The translations under genes were made by a program, and so were the position numbers. From NCBI GenBank assembly GCA_034231615.1, contig CM067309.1, positions 24,667,965 through 24,731,964 of the forward strand: a stretch of DNA of 64,000 bases, read 5' to 3'. The notes under the pieces were generated by a model. That model did no database searches and was not told where the DNA came from. It was given only the letters and a program-made list of their open reading frames with translations. Numbering within the stretch: position 1 is the stretch's first letter; each line of letters begins with the position of its first letter. Shown here one piece after another: positions 1 to 64,000 of the stretch. This DNA comes from Meghimatium bilineatum (lineage: Eukaryota > Mollusca > Gastropoda > Stylommatophora > Philomycidae).

Positions 1-160
1 TGCAGATTTATTCCCCAGCCCTGGGAATTAAGCCTGGAGTTTGTCCTGAACGGCTTGGATTGAAAGGAGCATAGGGTGGAAGGAACTGATGATAGGAACA
101 TAGGGGGAAAGGAATAAATGATTGCAGGAAATATGACATAGTGATAATGGAGTAGAATAC

Positions 161-375
161 CTTATAATGTCTGGGGTTGTCTGTGTAAGACTGCCAACAG
201 TAGATTTTGATGTTGCTGAGGTGGACTTAACTCGAACCAGACGACGTTCATAATCTGGATCATCTGCAAGATTCTCATCATGTCTCCACACTTTGATCTC
301 CTCACGGTCAAATATTGGTTTACGACCTTCTGTCTTCTTATGAATCATTTTAAATTGAGATGCATCAAATACTCT
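161..375 (-). CDS. Exon d of an Arg/Ser-rich nuclear-type protein (partial gene, 3' part off the window)
   Basis: This is the most downstream of four exons of one minus-strand gene. The acceptor reads TTTTCACAG before the exon, and the donor reads AAG/GTATTC after it. The 71 codons start in phase 0, matching the phase-0 end of the previous exon, and finish with two spare bases, so at least one more exon lies beyond position 1. The peptide begins RVFDASQFKMIHKK and contains PIFDREEIKVWRHDE. It is highly charged and looks conserved rather than random. Together with the RS/RG-rich upstream exons it could belong to a BCLAF1/THRAP3-like or similar mRNA-processing protein, but I do not recognise it securely. 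The exon and splice structure are well supported; the family is only a guess. Confidence 0.75.
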
Positions 376-690
376 CTGTGAAAAGATCACATTCAATTGA
401 ATGTGAGAGTGTGAACATGAGATCTATGATAACTTATGGTATTTTAAGAAAGATTGTGAATGAATGGTAAGAGGATGAGTGAGTGATAGTATAATAGAGT
501 AGATGAGATAGTAAGTGAATGAATAAGCTCATAAGTTAATGAATGAGTAGGTGTATCATTGAGTGAGTAAATGAGTGAGAGGGTAGAAGACTGAGTGCAT
601 AACGAGTAGGTGGATGAGTGAGTATAACAGGTGATGGATGAGTGGGTAACGGTGATGTGATGGATAAGTGAATATAAATGGGTGTATCAA

Positions 691-1609
691 TAAAGTGAGT
701 GCATAACTGAGTAGGTGGATAAAGTGAATGTATAACTGAGTAGGTGGATAAAGTGAGTGCATAACTGAGTAGGTGGATAAAGTGAATGTATAACTGAGTA
801 GGTGGATAAAGTGAATGTATAACTGAGTAGGTGGATAAAGTGAATGTATAACTGAGTAGGTGGATAAAGTGAATGTATAACTGAGTAGGTGGATAAAGTG
901 AGTGCATAACTGAGTAGGTGGATAAAGTGAATGTATAACTGAGTAGGTGGATAAAGTGAATGTATAACTGAGTAGGTGGATAAAGTGAGTACATAACTGA
1001 GTAGGTGGATAAAGTGAATGTATAACTGAGTAGGTGGATAAAGTGAATGTATAACTGAGTAGGTGGATAAAGTGAGTGCATAACTGAGTAGGTGGATAAA
1101 GTGAATGTATAACTGAGTAGGTGGATAAAGTGAATGTATAACTGAGTAGGTGGATAAAGTGAATGTATAACTGAGTAGGTGGATAAAGTGAATGTATAAC
1201 TGAGTAGGTGGATAAAGTGAATGTATAACTGAGTAGGTGGATAAAGTGAGTACATAACTGAGTAGGTGGATAAAGTGAATGTATAACTGAGTAGGTGGAT
1301 AAAGTGAATGTATAACTGAGTAGGTGGATAAAGTGAATGTATAACTGAGTAGGTGGATAAAGTGAATGTATAACTGAGTAGGTGGATAAAGTGAATGTAT
1401 AACTGAGTAGGTGGATAGTGAATGTATAACTGAGTAGGTGGATAAAGTGAATGTATAACTGAGTAGGTGGATAAAGTGAATGCATAACTGAGTAGGTGGA
1501 TAAAGTGAATGTATAACTGAGTAGGTGGATAAAGTGAATGTATAACTGAGTAGGTGGATAAAGTGAATGTATAACTGAGTAGGTGGATAAAGTGAGTGTA
1601 TAACTAAGT
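691..1609. repeat. 29-bp minisatellite, about 32 units
   Basis: The plus-strand unit reads roughly AGTGAATGTATAACTGAGTA followed by GGTGGATAA and repeats head to tail with very few changes (GAATGTATA versus GAGTGCATA or GAGTACATA). One unit near 1411 lacks three bases. A degenerate lead-in of similar words starts near 480. Because 29 is not a multiple of three and the unit has no minus-strand stop, long reading frames exist in all three minus frames; they are not genes. It lies in an intron of the Arg/Ser-rich gene. Confidence 0.97.
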
Positions 1610-1734
1610 GACTTAAAACATTCTTAAGCGGGATAAATGAGACATGAATTGAACTAGAAGAACTATGAATTATAGGAGTGACTAATGTCAGATATATGTA
1701 TGTTAACTGCACATAACTAAAACAGACATCAGAA

Positions 1735-2190
1735 TTTAAATATCTAGGAAGCATTTTTACAGCAGACAGAAAAATTGATCAAAATTGAGTTGACGTACCA
1801 ATTGACACCGCTACTTAAAACCTGGCAACCAAACGACAGATATTAAACACTATCTTTATTTCAAGGTTATGTTGCCACTACCAGACAAGGCCCCTGACAA
1901 AAACACTCTTGAGAAAGATTACATGCGAGATGAATGCCTGAGAAAGGCTATAAATGTCACCAGAAGAGACCAAATGAGAAATGAAGACATCAGAGAGATA
2001 GTAAAGACCATATCATGCAAAAACAATATATAGAGAGACAACAGATAAGCTGGTTCGGACACCTTATGTGAATGTAGCCATCCTTACGTACAAAGAAAAA
2101 AGAATGGCTACAAAGCAAGAGGAAGACCAAGAACAAGGTGGGAAGATTCAATCAGAGAGGTTGTCAAAAACCACTGCCTAACCATAGTAA
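1735..2190 (+). pseudogene. LINE-E 3' fragment (reverse transcriptase C-terminal region), decayed
   Basis: Broken plus-strand frames give the usual C-terminal words of RTE-like LINEs: EFKYLGSIFTADRK near 1740, then RNEDIREIV and RQQISWFGHL near 2000-2070, and YKARGRPRTRWEDSIREVV near 2118-2165. Several stops and shifts make it non-functional. The same family lies on the minus strand at 10880-11470. The reverse-transcriptase core is absent, as is typical of 5'-truncated insertions. Confidence 0.75.
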
Positions 2191-2374
2191 GAGCAAAAGA
2201 TAGAAAACTTACTCCCCCATGACATCTAACAGAAAAAAAGACGATAGACAGATAAGGGAGGGGGGGAAGAAAGATGAGACTATAATGGTAATTCTTGGCT
2301 TCTGAAGCATACCAGATTACAAGTGTATTGCCAGGACCAATGAATGGCAACATTTTTACTTGCCATGTATATCA

Positions 2375-2686
2375 TACATAACAACTAAGGAGGTTCAGGG
2401 GTGGAATTGGCTGTCCCATCCCATACAGAGTTATAAAGTGACACGGAATACATGCTTAAATCTGAAGTGTCTGATTTAAACACACTGGTATCACAGCCAA
2501 ACTGTTTTTTCGACTCTCAGGAATTTCATACCGAGAAGACTTCATCTCTCATAAGTGATAAATGCTTTGATAAGTCTTCTACTCACAGAAGTATATCAGC
2601 CAAGCTGCAAAGCATGACACACAATGAATTACATTCTCCGTACTACATCCTGCTAATATGCAAGAGTTTGAGACTAAGAAGAGAAG
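2375..2686 (+). mobile_element. SINE-S2 copy, diverged and partly replaced
   Basis: The start of the core (ACTAAGGAGGTT, then GGCTGTCCCATCCCATA) is at 2381-2426. The 3' part (TACTACATCCTGCTAATATG, then GAGTTTGAGAC and AAGAAGAGAAG) is at 2641-2686. Both parts match the intact S2 copies at 40104-40380 and 52978-53260 in the same order. The middle differs. The 3' end lies only 22 bp outside the splice donor of the exon at 2709-3075. Confidence 0.65.
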
Positions 2687-2708
2687 TATTTCATAATACT
2701 AGACATAC

Positions 2709-3075
2709 CTTGACTGTAACATCCTCCGAGGGCTGGGCATCTGGCTTACGTACGATGGCAATTGTCACATTGTCCTCTAGCTCAAATGGATTCTGAGTAT
2801 CGACTGTAAACCGCTTGTGAAGTGTCATCCGTGCAGACTTCTTTTTGCTGGATGCACTGACCCTCCTCTGGGGGATCACACTTGTAGAATTCAGTGCAGA
2901 TGTCCCATCATTTTTTATCTGCGAGGAAGAAACTTGTGATCTATTACGTGACCTGCTTCTTGGTCGCTTTGGTGCAGGACTGATGTCAGTTGTTGAGTGG
3001 TGGGTTCTTTTCTTCATGGGTAGACCAGGATCCAGAGATGGTGACAGCCTCCTATCTTTGATGTCTCGTTTATTT
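2709..3075 (-). CDS. Exon c of the Arg/Ser-rich nuclear-type protein
   Basis: The acceptor is TTTGTATCTAG and the donor is CAAG/GTATGTCT. The exon encodes 122 codons after one base shared with the previous exon. It contains a basic serine-rich segment (KRPRSRSRNRSQVSSS) that looks like an RS-type or nuclear localisation region, followed by a less biased segment containing FTVDTQNPFELEDNVTIAIV. Phase 2/1 joins exon b, whose final AG plus A makes Arg. Phase 0 joins exon d. No stops interrupt it. I infer a nuclear RNA-binding or splicing-associated protein. No enzyme motif is visible. Confidence 0.8.
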
Positions 3076-3275
3076 CTAGATACAAACATAAGACTCATGA
3101 CATTATACAATATGTCAAGATTATTACACAACCTGACTACTTTCATCGGCGCACAGTTCCTGTTATGTCGTGATATTTTAGGCCAAGTCAAAAGTTTTCT
3201 TTTGTCTGTGCAGTCAGCACGCTCATGTGGCAACCAGAGTCTAGATTTCTCATTCAGGGTGCAAAGAATAGAATA

Positions 3276-4137
3276 GTATCACTGTCTTCTTTCCATGCAT
3301 GTTGTAGGAGGCGAATAAGGAAAGTTGGGAGATTGCAGATAACCTATTACCTATGAACAAGTCATCATTGTCACTGCACATCTTGTCTTGATTTCTTACT
3401 TTTGTCTTCTGTCAATTGGTTCCCATGGATGGAGAAGAGATGCAGAACAGCGAACATTGCAACTCTGTCCTTTTGTAGCAGGGAATGTCAGTTGTCCTAT
3501 TACTGCAGATGGATCAACAGACCTGACACTATGAATGGTCCAATGGTGAACTAGTTGGTCCAGAAGTGTATGCTGCTCTCATGGCAGGACATGATCCTGG
3601 GATGCTGTCACAATGGAATGCCTCCTTTCAGGAACTAAACATACATCCATAAACACCCCCATAACACAACAGTGCCTTTGACAAACCAAACCTTGTACAA
3701 GTTTGGGTCTCGCCTCAGAAAGACCTATGCTTTTATTAGAAAGGCTATTGGTTGTCAAAAACTACTACTCACAGCCAAAAGAATTACTTCATCATCATCA
3801 TGTGGCCAGCAATGATGATGTTTATTTCATCCCTGAAAGAAAATACCCGATTGTGAGATTAATCATAACTCTTCCCTTATCACATTCAATTTTGATAAAA
3901 CTTCTACAAGTTCTACAACTTAAACAGTTCTACAAGTTTGACTAAACTGTACATCTTGTATACCAACAAGAATGATATAGCCATATCCGAGTTATTCAAG
4001 AAGATGTTTTATTTTCAGCAGCGCTAACAAAATTGGGCGTGTGTGCTAGAAACAGGTAACATGATGATGATGATAGAACCCAGAGGGAGTGTGAGTTGTT
4101 CACTCTTGATCTCAATTAACCAGTTGACCCCATAACC
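3276..4137. other. Intron sequence without recognised genes
   Basis: This is AT-rich intronic sequence of the Arg/Ser-rich gene. A short ITADGSTD reading near 3500 is reminiscent of an RNase H start, but it has no supporting context. I see nothing else I can name. Confidence 0.5.
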
Positions 4138-4265
4138 CTTCAGTTAGTCGTTCGATCATCATCACTGCACTCCGGACAAGTCCATAGGTCCTCAGATCGC
4201 CGCCATTACACGTTGACTGGCAGTCCGAGTGGGCCGTTGAATGACCATCATTCATTCTTGCCCAC
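4138..4265 (-). mobile_element. LINE-A 3'-end fragment
   Basis: The minus strand matches the last 120 bases of LINE-A at 20885-21020, including the coding end (a Cys-rich tail with DDD before the stop region) and the ACTA-type end, seen here as CAGTTAGTCG. Only the 3' end is present. Confidence 0.7.
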
Positions 4266-5498
4266 GAGAAACTTTAACCCTTAGGGATGCAACTTTAGAA
4301 ACATTAACACAAAAATTATATCATGCCTCTAATTTTATTTCTTTGTTTGAGTTTAGAGAAAGTGAGTATTATTATTTGCTGATCCTTATGCCAGGCAGTC
4401 GATTGCATCTTCAGATTGACGTTTTTCTTACAATCTCTTGGATAAGTTAGTTTTCCAGAACTTTCCAAAGTTCCAAATGACTTTTGATTAATTTGGCTGT
4501 AGTATCAATATTAATGCTATGATATGGACTGTCTCCTATGATGGAGGGTACTTTGCAGAGACTTTCTCACAATCGTGAGGCTTGATAATGATGTTCACTC
4601 TCATCCAACCCAGGTATGGGATACTCAGGTGACTTCATTGCACAGGAGATCATGAGGTGGGGAACCTAACCACATGCAAAACTTCCTTAGTCACCTCTTA
4701 CAATATACATGGCAGGGTGGCCATGTCGAATCAATATTTTCTTTAGAGGTTGAAAAATGCAAGAATTATTGCCATTGAGCATCTCAGAACTTGTGTGGAC
4801 AATGTAACAAGATAAGACACACAAGTATTTCTGGTATGAAGGTGAAGGATTTCTTCAGTAACAAGATAAGACTTATTTTTACTATTCTTTGCTTCACTTA
4901 TGGGGCCACACATAAGGATGAAGGTTAGATTAAATACTGTGTAAGGTTCCTGTCCATGTTGTCACTTGAACTATCGCAGAAAAAGTCTAACAAGATGCCA
5001 CCAAGTATGATGGTCAGTGATTGCTTCATCGATCTCTAATCAAAACCAAAGAAGCATCTCAACACACCTTGGTAGCTGCCCACCTCCATACAAATGTTAA
5101 CACGGGTATGAAAATTGTTGAGAATTAATGACTTTGCACTCATTTTTAAAATGTCCCAGAGAGTTGATTTCACTGTACTAAGCTTTTGTCCTGTGTACTC
5201 CATCAACAGAGCTGCATGCCACGTACCGAGAGTACTGCTCGCAGTACATAACTCAGTAATTTCATACATTAATCCTCAGGGAACTCTGAAAAGATGCACT
5301 TGCAAAGAAGACTTCACTGTATGGTTTCAAATTCAAATTCTTGTGAACACAAGACAAACTCCTTAAGCACTTATGCCACAGAGATGCCCTATATAAAACA
5401 AAAAATAAGTTCATGGTAAAAGTTTGGAAACTACAATACTAAATACTACTTACATCCAGGCATGTCCTATACATGAATTGCCCCTTTCAGCTAACTTA
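4266..5498. other. Intron sequence, no gene recognised; weak SINE-S2 core near 4690
   Basis: No convincing exon was found. The stretch CTTAGTCACCTCTTACAATA at about 4686-4720 resembles the conserved S2 core (CTTAGTCGCCTTTTACGACA in the copy at 52978-53260) and is probably an old, worn copy. Confidence 0.4.
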
Positions 5499-5565
5499 CA
5501 AGGTAGGTTCAAAAAGTTCCAGGAATTAGTGGATTACATAGAAATAAGTAACAATAGAATTATCT

Positions 5566-6605
5566 TCACTGCGTTTCCTTCATCGACCAAGAGAAAGCTT
5601 TTGACAGAGTGGATAGAGCACAACTATTGACAACACTACAGACTTATGGAGTTCCCTAACTTTTGATATGCCTATGTCTGAGCATATATGCCAATAGTCA
5701 ATGTTCAGTAAGAACGAGCACAGGTACATCTGATCATTTTCAAATTCACTCGATAGTGAGACAGGGATGTGTACTATCCCCCTATTGTTCATAACATGCA
5801 TAGATTACATCTGCAAAGTAGCAAAGACAATGGAAGAAAACAATCTGAAGGATAACTTAAAAGAACTACAATTTGCAGATGACCAAACACTAGTGGAATC
5901 TTCAGAAGAGGAACTACAAAGACAATTAGATAGATTACATCAAACATGCCACACCTTTAACATGAAGATAAATATAGAAAAGACCGAAGTAATGAAGATC
6001 AGAAACACCAATATGTATATTGGAACCAATAGACTTAACCAGGTGCCAGAAAACATATCTAGGAAGTAATATAACAACAGACTGCAATAGCAGCAAAGAA
6101 ATACGCAATAGATGTAGTAAAACATACCAAACCCTAGGGCAAATGACACCATTCTTCAGAAACAAATATGTAGATTTAAACATCAAAATAATACTATTCA
6201 AAACGATTAATATGCCAACACTGTGCTACCAATGCCAAACATGGACAATGACAGTGCAAGACAAACGTAAACTTGTGACAGCTGAAATGGCATGCTTTCA
6301 CAGAATCCTAGGAATATCGTTAAGAGATAGGGTGAGGAATGAGGACATCCGACAAAAAACCGGCACCACCCCAATCTTAGAATACATCAAGAGACAACAG
6401 ATCAAATGGTTTGCACACATCAGCAGACTACCACCAGGCAGCATACCACAGCAAGCATGTTACACAGATACAGCGACGGCAGACCTAGAGACCGACCAAG
6501 AAAACGATGGACCACTGAAATAAAACGGGCGACAAATTCCACAATATACTCAGCATACAAGAGGGCCATCTCCAGAAAACTTTTCTACCCCTGATGCTGA
6601 AAGGC
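5566..6605 (+). pseudogene. LINE-F reverse transcriptase fragment with frameshifts
   Basis: The plus strand gives consecutive reverse-transcriptase blocks in changing frames: FIDQEKAFDRVDRAQLL (about 5583-5640), VRQGCVLSP (about 5758), LQFADDQTLVES (the YADD-type catalytic box, here FADD, about 5868-5900), KINIEKTEVMKI, then the C-terminal block TYLGSNITTD, GQMTPFFRNKY, RNEDIRQKTGT, RQQIKWFAHISRLPPG and RPRKRWTTEIKRA up to FYP at about 6593. This order is that of RTE-like LINEs. The endonuclease and N-terminal reverse-transcriptase parts are missing. At least three frameshifts and several stops make it dead. It sits inside the mariner. Other LINE-F pieces lie at 12640-13130, 27700-28235 and 31600-31960. 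Confidence 0.85.
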
Positions 6606-6634
6606 AACAACGGGTTTAGCAAATAGATAGACAT

Positions 6635-6935
6635 TTCATTCAAAGTAGTTCTATCTGGCAACTACACATTTTTGTCAATGTGCATGCAGCGGCTGGAAAT
6701 ATTCGTGGAACAGATTCTTTGATACCTTTCTCAGATGTCTTGTCGCATAGATGATAGCTTCATCAGCATTCTTGATTCATTGTACTTTCAGTCGAGGGAA
6801 CATGAAAAAATCAATCTGTGCACGGTTAGGAGAATATGGAGGTTGTTACAAGGTATCAAAGTGTGCTTTGTGAAGTACTTCTTTACCAGTAGGGATCGAC
6901 ATTGTCTGTGCATTGTCAAGCTGCTGCATAATCCA
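6635..6935 (-). pseudogene. mariner transposase C-terminal remnant
   Basis: The minus strand reads QLDNAQT (for the usual HDNARPH), then QPPYSPNRAQIDFFMFPRLK with a stop just before it, then EAIIYATRHLR and FHEYFQPLHAH, ending with a KCVVAR-like word and NYFE. This is the order of the C-terminal half of mariner transposases, including the P-Y-S-P-x-x-A-x-x-D-F-F-x-F signature. The usual third catalytic Asp is the D of IDFF. Stops and a lost N-terminal half show that it is inactive. Confidence 0.8.
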
Positions 6936-7236
6936 AGTGTGATCATTTTTCTGGTCATTTCCTTCTGATTGTATCTCTTAGATGACCAAGGATATCATTG
7001 TGATTTTTTCATTGCGGTATCACCATGTGCTTTATAAAGCAATGTTGTTGACTCTGAGGGTGAGTTCTCAAGTTGTGTAAGTTGTTCATTTTTTAAGTTG
7101 GACTTTTTCAACTCTGATGATGCAACTAGCACAATACATCTGTATCTTCTCTTCGAGAGTATATGTGAAGGTCCTTTCATCATTACCAAATTCTAAACAT
7201 ATAATCTCCCCACCCCCCCTAACATCAACTTTCATT

Positions 7237-7392
7237 CTCCTTCTTCAGCATTCATTCTTAAACTCCCGCTGAATCTCCCTTGTAGCAGGGCCATCGTCCT
7301 ACTAGATTTCCAGCAGTATGTAGTGCAGAGAATGAAAATGCATTGTGTCACCGTTTTATTTGTGCCAATGGCCCGACACATCCGTTTTCAGC
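7237..7392 (+). mobile_element. SINE-S1 copy
   Basis: About 155 bp shared with at least six other places in the window. The words are TTCTTCAGC, ACTCCCGCTG, TTGTAGCAGG, TCCTACTAGATTTCCAGCAG, GCCAATGGCCCGACACATCC and GTTTTCAGC. The copy lies just inside the right inverted repeat of the mariner. Confidence 0.8.
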
Positions 7393-7449
7393 AGAAACTT
7401 TTATTTAAACACTAGACAAATATTCCTGGAATTTTTTGAAGCTACCTTG

Positions 7450-8019
7450 TATAGCTTTAAGCTAACTTATATTGTCAGCAATAGAATAATTACAGTGTTT
7501 CCAATGTGATACATCAACATTTTTCTTCCCTCAAAATAAGTTATCTTCAGCTAAGTATGCTGGAGACAAAACTGCATCTGGGATCGAAGACTACATGCTT
7601 GTACATAGATTAGGTAATTTATGTACTAGCTACCTCTAACACTGAAAGACCTACTTCAGACAAGCACATGTCTGTGAGACAGTGTCAGACCCAATGTTGA
7701 CATTAGCTTTTAGATAATATCACTTAGTTCCTATGATTAGTTCCAATGATTAGGAGATTTTTTTCTCAAATCATTGCACAACACTAAGAGCTGGGGGGGG
7801 GGGTGTCCTTTAGTGTATGAAAGATAACGATACTCTGGAGCAATCAGCCTAATGCACATAGAAAGTCAAAGTAAGAGCTAATTGTTGATAATTCCTGAGA
7901 TTGTAACAATAACAACAGATAATTTCATAGGACATGCTCCTCCTTCATGTTTCTTTCTTGTCTCTCAAAGATTTTATAGTTCAAAATGTTAACTTCATTA
8001 TTGAAAAAAGCTTGAAAAA
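7450..8019. other. Intron sequence, no feature recognised
   Basis: AT-rich sequence with a short G run near 7794. No exon, repeat array or coding remnant could be identified. Confidence 0.4.
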
Positions 8020-8110
8020 GTTTGTCATAGAGGATTTGACTTCATTGTATCAGAGTTACCCCATATGCACTCTTGTCTCTCTCAATGTAGCAACATGCAG
8101 AATTTGCTGG
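8020..8110 (-). mobile_element. SINE-S3 3' fragment, reversed
   Basis: Read on the minus strand, the words GCATATGGGGTAACTCTGAT and GTCAAATCCTCTA match the 3' part of SINE-S3 (62470-62515 on the plus strand; 62126-62200 reversed). A full-headed S3 copy in the opposite direction lies 0.85 kb further right. Confidence 0.55.
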
Positions 8111-8558
8111 GAGCACCACTCATTTATTTATTGAACATTTATTGTAAAACTACCATGCTTTTTGCTTTCTTTGTATACTGATATTCGCAACAAGCAAGAC
8201 CGTAATCTACGATAAATTAAGTATGGAAAACAATAGAATTGAAAGATTATAGAAACTAGAGATAATCTGTGTAGTTGTGAACAAGAGAAGATCATAGAAA
8301 CGGAGATAGTCGTGAACAAGGGGAGATTATAGAAACAAGAGATTGTGAAGTTGTGAACAAGGGGAGATTAGAGAAAAAAGTTTTGAACAAGGGGAGATTA
8401 GAGAAACAAGGTAATCTGATAAGTTGTGAACAATGGAAGATTACAAAAACAAGAGATAATCTGTGGAGTTGTATATAGGAAAAATTATAGAAACTAAATA
8501 ATTTATTAAGTAGTGTGTAGGCAAAACACACACACACCCACAAAAGCAACATTCTGAC

Positions 8559-8721
8559 CTGTCTGCTCCAAGAATTTCTTGAGGTCTCATGGAATGAGAT
8601 CTTTCCTTAAATCTGGAACCTGACCTTTCATCTGTGTGATGTGATAAAGATCCAGTTTTGTGTCTGTCCACAATGAGTGGCGTTTCAGGGTGTCTTGGAA
8701 AAGAATGTGAAGCCCCTCGAC
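8559..8721 (-). CDS. Exon b of the Arg/Ser-rich nuclear-type protein
   Basis: The acceptor is GTTTTCAAAG and the donor is GCAGACAG/GTCAGA. The exon opens with two bases that complete a Gly codon begun in exon a, and ends with AG, completed by A of exon c. It reads RGASHSFPRHPETPLIV, then DRHKTGSLSHHTDERSGSRF, then KERSHSMRPQEILGAD. It is basic and His/Ser/Arg-rich, like its neighbours. The perfect phase agreement with both flanking exons is the main evidence that it is real, because the exon is too short to stand out as an ORF. Confidence 0.75.
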
Positions 8722-8934
8722 CTTTGAAAACAATTGTACATCATATATTTACTAAAAGCAAACAAGTAATGCAAATGTTCTACAAGACAGAAGTAATACC
8801 AGCACAGAAATCTAATTGTGTAGACAAATTACTGACTTCTCATTATGGCATACTAACAGGATATCGTATGGTTGAACTAATAATTTGTCAATATGGGGTA
8901 CCACTAATGAAGTCTGCAGAATTTCACGATTCAT

Positions 8935-9210
8935 TGTTTGTTTGGGAATGTTGTAGCATAGTGGTTAAGCCATTCAACTTGTGTTGAAGATGTCAAGGGT
9001 TCGATACCAAATATTGCATCTTGTTCACAAGGAAATTTTTCGAAGATTCCTGGGCATTATCGCTTGAAACTATGGATTTGTGCTATGGGTGGTACTTTCA
9101 ACAAGTGGTGTGCTGCTCTGTTGATGCGGATGGAGTACAAATGGGTCAATCCTCTACTCCATTTATTAAAATGTTTATTAGCAACAAGATGATCTTCTGT
9201 TAGAACTTAT
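8935..9210 (+). mobile_element. SINE-S3 copy with tRNA-type promoter
   Basis: Box A reads TAGCATAGTGG (8955) and box B reads GGTTCGATACC (8998). Both fit the RNA polymerase III consensus at tRNA-like spacing. The downstream body (GCTATGGGTGGTACTTT, GTGTGCTGCTCTGTTGATG, GGGTCAATCCTCTA) is shared with 62280-62560. The head is tRNA-derived, not a functional tRNA: no complete cloverleaf can be drawn. Confidence 0.75.
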
Positions 9211-9689
9211 GACATGCCAACATGACACACAAATACTTGGCAGTAGAATTAAAATAATTGGTTGTGTAATGTTAAGTTACTCACCCACTGACCAGCTAAC
9301 CCAGGTTTTGAATCCTGGAGTACTGTGCTTTGGTCGTGTATTCACAATTTGTTACAAAGAGCCAAAATGGAACAAAGAATATTAACACTATTACCTACCA
9401 TGCATGTTATAAAAGATGAGTAAGCAGATTGTACGTAAGGTTAAGTAAACCACATAAAGCTTGTACATCAACATCTGAATTAATGGGAGGGATCAGCATT
9501 TGTTCTGCATAAGGAACCAGTATCACTGCACAATGGGCATAAATACTCTGCTTGCCATTCCACCAGACATCTAAAATTATATACGCTCAGTATTCCAGTC
9601 AGTTGTTGGTACTTCTAGTCTTTCCAGTGAGGACGTACTTTCTCCCCTCTCTCCTGGTCACTATAATTTCTGAGTGGTGACAAAAGAGT
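9205..9689. other. Intron sequence, no gene recognised
   Basis: I see no exon. A short word around 9385-9420 (TACCATGCATGTTATAAAAG) may be a worn piece of the S2 core. Confidence 0.35.
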
Positions 9690-9955
9690 GGCAAACTCTC
9701 TCCTCATGAATTTTTCTCTTGCGTATCATACTCTGGGAATCTGTTAGACTCACTGTGGCTGTTCCATCGATCATGTGAGTGCAGCTGTTCCATTACTGCC
9801 TCTATCTCCATTCTCATGCACGATGTTAATGTAGGATAGCCAGCAGATTTTAAAACTACTTTCTTCCGTTTCGGTAAGAGACAAAGCCAATCCACATTTG
9901 TTTGTTTCATTTACGACTGAACCATCAGTGTAAATAATTACATCTTATGACTTTT
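9690..9955 (-). pseudogene. LINE-C RNase H fragment
   Basis: The minus strand reads DVIIYTDGSVVNETNKCGLA near 9955-9890, the first catalytic block of RNase H, and then a CMRMEIEAVM block containing the catalytic Glu near 9810-9780. It resembles the copy at 41790-42848. Frameshifts and loss of the rest make it a remnant. Confidence 0.75.
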
Positions 9956-10445
9956 GAGTCAATCAGTCTTTTTATATACCACATGCATCAAGATTAGAAG
10001 TTAAAGCTCCCTCAGTCCTGCATAGATGGCTCACATTGAAAAAGGGTCTGAAAACCCTTAAACCCTTACGGAGATAAAAGAGTTATAAAGGATAGTAATA
10101 ATAAATGTTATCTGTCTGCAAGCTGTTTAAAATGGTTTAACAAAATTGAAGTGAACATTTATCTTTAGATAAGAGAAAGAAAGAACACAACTGACATAAA
10201 AAACACAGACACTAAGAGACAGACTGATCAAGGCACAGACACAATAAGAGACAGATTGATCAAACTATAGACAAAAAATGGACAAACGTATCATGCTACA
10301 GACAAATAATGGACAAATTGATCAAGCAGCACTATAAAATATATAACATGCTGATGACATAAACAACGCTGAGTAGTTAGTAGTAGATGCATGATAAATT
10401 TTCATAAACTCATAACACAATGACCTTTCCCTTATTAGACCTAAC

Positions 10446-10690
10446 CTGTTATAGGTGAACCAGGGCGGTGTCTTCTCTGGATAGGAGGCGAGTGACTTTT
10501 CTGTAACACCAATGTAGAGGCAGAATAGTTTCTCCTATCATTTAATCTATCTGGAACTCTGAAATCTTTCTTGATACCCCTGACAGGTGATCTATGCCGT
10601 TGTTCCAATCGTCCACCATCACCAGCAAACCTCTCATCAGCTGCATTCTGCCAGCTTCTCTTGTGTTTGCTTGGAACTGGTGACAAGGAC
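10446..10690 (-). CDS. Exon a of the Arg/Ser-rich nuclear-type protein
   Basis: The acceptor is TTTTGTTTTGAAAAG and the donor is ATAACAG/GTTAGG. The exon reads SLSPVPSKHKRSWQNAADER, then FAGDGGRLEQRHRSPVRGI, and ends RRHRPGSPIT plus the first base of a Gly codon. SP-dipeptides and Arg/Ser/His richness fit a nuclear phosphoprotein. It begins with the last base of a codon, so at least one exon lies upstream. I could not find it among the repeats to the right. Confidence 0.75.
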
Positions 10691-10879
10691 CTTTTCAAAA
10701 CAAAACAACATAAATAATATCAATAGCCGATGTTTCCGCAGTAAGGTATACATAAAATACTAAGTGTAAATTACTAAAATAATATAGAAGTATAAAGGAT
10801 TTATTAATACAGAAAAATCATATTGCAGCAAATGGGATTTGAACCAGGGCTGCTCAAATGGCATCCACTCATCTCACAA

Positions 10880-11470
10880 CTTAATTCAACACGTTTTTCC
10901 ATCTTTGACCACACTCTCTATGTTCTGAATTCTGATTTTTTTGGCTTTGGCCATTTAAGTTGCATTGACCATGGTAAACCTGTGTCTAGTGTTTCTTTGA
11001 TTGTCTCTGCCCATCTATTTCTTGGTCTTCCTCGTGCCTTGTAGTCCGGTCTTCTGCTGATGTATGCATGAAGGGCTGGTTGTGCAGGTTCCATTCTCAT
11101 GACGTGAGCAAACCATCTGGTTTGCTGCCTCTCGATGTAGTCTTGACTTGAGATAACTTCTTTCCTGATATCTTCATTTCTCCGGCAGTCTCTTCGTGAC
11201 ATTTATAGCTTTCCTCAAACATCTCATTTTGCAAACAGTGATCTTTTTCGCTAGTGTCTTTGTCAAGGGCCATATTTGACATTCGTAACACAGAGATGGT
11301 ATAAAAAATACTGTTTATCAATTGTCGTTTTGTAGCCATGTAGATTGATGGGTGTTTATGTATTGGTGACAGCAGGTAAGTCACAGCATTGGCTTTTTGG
11401 CCCCTTGTTTCAATCTCTGTCGAATTTGCCATCCTTCATATATATGCTTCCTAGGTATTTCTTCATTTTC
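10880..11470 (-). pseudogene. LINE-E 3' fragment
   Basis: Minus-strand words in order: KYLGSIYM near 11450, CRRNEDIRKEVISSQDYIER near 11185-11130, RQQTRWFAHVMRMEPAQ, then YKARGRPRNRWAETIKETLD near 11045-10990. These are the C-terminal blocks of an RTE-like LINE, the same family as 1735-2190. Stops and shifts interrupt it. Confidence 0.75.
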
Positions 11471-11796
11471 TGTGCTTGCTCTGTTATAATCTTAACAAAT
11501 AAATCCTGTGATTTTCACCAGGGAGCATGAAGTATGTTGTACTGCTAGTTTCACATTTGAACTGTATTATTTGCACCTCGGATGGCTCATTTTGTGGTCC
11601 GGAAACCCAGCACATCCATTTTCATCATGCCTTTATTCGGGTCATGGGCTTCACTAGACTGTGACAGCCTGCCTATATATCTGTCGTAGGCACGCGGGTG
11701 TGTGATGACTCTTCACAGAGACTATTATCTTTCACGGGGTGTTCCCTAGTCTGTGAGCTTGCCTCATGTAATTAGACATTCTGTGCCTGTGCCCAT

Positions 11797-12175
11797 CAGG
11801 TACTGAAACTTTTTCTCATCCACGATCCTGGTTCCGGTTAAGGAAGAACTCGACAGGTGTCTTTCACCGACATCATGAAAGTCTCACCACGCGTTTGGGA
11901 GCATGGCTATTTTCTAGTTGAATGTCCTTGTCCCATTTGTGCCTGAACCCTTTCTCTCTGTGCATATGTTTCCAGTATAGGAAAGCTCAACAGTAGAGTT
12001 GGGTCAGGGCTGCCTGCCTTGTCCAATTTGTGCCTGAGCTTATCGGGTACTGAACCCTTTCTCTCTGCGCGCATATTTCCAGTGAAGCATGAAAATAGAG
12101 TTGTGTCTGATCCCATCAGGTACAGAACCCTTTCTCTCCGCAAGCATGTTTCCGGTACAGGAAAGCTCGACATTA
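11797..12175. repeat. Four diverged copies of a roughly 60-bp module
   Basis: A module of the type CCCATCAGGTACTGAACCCT-TTCTCTC, a C/G-rich word, CATGTTTCC, then GGAAAGCTCGAC occurs at about 11797, 11933, 12027 and 12111. Spacers are unequal (75, 32 and 24 bp or so). The module is not divisible into a simple tandem period. I do not recognise its origin. Confidence 0.65.
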
Positions 12176-12639
12176 GAAGTGGGCCAGGTATACTTTCTTT
12201 GCCTGACGTCCACGACTGGGTCTCTGCCCATAAAGATCACCGGTAAAATAGAAGCTTGTCACCAGCTAACAGAGATTGTAGTTCTGATTTTCTTGGAATG
12301 TTTCCTATTTCTATTTGCACTTGGTGCTGTGCTGCTCTTTCACTGTACTCAGTATGTTCTTTTCGTCTCTTGCCATGCACCTTTTCTTGTTTTCATTGGT
12401 CGCACCTACAATGCTCAGACCAAACTGACTATAGAGTCACTGTTATGTTGACAGTGCCACTGCATGTGTTAGCACAGTGGTGTCGGAGAAATTGAATGTC
12501 TCTTTTGTAGTCAATTCTCTTTCCATATGCTGCCTCCACATTCACGGACACAATCCCCAAAAGGTTTAGCCAGAATCAGCACGAGCAGCTGTTTCCAGGG
12601 TGCACCATGAGGAGGTACTTTTGGTTATCTGCTAACCCT

Positions 12640-13130
12640 GGGTCTGCCGAGAGCAGTGCGGTAACCTTTGCACCCATCCTAGGTATTTAAACTCTAGGAC
12701 TTGCTTTAGTTTTGTACCATTGACAGATAATTTAACTGGCCTGGTGTTCTGCCTATTACGCCTTTAGTCTGCTGAAGTGTGAAAACCATTTGGTCTGTTG
12801 GATCTTAATATACTCCAAGATTGGGGCGGTGCTGGTTCTTTGTCTAATGTCCTCATTTCTCATCTATATATGTTATAAACAATAGGGGGGATAGTACACA
12901 TCCCTGTCTCACTTCCGAATGGATTTGAAAATAATCGGATGTGCCTGAGCTTGTTCTTACTGCGTATTGACTATATATGCTCTGATGTAGGCTTATCAGA
13001 TATTGTGGAACTCCATATCTGTAATGTTATCAATAATTGTGCTCTATCCACTCTGTCAAAAGCTCTTGGTGTCTGGTCAATGAAAGCCAAATATAAATCT
13101 TGGTTATGTTCTGTTGCTCTTTCTGCGAGT
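12640..13130 (-). pseudogene. Scrambled LINE fragments (LINE-F and a related family)
   Basis: The minus strand gives AFDRVDRAQLLITLQI near 13060-13010 (reverse-transcriptase block), a broken R-Q-G-C-V-like word near 12905, QQTKWFSHFSRL near 12805-12770 (C-terminal block), then LKQVLEFKYLG near 12715-12685. The last word normally precedes the third, so the piece is rearranged or made of two insertions. It is clearly non-functional. Confidence 0.65.
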
Positions 13131-14480
13131 TGTTTGAGGGCAAAGATTGCATCTGTATAGCTTTAATTTTTTCAAAACACATTTGCGTGTTGAGCTGTGG
13201 TTCTATATATGTGCGTAGGCATTAGCACCAAAAAAAAATTATGTCCCCTTGAAGAATACGGCAACTAGTCTATTTCCTGAACATGCACGGCAGTGACCAC
13301 ATTTTAATTAGATTTCTAGTGTCCCTGATACTATTTGGCATATATAAGTGGACATTTGTGTGACATCAAGTCTTTTCTGTACTCATTTGGGTATCTATCT
13401 GACAAAAACAGTGGATATTGTTTGAGTAGCTTGTATTTTAACGCTGGGTATTGTGTATTTTCATTATCCATTTTTAATGTACTATTTCTTTCAACATGAA
13501 AGACATATGATGGCGACCCTGTTTAACCAAATGTTTTAAAAATGTTCACCATGGCCATGATGCTTGTCCGCATCTTGTTTTTTACAAACATCTTGGTAAC
13601 AAGACACAATCACATATATTTAAAGAAATATAATTGCCATCTTTTTATAATATTAAATGCTCTGTGTGTTTATGCATTTACAAAATTGCTAATATCTTTT
13701 TAAAAAAAGCTTGCGAAAGGTTTAGAAACTAGAAACTGGATATTTAAAAAGGGGTGGTATAAGGATAATTTTAAAGAAGGGGGGAGGTGGTGGTATAAAA
13801 AATAATTAAAGGGGGGGTTGAGGGGGGTCAGTAGAGTTATTATTTGAAATTATAAAATTATTGAAAAAAATATTCTGTATATGGCGAAAGCAGGGTTGCC
13901 TATTTTTAAGCTTTTCACTCTACATCTGGTGCTTTTTCATATAATCTGGCGCCAAGCTTATCTGACTATTTGACAAGGTCACAATAGTTTAGCGCTTTTC
14001 AGAACTGTGCGTTTTAATGCATTTTACCATTATTTAATGCTTTCTAATGATTATTAGGAACGTTTCTGGTACTTTTATGATGAAATGAGTTGGCAACACT
14101 GGGCGAAACGTGATCGGAAACCAATTATAGCCCACTCATTTCTACAGTAGAGCTTGTGATTTGTGTTATTCTCTTATGATTTGTATTAGAAATAATGCAT
14201 GGTTTGCGGAGAGTTTATCCGCGGTGGAACGGTGAATAAGGTAAGTGCTTCATTTTACTCATTTCACACTGTTTACATTTGTAATTAGGCGATTTCCACT
14301 TGTAAAACCACTGATCAAATCGACCAAATATTTTTTTTAATGTCCGCTACGCAACATGTGTGACATCACAGCGTGCGGCATTTCATTGGCCCACAGTATT
14401 TCTAGCGGAACTCCGTGACCTCGCCTACTTCAAAATGTAAACAGTGTGCTATTTATAGCGAAGTAGACGCCAGAAAGCAA
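13131..14480. other. AT-rich sequence without recognised genes
   Basis: It contains G-rich low-complexity runs near 13750-13830. A short GC-richer stretch at 14190-14245 ends in a strong donor-like AAG/GTAAGTGC, but no coding sequence precedes it. It may be part of the same unknown AT-rich repeat as 14480-14680. Confidence 0.35.
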
Positions 14481-14680
14481 GATTTACCTTATTTTGATAC
14501 AAAATTAATTCGAAAAAAATTAATAACTTCCCTCAGAATTGACGTAGAGACTTGGTTGAGGTATCGTTGGATTGCAATTTACAAGGTCTATCTAACTGTG
14601 GTATTTATAATGCTGTAAACTGTAAGTGTAAACCCATTTTGAAAATTTTGTCCTAATTCCTGTAACAAGCATTAAAATTA
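14480..14680 (+). repeat. Segment homologous to 23930-24105 (reverse strand)
   Basis: Words such as CAGAATTGACGTA, ACTTGGTTGAGGTAT, GATTGCAATTT and TTTTGAAAATTTTGTCC occur here and, reverse-complemented and in the same order, at 24105-23930. This is a dispersed AT-rich repeat of unknown type, perhaps a DNA transposon. The 67-codon reading frame across 14415-14618 is not conserved in the other copy. Confidence 0.65.
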
Positions 14681-15457
14681 AAATGATTACTTACAGATTA
14701 GGATAACAATTTTCCCTACTAGAATGCAAAATAAAAAGACCAAGATAGACTCTTCGCAGAACAACCATCAAAGATGGTGTGATTATGTTACACTATGTAT
14801 CTAAACAACATACAAGAATTACAGTACATTAGCCGTAGCCGTAGCACCACATCGCTCGAACTGGAGAGCTCTGTTCTGGTTTCTGCGTATTCGGCGCTGA
14901 AACTGAAATAACATAAGATGATAGATAGATATAATATTCCTACCTGCTGTGTTTACGGCGGTGCCCTCGGACTTGCGGCATGTCTGTTAATTACAACTGC
15001 TTTGAATTCAAAATAAATATAAGAAAATTCGTGTCTTGTGCAACTAGACTACATAAAATTATCGTCCCAAATTTCATCTGTTCAACTTTGTCACTAATAT
15101 GTCAGACACTGAAAGCATATCCTGTTTGAGAAAAACTTGGATTAGATGTTTGAAAACAAATTTTGATTCATCTTGATTACTCTCCTTTGAAATTAAGGTT
15201 GAGCTGCTGCAACGGAATTTCAACATCCTTCTCTAACATTGGTGCTGCATAGACTCTGGCAGATTATTATATAATATAATCTTAGAACGTGGGGGAGGGG
15301 AGGGGGGACGTTTATATAACGTGATGTAGTGTCAACATCAGCAAAGTGCAATGGAGACGGAGAGAGAAAACACATCCATGTAAACCACATCATAAGGACA
15401 GATGGAGAGGAGATGGGCACCACTAGTTAACCTTTTCCCCACTGAAATCCTACAATA
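14681..15457. other. No gene recognised
   Basis: AT-rich sequence with a G-rich patch at 15290-15310. It contains a short palindrome-like CCGTAGCCGTAGC near 14830. I see no coding remnant. Confidence 0.35.
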
Positions 15458-15468
15458 GATAATCACAC

Positions 15469-15650
15469 ACAGAGAATCAAATAAAGGCATGGACAGACAA
15501 CAAAAAGTAATGGACAGGGCAAGATATTTCCACACTCGTCCGCATTGATGATGATAGAATTCGCTTGAAAGGACTCTGTGTGCTGAAGAATTCAATGTGG
15601 TACCCCTACGACCCTGAAGGGTTACGGGTTTATTGATTGATTGATTGATT
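15469..15650 (+). mobile_element. LINE-B 5'-truncated insertion with 11-bp target-site duplication
   Basis: This is the last 182 bp of LINE-B, ending in its simple tail (TTGA repeats). The duplicated target is GATAATCACAC at 15458-15468 and 15651-15661. The coding end reads WTGQDISTLVRI near 15515. The insertion point falls at the edge of the LINE-A fragment to the right. Confidence 0.85.
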
Positions 15651-16235
15651 GATAATCACACCCCCTCTTTGGTAATCTCACTGACCAAATTCTGCACTTC
15701 TTTCTCCACAGCTGTGGGACACCCTTCTCTACATTCCCTGCTAAGTGATATTACTACTCTCAAACGAGCTTCGAAATATGTGGGTAGACTGATCTATTCC
15801 GCACCTGCTGCCACATCTTTCAATCTGCACACGCTTTGTATGACATCCTCAGCACGTCCCATCCACGACCTCCCTTCTCTTGTGTTTGCTGTCTTCAACT
15901 TTCTGCATTTCGGAATGCGGCGGGTGTTCCTTATCTGCATGTATTTTACGCCCGTGCACTGCAATACTGTAATCTGTGCTCGGCTGTTGGACAGTCAAGT
16001 AGGTATCGCATAACTCTTGTCAATGTGTCTCTTGTGCACCCAAGTATGATACGCATTACTGCATTCTGGATTATATGCAGTCTTTCGATCTGAGTTTGGC
16101 TAAGAGTCAGAATTGCCAGTGCATATTCCACCACAGCCACCACCAAACCTTGGTACAAAAGAAATAACAACCTCTGTTCACACTGCACAGCAGCCATAAC
16201 CTTCATTGCTCCTAAACCTTTGCCTGCCTACGTTG
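15651..16235 (-). pseudogene. LINE-A fragment (RT thumb to RNase H start)
   Basis: The minus strand encodes MKVMAAVQCEQRLLFLLYQG, ILGCTRDTLTRVM and CPTAEHRLQYC, in the order seen in the main LINE-A ORF at 20898-22118. It continues to the position where that ORF begins its RNase H domain. Both ends are cut off, and stops and shifts are present. Confidence 0.85.
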
Positions 16236-16433
16236 TGAAAAAATTAAAGAACAACACAGAGCATAAAATATTTCATCCCCTAAATATAGGTGGATATGAA
16301 ATACCAGACATGATATACGCATATGATACGATTCTTCTAACTACACACATATAACGGATAGAAATGATGATCATTAAAACAAAAACATAGAGCCAAAAAC
16401 AAAACCTTCAATTAAACATCAATGAATCAAACA

Positions 16434-17245
16434 ATAAACCCGTAACCCTACAGGGTCGTGGGGGTACCACATTGGATGCCTCAGCACACAGAGTCCTCTA
16501 GCGAATTCTATCCTTAGCGATGCGGGTGAGTGTGGAGATATCTTGCCCTGTCCATGTCTTTATTTGTCCTATTCTGCTACTTCTACCCTCGACAGTTCCC
16601 TGCAGTATTGTTTTTTACAAGGAATCGTACCTGCATACATGTCCGAACCATGCTAGTTTTCGTCGTTTCACTATTGAAAGCAATGGCTCCTGGACACCTG
16701 CACACATCTCTACTTTATTTCTTACGTACACATTGGTCTTATGTTGCCTATAGGAAATTCGTAGAATTCTTCTGTAGCATTTATACTCGAAAGCCTATAA
16801 TCTTCTCTCCATGTCCGCAGTGAGTGTCCAACTCTCACAACCATACAACACAACAGAAAGCACCAGCGACTTAAACAGTTTGATTTTCACTCCAACACTG
16901 ATGTTGCTTTTCCAAATCACAGTTAGCCTTGACAAGGACGCTAAAGCCATCTCCAGCCTTACTTTTAGTTCTGCTTTGCATTTACCATCGCTGCATATAC
17001 TGGATCCAAGGTATTTGAAGGTATTCACCTCTTCAAGCTTATGTCCATTCATTTACGATATTAGTCTAATTTTCTGTCTCTCTGCTGTTTACCAAGATTT
17101 TGCTCTTATCTGTATTGATTTCCATTCCGTACTTACTGGTAACTTTTTCCAACGTTGCTGTTAATTCTTGCAATGAGTGTTCTGGCCCAGCTATAAGATC
17201 AATATCATCAGCGAAACGCAAGTTGCAAATAGGGCGACCTCATTT
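16434..17245 (-). pseudogene. LINE-B 3' fragment
   Basis: Minus-strand blocks in order: a DIDLI-type word near 17205 (just after the reverse-transcriptase active site), NTFKYLGSSICSDGKCK near 17035-16985, KSNISVGVKIKLFKSLVLSV near 16910-16860, CESWTLTADMERR near 16835-16795, then a worn WFGHVC block and a 3' end with CCCTGTAGGGTTACGGGTTT read on the minus strand. It is an RTE-like LINE of the same family as 24124-24934 and 42849-43752. Endonuclease and most of the reverse transcriptase are lacking. Confidence 0.85.
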
Positions 17246-17394
17246 AATTCGTAAGGTCGCTGACCTTTCCGCAGGCGTATAGCGTGCCCATATTCCATGT
17301 GCCGATAACACAGTTTTCGGTAAGTTTAAGAGATGTGTTCTTTATTCTCTGTGTGTGATTATACATTGTAGCATTGTAGCATTGTAGCATTGGA

Positions 17395-17702
17395 GGAGTC
17401 TACTTTCTCCTCCCTACTTACTACTAACTTCTCCCCATACGTTTTTCTCACCTGTCATACTTCCACATCTTTGCTTCCCTCATTACCTATCTGCTATTGT
17501 CCTTCTCATTATAACGCTATTTGTCTCCATGTAAGATCTGTTTTATTGTGGTCATTTGTTTGTCCTGATGAAGGCTTTATAGTAAAAACGTCGTCTGTCT
17601 CTGTATCTCGTTGTTAAGTTGTTTTATTTTGGTAACACACCTACCTATTTTTGTATATCTTGACATTTTTCCCAGTGTTTTCCCAGCCACCTACTTCCTG
17701 TT
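17395..17702 (+). mobile_element. Penelope-like element terminal segment with CTGATGA...AAAAC motif
   Basis: The segment shares with 58500-59230 a C/T-rich stretch, then GTCCTGATGAAGGCTTTATA (17555) followed by GTAAAAACGTCGTCTGTC, and a tail with TTGGTAACACACCTACCTA. It abuts the outer end of the left inverted repeat of the Penelope-like element. The CUGAUGA core followed by a small hairpin and AAAAC resembles worn hammerhead motifs known in Penelope-like elements. Confidence 0.6.
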
Positions 17703-18314
17703 TAGTAACGCAAAATGAGGTAAACAGGTTACTAAAACACTTACCTAGCCTATTAATAAAAATATATTTTTAAAAAAACATACAATAAAACTAAACAGGA
17801 CAATTCTCGACGTATCGGCTCAAATTGAACCTTTTTCAAGAGACAAACAACAGAAAACGACAAAATAAAAAACAAAATAGATGTCTATATTTCATCAAGC
17901 CCCGTCTCCATAATAGCGCAGGGATGGCAACGCATCTAGTGAAAGTGAAAATGCGTGCATTCATTATAAACAAACCGAAAGTGGGAAATTAGAGACACTA
18001 TAGATGAGTGCGAATAATACAAGAAAAAGATAAGAAAAATACCCCTATAGTCACTCTATCAGACAGGCAGGTTTTAAGAACATAGTCACAACAGGCACGA
18101 CTGAAGGGAACAGAGACAGATGGGGACGTGAGAAAATATTCATGTGACAACCTAGCAAGGCTTGGAAACAACGATCCTAATAACAATACTGTGAACAGAG
18201 AACCATGGTCACCTACGCCAACAAGAATGGCATATGACAATGAAAGATGAGTAATGGTGAGGTTGTGTGGTGGTGGGGTGAGTGGGTTTGGGGAAGGAAG
18301 GATAGAAGAAGAAT
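17703..18314 (-). repeat. Left inverted repeat of Penelope-like element
   Basis: 612 bp matching, as reverse complement, 19808-20420 (613 bp) with only scattered differences. Outer end TAGTAACGCAAAATGAGGTA; inner end GATAGAAGAAGAAT. Inverted copies of the terminal region are typical of Penelope-like elements. Confidence 0.92.
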
Positions 18315-18329
18315 AACCAAAATAAGACG

Positions 18330-19022
18330 AGGGCCTTACGAGTAAGTACGAGGGTTCTTACTATTTCCCGCTCAGTGGCCCTCGTACCATCTATTAAGCA
18401 TACCTCTGATCGCCCAATATTGGCTATCACTTTTCATCCTCATAATATGCCGGCACTACGTATCCTATTACGACATTTCTCTATCCTCCAGTTAGATCCC
18501 ATCTCCAGTCCTGCATTTCCCTCTCTTCCACTAGTCGCTTTTCGGAGGGACAGAAACCTTCGGGATCTCTTAGTTCATTCTCGTCTGCGCACTTCTGCAG
18601 GTCAACTAGGAACTGTCCCTTGTCATCGAAATTGTTTGACTTGCCCTTTTGTTATTCTCACTCCTATTTTACAGTTTCCTAAATCACACTTTGATATTCA
18701 TGATTCTTTTTCATGTGTGTCCCGTAACTTAATATACTCTATCATATGTAAGCGTTGTGATATGAAGTATATTGGTGAGACTGGTAGACGTTTAGCTGAT
18801 AGATTCGCCGAACATTTGAGAGATATCACGAATCATCGTGACTCCCCAGTGGCTAATCATTTTAACAGCCCGTCACATCATGGTAGCTCTGATGTCTCTG
18901 TAACCGGTTTGTTACGTTGTTATACCGGTGACCGGCAACGTCAGTCCTTGGAATATCGTCTCATTTGTCATATGGGAGTCTTGCAACCACACGGAATGAA
19001 CATTAATCACCGTTTTGTTTGA
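18330..19022 (+). CDS. Penelope-like retroelement ORF, C-terminal part with GIY-YIG endonuclease (5'-truncated)
   Basis: The open frame (215 codons from the Met at 18375, readable a little further upstream) covers the C-terminal part of a Penelope-like protein. Around residues 15-25 lies the PILAITFHPHN-like linker word. Around residues 54-68 lies FRRDRNLRDLLV, a hallmark between the reverse-transcriptase thumb and the endonuclease. A Cys/His region follows (CHRNCLTCP). From about residue 118 comes the GIY-YIG domain, with IYSIICKRC and KYIGETGRRL and the catalytic-type Arg (ADRFAEH). The family uses this nuclease to open target DNA for reverse transcription. The reverse-transcriptase core is missing, so this copy is dead, although the remaining frame has no stops. 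Confidence 0.9.
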   Translation, partial: RALRVSTRVLTISRSVALVPSIKHTSDRPILAITFHPHNMPALRILLRHFSILQLDPISSPAFPSLPLVAFRRDRNLRDLLVHSRLRTSAGQLGTVPCHRNCLTCPFVILTPILQFPKSHFDIHDSFSCVSRNLIYSIICKRCDMKYIGETGRRLADRFAEHLRDITNHRDSPVANHFNSPSHHGSSDVSVTGLLRCYTGDRQRQSLEYRLICHMGVLQPHGMNINHRFV

Positions 19023-19807
19023 GTTACCCACCTTTTCTTTATACCCTCTACTCCCGTATTGCACTGATTCTTGTAATTATTTGTCTTTGTACACTTTCGT
19101 GAATAATTATTATTTTTGTGTTTGCCGTTCTTCTATATAATTCCTTTATGTCTTCTTTCTTTTGTGTATGTCAATATGTGATTATTTTGTACTCTGCCAT
19201 TTTGTTATTGTTAAATCATTTACATATTTAGATTTTGATTTCCTCGTTTTTATTGCAGTTGTCTCTTCGATGGGTGCCCACACATGTATAGTTATTTGTA
19301 TATGCATTTCGTTTTACATGGTTCTATGTATCCACACAATTACTTTGGGCCACACATTTGTATGTATACATATGCAGTTGTTATAGCATTATCTTTATGT
19401 GAACGAGCGTTTATATTTACATTAATATATGTATATGTTTCTATGTGTACGAATGTTCATGTTATTATTTATGTGAGAAAGTGTTTATGTGCATGAATGT
19501 TCATATTTATGTATACATATATATATGTATATTTATGTGAGCGCTTTTTTATGTTAATGCACGTATCTCCATTCTGTGTCAATGTGTATACCTATTCTGG
19601 TGTGAGCCCTTTCCTGTGTGTGGATACATTTACATGCCTGTGCATTTTGTGTGGGTATCCTTCACACATCTGTGTCCATCTTGTTATGTGTTTATTTCTT
19701 GACTCTTGGTGTGTGTTTACATTTCTATGTATGTTTAGGTTTGGTTTTATGTATATGTTTATGTCTATATTTGGTTTCACATTCATTCCATGCGTTTTCA
19801 AATGTTG

Positions 19808-20420
19808 ATTCTTCTTCTATCCTTCCTTCCCCAAACCCACTCACCCCACCACCACACAACCTCATCATTACTCATCTATCATTGTCATATGCCATTCTTG
19901 TTGGCGTTGGTGACCATGGTTCTCTGTTCACAGTATTGTTATCAGGATCGTTGTTTCCAAGCCTTGCTAGGTTGTCAAACGAATATTTTCTCACGTCCCC
20001 ATCTGTCTCTGTTCCCTTCAGTCGTGCCTGTTGTGACTATGTTCTTAAAACCTGCCTGTCTGATAGAGTGACAATAGGGGTATTTTTCTTATCTTTTTCT
20101 TTTATTATTCTTGCACTCATCTATAGTGTCTCTAATTTCCCACTTTCGGTTTGTTTATAATGAATGCACGCATTTACACTTTCACTAGATGCGTTGCCAT
20201 CCCTGCGCTATTATGGAGACGGGGCTTGATGAAATATAGACATCTATTTTGTTTTTTATTTTGTCGTTTTCTGTTGTTTGTCTCTTGAAAAAGGTTCAAT
20301 TTGAGCCGATACATCGAGAATTGTCCTGTTTAGTTTTATTGTATGTTTTTTTAAAATATATTTTTATTAATAGGCTAGGTAAGTGTTTTAGTAACCTGTT
20401 TACCTCATTTTGCGTTACTA
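19808..20420 (+). repeat. Right inverted repeat of Penelope-like element
   Basis: 613 bp forming the inverted partner of 17703-18314. It lies downstream of the GIY-YIG ORF and its long AT-rich 3' region (19023-19807, rich in TATGT words). It contains a worn CTTGAAAAAGG...GAGCCGATAC motif near 20284, comparable with the terminal motif at 17555. Confidence 0.92.
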
Positions 20421-20876
20421 TTTGTTCATTAGGTTACTGCGGCACCATCCACTTTGTCGGACACCCTCTTTTGGTTATTTATACTTCCTGTTTAGGGTTG
20501 TTACCCTACACTGGAAGATTTATCCCTTGGCCTTGGAACACAAGCTCGAGCTCCAATCACCCATATGTTAACGGCAAGAGCGGTAACAAGAAACCTGGGG
20601 AAAGACAATAGACAACAAAAAAAAACTAACAAAGAAATTTTTGTATAAAAAAACATAATTAAAAAAAGGTGCAAATTTAAACAGCTTATGTGATTGTATA
20701 CTGTTATAAAGATACAAAAGTTATACTTCTTAGATCATAAATTTTTCCAGTTGCAACATAAGCCTACGGGTGCAAGACTTGGTCTATAAATAGAACAACA
20801 GCAAACAAAAATGTCGACATTCGAACTGAATGAAGTGTTATAGGACAATATTAAGAATTTCTTGAACAAATAAAAT
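20421..20876. other. Mostly unassigned; a short LINE 3'-end-like word
   Basis: AAGCTCGAGCTCC...CACCCATATGTTAACGGCAA at 20542-20577 resembles, in the opposite strand, the LINE tail at 30185-30230. The rest is AT-rich and unrecognised. Confidence 0.4.
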
Positions 20877-20897
20877 AAGGAACGGTTAGTTAGTTAG

Positions 20898-22879
20898 TTA
20901 CTTAGTCGTCGGATCATCATCACTGCAAACTGGACACATCCATAGTTGCTCCGATCTCTCCTTGAGTGTATCCGCCATCACACTTCTGCTGACAGTACCG
21001 GTCCTCTGCTGGTTGACCATCATTCTTCTGCGCCCTCCAAAATGTTCACCTCTAGCAACACCGCATTTCAATCCCTGATCTTTAATCATAGCCATTGAAA
21101 AGGAATCATCATCCACATTAGTCTCACTCTCGCGTGTTATATCTCTTAAGGAGTTCAAAACGTCAGCGCGATCCATTGCCCCATCGCTCTTTGCCACAAT
21201 CGCACACGATGCCAGTTGATCCGCTCTTTCATTGCCTCGAACACCCACATGTCCCGGCACGAAAATAAATGTAACCGCTTTCAAGCTCGCATTTCTCAAG
21301 GCCTCAATCCACTGTTCGCGAACGAGACCCGCTTGTACCTTCTTAATCATACTCATAGAGTCACTCAAGATGCAGACCTGCGTTACTTTCTGTGTGCGTA
21401 GCCACTCAAATGCCTTGGTCACCGCCATAGTCTCCATGGTCATACTACTCGTAGTGACCACAAAGGCACCACTTTCCTCCTTGATCATTTTACCTGCGCA
21501 CTGAGCTGTAAAGGCCCAAGCACTGCGAACATGCCTAATTACAGATCCATCAGTGTATATAATCACATCCCCCTCTTTGGTATTCTCACTGATTAAAGCC
21601 TGCACTTCTTTCTCCACAGCTGTGGGACACCATTCTCTGCATTCCCTGCTAAGTGATATTACTACTCTCAAACAAGTTTCGAAATCTGTGGGTAGACCTA
21701 TCCATTCCGCACCTGCTGCCACATCCTGTAATCTGCACACGCTTTCTATTACATCCTCAGCACGTCCCATCCACGACCTTCCTGTCTTGAGTCTGCTGCC
21801 TTTAACTTTCTGTATTTCGGAATGCAACGGGTGTTCCTTATCTGCATGTATTTGAAGGTACGCCCGTGCACGGCAATACTGTAATCTATGCTCAGCTGTT
21901 GGGCAGTCAAGTAGGTATCGCATAGCTCTTGTCGATGTGTCTCTTGTGCATCCCAGAATGATACGCATTGTTGCATTCTGGACTCTATCCAGTCTTTCGA
22001 TCTGAGTTTGGCTAAGAGTCAGAATTGCCAGTGCATATTCCACCACAGCCACAACCAAACCCTGGTACAAAAGAAATAACACTCTTTGCTCACACTGCGC
22101 AGCAGCCATAACCTTCATTGCTGCTAAGCCTTTGCCTGCCCTTATGATAATGTGGTCAACATGTTCCCTGAAACTCAGGCTTCTGTCAAAAACACACCCA
22201 GATATCTCATTGTGCTAGTTCTTTCTAAACTTTTCCCGGACAACGAAACTTGTGGCATGGGTGTCTTTACCATGTGATTGTTCAAGGAAAACCACGTCAC
22301 GAATTCCTTAGACGGATTAACCACTGCTCCCGTATCTCGACACCAATTTGTCAGTCTGTCCAGCTCCTTCTGTAGTTCCACGACGCACTCTTCTCGATTT
22401 CTGCCCTGTCTATACACCAGGATATCATCGGCATATGACATCGTTCTGCCAACACCTGTGATTTGATTGCCAGCGATATGTACTGTGTATACATTGAAAA
22501 GTACAGGAGATAGAGGCGATCCCTGTGGCAGGCCAGGGCTAATAACCGTTGGTGTAGATATCCAGCTACCACACTTAAGAACTACAACCCTGTGCATCAG
22601 GGCGGCGCCAACCCAACGCACGACAAAAGGATTAACTGCAAGATTTAACAGCTGGTGCATCAAGATATCCAAGGACACCCTATTGTACGCATCCTCAAGG
22701 TCTATTGCGACCGCACATGTCTCCATGCGCGAATCGAACCCCTCAAAAACATCCTGCGCAAATATGGCTGCATTCTGCCATGTCTTCTTTCCTCGACGAT
22801 ATCCTCCTAACAATGTTGGTAAACACTTATTTCTTTCAAGATAACACGATACCTTCCGGTCAGAGAAATGTGGAGGCAT
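20898..22879 (-). pseudogene. LINE-A reverse transcriptase and RNase H ORF with one frameshift
   Basis: The first frame (22879-22175, 234 codons) contains reverse-transcriptase blocks AIDLEDAYNRVSLDIL, SPGLPQGSPLSPVLFNVY and SYADDILVY (catalytic Asp pair), then MRYLGVFLTEA. The second frame (upstream of 22118 to 20898, 406 codons from its Met) continues with the thumb and an RNase H domain: IIYTDGSV (Asp), SSMTMETMA (Glu), CILSDSMSM (Asp) and PGHVGVRGNERAD (His/Asp), so all catalytic residues are present. It ends with a short Cys motif WMCPVCSDDD. One missing T in a T run near 22187 causes the only frameshift. Joined conceptually to the inverted part, this is a LINE of the I/Jockey-like group with RNase H. 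The endonuclease is absent, so it is truncated. Confidence 0.92.
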
Positions 22880-23222
22880 ATCAAGAAATTAGGAAAACGC
22901 TCACAGACACGTGTAAGAACTTGAGCATGGAAAACCATAGTTGAAGAAATCAGGAAGGCACTGAAAAGTACAAAAAAATACAGCACCAGGGCCAGATGGC
23001 ATTAGATACGATGACATTAGTCGAAGAACGGATGAGGAGGTGGGAGAGTTGGCGGACATGTTCAATAATAGCCTTCTAAAGGGCACAGTGAAAGAAGACT
23101 GGTTGCACAGCTATTTAGTTCCACTACACAAACCTGGCAAGGATCACACCAGGATACATGGCTACAGAATAATAACTATGCAGAATACGATTGGCAAGCT
23201 TTTGGAAAAAATTGTGGCCCGG
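22871..23222 (+). pseudogene. Inverted 5' segment of LINE-A (N-terminal RT blocks)
   Basis: The plus strand reads EAYQEIRKTLTDTCKNLSME, then after a shift VEEIRKALKST, TAPGPDGIRYDDI, ADMFNNSLLKGTVKEDWLH, SYLVPLHKPGKDHTRI, HGYRIITMQNTIGKLLEKIV and ARK. These are reverse-transcriptase blocks that precede those on the minus strand at 22850. Two frameshifts are present. The segment ends exactly at the target-site duplication. Confidence 0.88.
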
Positions 23223-23257
23223 AAGGAACGGTTAGTTTTGAGTAAGCTGAATATAGA

Positions 23258-23540
23258 TGAAGGATGGCTGGTGAATATAATTTTACATAGAAACTGAAAT
23301 ATTTCGAACATATAAAAAGCATAATGACATGAAAAGACGCATCTTAGACGGCAGAATCCCGGAAAGCAGAAGAAGAGGTAGACCTATAAGGAGATGAACA
23401 GCTGAGATAAAAGACTGTATGAAGTTATTATTTGAGGAGCAAGTAGATTGGCACAGGATAGAGTCGGGTTCGTGAAATCCATTGCAAAGACAACGTTCTG
23501 GGAAGAATATGTCGCGTAATGTAAGGTCACGCATTGCATT
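23258..23540 (+). pseudogene. LINE-D 3' fragment
   Basis: The plus strand reads RILDGRIPESRRRGRPIRRW followed by TAEIKDCMKLL after a stop. This is the C-terminal GRPRRRW block of an RTE-like LINE, the same type as 31260-31575. Only the 3' end is present. Confidence 0.65.
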
Positions 23541-23599
23541 CTGGTCTATTTTACACATTGCCTTATTTTTCCCGCCATTCGGCGTCTCCATGTGAATCG

Positions 23600-25330
23600 A
23601 GAAAAGTCGGTATGTAGAACTGTTTAGACAATCTAATAATTTATGATTTCATATTCATAAATTTTTGTTTAAATAATCATTAACATATCATAATGTTGTT
23701 TAGCTACTGCATTAAATGTGTTAGGTGAAAGTTAACGAGATAATTTAAAACACACACGATCATTTTATGTGTCAGTCACTAACTTTCAGTCTGCAAGACG
23801 AAGGTAGGTTTGCTGAAAATTAATGTATTTAAAAACACAACTCGACACTTATTTCGTACATTTTATAACAGTATGATAACATTAAGCCCATAATAATTAA
23901 TTTTCCTTGCAGTGATTATATGGAAATTAAGATTTCCATGTATCAATTACGATACTTGGACAAAATTTTCAAAATAGTGCTACATAATAATTGCAAATAA
24001 TATTTAGATTTTAAAAATTGCAATTCATCAATACCTCAACCAAGTATGTACGTCAATTCTGAAAAAAGTTATGAATTTTTTTTCTAATGAATTTGACATC
24101 ACAATAATTTACATGAAACATATCAATCAATAAACCCATAACCCTTCAGGGTCGTAGGGGTACCACATTGGATGCTTCAGCACACAGAGTCCTCCAGCGA
24201 ATTCTATCCTCAGCGATGCGGATGAGTGGAAATATCTTGCCCTGTCCATTCCTTGATGTTGTCTGTCCATGTCTTTATTTGTCCTCCTCTGCTTCTTCCA
24301 CCCTCGACAGTTCCCTGCAGTATTGTTTTTGACAAGTAATCGTACCTGCATACATGTCCGAACCATGCTAGTTTTCGTCGTTTCACTATTGAAAGAAATG
24401 GCTCCTGAACACCTGCACACATCTCTACTTTATTTCTTACGTACACATGGTCTTATGTTCCCTATAGGAAATTTGTAGAATTCTTCTGTAGCATTTATAC
24501 TCGAAAGCCTGTAATCTTCTCTCCATGTCCACAGTGAGTGCCCAACTCTCACAACCATACAACACAACAGAAAGCACCAGCGACTTAAACAGTTTGATTT
24601 TCACTCCAACACTGATGTTGCTTTTCCAAATCACAGTTAGCCTTGACAAGGACGCTAAAGCCATCTCCAGCCTTATTTTAAGATCTGCTTTGCATTTACC
24701 ATCGCTGCATATACTGGATCCGAGGTATTTGAAGGTATTCACCTCCTCAAGCTTATGTCCATTCATCATGATATTAGTCTGGTTTTCTGTGTCTCTGCTG
24801 TTTACCAAGATTTTGCTCTTATCTGTATTGATTTCCATTCCGTACTTGCTGTTAACTTTTTCCAACTTTGATATTAATTCTTACAATGGTTGTTCTGACC
24901 CAGCTATAAGATCAATATCATGAATGAAACATTAATGAAACATATAGGAAAATATAAATAAAATTTGTGACCACAAATTGTAGCCAAGTTGATAATTTTT
25001 AATTATCTTTGTTATTTTCAATAATACCTATACATTTTTGTGTTTGTGGAGACAAGACGCTTATTGTGATCACATTTCTAGAATTTTCAGATGGACACAG
25101 AACTAATTGATATTCAAAATGGTGGCTAATTAGCATAATTATAATGAAATGAATTATATATCTATTAAACATAATAACATACTACAGAAACTATATATTG
25201 TTATATTCGCAAAGACAAGACGCATCTGTTGATCACATTGCTGTGATTCTCAGATGCACTTACAACTAATTAATATTCAAAATGTTGGCTAATTTGCATA
25301 ATTTAAACAAATGTTGATGTTTTAAAAAAT
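23600..25330. repeat. AT-rich unknown repeat, interrupted by a LINE-B insertion
   Basis: The region 23930-24105 is shared in inverted form with 14480-14680. After the LINE-B insertion the sequence continues with a diverged direct duplication: GACAAGACGC...TGATCACAT...CAGATG...ACTAATTGATATTCAAAATG at 25052-25135 and a second copy at 25213-25305. I cannot name the family. It may be a non-autonomous DNA transposon. Confidence 0.5.
24124..24934 (-). mobile_element. LINE-B 5'-truncated insertion with 11-bp target-site duplication
   Basis: The duplicated target ATGAAACATAT lies at 24113-24123 and 24935-24945. On the minus strand the insert codes EINTDKSKILVNSRD, NTFKYLGSSICSDGKCK, KSNISVGVKIKLFKSLVLSV, CESWALTVDMERRLQAFEY, CYRRILQISYREHKT, and after shifts KRRKLAWFGHVCRYD and WTDNIKEWTGQDIS. 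This is the best-preserved LINE-B C-terminal region here. The FGHVCR block and GGRSRGG-type words are typical of RTE-like LINEs. The reverse-transcriptase active site is not included. Confidence 0.92.
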
Positions 25331-25782
25331 TAACTGCTGCGGGTTTGGACATTGTTCTACTCTCTTAAAAGTTACATATTTGAAAAGAAAAATGGTTACA
25401 GAACTTAATAAATTTAGTTTCAAACATGTAAAACGATGTCATCACTATTTTAAACCCTGTCATAAGAAATTTATAACCTAAGCCAAATTTTCCAAACACA
25501 CTAATCCCAGATGTCCAAGCACCTACGAAAATCAGTTTTCTTCAGAAATTACTGAAAAAAACAAACAGCACCGCAAAAAAAACAACAACACAAAACAGTC
25601 TTTTGTGCTCACCATATCAATGATATTTTCTTTATTTTTGGCTTGAATGTTAATAATAAAATGCCCAATTAATATTCAAGTATATGCATGAAATATTTGT
25701 ATAAAATTCAACACACTAATCTCACACATTTAGAACAATCATAATTAAACATAAAACAACAAATAGGAGATCGATCTAGAAA

Positions 25783-26553
25783 TGTGTGGTGTGATTTTAA
25801 TCATGATGTTTCTATGAATGAGTGGAGTGTGTGGTGTGATTTTAATCATGATGTTTCTATGAATGAGTGGAGTGTGTGGTGTGAGTTTTAATCATGATGT
25901 TTCTATGAATGAGTGGAGTGTGTGGTGTGTGTTTTAATCATGATGTTTCTATGAATGAGTGGAGTGTGTGGTGTGAGTTTTAATCATGATGTTTCTATGA
26001 ATGAGTGGAGTGTGTGGTGTGTGTTTTAATCATGATGCTTCTATGAATGAGTGGAGTGTGTGGTGTGTGTTTTAATCATGATGCTTCTATGAATGAGTGG
26101 AATGTGTGGTGTGTGTTTTAATCATGATGTTTCTATTAATGAATGGAGTGTGTGGTGTGTGATTTAATCATGATGTTTCTATGAATGAGTGGAGTGTGTG
26201 GTGTGAGTTTTAATCATGATGTTTCTATGAATGAGTGGAGTGTGTGGTGTGTTTTAATCATGATGTTTCTATGAATGAGTGGAGTGTGTGGTGTGTGTTT
26301 TAATCATGATGTTTCTATGAATGAGTGGAGTGTGTGGTGTGTGTTTTAATCATGACGTTTCTATGAATGAGTGGAGTGTGTGGTGTGTGTTTTAATCATG
26401 ACGTTTCTATGAATGAGTGGAGTGTGTTTTAATCATGACGTTTCTATGAATGAGTGGAGTGTGTGGTGTGAGTTTTAATCATGATGTTTCTATGAATGAG
26501 TGGAGTGTGTGGTGTGTGTTTTAATCATGATGTTTCTATGAATGAGTGGAGTG
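25783..26553. repeat. 46-bp minisatellite, about 17 units
   Basis: The unit is approximately TTTTAATCATGATGTTTCTA, then TGAATGAGTGGAGTG, then TGTGGTGTGTG, with units of 38-46 bp. Variants include GTGAG for GTGTG, CATGACG for CATGATG, and one shortened unit near 26420. Reading frames across it are by-products. Confidence 0.95.
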
Positions 26554-26587
26554 TGTGCTTGAATTATTCACGGAATTGCCATGCGAG

Positions 26588-26755
26588 TATCACTTCTTCT
26601 TCTTCAGCTTTCGTTCTCAAACTCCCGCTGGATCTCCCTTGTAGCAGGATCATTATCCTACTAGAATTCCAGCAAGATGTAATGCAGAAAATGGAAATGC
26701 GTTGTGCCGCCGTTTTATTTGCGCCAATGGCCCTATATATCCGTCTTCGGCGGGT
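26588..26755 (+). mobile_element. SINE-S1 copy
   Basis: Full-length-looking S1: starts CTTCTTCTTCTTCAGC, contains AACTCCCGCTGGATCTCCCT and TCCTACTAG, and ends CCGTCTTCGGCGGG. Possible short target duplication CATGCGA on both sides (26580 and 26756). Reversed, the element ends in a GAA-rich tail. Confidence 0.8.
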
Positions 26756-26769
26756 CATGCGAACATAAA

Positions 26770-27280
26770 ACATTTGAGTACTAGGCCCACAAATAAATTG
26801 AATACTGACATACTGATCTTTCAATGCATCCCATTTCTTTACAATATAGGATTGATGTGTCTGGAGAACAACATTTAAACATAGGAAGTTCAGTTACAAA
26901 CATGGCAAGTACATCAACATTTCCAATGCAAAACATCGACAAAACCTCATAGTATGCAATGTAGGTCACTTATACTGCCTCTTTCTATAGTTAAAGAAAA
27001 GGTGCTAACAAAATTTAAGAGAAAATTGAATACAGCACACACTGAAAGCGTAATTACTTACCAATCTGCTAGACAGCCTATTGTATTACACACAATTATA
27101 AATCACAGAAAAAAATCACATGAAATAAAATCTCCAATGAGATAAATGCGTTCAAAATGTATTCAAGTAGTTAGAGAACACATATCAGGCACATCCACTG
27201 ATTCTTTAGAAGTTCAACAGGCACATGAACTGAAACCGAAACACACACAATTACGCGCTAGGATTAGTAAAGAAAACGAT
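26770..27280. other. No gene recognised
   Basis: AT-rich sequence. Short frames on both strands show no family motifs. Confidence 0.4.
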
Positions 27281-27284
27281 AAGA

Positions 27285-27430
27285 AAACAGTCGATCTATT
27301 GGACGCCCTCGTAAAAGGTGGATAGATGGTGTATTAGAGACACTCGAAAATATAACAGCGGAAGAGGAAAATAGAAGGACAAAAGACTGTACACTCACTC
27401 TCCCCTCAACACCGAAATGTACATGAGGAC
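27285..27430 (+). pseudogene. RTE-like LINE 3' tail
   Basis: The plus strand reads RSIGRPRKRWIDGVLETLEN and then ITAEEENRRTKDC before a stop, the usual C-terminal GRPRKRW block of RTE-like LINEs. The end carries GAAGAAGAAG. Family not assigned. Confidence 0.6.
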
Positions 27431-27699
27431 AGATAAATGAAGAAGAAGATTAGTAAAGCTGCCGATTTAACTGTAAGTATACCCACATAATTAACTTTCT
27501 TATTGAAGTAATCACTAGGACTGTCATGGAGGCATGACAAAAACATGGAAATTTTCTAACATTACATTGTTGAGATACCAAATGACAGATTACAATAGGC
27601 AATGTGCACAAGATATATAAATGGGGTGAATATTGAAATGAAAGAATTTGAGAGAGAAAGGTGTATAACAAAGGAGACACCATTCTATTTATTCTCTAA

Positions 27700-28235
27700 A
27701 CCCTTCGTTGACTTTCATCGTCGGGGGTAGAAAAGTTTTCTGGAGATGGCCTTGTGTGTGCTGAGTATATTGTGGAATTTGTTATCCCTTTTATTTCGGT
27801 GTTCCTTCGTTTCCGTGGTCAGCCTCTAGGTCTGCCTTCACGGTATCTGTGTAGCATAGCTTGCTGTGGTATGGTGTCTGGTGGTAGTCTGCTGATGTGT
27901 GCAAACCATTTGATCTGTTGTCTCTTAATACATTCCAAGATTATGGTGGTGCCGTATCTTTGTTTTCTTCTTCAGCGTGCATTCTCAAACTCCCACTGGA
28001 TCTTTCTTGTAGCAGGACCATGGTCCTCTTAGATTTCCAGCAGGATGTAGTCCAAAGAATGAAAATTGTATCGCCGTTTTATTTGCGCCATTGACCCGAC
28101 ACATTCGTCTTTGGAAGTGGTTTTTTGTCTAATACCCTCATTCCTTATTCTATCTCTTATCGATATTCCTAGGATTCTGCGTAAGTATGCCATTTCAGCT
28201 GTGACAAGTTTACATTTGTCTTGTGCTGTCATTGT
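27700..28235 (-). pseudogene. LINE-F 3' fragment split by SINE-S1
   Basis: The minus strand reads MTAQDKCKLVTAEMAYLRRI, LGISIRDRIRNEGIRQKT, then the S1 insert (about 27955-28112), then worn equivalents of QQIKWFAHISRLPP and GRPRDRPRK. The two flanks join to the continuous LINE-F sequence seen at 6240-6600, so S1 inserted into an existing LINE-F copy. Confidence 0.75.
27955..28112 (+). mobile_element. SINE-S1 copy inserted in LINE-F
   Basis: Contains TTCTTCTTCAGCGTGCATTC, TTGTAGCAGGACCATGGTCC (with a central palindrome), TTTCCAGCAGGATGTAGTCC and GACACATTCGTCTTTGG. It lies between the two halves of the LINE-F copy. No clean target duplication could be seen. Confidence 0.8.
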
Positions 28236-28444
28236 TCACCATTGACGTACATTAATAAGTTAGATCTATTTGTTTGTGTTCTTCTTATTGATTACAGTAG
28301 GGATGTTGTAGCTTTTACATAATGAATATACTCCAGAACATCAGATTTGGGTTAAAGTGGGGGTGATCATGACAAAGGTAGTTTTCAAATGACAATGCGT
28401 ATTGTAAATGTAACAAAGCCTAATTCAAAACGTCACACAATTCT

Positions 28445-29110
28445 TCTTCTTCTTCTTTCGTTCACTTGAAACATGTCTATATCTGTAATTCTGTCTCCTT
28501 AATAAAACTCACTGACTTTTGTAGTTCCCATAGAGCTTTGATTCCAGTGTTGTTTCCTCTGGCCAATATGTCTGCCTCAGCTCAGAACACTCTTGAAGTA
28601 TATGTTTGGCACTCTGTGCTGCCTGTCCACATGTACACATGGCTGTGTTGCCAATCTTGAACTATGTATACATGTGACTGCGGAGTCGGTTGTGTCCTGT
28701 TCTGAGACGTAGAATTATAACTTGTTCTGGTCTGTTCATAATATGATAGTCATCTTGTGTTGGTGTTTGTGGCTTTCTTATTGACTTGATCATCTGTTTT
28801 TTCTGATGGTAGGTGATTGGTATATCTGGTTGGTCTTCGGCAGCACCTTCCTTAGCCAGTTGGTCTGCTTTTTCATTTCCTGGTATTCCACAGTGAGAGG
28901 GTATCCACTGCATGGTTACCCTATACTGGTAAGACAATTCGCTAAGTAGTTTTTTTAAGTCTGTTAGTTTTCCAGACTGGAGAGCTTGAAGCACTGACCT
29001 TGCATCTGTCAAGAATATCACAGGCTGTAGGTCAGAGTTGGAGTTCAGCAGTTTTTTAGCTGCCACACTAATTGCCTGGATTTCAGCATCATAATTATTG
29101 CAGAATTATT
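28445..29110 (-). mobile_element. LINE-G 5'-truncated insertion with 10-bp target-site duplication (RNase H end)
   Basis: The duplicated target ACACAATTCT lies at 28435-28444 and 29111-29120. On the minus strand the RNase H part reads VIFLTDARSVLQALQSGK, TMQWIPSHCGIPGNEKADQL (His and Asp of the active site) and later IILRLRTGHNRLRSHMYT, a typical C-terminal word of Jockey/CR1-like LINEs with RNase H. The 3' end has a GAA tail. It is more intact in this segment than the long copy at 47030-49470. Confidence 0.9.
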
Positions 29111-29120
29111 ACACAATTCT

Positions 29121-29673
29121 AATAGCAATAGCTAAAATCAAAGATACATAAAACAATGCACATACACTAGTGCATCACATGAACGCTAGAATATAATCAC
29201 TAATACAATTAGAATGGGAGACGGAACTGATGGTTTTCTTTTCATATCATTACAGATCAATTTCTTAATGTAAAAATGTCAATGATTTAAATATTGATCA
29301 AATCAATGATCAAATATGAATAGTGTATAATTTATCAATGTTTCATGAGTATTTTTTTATGTAGGCATATGAATTTTGTGTGTTTGTCTTTGTATGAGGA
29401 ACTGTTTGATGATACATGTTAAATTAGTTTGTAGATTACATAAACCATGACTGAAAAATATACAGAAGTACTGAATAATTAATCACTTAAGAGTCAGAGT
29501 ATGTAGCACAGTTTTCTAAATATACTTTCTAAACTGCATAGAAGTCTAATTTCATCGCTTCCATTGTGTGATAATTTAGATTTAGAAATACTTTTTGCTG
29601 TTGAATTTGTACTCAATTTATAAATCAGATTTTTGCATATCTTCAAAAAGAGATGAAAAGATTTCAGCCAAAT
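29121..29673. other. AT-rich, no feature recognised
   Basis: I see no coding remnant or repeat array. Confidence 0.4.
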
Positions 29674-29684
29674 TAAGTTTAGTA

Positions 29685-29828
29685 ATTAGTAATCTGAATG
29701 ATGGTCAACCAGCATAGGACCGGTACTGTCAGCAGAAGTGTGATGGCGGATGCACTCAAGGAGAGATCGGAGCAACTATGGATGTGTCCAGTTTGCAGTG
29801 ATGATGATCCGACGACTAACTAACTAAC
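29685..29828 (+). mobile_element. LINE-A 3'-end insertion, 144 bp, with 11-bp target-site duplication
   Basis: Target duplication TAAGTTTAGTA at 29674-29684 and 29829-29839. The insert codes the last residues MVNQHRTGTVSRSVMADALK-like and CPVCSDDDPTT, followed by the ACTA-type tail. Confidence 0.88.
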
Positions 29829-29839
29829 TAAGTTTAGTA

Positions 29840-30180
29840 GTTTTTTTTCTAAATTGATCATGGTTGGACAGGCTGAGACAAAATTGTCACAGTATCACCA
29901 CCAACATAAAATATACTTTTATTATAGAACTTAGATAAAATGTACCTATTGTATTCTGCAGTGTTATTAATCTATACCCCTGAATCCTAGTGTGATCTTT
30001 GCCCGGTTTACATTGTTATTAATCTATACCCCTCTATTCTAGTGTGATCTTTGCCCGGTTTAGGCAGTGGTATAACATAGCCGTGTAGCCAGTCATCTTT
30101 TACCTTTCCCATCTTTACCTAACAAGATGAAGATATATTGTCTATTCCCTGTCCCCGGGTGAATGACGAATGATCGTATT
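29840..30180. repeat. Direct duplication of about 49 bp; otherwise unassigned
   Basis: TGTTATTAATCTATACCCCT...TAGTGTGATCTTTGCCCGGT occurs twice in a row at 29962-30010 and 30015-30063. Nothing else was recognised. Confidence 0.6.
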
Positions 30181-30335
30181 CACACTTGCCGTTAAGCGTA
30201 GGGTGGGAGCTTGAGATGTCGTTCCAAGGCCAGATTTATCGCCGTGGTTGCATTGAGTCCATGTTTGTTCAAAACTATCTTGATGTTTTCTATCCACCGT
30301 TTTCTAGGTCTACCTCTGGTTTTACGCCCGGATAT
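30181..30335 (-). pseudogene. RTE-like LINE 3' tail
   Basis: The minus strand reads GRKTRGRPRKRWIENIKIVL and then NKHGLNATTAINLALERHLK before the stop. This is the C-terminal block of an RTE-like LINE. An AT dinucleotide run follows at 30338-30362. Confidence 0.65.
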
Positions 30336-30441
30336 TATTTATATATATATATATATATATATGTTCGTATTGGTATTTGGTTTGAGTTCATTCTCATACG
30401 GTGATCTAACCATTTTATCTATGACAAGATATATTGTTCAA

Positions 30442-30967
30442 GTAACCGAAGCTTTGCAATGGGTCTGCTCGCAGACTATCTGCGAACATGCCTGCATACT
30501 CAGTGACTCGATGAGCATGATTGTGAAAGTTCAGGCGAGATACATTCGGGAACAGTGGCTAGATGCAGTGAAGAATTCCTGTATGCGTAAAGTGACTTTC
30601 ATTTTTGTGCCTGGACATGCGGGAGTCCGGGGTAATGAGAAAGCAGATAGGTTGGCCGCCGCACATGCTGCTACTACAGCTGTTGGTGGAGCAATGGATC
30701 GAGCAGACATTTTGAACGCCCTACGGGAAAACGCACGAGCAACGACTGCATAAGTGACGATGACTCTAGTTTCATGACTACAATAATGGAATTTGGTTTG
30801 AAATGTTGTGTCGCTAAAAAGGTTTCGTGAGCAAGAAAGAATTATGGTCAATCAACTGCGTACTGGGACCGTCAGTCAACGTGTAATGGCGACTACACTC
30901 AAAGAGATATCTGAGCATCTATGGACTTGTCCGGAGTGCAGTGACGATGATCCAACGACTAACTAAC
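30442..30967 (+). mobile_element. LINE-A 5'-truncated insertion with 10-bp target-site duplication
   Basis: Target duplication TATTGTTCAA at 30432-30441 and 30968-30977. The plus-strand ORF reads VTEALQWVCSQT, ACILSDSMSMIVKVQA, VTFIFVPGHAGVRGNEKADR and MDRADILNALRENARA, i.e. the second half of RNase H and the C-terminal tail. One frame break lies near 30750. The 3' end is ACTAACTAAC. Confidence 0.92.
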
Positions 30968-30977
30968 TATTGTTCAA

Positions 30978-31250
30978 CACCCGACACCTAACCGAGTACA
31001 GGGAATATCCGATCAGAACCTGGTTGTGCTGTATGGTGCTGGTTTTTATTCATGTTCATCCTGCATTCACTTGAGTTGGTACAATCTTAAACTGGTAGGT
31101 TAAGATGGCTTCTTGTAATATTTCTTTAATTTAGTTTGAATATATATATAGTTTGAATATATATATAGTTTGAATATATATATATGTATATAACAGATTT
31201 TCACAAACTGAATATTTTCGAAACTTCAGTCTTCCCGTCTTGCATAAAAA
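30978..31250. other. No gene; short TATA-rich repeat
   Basis: Three units of TAGTTTGAATATATA at 31132-31185, otherwise unrecognised. Confidence 0.5.
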
Positions 31251-31254
31251 AAAA

Positions 31255-31575
31255 TCAGATTTTTCTTCCCTAATTCCGGTTTATATTCTCAGGCAACGAA
31301 AAAGATCAAAGTTAAAAGAGTGTTGTTGGAGGGGGAGGGGGGGGGGGTGATAGAAGGCACTAGAGGCAGAGGCCGACCAAGACGTCGTTGGACAAGAGAT
31401 ATTCAGGAATGCATAAACATGCCATTAAAGGAAGCGGGACAACTTGCCAGAGACCGCGGGGATTTTAGGAGATTTATAAGGAAGTCTACGTTCTGGAAAG
31501 AATTGTCACATGACACAGTTACAATTTTGGGGAGGGGGAGGGAATCAACGTCTTCCCTGCCGGCAAGTTGAGTGT
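31255..31575 (+). pseudogene. LINE-D 3' fragment
   Basis: The plus strand reads KVKRVLLEGEGGG, then TRGRGRPRRRWTRDIQECIN and later FIRKSTFWKELSH, the C-terminal end of an RTE-like LINE. A G run at 31330-31347 has inserted glycines. Same type as 23258-23540. Confidence 0.7.
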
Positions 31576-31599
31576 TATTCTTCTTTCATTTCGCCTTGT

Positions 31600-31960
31600 A
31601 CACCTTTATGCATTGTAGCGTCAAGGGTAGAAGAGGTCTCCGGAGACGTCCTTTTTGTGGGTTTCATACTTGTTTGTTTTTCGTTGACTCTTATTTCTGT
31701 AATCCATCTTTTGCATGGTCTGTTCCTGGCTTTGTATCCATCGTGTCTGTATAGCAATGCTTTTTGAAGTGAACTGTCTGATGGTAGTCTGGAAGCATGT
31801 GAAAACCATTTAATCTGTTGTCTTCTGATGTAATCCAGGATTGAAATTGTATTTTTTAGTCTTCTAATGTTTTCATTTCTGATTCTGTCTCTTATTGTTA
31901 CTCCGAGAATAACACATAAACAAGTCATTTCAGTTGAAATAAGTTTCATATTATTGTTCA
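31600..31960 (-). pseudogene. LINE-F 3' fragment
   Basis: The minus strand is open for 124 codons and reads MKLISTEMTCLCVILGVTIR, RDRIRNENIRRLKNTISI, LDYIRRQQIKWFSHASRLPS and NRPCKRWITEIRVNEK. It has the LINE-F order but is a diverged copy. The 5' part is missing. Confidence 0.8.
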
Positions 31961-32540
31961 GATAAAAAGCACTTAAGATACGCCCCTTTCAACCGCCATG
32001 TTAGTTCAGCTTGGCTATATCAGAGCTGTGACATTAACGAAAATTGAGGTTAGGGATCATATAATCCTACCACCAAGACATTAGAAAATATTTTAAAGTT
32101 GGTAAACTAAGGAGGTCGTGATTCAGGTAGACCGGTCCTTCGAGAATTGTTACATCTTCTTCTCGTTCGCACTTTGACAATGTCCACACAGCGAGTCAGG
32201 TTTTTATTAAAAAAATACATTCTGTAATTGAAAGCTCATCTGTGTTCCCATACAGCTTTCTGTGATTGGATAGCCATCTCTTGTGAGTCAGTCAATTGTT
32301 ACATGATATTGTAATAGTGCTTACGTAGAACACAGGCTTCTAGAAAGTTCCACGTGAATACGACTAAAACTAAGGGGTTATACCTTATATTGATTGTTGA
32401 GTAGTGCATTCAAATGTCTAGTATCAATGAAGCAAATAATAAACTCGAAGACCGCGCTTGAATGTTTAAACATTCAAATAAATGGCAGTCGAAAATCTCT
32501 AAGGTGAATCTTTTTCTTCGAAGGTTGCTAAATCGGACAT
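31961..32540. other. No gene recognised
   Basis: Moderately AT-rich sequence without visible motifs. Confidence 0.35.
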
Positions 32541-32552
32541 TTAGAATAGCCC

Positions 32553-32650
32553 ATCGTGCCGGTAAGCCGTAACTTAGACTAACCCATGGTGCCGGTAAGC
32601 CGTGACTTAGACTATACTGGCGCGCCTGTAAGCCGTGACCTAGATCATCT
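32553..32650. repeat. Short tandem repeat, three units of about 35 bp
   Basis: GCCGGTAAGCCGTAACTTAG, GCCGGTAAGCCGTGACTTAG and GCCTGTAAGCCGTGACCTAG follow one another with ACTA/ATCAT joins. Confidence 0.8.
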
Positions 32651-32696
32651 TCTGCCAGGATGACGTGAAATAATCATCATATTGCCGGTTATACAT

Positions 32697-32865
32697 CTTC
32701 TTCTTCTTCAGCGTTGATTCTCAACCTCCTATTGGATCACTCTTGCAGCAGGACAATGGTCCTACTAGATTTCCAGCAGGATGTAGTCCAGAGAATGGAA
32801 ATGCGTTGTGTCACCGTTTTATTTGCGCCAATGGCCGGACACATCCGTCTTCGGCGGGGATTTTA
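32697..32865 (+). mobile_element. SINE-S1 copy
   Basis: TCTTCTTCTTCTTCAGCGTT at the left, ATGGTCCTACTAGATTTCCA in the centre, GGACACATCCGTCTTCGGCG at the right. Nearly full length. Confidence 0.8.
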
Positions 32866-33009
32866 AATATAAGCTAAACAAATTATAGCTTACGAACCCC
32901 ACATTTCTGGGGGCCTCCAAAATATTTTTACATTTCACTATCTATATATTATTAATCCTTAAAAGGCCCCCATATTTCAAATAGTTTAAGTCCCTATCAA
33001 GTCTAAATC

Positions 33010-33945
33010 CGGTCCTGATCCTTTTGCATCATCATTAAGTGCCATCTCCGCAACGAAGGTTGGCTGCAACGTATCTCCAACATCTCCTGTCTCTTGTCTT
33101 GGTGGTGCACTCTGCTAGACTGTAACCTGTCCATCGTGTGATGTTACTCTCCCATTTGTATCTCTGTCTACCTCTTGCTTCCCTTTGACTTTACCCTCAA
33201 GTAAGGTCTTCAATAAGTTGTCATGTCTTTTAATGTGTCCAAAGTATTTTATTTGCCTGATCTTTATTTCTCTTAGTAGTTCCTTCTTCATATTAAGTGT
33301 CTTTAGCACCTCTTTATTTGTTTTCTTCTCTTTGCATGATGTTCTCCCTATTCTTCTATATACCCACATCTCAAAGGCATCAATTTTGCCTTCTAATTGT
33401 TTATTTGGTGTCCATGTTTCTGAGCCATACATTAATATGGAATAGATGTAGCATTTTATAATTCTCATTTTTAACTTGTTTGTAATTTGTTTAGATATTA
33501 ATAATTTCCTCATGTCATTGAAGGTACTTTTAGCCATTCCTATTCTCCTTTTAAATTCTGTTTCACATCTGCCATCATTTGTGACTATGTGTCCAAGATA
33601 TTGATAATGTTTCACTCGTTGAAATTTCTCTCCCTGTATGTTTATGTTTACCCCCTGTTCTTCTGTGTCTTTGCTGATTATCATGGTTTTTGTTTTTTGG
33701 ATATTTATATCCAGTCCATATTCATTACTTGATTTATTGACTTGATCTATTAGTCTTTGTAGTTCATGTTAACTTTCTGCCAAAAGAACAGTGTCATCTG
33801 CATATCTCATGTTGTTTATTATTTTCTCATTGATCTTGAGTCCTGGTATTTCGTCTATATATTTTAAATATATTCTCTGTGTAGATATTAAATAGGATTG
33901 GTGATAAAATACATCCTTGTCTTACCCCTCTTCATATTGAGAATT
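33010..33945 (-). pseudogene. LINE-H fragment (RT catalytic region to C-terminus)
   Basis: The minus strand reads VRQGCILSP (about 33925), IINNMRYADDTVLLAES with the catalytic Asp pair (about 33820-33775, different frame), NEYGLDINIQKTKTMIISKD, QYLGHIVTNDGRCETEFKRR, KCYIYSILMYGSETW, FEMWVYRRIGRTSCKEKK and IKIRQIKYFGHIKRHD. Order and motifs are those of an RTE/BovB-like LINE. One long frame (33684-33115) is intact. Frameshifts in the reverse-transcriptase part and the absent N-terminus make it inactive. Confidence 0.85.
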
Positions 33946-33964
33946 GTTACATCTGGTATCAGAC

Positions 33965-34233
33965 ATATGGTATCAGCGAACAGTAAATCCATTATGTGGT
34001 GTCGATAAGGCTGGACTGAGTTAATCCCGTAGCCAGCTGAAAAATTATTCATTATATATCGGTTTCTACAAGCCCGTAGACGGGGCAGGGTGGAGGTTGG
34101 GGTATTCAATCCCCCCCCCCTTCCCCGAAAAATCAGAACATGCATTGTAAAACTATGAATACAGCTTACAGATGCATAAATTCCCTTCCATTGACTATTC
34201 TTCATCATAAAATACTTTAACTTTACTCACGCA
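33965..34233 (+). repeat. Left copy of a 267-bp direct repeat flanking LINE-G
   Basis: Begins ATATGGTATCAGCGAACAGT and ends CTTTACTCACGCA. It is about 95 percent identical by eye to 35592-35857 in the same orientation. It includes a C run (34110-34120). No coding potential is evident. Confidence 0.92.
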
Positions 34234-35591
34234 CTTAAAAGAAGACAAACAACCCACGTATCTCGGAGTTACTTTTGATGATAAGCTGACATGGAAACAA
34301 CACATGAACAAAGCAACAATAAAAGCAAGGAGGAAGTTAGCTATCCTGAGAAAACTAAGTTGAACCCCATGGGAAGCCAGTGGCATTTGACTTCGTAAAG
34401 TTTGCCAGCAAGGCATAAGACCACACTTGGAATATTTTATGGTGTCCTGCATCAAACACCACATTACAAGATCTAGATAAAGTGCAAAATCAGGCACTTA
34501 GGATATTGTTGGGAGCAGTGAAATCAACACCCATAGTAGAGATGCAGAAAATGGGAAGAATGCAAACACTTGGTGAACGCAGAGACACAAAAGTACTAAT
34601 TAAAGCAGAAAAGTTTCAGTGTATGCCAAGTCATCCAATGAAGGAAATATTCCAACATCTAGCAATGGGGCGACTGAAAAGAAGCAGCTTTATCCACCAA
34701 GCTAAACGACTCCGTAGACAACTTACAGACCTGCCTGAAGTTGGCAGCCACTTAAGGTCTGTACCAGAACAAATCCCTTGGAGTGAAAGGAATGGAATGC
34801 CAATATACATTCAGACCCATGTGAAATGAATACTAAGCGAGGACGAACAGAATAGTGTGCAGCAAAGGACAGTCACCCTCAGTTTCCTGGATGAGGAATA
34901 TCCACAAGATATATGGGTCAGAGTATACACAGATGGGTCAGCACAGAATGCTGTGAGGAATGGAGGTGCAGGTGTATATATAGAATATACACACAAGTCT
35001 AGAGATACGATCAGAACACCAACAGCGAAATTCTGCAATAATTATGATGCAGAAATCCAGGCAATTAGTGTGGCATTTTTTTAAAAACTGCTAAACTCCA
35101 ACACTCTCCTACAGCCTGTGATATTCCTAACATATGCAGGGTCAGTGCTTCAAGGTCTCCTGTCTGTAGGGCTGCCAAGGACCAACCAGATATACCAATC
35201 ACCTGCCGTAAGAGGAGGCAGATAGTAGGGTCAATGGGAGGGCCACAGACACCAACACAAGATGACTATCAAATTGTGAATAGACCAGAAATAGTTATAA
35301 TTCTACGCCTCAGAACAGGACATAACCGACTCCGAAGTCACATGTATACAAAGTTAAGATTGGCAACACGGCCATGTGTACATGTGGACAAGCAGCACAG
35401 AGTGACAAACATATACTTCAAGTGTTTTCAGAGCATGAAACGCTGAGGCAGACATATTAGCCAGAATAAACAACACTGTAATCAAAGCTCTATGGGCCAC
35501 AGTGTGAACTACAAAAGACAGTGAGTTTCATTCAGGAGACAGAATTACAGATATAGACATGTTTCAAGTGAACGAAAGAAGAAAAAGAAGA
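34234..35591 (+). pseudogene. LINE-G copy (RT thumb to C-terminus), many stops
   Basis: Plus-strand words in changing frames: KEDKQPTYLGVTFDDKLTW, KQHMNKATIKARRKLAILRK, VQNQALRILLGAVKSTPIVE, then RVYTDGSAQNAVRNGGAGVY (RNase H start, near 34922), NNYDAEIQAISVA (Glu block, near 35040), a deletion of part of RNase H near 35150-35180, and VIILRLRTGHNRLRSHMYTK. It ends in a GAA-rich tail. It is decayed. The same family at 47030-49470 is longer. Confidence 0.88.
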
Positions 35592-35857
35592 ATATGGTAT
35601 CAGCGAACAGTAAATCTATTTGGTGGTGTCGATAAGGCTGGACTGAGTTAATCCCGTAGCCAGCTGAAAAATTGTTCATTCTATATCGGTTTCTACAAGC
35701 CCGTAGACGGGACAGGGTGGAGGTTGGGGTATTCAATCCACCCCCCCCCCGAAAAATCAGAACATGCATTGTAAAACTATGAATACAGCTTACAGGTGCA
35801 TAAATTCCCTTCCCTTGACTATTATTCATCATAAAATGCTTCAACTTTACACACGCA
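35592..35857 (+). repeat. Right copy of the 267-bp direct repeat
   Basis: Partner of 33965-34233, starting directly after the GAA tail of LINE-G. Differences include a C-run length change and a dozen or so substitutions. Confidence 0.92.
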
Positions 35858-35940
35858 AAAATAAGGAATTACACACGAAAATTGGCGGATGACAATTTTG
35901 TATTTCGTAACCTATTTCCCCCCTCCCCATCCCTAATAAC

Positions 35941-36212
35941 ACTCTATGATGTTCGTCCGTCGTGATCGACGATGACCAAAAACTCAACCATAATAATAAT
36001 AACAATAAATAATAAAATAATAAAGTTAATAGTGCGTTTTTAAATGACTAGCAAGTCCAATGCGCGCACAAAATGTTCTTTTACAGAATTGACAACAATA
36101 GAATGTATCTGTGTGAGGTTGAGATGTTTTTTCTTTTCTACGTGTCCGCTTCTGTCTTGCAGTTTCTTGTCTGAATTCTTCTGCCGCTAGTGCTCCCGTT
36201 CTAATGCTGTAA
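35941..36212 (-). pseudogene. LINE-J 3' fragment
   Basis: Nearly identical to the 3' part of the LINE-J insertion at 51856-52353, including the end GTTCGTCCGTCGTGATCGAC and the AATAATAATAAC stretch. The minus strand codes the end of an E-T-A-R-Q-K-Q basic stretch and a C2H2-like finger. 5' end truncated near 36212. Confidence 0.85.
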
Positions 36213-36244
36213 CGCCAAGCCGAGATATAACAACTGTCCTGGGT

Positions 36245-36625
36245 TTTTAATATATTACAGCAATATAAATAAACCCTTAAAGCAAAATAAATAAACCCTT
36301 ACAGCAAGATAGATAAACCCTTACAGCAAGATAAATAAACCCTTACAGCAAGATAAATACACCCCAACAGCAAGATAAATACACCCCTACAGCAAGATAA
36401 ATACACCCTTACAGCAAGATAAACCCTTTAAAAAAAATTGGTACCACATCCTATCCAGGACGTAGCTATCGACCCAGCATTTGTTGGCTGTGGTGATTTT
36501 TTTAGGCAATATAAATACGTTCATTAGGTTGCCATTGCTTTCTGAACTGTCCGGATGCACAATTGCCTGTACAGCAAGATAAATAAACCCTTACAGCAAG
36601 ATAAATAAACCCTTACAGAAATACA
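36245..36625. repeat. 22-bp tandem repeat interrupted by an unrelated 140-bp segment
   Basis: Units of ACAGCAAGATAAATAAACCCTT (written ACAGCAAGATAAATAAACCC plus TT) or the ACACCCCT variant occupy 36256-36430 and 36570-36620. The segment 36431-36568 is unrelated. Confidence 0.88.
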
Positions 36626-36664
36626 GAGTTAGCTTCTATGTCATTGTTAAAATTATATCGGTCA

Positions 36665-36870
36665 CATGTATGATATTGTTACGATTAGATCTGACAAATC
36701 TATGTTGTTGTTACGATTAGATCTGACAAATCTATGTTGTTGTTACGAATAGATCTGACAAATCTATGTTGTTGTTACGATTAGATCTGGTACATCTATG
36801 ACATTGCTAAGATTAGATCTGGTAATTTATGACATTGCTAAGATTAGATCTGGTACATCCATGTTAATGC
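36665..36870. repeat. 32-bp tandem repeat, about six units
   Basis: Units built on ACGATTAGATCTGACAAATC plus TATGTTGTTGTT. The last units change to AAGATTAGATCTGGTACATC with TATGACATTGCT. Confidence 0.88.
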
Positions 36871-37459
36871 TAAGAATATTCGATTGGATACATTACGGGA
36901 ACATGTGGCTGTTTCTGTTTCAGCGGACAAGCAGAAGATTTTCTGCCAGATAAGCATAAGATTCAACAATTGAAGATGAGCCTTCTTCTGAGACAACCTT
37001 TCAAGTTAGTTAAAAACATATGGCCGGTTCTGAAATGTCATGCCAGTGATTGCTCAAAACCTTGTGATAGACAGAGGTTCAGAAACTACCCACTGATGGT
37101 AGAACCCACTTCTAGTGAGTAGAACATGTTTGTATATCTGTAGTTGTGTATCTTCACATGTTTGTATGTTTACATGTTTTGTTTGCATGTATATCTGCAT
37201 GTTTGTATATCTGTATATTTTGAAGTTGTATTCTACATCACGCCAACATGTGCCATGTAGACTACTGAGTTTTCAAAGTTTTGTCTTATTTATTATCATA
37301 ATTTGTGGATAATATCAAGTATGCTTTCAAGAGCTAATACAATGAAGCTGTCAACTGGATGTATTTTTACTAGTATAAAGAGCAGTGGCGTAGCGTCAAT
37401 AGACGTCGAAACACTTGTCGTCCCCGTTACACAAAGTAAATAACACACACAAATTACTA
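36871..37459. other. No gene recognised
   Basis: AT-rich, with TGTTTGTAT words near 37125-37215. No motif. Confidence 0.35.
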
Positions 37460-37461
37460 TT

Positions 37462-37712
37462 TATTTGCTATAAACATTACAAAAAAGATAAATGCTGGTT
37501 CGTTATTTGACGGTTTTCAGTCCCGAGGATCACACAAAGTATCCGCCCTTGAAGTTTGAAGCCAGGTGCCTTTGGTGTCCACAAAAACTATTTGCTATAA
37601 ACATTACAAAAAAGATAAATGCTGGTTCGTTATTTTACGGTTATCACACAAAGTATCCGCCCTTGAAGTTTGAAGCCAGGTGCCTTTGGTGTCCACAAAA
37701 ACTATTTGGAAA
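37462..37712. repeat. Direct duplication of about 125 bp
   Basis: TTTGCTATAAACATTACAAA...TCCACAAAAACTATTTG occurs twice in a row (37462-37594 and 37588-37712). The second copy lacks a CAGTCCCGAGG-type stretch of about 11 bp. A C run follows at 37748. Confidence 0.85.
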
Positions 37713-37739
37713 AACTACACTGAAAATTTGACATCGACA

Positions 37740-38860
37740 ACCTTTGCCCCCCCCCCCCGCCGCCCAATTAAGTATATGACAATAGGAAAAAAAGACGTCG
37801 CTTAGTGCCTGGTGGAAGCACAATTTGAAAAACCCATTGATATTTAAATATCTGCCGCACTAGATTGCTAACTCTGGCTTCAGACATGGCCGGGCTCGCT
37901 TCAGACCAATCATATGTTTAGAAATAGTGTATTATGACGCGTTTTCATAGAATTGCAAACTGGAAACCTCTATCTGGTTATATCTGTGCATAAGCCATAA
38001 ACTATTATTTGTGTGTGTAATTAATTGTGTATAACTTGAAATATGGAGAAAGTAAGTTTGCCATACTCAAATATTGTTAACATTCTTTTGGGAAGAATGA
38101 AGGGAAGAGCTATCTACCTATTTAAAAAAAAAGTTTCTGGATGTCTCCACTCTAAAGAATCACATTACGCGTAATGTGTAATCCCCAAATTTACTTCAAC
38201 ATCAATAGCACTGTTACAATAGTTTACCATATAATGGCATCAGTTATGTATCGTGTGAACATATCAGTGGACATACTGAGACGTGTTCAAGTTAATGATA
38301 TCATGCCGAGACTGTCTCCAAAATCATGGCAGTCCTGTTAACCAATACACGTAAAGTGTGATTTTCGGCGAATTTGCGCGTATGAGGCACGATAATATAT
38401 CGGTCCACCGGTCTATACGCTGTGGCCCTTGTTTGCTTTGCGGCGTCAGGGGTGGAAGAGTTTTCTGGAGATGGTGTGCTATTTGTAAGACTTCTTGTGT
38501 GCTATGTGTAAGCTCGCCCACCGGGTATAAAGGCGAATTTTAAAACGCGATGTTGACCGCATAAAACACGGTGAAACACGTAAAAACTATCGTCATCCAC
38601 TGCATCTTGATTGGCCTTGCCACTGGTTTCAAATGAGATCCGACAAGAACGTGAGGTCGACATTTTGTACAACTATTCCTCACCTAAACCAAAATCATCA
38701 GTGAAAGTCATTTTCACATCCATGAAAATTCACTTGAATTGAAAAAGGTTTTTCCATTGACATTTAAGTGCATGTAGCGTGCTAACGCTTCTCGATAAAA
38801 CTCGGACACAAATAAGCCCGTTAGACAAACAGCACTGATTGGGAGAGATAGCAAGACATA
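37740..38860. other. No complete feature; LINE-F 3' tip near 38430-38480
   Basis: GGGGTGGAAGAGTTTTCTGG at 38450 matches the reversed extreme 3' coding end of LINE-F (compare 27730). Otherwise unassigned. The 5' end of the hAT element may lie here, but I could not find the inverted repeat. Confidence 0.4.
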
Positions 38861-39189
38861 CTATTGATATAACAGCTCTGGATGAAACGCACCTAGCTTG
38901 TCTCGGTCAGTTCCGCGAAAGTAAAGACGTGAAGCAGGAGTTGGCTTCGCTATTAAAACAGCACTCGTTGGTAAACTAGCAGGTCCACCAAAGGCAATAA
39001 ATGATCGTCTCATGACGGGAAAATGAACATGCTCTTTTGTGAGAAATTGTAACAATCCATCAGTGCGTAAGCGCCAGCGCACGCTGACAGGCCAGTGCAT
39101 TGGCGACCACATCTATGATGAATCTGGAATCGTGTTTGCACGTAGCAAGCAGCAGTACCCAGCATTAAATTATGCAGGCATGTGACCGG

Positions 39190-41565
39190 GTCAAAATTTG
39201 GGATATCACAGTCCCAATGCTAAACGCATTCATGCTGCCGTAGCCCGAATGATAGCCATAGATATGGAGCTTTTTCAAGTAGTTGAACGACCAGGTTTCA
39301 GAGAGTTGATGCATACAATGGAAAAAAGGTATGAATTGCCTTCAAGAAAGTGCTTTGCTGAACATGTCATTCTTGATGTGTAAACATCTGAAGGTAAAAA
39401 TTGCAGCAATGATATCTGACACTGATTACATATCATTCACAACAGATACGTGGACAGCTGAACACACCACTCAGTCATTTATGGGCATCACTGGCCATTG
39501 GTTAACAGACTCATTCGTTCACCGCAGTGTAGTCTTACATTGTACTGCATGTGATGAACATCATACGGCCACGAACTTGCTTGCACATTTTGAAATGATG
39601 CTGGATGAGTGATCAATTGCACGTGAGAAGTGCCAGGATGTTGTGAGAGACAATGCATTTAACATTGCCAAATGCTTTCGTGATGGCAGCTATTCAAGTG
39701 TTTGATGTTTTGCACACACACTGCAGCTGTGTGTGCGTGATGGTCATTCAAGTCTAACGTATGTTTCTGACATCATCAGTATTGGAAGAAAATTGGTACG
39801 ACATTCCAAACACTCTTCTTCAGCAACCAGTCGTTTGCATGAACTTCAAAATGAATTAAACCTACCACAACATCAGCTTATCCAGGATGTGACAACACGA
39901 TGGAACTAAACTTTCTATATGCTACCACGTCTGTTAGAACAACGACGCAGCATCAGCCTGTACTGTGTTGAAATTGATTTGGTAACTGTGTTAACTGCAC
40001 AGCAGTGAGCAGTCACGGAGAATGTGGTAGCTACTTTGGCACCATTTGAAGAACTCACACGTGAAATAAGTGCCTCTCAGGCATCAATATCAGTTGTGAT
40101 CGCGCCCGTGTGTTCCGGGGCCCGAAAAGGTGAGCAAATAATAGCAACACTGTTTACCTTCCACGCATGTCGTAAAAGGCGACTAAGGAGGTTATGGGAT
40201 GAAGTTGGCTGTCCCATCCCATATAGGATCAGTGACCCAAAGCCATGATGGAGTCGGATGTGGCAGGCCGAAAGGCGCAGATATCGCAGAAATGCTGTAA
40301 ACCATGACAACGCATTCCGTTCTCCGGACTACATCCTGCTAATCTGCAGGAGTTTGAGAACGAACGCAGAAGAAGAAGAAGTTGTGATCGCATTAGTGAA
40401 AACACTCATGGCTTTCTTCCAGAAAGAAGGTAGTGATGCCAGGATCAAAACTATGAAAGCAGCCCTGCTTGAAGCTATTAGCATCAGGTTTGCGAACATT
40501 GAATCTAACAGTATTTACACCTGTGCCACACTACTGGATCCTCGATTCAAGTTGTGCTTCTTCGAACGTGGCAGAAATGATGCACGAGCCCATCTAATGT
40601 TAGCAGCTAACTCTATTATTGATTCAGCAAACACAGTCAGTGCACAGGATCCATCAGCTACTAGTAGTAGTACTAGTGTTTTGACTTCTGTGAGCACTGC
40701 CACACAGTACCAGTCCAGCCTATGGAGCTGTTTTGACACAATTGTCGAGGAAAATCCCACCACAGATCGTTCTGCAAGTGCGAAGGCAACAACATTAACA
40801 TTGAGGTGACACAGTACCTGTCAGAGCCACTTCAAACTCGACAGTCAGATCCAGTTTCTTGGTGGCATGCCAATAAGCAAAGATTTCCAAGTATGGCTAG
40901 ACTGGCGCAGGCATTTCTTGCACCACCAACTACAAGTGTACCATCGGAAAGGCTGTTCAGTACTTTAGGAGACATTATCACTAACCACCGTAGTAGCAGT
41001 GTACCACAAAATGCGGAGACGTTGATTTTTCTGAAATACAACTCATCCCTTCTTGACTCTGAGAGTTCAACTTCACAGCCATAATGAAGACTGACTGACT
41101 GAAATAGTGAAATTACTGAATGAATGTATTTCAATAAATTAAATCTGTTCAATGTACTGTTGTTGTGAGTTGTAACTCAGCTGCCAATTTGCCAACTGAA
41201 AACAATGTGAAAAATAAAATACTGAAAACTAAAAATTAAAATTACTAAATTAGCATTATGTGCTTATGTATTATGTTTCATCTGGAACTTATAGAACTTA
41301 ATATTACTTATTCTAATGTAAACATAATTATTTTACATTTAAATGATTTAATATGAGTATATGTCATCATTGTCATGTCTATCGTAATGAACTGCAGTAA
41401 TGAACAGCCGAGTGACTCCACTCACCTAAGTCAAGTGATATAGTACATTATTTAACTTTTATTTTTTTATTTGGAAATCCGGCTCTGGTCGGATCTCACT
41501 TCATAAATTTGACCAAATCCGGCTGAAACCGGATTTCTAAATTTGGAATCCGGTACAGCCCTAGT
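39190..41565 (+). pseudogene. hAT transposase pseudogene, split by a SINE
   Basis: Plus-strand pieces in order: IHAAVARMIAIDMELFQVVE (39225), SDTDYISFTTDTWTAEHTTQ with the first catalytic-type Asp (39417), FMGITGHWLTD, VRDNAFNIAKC (39643), FAHTLQLCVRDG (39715), VTTRWN (39890), then after the SINE LLDPRFKLCFF (40533), and the dimerisation region WWHANKQRFPSMARLAQAFL and PPTTSVPSERLFST (40860-40970), ending NAETLIFLKYNSSLLD. These are hAT hallmarks, ZBED-like in style. At least four stops and one frameshift near 40803 kill it. The probable 3' inverted-repeat end is GGAATCCGGTACAGCCCTAG near 41545-41564. The N-terminal BED finger was not found. Confidence 0.92.
40104..40380 (+). mobile_element. 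SINE-S2 full-length insertion with 11-bp target-site duplication
   Basis: The target GTTGTGATCGC is present at 40093-40103 and 40381-40391 within the hAT gene. The insert starts GCCCGTGTGTTCCGGGGCCC, has the core GTCGTAAAAGGCGACTAAGG, and ends with a GAA tail (GCAGAAGAAGAAGAA). Removing it restores the hAT reading ISVVIALVKTL. The core resembles one I recall from SINEs common in molluscs. That is memory, not a search. Confidence 0.93.
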
Positions 41566-41641
41566 ATCTAGTATCTGAGAACATTGTGTATCTACTATCT
41601 GTGAGTATCATATTGAAAAGAATAAGATGTCATAAATCTGC

Positions 41642-41643
41642 AC

Positions 41644-41691
<48 letters not shown>
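41642..41691. repeat. AAT microsatellite
   Basis: About 16 AAT units in a row. Confidence 0.95.
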
Positions 41692-41692
<1 letters not shown>

Positions 41693-41789
41693 CCATAACC
41701 GGTCAGGGTCATCATACACATCTGTACACATCTCTTGACTCTTGTTTAGAAACTGGCTTCAAAGCACGCGGAGCATTTCCATAAGTGCA

Positions 41790-42848
41790 CTGCCCTCCGT
41801 TCCAGCAGCCATACCAATGTATGCAGACAAAGTCCCAGTCAGATGTTGATTGTGTGATCTTTGGGACTTTCCAAAAACATTACTTTTCCTTCCCTCACCT
41901 CTAGATACCTAACATTATATGTAGGCCTATGTGTAGGTTCTCAGCCTTATCTTAATCTTGAGGTGAATTTGTTACTGCCATCATTAAGTCTGCTTTATCT
42001 CTTCTCAGCAATGTGCCGTCTATCACCGTATTGCCTGCCAATACGTCGGCTCTCTCGTTTCCTCTGACCCCATTATAACCAGGGCAGTATATCCATGTAA
42101 TACTCTGGACAATGGAGTTGTTCAATAAGTCCCACCATTCTCATCTCAGCATGAACTTTTCAATCTTGCGCAACATGCCTTGAGAGTCTTCGAGTATTAC
42201 CGAGTGTGTTAGTGTATCAGTTATCAACCAAGTAAGTGCTGCTGTAGCTCCCTTTATCTCCATTCTCATGCTCGATTTGACAGTAGAAAATGCTGAAGAT
42301 TTCTCAGCCAACTTCACGCCGTTTCTGTAGGCAACATTTGTGTTTCTGTTAACTGAGCCATCTGTGTATATAATTATGTCTCGTAGTTTCGAGTGCAACT
42401 GGGCGAGTTCATGCACTGTAGCCTGGACCCTGACATCCATCCATTTTCAACACGCTTTATCTAGTTCTATTATTACTTTAGTCAGTGATTTCTTCTCAGT
42501 GTCTACCTCCACCCATTCACTGCCCTTTCCTATTTCTTCAAATTCACATACTCTTCGCAGTGTCTTCAGTCTCTGCCATCCATGATCTGCCACGCTCGAT
42601 TCGTTTTCCTTTTGACTCATCTAGGTTTTGGTGTAATGGGTGGTGGTTGCTTTCTGTCATTTTAAGGTACGACCTAACTTGTGCTACCTGATGTACGCTA
42701 ATGATGGAGAGAGCAAGCAGAAATCTCATAGCAGAGATGGGTGTGTCTCTAGTACACCCCAGTACCGCAATCATTGCCTCATTTTGGACTTTTTCCAATC
42801 TATCGACTTGTATCAGTGACAGTGTTAGTAGGCCGAGACCATCGCTCA
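41790..42848 (-). pseudogene. LINE-C fragment (RT thumb to RNase H), interrupted by LINE-B at its 5' side
   Basis: The minus strand reads DGLGLLTLSLIQVDRLEKVQ, AVLGCTRDTPISAMRFLL, GRSWMAETEDTAKS, then RNase H IIYTDGSVNRNTNVAYRN, SSMRMEIKGATAALTW and, further left, CPGYNGVRGNERADVLAG (the usual His is Tyr here). It is related to LINE-A in layout but clearly a separate family. The 5' side ends exactly where a LINE-B copy begins (42849). Confidence 0.85.
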
Positions 42849-43752
42849 ATTAATAAATCCGTAACCCTTCAGGGTCGTAGGGGTACCACATTGGATGCTT
42901 CGACGTACAGAGTCCTCCAACGAATTATATCCTCAGCGATGCGGATGAGTGTAGAAATATCTTACTCTGTCCATTCTTTGATGTCTGTCCATGCCTTTAT
43001 TTTCCCCTCTGCTCCTTCCACCCTCGACAGTTCCCTGCAGTATTGTTTTTGACAAGGAATCGTGCTTGCATACATGTCCGAACCATGCTAGTTTTCGTCG
43101 TTTTACTATTGAAAGCAATGGCTTCTGAACACCTGTACACATCTCTACTTTATTTCTTACGTACATATTGGTCTTATGTTCCCTATAGGAAATTCGTAGA
43201 ATTCGTCTGTAGCCTTTGTACTCGAAAGCCTGTAATCTTCTCTCCATGTCAGCAGTGAGTGTCTCTCATAACCATACGGCACAACAGAAAGCACCAGCGA
43301 CTTATACAGTTTGATTTTCACTCCAACACTGATGTTGCTTTTCCAAATCACAGTTAGCCTTGACAAGGACGCTAAAGCCATCTCCAGCCTTATTTAAGTT
43401 CTGCTTTGCATTTACCATCGCTGCATATACTGTATCCGAGGTATTTGAAGGTATTCACCTCCTCAAGCTTATTTCCATTCATCATGATATTAGTCTGGTT
43501 TTCTGTGTCTCTGCTGTTTACCAAGATTTTGCTCTTATCTGTATTGATTTCCATTCCGTACTTGCTGGTAACTTTTTCCAACTTTGATGTTAATTCTTGC
43601 AATGATCGTTCTGACCCAGCTATAAGATCAATATTATCAGCGAAACGCAAGTTGCAAATAGGGCGGCCTCCAATCGATATAGACGTGTTGTAATCATATA
43701 ATGTCTCTTGTATGATGTGCTCTAAGTATATGTTAAAAAGTACTGGGGACAT
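42849..43752 (-). pseudogene. LINE-B fragment (from the RT active-site region to the 3' end)
   Basis: The minus strand reads MSPVLFNIYLEHIIQETLYD, RFADNIDLIAGSERSLQEL (catalytic box with N for the second Asp), SKYGMEINTDKSKILVNS, NTFKYLGYSICSDGKCKAEL, KSNISVGVKIKLYKSLVLSV and KRRKLAWFGHVCKHDS, then the 3' end with CCCTGAAGGGTTACGG. It reaches further 5' than the other LINE-B copies. The ADD-to-ADN change and several frameshifts mark it as inactive. Confidence 0.88.
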
Positions 43753-44329
43753 TTTATGGTCATATAAAAAAACACACGAATGGCACGCAATTTTACCACC
43801 ATTTTATTTGCACATAATTGCACTGACAATAAACAGTCTGTTTCATTTTACAACATGATGACGCAATCACAGATCACATGATGTACTAGGTAAGACTTGT
43901 AATCCGTGCTACCACTCTTGGACATTTTCCATCAAATGTGGGTTTTTTCGATCAGACCTGAGGATCCTGGGTTATTTTTGTAAACGAATCTGGGCTTTGT
44001 GTCAAGTTATTTTGTTGGTTCATGCTAAGCAAATGTGGCCTATTTTTGCAGAACTAATCTCATACATTATTTAACGACACAAACTTTCGCTAAGGGCACA
44101 TACAACGCAGCATTCATCGATCTACGCGTAGGAAGGGGGCTAACACCCTTTAGGAAGGGGGCTCCCTGAATTACACGAAGATAGAATTAGCACTAGCAGA
44201 CGCTTTGCGTTTATTATCTCCACGTCACGGAAACTCAATGAAATAAAACGTACTATTACAAAAATGGACTGATATCTCGTGGTTAGAACACATTTCCCTA
44301 ACATGTATCATATTTTTGTATAACTGTGT
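43753..44329. other. No gene recognised
   Basis: Unassigned sequence. A short imperfect duplication AGGAAGGGGGCT occurs at 44129 and 44150. Confidence 0.4.
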
Positions 44330-45620
44330 AAAGGTGCCTATTACACAGTTATACAAATATATATATATATATTCATTCAATGGTACCATGCCTTTCGGGA
44401 TGGCGATCATGTCCCTCCACAGTTCTCTGTTTGTTATACATTTAAATATAGTTTCTGGTGATTCTGCATTATGCCAGGCTTTCAAGCCATCCAATATTTT
44501 CTCACGTTGTCTTCCTCTGTCTCTCTTACCCTCGATCTTTCCAATTGTTACGATGTTCTCCATCCCACCCCGTCTCATGACATGACCCAGAAATTGTGCT
44601 TGTCGTCTTCTAATACAGTTAATAAGTTCTCTATTTGAGTTGATCAATTGTAGAACTATAGCATTACTCTTCTTAGCTGTCCATGATTTTTTCAACATTC
44701 TTCTATAAAACCACTTCTCTGTGGCCTCCAAATATTTTCTTGCAATATTGTCAATTATCCATGCTCCACTACTATATAACAGTATGTGCTCTATGTAACA
44801 TTTTAGTATTTTCTTTATTACTTCTATTGATAATGAATTATTACACATGTTCCTCATCTTCTGGAATGCTGCTTGTGCATGTGCTGTTCGACATTTCATC
44901 TCAGTGTCGCATCTACCATCTGACGTAATAATGGTGCCCACATATTTAAATTTGTCTACTTGTTTAAGAGCTGTCCCGTTGACCTTGATGTTACATTTAG
45001 AAGGGCTAGATGTTTTAGGTGTAACCATTCTGTTTTGTTGATGTTAAAGCTGATACCTTTGTTTGCGATTTCTTCTTCTATAGTTGTAATCAATTGTTGT
45101 TCTTTTTCACTCTTTGCTACCAAAACCATGTCGTCAGCATATCTCAGGTTATTCACATTATACCCACCAACAGCTATTCTTGACATGTTTTCTATAGATT
45201 TACAAATCATTTCACTGACTAAGTTAAACAGATCAGGTGATAGCACACACCCTTATCGGACTCCGTGTCTTATTGGATGAAATTCCCCTATTTGGTTGTT
45301 GATTTTGATTGCTGTTGTTTGTTGCTAATAAATGTTCTCTATTATTCTAAGGTCTTTACTATCAATGTTGATATCTTTTAACATACTGATGACTTCCTTA
45401 AGTGTCACTTTCTCAAATGCTTTCGTAAGGTCTATGAAGAACAAATATAGATCTGTTCCTAGCTTCAATTGATCTTTCTATCAACATTCTAATGCTATAG
45501 ATGACATTATTTGTCCCATTTCCCGTTAACAAAACCGTTTTGTTCTTCGCCGATTTCTGGACTTAGTTTCCTTCTTACTCTCACCATGATGATTTTAAGT
45601 AAAAAATTTTAGTCATAATA
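44330..45620 (-). pseudogene. LINE-I fragment (RT to C-terminus)
   Basis: Minus-strand blocks: a worn EEQNGF/FLRPYE-like region (45560-45430), MLSPDLFNLVSEMICKSIE and NNLRYADDMVLVAKSEKE with the catalytic Asp pair (45246-45105), KGISFNINKTEWLHLKH, then in another frame VDKFKYVGTIITSDGRCDTE, KCYIEHILLYSSGAWIIDN, WFYRRMLKKSWTAKKSN, RRRQAQFLGHVMRRGG and LDGLKAWHNAESPET. An RTE-like LINE with a long intact C-terminal frame (45028-44225 as a whole), but frameshifted between the parts and truncated. Confidence 0.85.
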
Positions 45621-45773
45621 CACATTAAACTTATGATGCGATGGTCATCACATTCAATAGCTCCCGGTTTTTTTTTGGTTATGTTATGAATATGGATTTT
45701 AATCACATGGTAAATAACAAGTGTTGTAAATAGCATTCAATAGCTTTATTATTATATCTGCGCCAAAATCACC

Positions 45774-45778
<5 letters not shown>

Positions 45779-45842
<64 letters not shown>
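45779..45842. repeat. TA dinucleotide repeat, 32 units
   Basis: Uninterrupted TA repeat directly upstream of a TATAAATA word. Confidence 0.97.
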
Positions 45843-45844
<2 letters not shown>

Positions 45845-45846
45845 AG

Positions 45847-45854
45847 TATAAATA
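45847..45854 (+). promoter_or_regulatory. Possible TATA box of COX6A
   Basis: TATAAATA lies 110 bp before the proposed COX6A start codon. It sits next to the TA repeat, so the match may be chance. No other core-promoter element is clear. Confidence 0.25.
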
Positions 45855-45963
45855 AGAGCTGGGATTTTTTTCTCGGACCGTGAGACTTGGTACTTTTTAA
45901 AGTGTTGAGTGGTAACTGTCTTTGTAATAATCGAAAGAAGATTTAGTTGATAACGACTAGAAG

Positions 45964-46153
45964 ATGCTGCCAATTTTGAGAGCTACCTCATGGCGCTTGC
46001 TTATGAAGCCGATTAAATTATCTATAGTCACGGTCAGACACACGCAATCAAACCAATCAAAAGGAGACTGTGGCAGCTTTCAGTTTCCGGCATCGCCGTA
46101 TACTCCCATAAAGGAATGTGATTGTCAAAATACAAGCTGGTACACTTCAGGAA
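45964..46153 (+). CDS. COX6A: Probable first coding exon of COX6A (mitochondrial presequence)
   Basis: The ATG at 45964 opens MLPILRATSWRLLMKPIKLS, then IVTVRHTQSNQSKG. This is basic, hydroxylated and without acidic residues for the first 30 positions, as expected of a mitochondrial import signal. COX6A needs such an N-terminus, and no better candidate precedes 53548 on this strand. With a donor at GGAA/GTAGGT (46154) one spare base remains, matching the two-base start of the next exon. An alternative donor at GACT/GTGGCA (46070) has the same phase but is weaker. With the first choice, the region before the membrane helix is longer than usual for the family (about 63 residues against about 35), which is a reason for caution. 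Confidence 0.45.
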
Positions 46154-46192
46154 GTAGGTTTGATTTCTCTTATATAGATATCATTATTTTCG

Positions 46193-46250
46193 AACATGGA
46201 ACACATCCATAGGTGCTCCGATCTTCCCAAGAGTATATCCCCAATTGTTG
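46193..46250 (-). mobile_element. LINE-A fragment
   Basis: ACACATCCATAGGTGCTCCG and the following words match the reversed coding end of LINE-A (20934-20970). A short GTTCGTCCATCACATGATG word (46250-46270) resembles the LINE-J end. Confidence 0.5.
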
Positions 46251-46500
46251 TTGTTCGTCCATCACATGATGTTGATTTCATATGATAACGTATATTCACT
46301 TAATGAAAGTCAGAATTATGTCCATGTCTATGAGTGTGTAGATGTCGAATAAGCAAGTTTGGCCAGCTTGGACATGGAGTTACCACGTATTACGCAACGG
46401 CCGACAGTTCTAGTTGTCTGTTAGTTAACAAACATTCATTGCAGGTCCATAATAATATTTATATTTTGTTTGGCCACACTTTATTCACAGCTCATTTACT
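46251..46500. other. No feature recognised
   Basis: AT-rich, within the proposed first intron of COX6A. Confidence 0.35.
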
Positions 46501-46641
46501 CTGGACATGGAAAAGGAACCATTATTAATTTCTTTTAATCTTGCAGTATCTCTTAAAGAGTTCAGTATGTCGGCGTGGTCTATTATTCGATTTGGCAGAA
46601 ACTGCCAAACTATTCATTCCCTCTCATTGCCTTCAATACCT

Positions 46642-46767
46642 GAAGCCATTAGTGCAAATAATGAAGCCATTAGTGCAAATTATGAGGCCATTAGTGCAAA
46701 TTATGAAGCCATTAGTGCAAATTATGAGGCCATTAGTGCAAATTATGAGGACATTAGTGCAAATTAA
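46642..46767. repeat. 21-bp tandem repeat, six units
   Basis: GAAGCCATTAGTGCAAATTA plus T, six exact-length units. It happens to be open as a seven-residue repeat, but this is not evidence of a protein. Confidence 0.97.
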
Positions 46768-46882
46768 ACAGCGACACAATGCATATCCATTCTCTGGACT
46801 ACATCCTGCTTGAAATTTAGTAGGATCATTCGCGTGCTACAAGAGAGATCCAGCGGGAGTTTGAGAATGAATGATGAAGAAC
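46768..46882 (-). mobile_element. SINE-S1 copy, reversed
   Basis: TCTCTGGACTACATCCTGCT, then TAGTAGGATCATTC, then GAGATCCAGCGGGAGTTTGA and GAATGAATGATGAAGAA. It is the reverse complement of the S1 copies elsewhere. Confidence 0.75.
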
Positions 46883-47019
46883 ACCTGATTGACCAGACAC
46901 AAAAATGATTATGACCCCATCTAAGTTTGACCTCCCCACAGCATCAAGCCACTGTTCACGAATATGACCAGCTTGTATTTTTCCCGATTATTCTCATTGA
47001 GTTGCTGAGAATGAGAAAT

Positions 47020-49470
47020 TCTTCTTCTTCTTTCGTTCACTTGAAACATGTCCATATCTGTAATTCTGTCTCCTTAATAAAACTCACTGTCTTTTGTAGT
47101 TCATACAGTGTCCCATAGAGTTTTGATTCCAGTGTTGTTTCCTCTGGCCAATATGTCTGCCTCAGCGTTTCATGCTCAGAACACTCTTGAAGTATATGTT
47201 TGGCACTCTGTGCTGCCTGTCCACATGTACACATGGCCGTGTTACCAATCTTGAACTTTGTATACATGTGACTGCGGAGTCGGTTGTGTCCTGTTCTGAG
47301 ACGTAGAATTATAACGTTCTGGTCTGTTCATAATATGATAGTCATCTTGTGTTCGGGTTTGTGGCTTTCTTAATGACTTGATCATCTTTTTTTTCTATAG
47401 GTAGGTGATTGGTATATCTGGTTGGTCTTCGGCAGCACCTTCCTTAGCCAGTTGGTCTGCTTTTTCATTTCCTGGTATTCCACAGTGAGAGGGTATCCAC
47501 TGCATGGTTACCCTATACTGGTAAGACAATTCGCTAAGTAGTTTTTTCAAGTCTGTTAGTTTTTCAGACTGGAGAGCTTGAAGCACTGACAGGAATCTGT
47601 CAGGAATACCACAGGCTGTAGGTCAGAGTTGGAGTTCAGCAGTTTTTTAGCTGCCACACTAATTGCCTGGATTTCTGCATCATAATTATTGCAGAATTTT
47701 CCTGTCGGTGTTCTGATTGTATCTCTAGGCTTGTGTGGATATTCTATATATACACCTGCACCTCCATTCCTCATAGCATTCTGTGCTGACCCATCTGTGT
47801 ATACTCTGACCCATATATCTTGTGGATATTCCTCATCCAGGAAACTGAGGGTGACTGTCATTCGCTGCACACTGTTCTGTTCGTCCTCGCTTAGTATTCC
47901 TTTCACATGGGTCTGAATGTATATTGTCATTCCATGGCTTTCACTCCACGGGGTTTGTTCTGGTACAGACCTTAAGGGGCTGTCAACTTCAGGTATGTCT
48001 GTAAGTTGTCTATGGAGTCGTTTAGCTTGATGGATAAAGCTGCTCCTTTTCAGTCGCCCCATTGCTAGATTTTGGAATCTTTCCTTCATTGGATGACTTG
48101 GCATACACTGAAACTTTTCTGCTTGAATTAGTACTTTTGTGTCTCTTCGTTCGCCAAGTGTTTGCACTCTTCCCATTTTCTGCATCTCTGCTATGGGTGT
48201 TGATTTCATTGCTCCCAACATTATTCTAAGTTCCTGGTTTTGCACTTTATCTAGATCTTGTAATGTGGTGTTTGATGCAGGACACCACGCAGCTGAACCA
48301 TATTCCAGGTGTGGTCTTATGCCTTGCTGGTAAACTTTACTGAGTATATTTCCACTGGCTCCCCATGTGGTTCCACATAGTTTTCTCAGGATAGCTAACT
48401 TCCTTCTGGCTTTTGTTGTTGCTTTGTTTATGTGCTGCTTCCATGTCAGCTTATCATCAAAAGTAACTCCGAGGTATGTGGGTTGTTTGTCTTCTTTCAA
48501 GAGCTCTCCATCTATCTTGATATGACCAGCTTTTTGTTTTGGTGAGAGGGTAAAGAGTGTAGTGCTGCACTTATCTGTGTTAATGCTGACGCACCATCTA
48601 TTTGCCCATAATGTTACGGCATCGATAGCTCTTTGTATTTGTTTAGTGGCCACTGTTGCATGTTCTTCCGTGCACCAGATCACCAGGTCGTCAGCATACA
48701 TTGCCACTTTGATCCCGTGTGGTAGTTCAGCAACTAGGTCATTGATGTAAACCAAGAAAAGTGTGGGTGACAGGACTCCTCCCTGGGGGACTCCATGACG
48801 CAGTAGAACTTTTGTTGCTCTTGCGACCATCTAATTGTACCCTGGCTCTTCTATTATGCAGGTATGCTTTTACCCATTTGTACATTCTTGAGCTAACCCT
48901 GCAATTTCGCAATTTCTTTAGGAGCCCTTCTTTCCAGACCTTATCAAATGCTTTCCTGAGGTCTATCCAAGCTGCTAGTACCAGTTTCTTTTCTTGGAAG
49001 GCATCCTCAATCTCTTGGGAGAGGTAGGTTGCCTGATCTTCAGTAGAGTAGCACTGTCTGAAACCTGCTTGCTGTGATACCAGAAGGTTTTCACTTTCAA
49101 GGTACCACTGCATCCTAAGATTGATAATGCGTTCCATTGTTTTACATAGACAGCTTGTGAGGCTGATAGGCCTGTAGTTGGAGACTGTGTTGCCATCTTT
49201 TCCTGATTTGAGGAGTGGTATCATTATTGCTTCTCTCCACGCCTGTGGTACATTACCCGTGGACCAGCTTGTGTTAAAGATCTGCAGTAGCTTTGCTCTT
49301 GCTGCAATTCCCAGGTTTCTAATCATTTCATTGGACACTCCATCAGCTCCAGGGGACTTTTTCATTTTCAATTTGGATATTGCATGCTCCAGTTCTCTCA
49401 TTGTGATTGGTGCCTCCACCAATCTCGTTAAAGACCTCATCAAAAGTAGACCAAGATAAATGGGAAGAAC
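47020..49470 (-). pseudogene. LINE-G, long copy: reverse transcriptase and RNase H, two frameshifts
   Basis: This is the longest LINE-G copy. Frame 1 (49443-48830) carries SKLKMKKSPGADGVSNEMIR, LLKSGKDGNTVSNYRPISLT, QQAGFRQCYSTEDQ and WIDLRKAFDKVWKEGLL. Frame 2 (48830-47556) carries HGVPQGGVLSPTLFLVYIND, AMYADDLVIWC (catalytic Asp pair), PTYLGVTFDDKLTWKQHINK and the RNase H start VRVYTDGSAQNA with FCNNYDAEIQAISVA. Frame 3 continues TMQWIPSHCGIPGNEKADQL and, further left, a Cys-rich tail (MCTCGQAAQSAKHILQEC). Frameshifts lie near 48815 (an A run) and near 47595. The group is Jockey/CR1-like with RNase H. Endonuclease and ORF1 are absent. The 3' end has a GAA tail. Confidence 0.93.
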
Positions 49471-49747
49471 TTACAATAGAGCTAAATGGCATTCTACAGA
49501 AACAAAAAACAAAAAAACGTAGCATCTTGCAAAAAGTAGAAATGTAACAGATCAACAGCGGATAGTAGCTACAAAGTCACGGCTAGACCAAAACAATCTA
49601 AAGTGGTTATCCTACGCCCGAACTGTCCCAGGAAATTTGCGGTCACGATCAGAATAGGACTTATTAGCCATCAACGAACTCATAGTCAAGAACGTAACTC
49701 TAACTGAATTTCAAAAGTGGACGTAACAAACTGGTCATGATCATCAC
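49471..49747 (+). other. Coding-like stretch of unknown origin
   Basis: On the plus strand two frames read DKWEELTIELNGILQKQKTK, then KRSILQKVEM, and VTDQQRIVATKSRLDQNNLK, then WLSYARTVPGNLRSRSE, with few stops and a balanced, protein-like composition. No family was recognised. It may be the 5' part of a LINE in inverted orientation or a worn DNA transposon. Confidence 0.35.
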
Positions 49748-49855
49748 TTGCGATGGACAAACAACAATCATCATGTGACGGACAAACAGCAATGATCATG
49801 TGACGGACAAACAACAATCATCATGTGACGGACAAACAACAATCAGCATGTGACA
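49748..49855. repeat. 25-bp tandem repeat, four units
   Basis: Units of GACGGACAAACAACAATCAT plus CATGT. Confidence 0.85.
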
Positions 49856-50020
49856 CGTTTATCATATGTTCAGCTGTCTATGTTGCTTGTCCACTAAAAC
49901 ACATGGTTGATGGGGCTACATAAATCTATGTATGTGAAATGTTCACTTATTTTATGTCATGTTCTCAAGTGTACGAAGATTACGTATGTTATTTCATCAT
50001 GATCGTGATAGTAATCCCTT

Positions 50021-50299
50021 TGCTAGTCCAAACTTCTTTTTTGGTCTCAACTTTTCTAGTCCCAATTTTTTTAGTCCCAACTTTTTTAGTCCCAACTTTT
50101 CTAGTCCCAACTTTTTTAGTCCCAACTTTTTTGTCCCAACTTTTTTTAGTCCCAACTTTTCTAGTCCCAGCTTTTTTAAGTCCCAACTTTTCTAGTCCCA
50201 ACTTTTTTAAGTCCCAACTTTTCTAGTCCCAATTTTTTTAGTCCCAACTTTTCTAGTCCCAACTTTTTTAGTCCCAACTTTTCTTAGTCCCAACTTTTC
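50021..50299. repeat. 16-bp tandem repeat, about 17 units
   Basis: Units of AGTCCCAACTTTTTT or AGTCCCAACTTTTCT, 14-17 bp long because the T run varies. Confidence 0.95.
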
Positions 50300-50601
50300 T
50301 AATGTCATTGATGAATGTGTGTGGTATTTCCTGGACAAAATGTACATGTTTATTATTTGATTGCATCTTCGTTTGTCAACGAAATTTCTATGTCATTTCC
50401 AGATATATCATTGTGTTTATGGTATCAGATGTACAGTGAATCGCCAAGAGAAGAGAGACTTGATTAAAAACAAACATTCCTTCGTGACGATTTTCATTAA
50501 TCTCGTGATTTTCCTTGGTCACTATGTACATACTTTGTATCAACACCGAGTAACGAAATAATGGGAAAACATGACGCAAAGAAAGCCTTGTTTTGATTCT
50601 G

Positions 50602-51303
50602 CTCGCATTGGCAAGAGTCATGATTATAACTGATCTTGTGCTCGCATTGGCAAGAGTCATGATTATAACTGATCTTGTGCTCGCATTGGCAAGAGTCATG
50701 ATTATAAGTAATCTTGTGCTCGCATTGGCAAGAGTCATGATTATAACTGATCTTTAACTCGCATTGGCAAGAGTCATGATTATAACTGATCTTGTGCTCG
50801 CATTGGCAAGAGTCATGATTATAAGTGATCTTGTGCTCGCATTGGCAGGAGTCATGATTATAACTGATCTTTAACTCGCATTGGCAAGAGTCATGATTAT
50901 AACTGATCTTGTGCTCGCATTGGCAAGAGTCATGATTATAAGTGATCTTGTGCTCGCATTGGCAGGAGTCATGATTATAACTGATCTTGTGCTCGCATTG
51001 GCAAGAGTCATGATTATAAGTGATCTTGTGCTCGCATTGGCAAGAGTCATGATTATAACTGATCTTGTGCTCGCATTGGCAGGAGTCATGATTATAACTG
51101 ATCTTTAACTCGCATTGGCAAGAGTCATGATTATAACTGATCTTGTGCTCGCATTGGCAAGAGTCATGATTATAAGTGATCTTGTGCTCGCATTGGCAGG
51201 AGTCATGATTATAACTGATCTTGTGCTCGCATTGGCAAGAGTCATGATTATAAGTGATCTTGTGTTCGCATTGGCAAGAGTCATGATTATAACTGATCTT
51301 GTG
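50602..51303. repeat. 39-bp minisatellite, exactly 18 units, with higher-order pattern
   Basis: Unit CTCGCATTGGCAAGAGTCAT plus GATTATAACTGATCTTGTG. 702 bp equals 18 units. On the minus strand each unit is a 13-residue word (HDSCQCEHKISYN) with variants KITYN and ELKISYN. The order of variants is S-T-S-T-S-L twice, then T-S-L, then T-S-S in part, so a six-unit (234-bp) higher-order repeat exists. The 290-codon minus-strand frame covering 51369-50497 contains the whole array. Confidence 0.96.
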
Positions 51304-51435
51304 ATGCTCTATTTCGACATTTTCTGGGGAAGATGGGCAACATTTTATGTGTGCGTGCGTGTGGTGCAATGATGTTAGTTTCGAAGCGGATCTAAATGAA
51401 ATAAGGTCTACGCTAGAATGAGAAAGTATATTTAT

Positions 51436-51592
51436 CTTCAGAGTTCATTCTCAAACTCCCGCCAGATATCTCTTGTAGCAGGACAATGATCCTACTAGGT
51501 TTCCAGCAGAATGTAGTTCCAGAGAATGGAAATGCGTTGTGTCGCCATTTTTATTTGCGCCAATGGCCCGAGACATCCATCTTCAGTGGAAT
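51436..51592 (+). mobile_element. SINE-S1 copy
   Basis: CTTCAGAGTTCATTCTCAAA at the left, TCCTACTAGGTTTCCAGCAG in the centre, ACATCCATCTTCAGTGG at the right. Confidence 0.8.
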
Positions 51593-51599
51593 AAACATT

Positions 51600-52579
51600 A
51601 TCATTAAAGACGTTTGAAAAAAAAACACCAATAATGTTAGAGAAAATGATTAACGACAACATTGGAGAAAATGAGAAACGATAACAAAGAGAATGGGAAA
51701 CAATAAAATTAGAGGAATAAAAATAATAACTTTGGAGAGAATGAGAAACACTAAGAGAGAGAAAGAGAATGAAAAACAATAACATTAGAGAGGATGAAAA
51801 ACAATAATATTAGAGAGGATGAAGTCTAATATTCGAGAAAATTATAAAGATAACAATGATGTTTGTCCGTCGTGATCGACGATGACCAAAAACTCAACCA
51901 TAATAATAATAACAATAAATAATAAAATAATAAAATTAATAGTGCGTTTTTAAATGACTAGCAAGTGCAATGCGCGCACAAAATGTTCTTTTACAGAATT
52001 TACAACAATAGAAGGTATCTTTGTGAGGTTGAGATGTTTTTTCTTTTCTACGTGTCTGCTTCTGTCTTGCAGTTTCTTGTCTGAATTCTTCCGCCGCTAG
52101 TGCTCCCGTTCTAATGCTGTAACGCCATGCTGTTCTATCCTGAGCGAGGCTCTCCCAAGCGCCTACGTCAATGTTAAGATGTTTCAAGGATGAATTGAGC
52201 GTGTCTTTGAAACGCTTTTTCTGTCCACCAGCTTTTCGAAATCCTGCCTTAGTTCTCCATAATATATTTGTTTTGGCAAACGCGAGTTCTCCATACGCAC
52301 AAGATGGCCTGTCCAGCGTGCCTGCGCCTTCATAAGTATTGTAAGTATAAGTATATAAAGATAACATTATAGAGAATAAGAAACACTAACGTTGGAGAGA
52401 GAGAATGAAAAACGATAACATTAGAGAGAATGAGTAAAGATACCATGAGAAAAAATGAGAAACAATAAGAGAGAATGAGAACCGACAACAATGATAATGA
52501 AAAACGATAAGAGAATTAGAAACGATAACATTATACAGAATGAAAAACGATAACATTAGAGAGAATGAAAAACGATAAC

Positions 52580-52631
<52 letters not shown>

Positions 52632-52725
52632 TAATAAAACAATAAGAAAGAGAATGAAAAACGATAACATTAAAAACGATTAAAAAGAATGAGAAACGAT
52701 AATATTGGAGAGTGAATGAGAAACG
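51600..52725. repeat. Degenerate GA-rich repeat region
   Basis: Loose repeats of GAGAATGAGAAACGATAAC and ATTAGA on both sides of the LINE-J insertion. Includes a TA run (52581-52613) followed by a GA run (52614-52632). Confidence 0.8.
51856..52353 (-). mobile_element. LINE-J 5'-truncated insertion with 13-bp target-site duplication and C2H2 tail
   Basis: Target duplication TATAAAGATAACA at 51843-51855 and 52354-52366. The minus strand reads AQARWTGHLVRMEN (C-terminal block), then after a frameshift FRKAGGQKKRFKDTLNSSLK, DVGAWESLAQDRTAWRYSIR and TFYCCKFCKRTFCARIALAS followed by HLKTH. The last part is a C2H2-type finger (two Cys, two His) typical of one RTE-like LINE group at its C-terminus. 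A single frameshift near 52285 separates the two parts. The 3' region is AAT-rich and ends CGACGGACAAAC on the minus strand. Confidence 0.92.
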
Positions 52726-52977
52726 ACAGCGTTAGAGTATGCGAGTGAAAGATATGCAGTGATATATGGCGAAACAAATCAAAGAAATACAGCCTCAAAC
52801 ATCTTCTGCAGCTGCAACATACTGACACTATAAGGGACATAGGCTTTACAAGAGAAATCATGACATAACTTGATCGACAAATAGACCATGAATAAACCCT
52901 GTGTGACATGTATTGAACATCAGAATATCATGGCACAAAAAATGATGTTTTTAGTAGTGTCTGAAATGTATGTATAT

Positions 52978-53260
52978 CTTCTTCTTGTTCTGCGTTCGTT
53001 CTCAAACTCCTGCAGATTAGCAGGATGTAGTCCGAAGAACGGAATGAGCTGTGTCATGGTTTACAGCATTTCTAAGCTATCTGCGCCTTTCGGCCCGACA
53101 CATCCGACTTCAGCATGGCTTTGGGTCACTGACTCTATATGCGATGGGACAGCCAACTCCATCCCATAACCTCCTTAGTCGCCTTTTACGACATGCGTGG
53201 AAGGTAAACAGTGTTGATATTCTTTGCTCCCCTTCGGGCCCCGGCAACACACGGGCGGAC
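52978..53260 (-). mobile_element. SINE-S2 full-length insertion with 12-bp target-site duplication
   Basis: Target duplication ATGTATGTATAT at 52966-52977 and 53261-53272. The minus strand begins GTCCGCCCGTGTGTTGCCGG, has the core CGTCGTAAAAGGCGACTAAG and ends with a GAAGAAG tail. It matches the copy in the hAT gene along its whole length. Confidence 0.93.
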
Positions 53261-53272
53261 ATGTATGTATAT

Positions 53273-53547
53273 GTGTAATCGGTATAATGTCATTAAGATA
53301 TTTAATTGTTCTCTATATAAAAGTCATAGAACTTACGTCAAACACAAGGTCGATCTGATTTACAATGAACAGTGTAAGAACAGACTTACAGTATGTGCAA
53401 TTTCATATTATTGTTTTACATTTTTTCTGTTACCGTTTCTTATTATAATGATGTATTAAGTCTATGAGTTCAGTGTAAAGCTTGTCGACCTTATGTTTTA
53501 TTATCTGTTATAAATATAAAAGTGATAATTTTGAAACTTGACCACAG
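53273..53547. other. Intron sequence before the COX6A internal exon
   Basis: AT-rich, with a weak pyrimidine tract before the acceptor. Nothing else seen. Confidence 0.4.
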
Positions 53548-53690
53548 GTGAATCGGATAAATTCAAAATGTACTTCATTGTTGGAAGTGTTATTGTTGCT
53601 TTGCTGCATGTCTATGTGTATGGCTATGCACTGCACCACGAGGAACGACCAGAGTTCGTGGCGTACTCCCATCTAAGGCTTAGAACAAAG
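53548..53690 (+). CDS. COX6A: COX6A internal exon (membrane helix and conserved PEF region)
   Basis: The acceptor is TTGACCACAG and the donor is AACAAAG/GTACCT. The exon reads ESDKFKMYFIVGSVIVALLH, then VYVYGYALHHEERPEFVAYS, then HLRLRTK. The hydrophobic stretch FIVGSVIVALLHVYVYGYAL is the single inner-membrane helix of cytochrome c oxidase subunit VIa. The following ERPEF-AY-HLR-RTK is the family signature. It starts with two bases of a codon (phase matches the proposed exon at 45964) and ends in phase 0, as does the start of the last exon. The subunit is a nuclear-encoded, small regulatory part of respiratory complex IV. Identification is secure; the exon is below common ORF length limits. 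Confidence 0.96.
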
Positions 53691-53789
53691 GTACCTGTTC
53701 TTATAGATGGGTGATAGTTGTGTACATGATGGTACGTGTTGAAATGGTAAATAAAACATTAGGCTGCATACAATATGTAGACTTAAGGA

Positions 53790-54412
53790 CTGTCACAGGA
53801 AGAAACAATATATCAACGCGAGCAAGTATGTGACATGAAGAAACAATATATCGACGTGAGTAAGTGTGTGTCATGAATAAACAATATATCGACGTAAGTG
53901 TGTGTCATGAAGAAACAATATATCGACGTAAGTGTGTGTCATGAAGAAACAATATATCGACGCGAGCAAGTGTGTGACATGAAGAAACAATATATCGACG
54001 TGAGTAAGTGTGTGTCTTGAATAAACAATATATCGACGTGAGTAAGTGTGTGTCATGAATAAACAATATATCGACGTGAGTAAGTGTGTGTCATGAATAA
54101 ACAATATATCGACGTGAGTAAGTGTGTGACATGAAGAAACAATATATCGACGTGAGTAAGTGTGTGTCATGAATAAACAATATATCGACGTGAGCAAGTG
54201 TGTCACATGAAGAAACAATATATCGACGTGAGTAAGTGTGTGTCATGAATAAACAATATATCGACGTGAGTAAGTGTGTGTCATGAATAAACAATATATC
54301 GACGTGAGTAAGTGTGTGACATGAAGAAACAATATATCGACGTGAGTAAGTGTGTGTCATGAATAAACAATATGTCGACGTGAGCACGTGTGTCACATGA
54401 AGAAACAGTAAC
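53790..54412. repeat. 38-bp minisatellite, about 16 units
   Basis: Unit AAACAATATATCGACGTGAG plus TAAGTGTGTGTCATGAAT. Variants exchange GTCATGAAT for GACATGAAG, and two units near 53885-53935 are shortened to about 34 bp. It lies in the last COX6A intron. Confidence 0.95.
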
Positions 54413-54785
54413 TACTATATAGTCTGTTTACAGCATATAAACGTTGTAAATGTTTATGTTTATGAATTATTTATTCATAAATATATGTTCAGAGATGGAT
54501 AGAAATAGGAATGACCAGGTGAGAGGGGAGGAAGTGAGACCTCATTGGAGAGACCAGAAGATCGAACAACCAAAAACTGACTGGGGCACTCAGCTTATAT
54601 ACTTTTAGATGTCTGACGGAATGGTAAGCAGAGCATTTATGGTAATGCCCCTTGTGAAGTTATGCTGGCTGATAATCGAGAATTGAAAAACATGATTGGA
54701 AAAGATTTTCTCTACACTAACTGTTACATAGCAGTTAAAGCTTGAAACAGGGTAATTTAGTTTTGCTAGTCAGTGGAAACACATA
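54413..54785. other. Intron sequence, nothing recognised
   Basis: Unassigned sequence inside the COX6A intron. Confidence 0.35.
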
Positions 54786-54789
54786 TAAT

Positions 54790-55060
54790 CACACACACAC
54801 AAATCGGCGTTTCGACCAAAAGGCCTTTATCAAGATTACATATGCATAAAAAACATTGCAAATTATCTTGATGTTTTAGGACAAAAACACAAAACCATAA
54901 AAATATTGTCAACTAGAATGACTTGGACCTGTTTCTCTTACTAAAAACAAGGCCACGTGAAGCACATAAGTAATTGTGTGTTGGCCTTTATGTAATCTTA
55001 AACGATCCTCCAATAAATGACAGTCTTGCCCATCGGCCGCAATTAGACCTCAGGGTGTGT
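54790..55060 (-). mobile_element. Penelope-like element terminal fragment
   Basis: The minus strand reads CTTGATAAAGGCCTTTTGGT then CGAAACGCCGATT (54835-54803), the same motif type as at 17555, 56400 and 59109. A TTGATAA-AAGGCC/GGTC-GAAAC arrangement follows the terminal motif of Penelope-like elements. The rest is worn. Confidence 0.5.
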
Positions 55061-55128
55061 TAACTTCACTGAAAAATTGTATGATTGTAGATGAATTTGG
55101 GTAAGGAGATGTATTTGTTGTTCCTGTA

Positions 55129-55700
55129 TTAGGTATGTTGATTACCCACTCCGCACACCAGACACGGCCATAGATGCTCAGATCTCCGCTTGATTAAATC
55201 TCTCTGGGTATAACAGCTGATGGTTCCTGTTCTAGGTTGGTTCACTGCTCTTTTTGAAATCTTTGTCATGTGTTCTCTACGGGCCACGTCCAGTTCGCGT
55301 ATTCTCGGTATTGACTCATGCTCATTCATCTAAAATTCCTCTGATCGCGAGGACTCACGAAGAGCAATGAGTATGTCTGCTCGGTCCATAGGCTGACCAT
55401 CTGTTGTGGTGGCCAGGCTAGCTAATTGATCGGTCTGTTCGTTTCTCTCTATGCCCGCGTGTCCGGTAACAAAGATAAGCGTGAGTTTTCGTAGTGATGC
55501 CCCCATTTAAGCTCTCTCTAACTCCACCCATCCCCTACGTACATCACCTGTTTTGATTCTGAAGCATATTCATTGAGTCACTTGGTATGCGCTCATGGAA
55601 ATAGGCTTGTGATTCAAACCACTTAACTGCTTGTTGTTGCGGTAAAGGCACCATTGGCTTCGTGAATTGTTCTTCTGTATGTTTCTGTACATACGCTTAA
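55129..55700 (-). pseudogene. LINE-A-like fragment (RNase H remnant and C-terminal Cys motif)
   Basis: The minus strand reads REHMTKISKRAVNQPRTGTI, LIKRRSEHLWPCLVCGVGNQ near the left end, matching the LINE-A end (QQRTGTVSRSV, ERSEQLWMCPVCSDDD). Further right are worn RNase H words, such as FVTGHAGIERNEQTDQ near 55430-55480. Many breaks. Confidence 0.7.
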
Positions 55701-56340
55701 AGGTTTTCCCAGAATACGTATATTTATCCCTGGCTATTATTCATTCTAAAAACAAAATATGGTTTTCATCATTCCGAATCTAATGATTCCAAGAGATTGA
55801 TAATTGTTAATGGCTGGAGATATTGTAACCTGTCCCTGTGCCAGTAATCTTCCTCTAACGCACAAAACACATCTTCTAATGTCTATTTTTGACAGAAATT
55901 CACGTGTCAGGACTTCAACATGGCACATTTTAAACGTTGTGTTCTGTTCAACCATTTGTCCTTTGATTTTAGCACCGACATGCTCTATCGGGGTGCGCAT
56001 AATATGGAGGAAGTGGGAGAGAAATGTGACCGTATTATTCAATGATTTTGTCAATATGATACTCCTTTGTCTTATTTGCCTTACTCACAAGCTGCAATAA
56101 CTCGGGCTTAAACAGCAAGCTAAGTCTTTACTTCATCGTTTGTATTTCTCACAATTGGTACTTTGTCTTCCTGTGATACTGTAATTGTAATGGGATGCAT
56201 TGTCCATTACTATACATGACGGTCCTTCCAGATTTGAAAGTAGATTATTCTCCATACCGTACCAGAAAATGTGTTCATTTATTTCAGTGTAAAAATGCAT
56301 GGAAATAGGTGCCAGTGTTACTAATATATCTAAATACAAC
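55701..56340. other. Intron sequence with unassigned reading frames
   Basis: Frames of about 100 codons exist on both strands (around 55746-56100), but neither shows a motif I recognise. Confidence 0.35.
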
Positions 56341-56714
56341 ATACTAACAGCGAAGCACAGTGACAGACTCCGTTTCGACTAAAAATCTTCATCGGGACGA
56401 AAGACAACAGACAAAATAAAGGGAAGGGAGTTTCTTTCTCTACTCCTCGTCCCACCCTCGTTCATGTCGTGACTCCCTTTCCTTCTACCAACTTCTGCGA
56501 CTTTCTTCAGCACGCCCACGTCATGCTCGATGTAGCTTTTCTCAAGGACAGAAACTTACATGACAACCCTGGTGCACTCTCACCTTCGCCTTTCCGGCCC
56601 CCTCCCTTAACACTTCCCCCTGCCACCGACCATTTCTCACGTGTTCGTATGTCTTCCAAGCCTCGTCTATCCAGTTTCCAAAGTCTGTATTTGACATTGA
56701 CCAATCGTTTATCT

Positions 56715-56990
56715 GTGTTTCCTGTAACCTTGTATATGCTATTGTCTGCAAGCGACTAAATTGTATATACATCGGTGCAACGGGAAGATTTCTAACTGTT
56801 AGGTTCGTGTAACACTTGTCTTCCATCTGCAACTATGAGTCTGCTTCGGTAGCTCTTCACTTTAACAGCCATTATCACATGGGTGCACAGGACATTCACA
56901 TCACTGGTTTACTTTCGTGCCATTCTGGTGATCGCCAACGTTTCTCCCTAGAGAGTGGAAAGATCCTTAATCTAGATACTCTTTAAGCCC
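56715..56990 (+). pseudogene. GIY-YIG endonuclease remnant of the second Penelope-like element
   Basis: In one frame the plus strand reads CNLVYAIVCKRLNCIYIGAT, then GRFLTVRFV, a stop, HLSSICNYESASVALHFNSH, and GLLSCHSGDRQRFSLES. This parallels NLIYSIICKRC, KYIGETGRRL, RFAEHL and GLLRCYTGDRQRQSLEY of the better copy at 18330-19022. The stop and the frame change relative to the upstream linker show it is dead. Confidence 0.88.
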
Positions 56991-58790
56991 CATGGTATAA
57001 ACGACACTCTACACTTAGCTAACTTCTCGCTGCTTTTTGTCTGCCCGTTCTGCGTTCTCTTTGTGCTTCTCCTTTTCCTCTTGCAGCCCTTCTCATTCTT
57101 CTCCATCATACCATCTTCCCCCATCGCCTCTCGTGCTGAGTACTGTTGAGTCCTAGTGTCATCGGTTTGGAATGACATTATGGATTTAGGAGTACTGCGA
57201 TTCGCTATATTCCAAGTATGCGGCGAACGGTGGTTGGAAACACTTGAGGGACTTCTGAGTTAGTGCTGGACAGGGTAGCCTTTTTGATACGTTGTGGATT
57301 ATTTGATCTATATCCCATGTTATCACCCTTCCACACTCTCTTCTATGGGTGTATCCAACCATGTCTCCATTATCTCTTCTCTTTATTACCCATTACTCTA
57401 CCACCCATGCTTTATCAAACCTCACATACTATTGTCTCACATTGATCTTTATTCATGCTTATTACAGTGGCACACGAGTGCTCTTGTCAGGTGTATCATC
57501 GGCTAAGGCGTATTTTTAGCCTTGAGTATGTATCGGGTGGACATCTTTAGCCTCGTTGGATTGGTTGCCACGCAGCTGCGTATGGGGTTTATATGGCCAT
57601 CTGTGACTTATTATAAATATTTAGTGACCATGCAGTGTTTACAGTACCTACAAGTGGTCTGGGACATGGCTAACATATTAGACACGGTGGCGAAAGACCC
57701 TTTCATATGGGCCTACATGCAGTAGGAGCAACGTATACCAAAATGTCTGGACGTACGGTAGGCCTACCACTGATGTAAACATTGGTTAATGGGATAGGTT
57801 CCTCCATAAAGTACATGTTTCGCGCAAACGGATTATGTGGTGTTCTGATGTTCTGTCTATTGATCATTGTTCCTTATAGGTGAGCCCGTGTACAGTGCAT
57901 GCAATACCTACCAACTATGTGGGACTTGCGCTGGCTCACCCCAGTTACATCATCTTCGGTTTATGAGATTTGTCACATTTCCCGGCACTCGACGTAAAAA
58001 GGTATCTCGTACGGTGCTTGTGCCCTCGGTACATCTTCCACTGTTTCAGTGGGATTTCTGCCACCCTGAGCTACACAAACACAACATATAGGTCAAACAA
58101 CATTGATTAGGTGCTTACAACTATTCGACACCAACGCATGCGCCATGAAATACACTCTACAGGCCATGTCTGCAGCTTCTGGTTTACTTTTCTCTATATG
58201 GATAAAGACTCCGTTTCTCTTTCTACCATTACTTGCCTACGACACTATCCGTTCACATCAGTGTTCACCTACATCTCTGTTCACATCATTGTTCACCTAC
58301 ATCTGCCATTCACATCAGTGAATATTCCCACTCTTCCGTCTTTCTATCCGATCCTACTTTCTGGGTCACTTTGCCCATTGTCTATCTACTCCTTTGCCCC
58401 GTTTTTCTCCTCCGCAGGCTTGTCTGACGTCTCTATTCTTTTCTACTCTTGCTGGATTTGAGGCAATTGTATTTTCATGTTCTGACTTCGGTCTTTATCC
58501 TTTATCCACGTTTGATCTTCTCTTGTCCATCACGTAATCTTCGACACATAGTACTATTTGGTAAAGTATACTGGACAGAGTAATATTAATGTCAGCTCCC
58601 AGCTCGGACGCACACTGAGATAAGTAACCCGTTATAATATGAAATGTTTGTTTCATTTTACTGCCATCTCATCATCATTTTCTACCATTTCTTCTCGTCA
58701 TGCTATCTTCTTTTATTTTGCTGGACTCTTCCATATTTGATCTTTCTCTTCCCCATGATGTTTCTTACCACGTTATAATCTCTTCCTCCT

Positions 58791-59066
58791 ACCATCGTCA
58801 CACTATATATGCTTTCCTGTACCATCGTCACACTATATATGCTTTCCTGTACCATCGTCACACTATATATGCTTTCCTGTACCAGCGTCACACTATATAT
58901 ATGCTTTCCTGTACCAGCGTCACACTATATATATGCTTTCCTGTACCAGCGTCACACTATATATATGCTTTCCTGTACCATCGTCACACTATATATGCTT
59001 TCCTGTACCATCGTCACACTATATATGCTTTCCTGAACCATCGTCACACTATATATGCTTTCCTGT
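58791..59066. repeat. 30-bp tandem repeat, about nine units
   Basis: Units of ACCATCGTCACACTATATAT plus GCTTTCCTGT. Three middle units carry one extra AT and CAGCG for CATCG. It lies near the right end of the second Penelope-like element. Confidence 0.95.
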
Positions 59067-59418
59067 GTATTTTATTTTGTTTAGTATATTGTTTATTTCG
59101 TTTGTATTTCGTCCTGACGAAGGCTTTTAGTCAAAACGTCATCCGTCACTGTGCCTCATTGTTAGTATTTGTTATTTACATAAAATTGGTAACGCGTGTA
59201 CCTATTTCCGTCTATTTTCACACGTAACCTGTGCTACCCCAGCCCTCGTATTTCCAGTATCGGATTATTTCCTGACACCAGTGTTATATCTCTTGTTCAT
59301 CCTTTTAGTGTGATAGATTCGCCTCGCCAGTGATAAACATACATAGACAACATATGTAAACATAGACATACATAGACAACACAATACTGACATACAGTCA
59401 GCACAAGTAAAATATACA

Positions 59419-60797
59419 TATAACAGAAGTGAACATAGACATGCACAGACAACAGAAGTGAACAATGACATACACAGACAACAGAAGTGAACATAGACAT
59501 ACACAAACAACAGAAGTGAATAGAGACATACACAGACAACAGAAGTGAACCGAGACATGCACAGACAACAGAAGTGAACAAAGACATGCGCATACAACAG
59601 AAGTGATCATAGACATACACAGACAACAGAAGTGAACAGAGACATGCACAGACAACAGAAGTGAACAGAGACATACACAGACAACAGAAGTGAACAGAGA
59701 CATGCACAGACAACAGAAGTGAACAGAGACATACACAGACAACAGAAGTGAACAGAGACATGCACAGACAACAGAAGTGAACAGAGACATACACAGACAA
59801 CAGAAGTGAACATAGACATGCACGACAACAGAAGTGAACAATGACATACACAGACAACAGAAGTGAACAATGACATACACAGACAACAGAAGTGAACATA
59901 GACCTGCACAGACAACAGAAGTGAACATAGACCTGCACAGAAAACAGAAGTGAACATAGACCTGCACAGAAAACAGAAGTGAACAATGACATACACAGAC
60001 AACAGAAGTGAACATAGACCTGCACAGACAACAGAAGTGAACATAGACCTGCACGGAAAACAGAAGTGAACAGAGACATGCACAGACAACAGAAGTGAAC
60101 ATAGACATGCACAGACAACAGAAGTGAACAGAGACATGCACAGACAACAGAAGTGAACAAAGACATGCACAGACAACAGAAGTGAACAATGACATACACA
60201 GACAACAGAAGTGAACATAGACCTGCATAGACAACAGAAGTGAACATAGACCTGCACAGACAACAGAAGTGAACAATGACATACACAGACAGCAGAAGTG
60301 AACATAGACCTGCACAGACAACAGAAGTGAACATAGACCTGCACAGAAAACAGAAGTGAACAATGACATACACAGACAACAGAAGTGAACATAGACCTGC
60401 ACAGACAACAGAAGTGAACATAGACCTGCACGGAAAACAGAAGTGAACAGAGATATGCACAGACAACAGAAGTGAACATAGACATGCACAGACAACAGAA
60501 GTGAACAAAGACATGCACAGACAACAAAAGTGAACAGAGACATAAACAGACAACAGAAGTGAACAGAGACATGCACAGACAACAGAAGTGAACAGAGACA
60601 TGCACAGACAACAGAAGTGAACAGAGACATGCACAGACAACAGAAGTGAACAGAGACATGCACATACAACAGAAGTGAGCTGAGACATGCACAGACAACA
60701 GAAGTGAACAAACATACACAGACAACAGAAGTAAACAGAGACATGCACAGACAACAGAAGTGAACAAACATGCACATACAACAGGAGTGAACAGAGA
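59419..60797. repeat. 29-bp minisatellite, about 47 units
   Basis: Unit CAGACAACAGAAGTGAACAG plus AGACATGCA, with variants CATAGACCTG, CAATGACATA and CAGAAAACAG that recur in blocks (for example 59880-60070 and 60225-60445), showing block-wise expansion. All three minus frames are open for long distances, giving a spurious 546-codon frame. It lies in the COX6A intron. Confidence 0.96.
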
Positions 60798-60807
60798 CAT
60801 ACATATA

Positions 60808-60962
60808 TGCTGATATCTTCAGCGTTCATTCTCAAACTCCTGCCGGATCTCTCTTGTATCATTGTCGTTACCAGGTTTCCAGCATGATGTAATCCAGAGA
60901 ATGGAGTTGCGCTGTGCCTCCGTTTCATTTTTGCCAATGGCCCGACACATCCGTCTTCTGCG
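60808..60962 (+). mobile_element. SINE-S1 copy
   Basis: GATATCTTCAGCGTTCATTC at the left, AGGTTTCCAGCATGATGTAA in the centre, CCCGACACATCCGTCTTCTG at the right. It lies next to the end of the 29-bp array, about 110 bp before the COX6A last exon. Confidence 0.8.
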
Positions 60963-61070
60963 GAATAAATTATGATATAATGTGCTAGTATTTTTTTTGT
61001 TATAATTTCATTCTTATATTTATTGTGTCCATGGTTACCTCAAACATGCTCTCTGTCTTCATGGTTACAG

Positions 61071-61157
61071 CCTTTCCCATGGGGAGACGGTAACCACAGT
61101 TTATTTCACAACCCCAAGGTGAACGCACTGCCAGATGGCTACGAAGATGAGGAGTGA
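61071..61157 (+). CDS. COX6A: COX6A last exon and stop codon
   Basis: The acceptor is CATGGTTACAG. The exon reads [20 protein letters not shown], then PDGYEDEE and TGA. [26 protein letters not shown] is the well-known C-terminal signature of cytochrome c oxidase subunit VIa, so the assignment is secure. It begins in phase 0, matching the previous exon across a 7380-bp intron. The residues lie in the intermembrane space and are highly conserved, which argues that the gene is functional despite its repeat-filled intron. Confidence 0.96.
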
Positions 61158-61310
61158 AGGTTGATATAACAAATGTGAACAGAGCGTCGCCAATGTGTGC
61201 AGGCTTAGTTCAATGAGTTTTTATTTAGTATATTAGTATTATTTCATAACATTCATTGTAGATGGCGCCCTGTTATCATCTCGTGTGACAATTGTTGTAG
61301 ATACCATTCA
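61158..61310 (+). other. COX6A 3' untranslated region
   Basis: The sequence after the stop codon has no obvious AATAAA nearby. The nearest is at 62077. The transcript end cannot be placed. Confidence 0.4.
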
Positions 61311-61593
61311 GGGCTGCCATCTTGCAACAAACTTGTGATTATCTATGATTTGACACTACTTTATATCAGGGCTGCCATCTTGCAACAAACTTGTGATTAT
61401 CTATGATTTGACACTACTTTATATCAGGGCTGCCATCTTGCAACAAACTTGAGATTATCTATGATTTGACACTACTTTATATCAGGGCTGCCATCTTGCA
61501 ACAAACTTGAGATTATCTATGATTTGGCACTACTTTATATCAGGGCTGCCATCTTGCAACAAACTTGAGATGATTTGGCACAACTTTATATGA
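61311..61593. repeat. 58-bp tandem repeat, five units (last one shortened)
   Basis: Unit starts GGGCTGCCATCTTGCAACAA and contains CTATGATTTGACACTACTTT. Starts at 61311, 61369, 61427, 61485 and 61543. The last unit lacks the TTATCTA part. Confidence 0.96.
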
Positions 61594-62040
61594 GGGCACT
61601 GAATTCTTTGACCTGTACCACTTCACAGAACTGTCAGAAGTTCTACTCCGATTTGTTTTCATGTCCAGTCTCTATTAAGGGGACAAAAGCAAAAGTTGAC
61701 GTTTAGAAAACATTTTTTTAAATATACCAATTAAATTATTTGAATGTGAATTATTTTTTTTCGGATAATCCCGAAAACAATCATGTTATTCTTCCTGCAC
61801 TTTTTATAAATTGAAAGGTTTAGCATTTTCTGCATATTTTATAAGGGAAGTGTTTAGCCTTTTCTGTACATTTTTATAAGGGACGGTTTTTTGACATAAT
61901 TAAGCAGGGAACCCTGAATTCTTGAGTCTGTTGACAGGGATGGAGAGGGGGGGGGGTGTGTGTTAGGAGGTAAAAAAAGCTGTTGTCGTAATTTATAGAC
62001 AACCCTTAAGAGGTTCACTAGAAGACAGAATTGTGTGACA
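61594..62040. other. No gene recognised
   Basis: AT-rich, with a G run at 61944. ATTTTTATAAGGGA-like words repeat loosely at 61800-61885. Confidence 0.4.
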
Positions 62041-62125
62041 AATGGAATGTCATCCTCAGTTGGTTTGTCACTATTCAATAAAAGATCTTCTTAACAATCG
62101 TCCTCCAGTACAATGGATTAAAAAG

Positions 62126-62205
62126 AATAGAGGATTGACGTTATTGTACTCGGGTTACCCCATATACACCACGTGCTCGCTGTCCACAACTTACAAATGT
62201 TTCAT
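62126..62205 (-). mobile_element. SINE-S3 3' fragment, reversed
   Basis: The minus strand reads GTATATGGGGTAACCCGAGT, then ACAATAACGTCAATCCTC, matching the plus-strand S3 body at 62480-62515. Confidence 0.65.
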
Positions 62206-62279
62206 CTCTTTCAGTAATCTTTAGAATGACTCACTTCAAGACTCTGGTATACAACAGTGAGTCTTTGATTCAGGTTCTT

Positions 62280-62560
62280 TCCTATGTCTTGGAGATGTCC
62301 ATGTAGTAGTGGTTAAGCCGTTCGCTGTGTGCTCAAGAGGCAGTGGGTTCAAATACCACTCGCCATATCTTGTTTTTAAAGTGGATATTTCTTTATCCCT
62401 AATGATTATCGATTGAAGCTACTGAGTTTTGTGCTGCGAGTGGTACTTTTGGCAGGTAGTGTGCCGCTTCGTTGATAGAGTATGAGGTAACCTGAGTACA
62501 ATAGCGTCAATCCTCTTTGTCTGTTGACTTCTATGCCAACTTGTACTACTGTTACATAGC
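62280..62560 (+). mobile_element. SINE-S3 copy with tRNA-type head
   Basis: Box A region GTAGTAGTGGTTAAGCCGTT (62310) and box B GGTTCAAATACC (62345) head a body shared with 8935-9210 (GAGTGGTACTTTTGGCAGGT, GTGTGCCGCTTCGTTGAT, GCGTCAATCCTCT). Slightly worn. Confidence 0.75.
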
Positions 62561-62950
62561 ATCAATTAACACTTCCCTGATTATTTCTTATGATAATCTT
62601 GATTAAAACATGCACCACTTGCTCCTTTTCTGAAACCATCAGATATGACATTGTCTTAAGGAGCCAACCCGTGATCTCCTGATCTTTCAGTGCCAGGCAC
62701 AACTTTTCCCATCTTGAATCATTACTGGGATTTGAACATACAAACCACTTTGTTCTTGCTAGAATCAATATCACTAGTTATGCTAAATAATAATATGTGA
62801 GGTTTATTACATTCTCAGTTCTATAGTTGTGTTTAATGACACGTTTTTGCACGATTATATGAATCAGTATTTTTTTTACAAAGTACTTTTTTTACAAAAT
62901 ATTGTATTTTTGATACCTCAAATACTTTTAAAAGTAAATTAAAGTCCTAT
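62561..62950. other. No gene recognised
   Basis: AT-rich flanking sequence before the palindromic insertion. Confidence 0.35.
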
Positions 62951-62962
62951 ACAGAAACGTAT

Positions 62963-63327
62963 ACAAGTAAATTTAAGTAGGAAGCTAGAGGACAATTTTT
63001 AAAAATTCTTGAGACTAACGAGGATTGAACCAGTCCGTTCAACGGCACCAAATCGACTAGCAACATTTGCACACGCGTTCCTCCGTACTTGACTAACCGC
63101 ATCTCCGAAAAAAGATGCGATTTCATCAAGCCATTCAAACCGTTGTCCTTGTCTCGATTGGTCCATTCGGGTGACTTTGTGTGCACGGTTTGAATGGCTT
63201 GATGAAATCGCATCTTTTTTTGGAGATGCGGTTAGTCAAGTACGGAAGAACGCGTGTGCAATTGTTGCTAGGCGATTTGGTGCCGTTGAACGGACTGGTT
63301 CAATCCCCGTTAGTCTCAATAATTTTT
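62963..63327. mobile_element. Palindromic SINE-like insertion with 12-bp target-site duplication
   Basis: Target duplication ACAGAAACGTAT at 62951-62962 and 63328-63339. Inside, arms 63000-63142 and 63185-63328 are reverse complements with few differences, separated by about 42 bp. Each arm holds a tRNA-like segment: TAGTCAAGTACGG (box A-like, 63233) and GGTTCAATCC (box B-like, 63297) on the plus strand, with a GAGA/TCTC pair closing it at 63224 and 63315. It may be two head-to-head SINE heads or a fold-back element. Confidence 0.85.
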
Positions 63328-63339
63328 ACAGAAACGTAT

Positions 63340-64000
63340 GTATATTGCATTCATCTCTCATCGGTTCTTGAATGACATTTTTGGGGGAAAATCTACCAAT
63401 AAACTATGTTGCTTAATTATGGAATATTTCTTCCATATTCTTTATTTTGAAGATATTATGTCAAGACATTTCATTGTTTATACCCAGTATATAACGTGAT
63501 AACATCCTCAATTATTAATCACATTGACTTTTTAGGTTAGGAATAATTCCAGAATTTCATTTTTATTTCCATCAAGTTCAAATATTGATTAATTACTTTT
63601 ACAATAAAATGCATAAAGCTACATATAGGCCTAGTTGTAAGATGTTTTTATCTGTCAAAAGTGTGTGAGTGTATACACTGTCAGATGTTTCTTGGTACCA
63701 GTTCTGTTTAGCCTAATGCCACCTTTGTCAGTGTTTATATGTGGTATTATGTAAAAATAGAGAATTGTAAAGATCCATGATCGCCAACGCTAGTTGGCAA
63801 GGCACATGATGATGGTTATGGGCATGCATCTATGTTACAACAGATATGTACATTCTTTCAATTTGTTACAAGTCCCACATATTCAGATATTAGTAACTAT
63901 ATAAGATAAGCCCTGCATGTATTCAGATATAACATATTAGTAACTGCATTTAGTTTTTCTACTCAATATAATATACTAACCATACTCCTATACTAACATA
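63340..64000. other. No gene recognised
   Basis: AT-rich sequence to the window end, with a short loosely repeated word CAGATATAACATATTAGTAA near 63890-63945. Confidence 0.35.

Follow-up and report, generated by a model that had tools for sequence, protein, structure and literature searches.

The window, a stretch of 64,000 nucleotides from contig CM067309.1 of Meghimatium bilineatum, contains a recently inserted copy of a LINE of ~3.8 kb that has an endonuclease, a reverse transcriptase (RT), RNase H and a (TAAC)n tail; the upstream part of the copy is inverted. Twin priming, in which both cut DNA ends prime on one RNA, is best known from mammalian LINE-1 (L1), and we consider it by far the most probable origin of this insertion (probability about 0.93). 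The evidence consists of the geometry of the insertion, the adjacency of its two pieces on the RNA, its target-site duplication, unoccupied paralogous sites and the recurrence of the arrangement within the family.

An exact 15-bp repeat, AAGGAACGGTTAGTT, flanks the insertion at 20877-20891 and 23223-23237, as the sequence-only reading had claimed. The window has no further match to it even when two mismatches are allowed; 0.11 matches would be expected in shuffled sequence. This single pair encloses two pieces. The tail-bearing 3' piece (C) occupies 20892-22859 on the minus strand and is colinear with the element (element positions 1846-3821). The upstream piece (B) occupies 22858-23226 on the plus strand (element positions 1475-1853); it lies directly upstream of C in the RNA and is inverted, with its RNA-3' end at the flank. 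The copy of the repeat at 20877-20891 lies on the tail side of the element and that at 23223-23237 on the inverted, 5' side. The tail match of C extends to 20886, within the tail-side copy. Because seven of the 15 bp (GTTAGTT) are also tail repeat, the true duplication measures 8-15 bp, and the median of 11 bp in 34 truncated sister copies makes ~11 bp a plausible length for the window element. The inversion had been recognized from the start, with limits (22871-23222) that proved slightly short.

C has profile matches to RVT_1, from profile position 20, and to RNase H, in agreement with its earlier description as the minus-strand 3' part carrying both domains. B encodes APGPDGI to IVARK. The B peptide gave no Pfam match, and among the sequences of solved structures it aligned with human ORF2p residues 470-549 (E = 1.3e-5). 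A stretch of C beginning at ORF residue 30 aligned weakly with ORF2p 596-738 (E = 0.037); extrapolation of this weak alignment would place the start of C at about residue 548, adjoining the end of B. Compared with sister copies, B has lost 11 bp and gained one A, which explains its broken frame.

Sister copies were sought in the host assembly (1.61 Gb, 32 contigs), and the 40 with the best scores among 5471 candidates were retained, many of them at 98-99% identity. By table coordinates, B and C are contiguous in 32 of the 39 places other than the window; the remaining seven end before B. The junction sequence TTGTGGCCCGGAAGGTATCG is read through without a gap, with B and C colinear, in all 14 aligned sister copies, three of which (L010, L021 and L025) have single substitutions within it. 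In the window, B ends with GGCCCGGAAGG and C begins with CCGGAAGGTATCG, which sets B at its full extent of 22858-23226 and lets C reach 22859. The two ends, adjacent in the RNA, share an overlap of 8 nt, CCGGAAGG, found at 22852-22859 as the 5' end of C (minus strand) and at 23219-23226 as the RNA-3' end of B (plus strand). The check set beforehand, that both pieces should belong to one family and be neighbours in it, thus came out in favour of the claim, and the inverted part does end at the flank with the sequence just preceding C. A different source for B had been suggested by its identity to the sister copy L014 (94.7%, vs 98.5% for C); this idea was dropped because, relative to the majority base of the 14 sisters, B shows only 4 mismatches in 368 besides the 11-bp deletion and the added A.

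These data also bear on the possibility of two independent events, namely an insertion of C and a separate, oppositely oriented fragment B. Repeat fragments are common in the window, which speaks for such a history, but one duplication pair surrounds both pieces and their ends are neighbours in the RNA. Moreover, B and C abut with a shared 2-nt joint (GG, 22858-22859), where a further duplication would not fit. The shared duplication and the adjacency together refute this history for practical purposes.

The state of the site before insertion was approached with a query of 654 bases in which the flanks were fused without the element. The search gave 2049 candidates at first look; among the 40 matches listed, 38 cross the join without interruption at 81-84% identity, and the remaining two correspond to the flanks in the window itself. 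The element thus inserted into one member of an old, ~475-bp repeat, of which the left part lies at 20700-20891 (joined-flank search) and the right part at 23238-23521 (joined-flank search and alignment). The sequence-only reading had held that an allele without the insertion should carry the target once. In all six unoccupied sites read, the corresponding stretch occurs once and has substitutions, so the single target copy was upheld, at sites that are paralogous rather than at an allele of the locus. The host repeat is abundant as well as old, and its right part encodes RILDGRIPESRRRGRPIRR, which we take to resemble the C-terminus of a different type of LINE.

The arrangement recurs within the family. 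Among the best 40 copies of 5471 candidates, a sample that favours long C parts, a 5' inversion was found in four (the window copy, L009, L022 and L029). A second sample, blind to 5' structure, was drawn with the 3' 200 bp of the window copy as query; it favours copies close to that of the window, because the best 40 of 1825 candidates were taken. Ranks 1-23 were examined: six copies are inverted (the window copy, L009, L067, L082, L084 and L085), 16 are truncated copies in which BLAST shows no inverted piece, and in L070 the 5' end was not reached. With the window copy, chosen beforehand, left out of the rate and L070 counted as not inverted, the structure-blind inversion rate is 5/22 (95% CI 8-45%), indistinguishable (Fisher P = 0.58) from the 18.4% (165/897) given for human germline L1 (PMC12016303). 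The two samples together comprise 60 distinct copies, eight of them inverted. The seven further inversions have the same orientation as that in the window and target-site duplications of 11-14 bp. For L067, which is located within a tandem repeat, the duplication and joint values were read by eye; about 510 nt in the middle of its B are unread, and the spacing of both ends fits.

The positions at which B ends and C starts on the element, taken from BLAST boundaries, are 1853/1846 in the window copy, 489/493 in L009, 499/494 in L022, 1919/1968 in L029, 1976/1971 in L082, 2467/2461 in L085 and 333/3157 in L084; for L067 (1761/1760) the end of B comes from a separate analysis. The two positions are at most 20 nt apart in six of the eight inversions, for which the chance with random positions is 4e-11. 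L029 has a 48-nt gap between B and C. In L084 the adjacency is absent, with 2.8 kb missing before C, and B reaches the 5' end of the element plus TCC, the outcome to be expected if the second cDNA had run off the 5' end of the RNA; GGA precedes the 5' end in two of the four full-length copies (L039 and L040).

An ordinary 5'-truncated insertion in which B was later inverted in place, by recombination or break repair, would give the same order and orientation, and bases are indeed shared at the joints. The outer breakpoint would, however, need to have hit, or come within 5 nt of, the border of the target-site duplication in all eight inverted copies, in each of which a duplication of 11-15 bp lies at, or no more than 5 nt from, the outer (RNA-3') end of B. 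Nor would a conservative inversion yield the apparent B/C overlaps of 2-8 nt in five copies (partly common to the target), or delete the 48 nt of L029 and the 2.8 kb of L084. We give in-place inversion a very slight chance. Twin priming as claimed by the sequence-only reading, in contrast, is supported by the contiguity of B and C, the shared CCGGAAGG, the single-copy paralogous sites and the seven further inversions, with L084 lacking the adjacency.

The joints between B and the target were compared under a strict rule, which gave microhomologies of 4, 2, 3, 0, 1 and 2 nt in six inversions; the other two have an unmatched stretch, of 5 nt in L029 and of 2 nt in L067 (by eye). Matching bases (1-4 nt) are thus present at five of the eight target joints, the longest being AAGG in the window, and absent from that of L082. 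The summed microhomology of 12 nt compares with ~3.4 nt expected under a simple model (P about 0.003, or 0.0005-0.007 depending on the base match rate). An earlier sum of 21, read by eye, was replaced by these strict counts, which are weaker. As a control, 45 truncated copies were considered (L021 and L044 had been excluded beforehand), and 34 remained after 11 without a repeat of at least 8 bp were dropped. Filler at the target joint was not significantly rarer in the inversions than in the truncated copies (2/8 vs 19/34, P = 0.24), so a lack of filler as a mark of twin-primed joints has no significant support. The modest size of the microhomologies, the B/C gaps of L029 and L084 and the unexplained ~40-nt filler of L022 likewise speak against twin priming.

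The filler in 19 of the 34 truncated 5' joints indicates that untidy repair does occur, and opens the question whether a host repair polymerase, by template switching, joined element cDNA or an element copy to the target end without second-strand priming by the element RT. The ~40-nt filler with a 15-nt element match in L022 and the small inverted duplication in L021 are further signs of untidy repair. Against it, the B pieces of ~1.1 kb in L085 and L067 (the latter with its unread middle) are long for repair synthesis, as is that of L084 with its extension to the 5' end of the RNA, and B starts at the border of the duplication with 1-4 matching bases in five of the eight cases. We regard this explanation as having a slight chance.

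In L022 (sense-oriented), the filler lies at 4609-4648 between the inverted and the colinear parts and holds CAGAATAATAACTAT, which equals element positions 1792-1806; a template switch within the element RNA is a possible source. L021 (sense-oriented, ~5384-5441) is a truncated copy that starts at element position 1286 and has a 21-bp inverted piece (element positions 1475-1495) between its duplication, a short filler and its start. On the element, this piece and B of the window have one end in common, and L011 is truncated at 1471; a stop site of the reverse transcriptase is possible there. Five copies (L020, L037, L038, L046 and L067) start within element positions 1758-1766 by BLAST boundaries. 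Among 54 starts, with four full-length copies, L044 and L070 left out, 8 pairs lie within 2 nt of each other vs 3.2 expected (P = 0.02, uncorrected; at 0, 1 and 3 nt, P = 0.03, 0.12 and 0.005, also uncorrected), which is no more than suggestive of a clustering of reverse-transcriptase stops.

Returning to twin priming, we propose the following course of events for the window insertion. The element endonuclease would nick the plus strand after AAGGAACGGTTAGTT, and the 3' end of the nicked strand would prime synthesis of C on the RNA tail, so that C would represent the first-strand cDNA of target-primed reverse transcription. The minus strand would be nicked 8-15 bp away, and its 3' end (...CCTT) would pair with an internal AAGG of the same RNA. 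AAGG at 23223-23226 forms both the last 4 nt of B and the first 4 nt of the target; it fits the pairing predicted by twin priming and is probably the second-strand priming site. A second cDNA, B, would be extended from AAGG toward the 5' end of the RNA, both cDNAs would be joined at the 2-nt match, which would leave B in reverse orientation before C, and the target would be duplicated as the stagger was repaired. The order of the nicks, the RNA pairing and the joining step are our interpretation of the finished product.

Four full-length copies of the family (L014, L027, L039 and L040) have a common start base and a length of ~3.82 kb. In L014, two open frames (764 and 433 aa) match endonuclease, RT and RNase H in that order, and the endonuclease is of the apurinic type. 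Of the label I/Jockey-like in the sequence-only reading, we take this domain order to fit the I group and not Jockey proper. I-group LINEs, which include I, Ingi, Nimb, R1 and others, share with the window family the order of the three domains and a short tandem-repeat tail; they differ in that no separate ORF1 of at least 100 aa is among the open frames listed for L014 (the one copy read), in which the long frame begins 226 nt after the 5' end. Members of the L1 clade end in poly(A) and are not known to carry an RNase H domain, and the window family, with its (TAAC)n tail and RNase H, falls outside that clade. No relatives of the C protein were found in the viral contig and genome contig collections or in the phage-record search, and Rfam and tRNA scans of the window gave no matches. 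The 5' ends of the four full-length copies begin with CTTCCGGTCAAAATGG, which looks similar to ETS and YY1 sites in the internal promoters of LINEs.

The window also holds other members of this lineage. The family of the inverted copy is represented again at 29696-29831 by a second young copy, of which 5' truncation has left 136 bp; its identity is 99%, and AAGTTTAGTA stands on both sides. Older relatives were seen at 29945-30103 and 30492-30969, where two adjoining B-like pieces on the minus strand (element positions 1715-1821, 74-78%) precede a plus-strand RNase H part (67%); together they are possibly an older inverted insertion with an internal duplication.

Twin priming of human L1 was reportedly described by Ostertag and Kazazian in 2001, a study cited in PMC4245944 and PMC12016303. 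Human L1 inversions resemble the window insertion in having a target-site duplication, an inverted upstream cDNA and a colinear 3' cDNA with its tail, the ends of which are often adjacent on the RNA; human L1 has a poly(A) tail, whereas the window family has a TAAC tail and an RNase H domain. According to PMC12016303, 46% of human L1 inversions (132/287, somatic and germline) have their ends within 20 bp, the median duplication is 13 bp, and the inversion breakpoints show peaks. The corresponding figure here is 6/8 within 20 nt, and eight inversions are too few to call this a difference.

In one cell-culture study (PMC4245944), human L1 in human cells was the only source of 5' inversions, with the single exception of one zebrafish Nimb-2_DR insert in chicken DT40 cells. 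The same study reports that the L1 inversions mostly had target-site duplications of 10-20 bp; its authors tie 5' inversion to features of L1 and host and to overhangs of 10-20 nt, and propose that ~5 nt of overhang may not suffice for priming. Nimb-2_DR, with a duplication peak near 12 bp in that study, is similar to the window family, with its mode of 11 bp; it contributed one inverted insert in cell culture, whereas the window family has eight natural inverted insertions in one genome. A paper on Drosophila R1/R2 has "twin priming" in its reference list only, and a passage of an R2 integration paper mentions it for L1. Among the titles found on twin priming in invertebrates, Drosophila, insects, molluscs, Bombyx and non-LTR elements, a partial coverage of that literature, none concerned inversions of an invertebrate LINE.

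Twin priming is already known, and taken singly the insertion is an ordinary event, though the family is unusual; what is of use is that a putative I-group LINE shows inversions at an L1-like rate, and recurrence at that rate merits a second look. For annotators, a fair share of the copies in such families would have a flipped 5' end and may show as two separate matches. The 11-bp mode of the duplications fits the overhang idea of PMC4245944. We tentatively suggest, at somewhat less than even odds, that twin priming is a speciality neither of L1 nor of mammals and that any LINE with a 3' overhang of ~10 nt or more twin-primes in about one-fifth of its insertions. The window family, with its 11-bp mode, 5/22 structure-blind copies inverted and eight inversions with duplications of 11-15 bp, would be a natural test of that overhang hypothesis. 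An RNase H-bearing, non-L1 LINE with an L1-like inversion rate and duplications of such length offers natural data for separating the effects of clade, host and overhang length.
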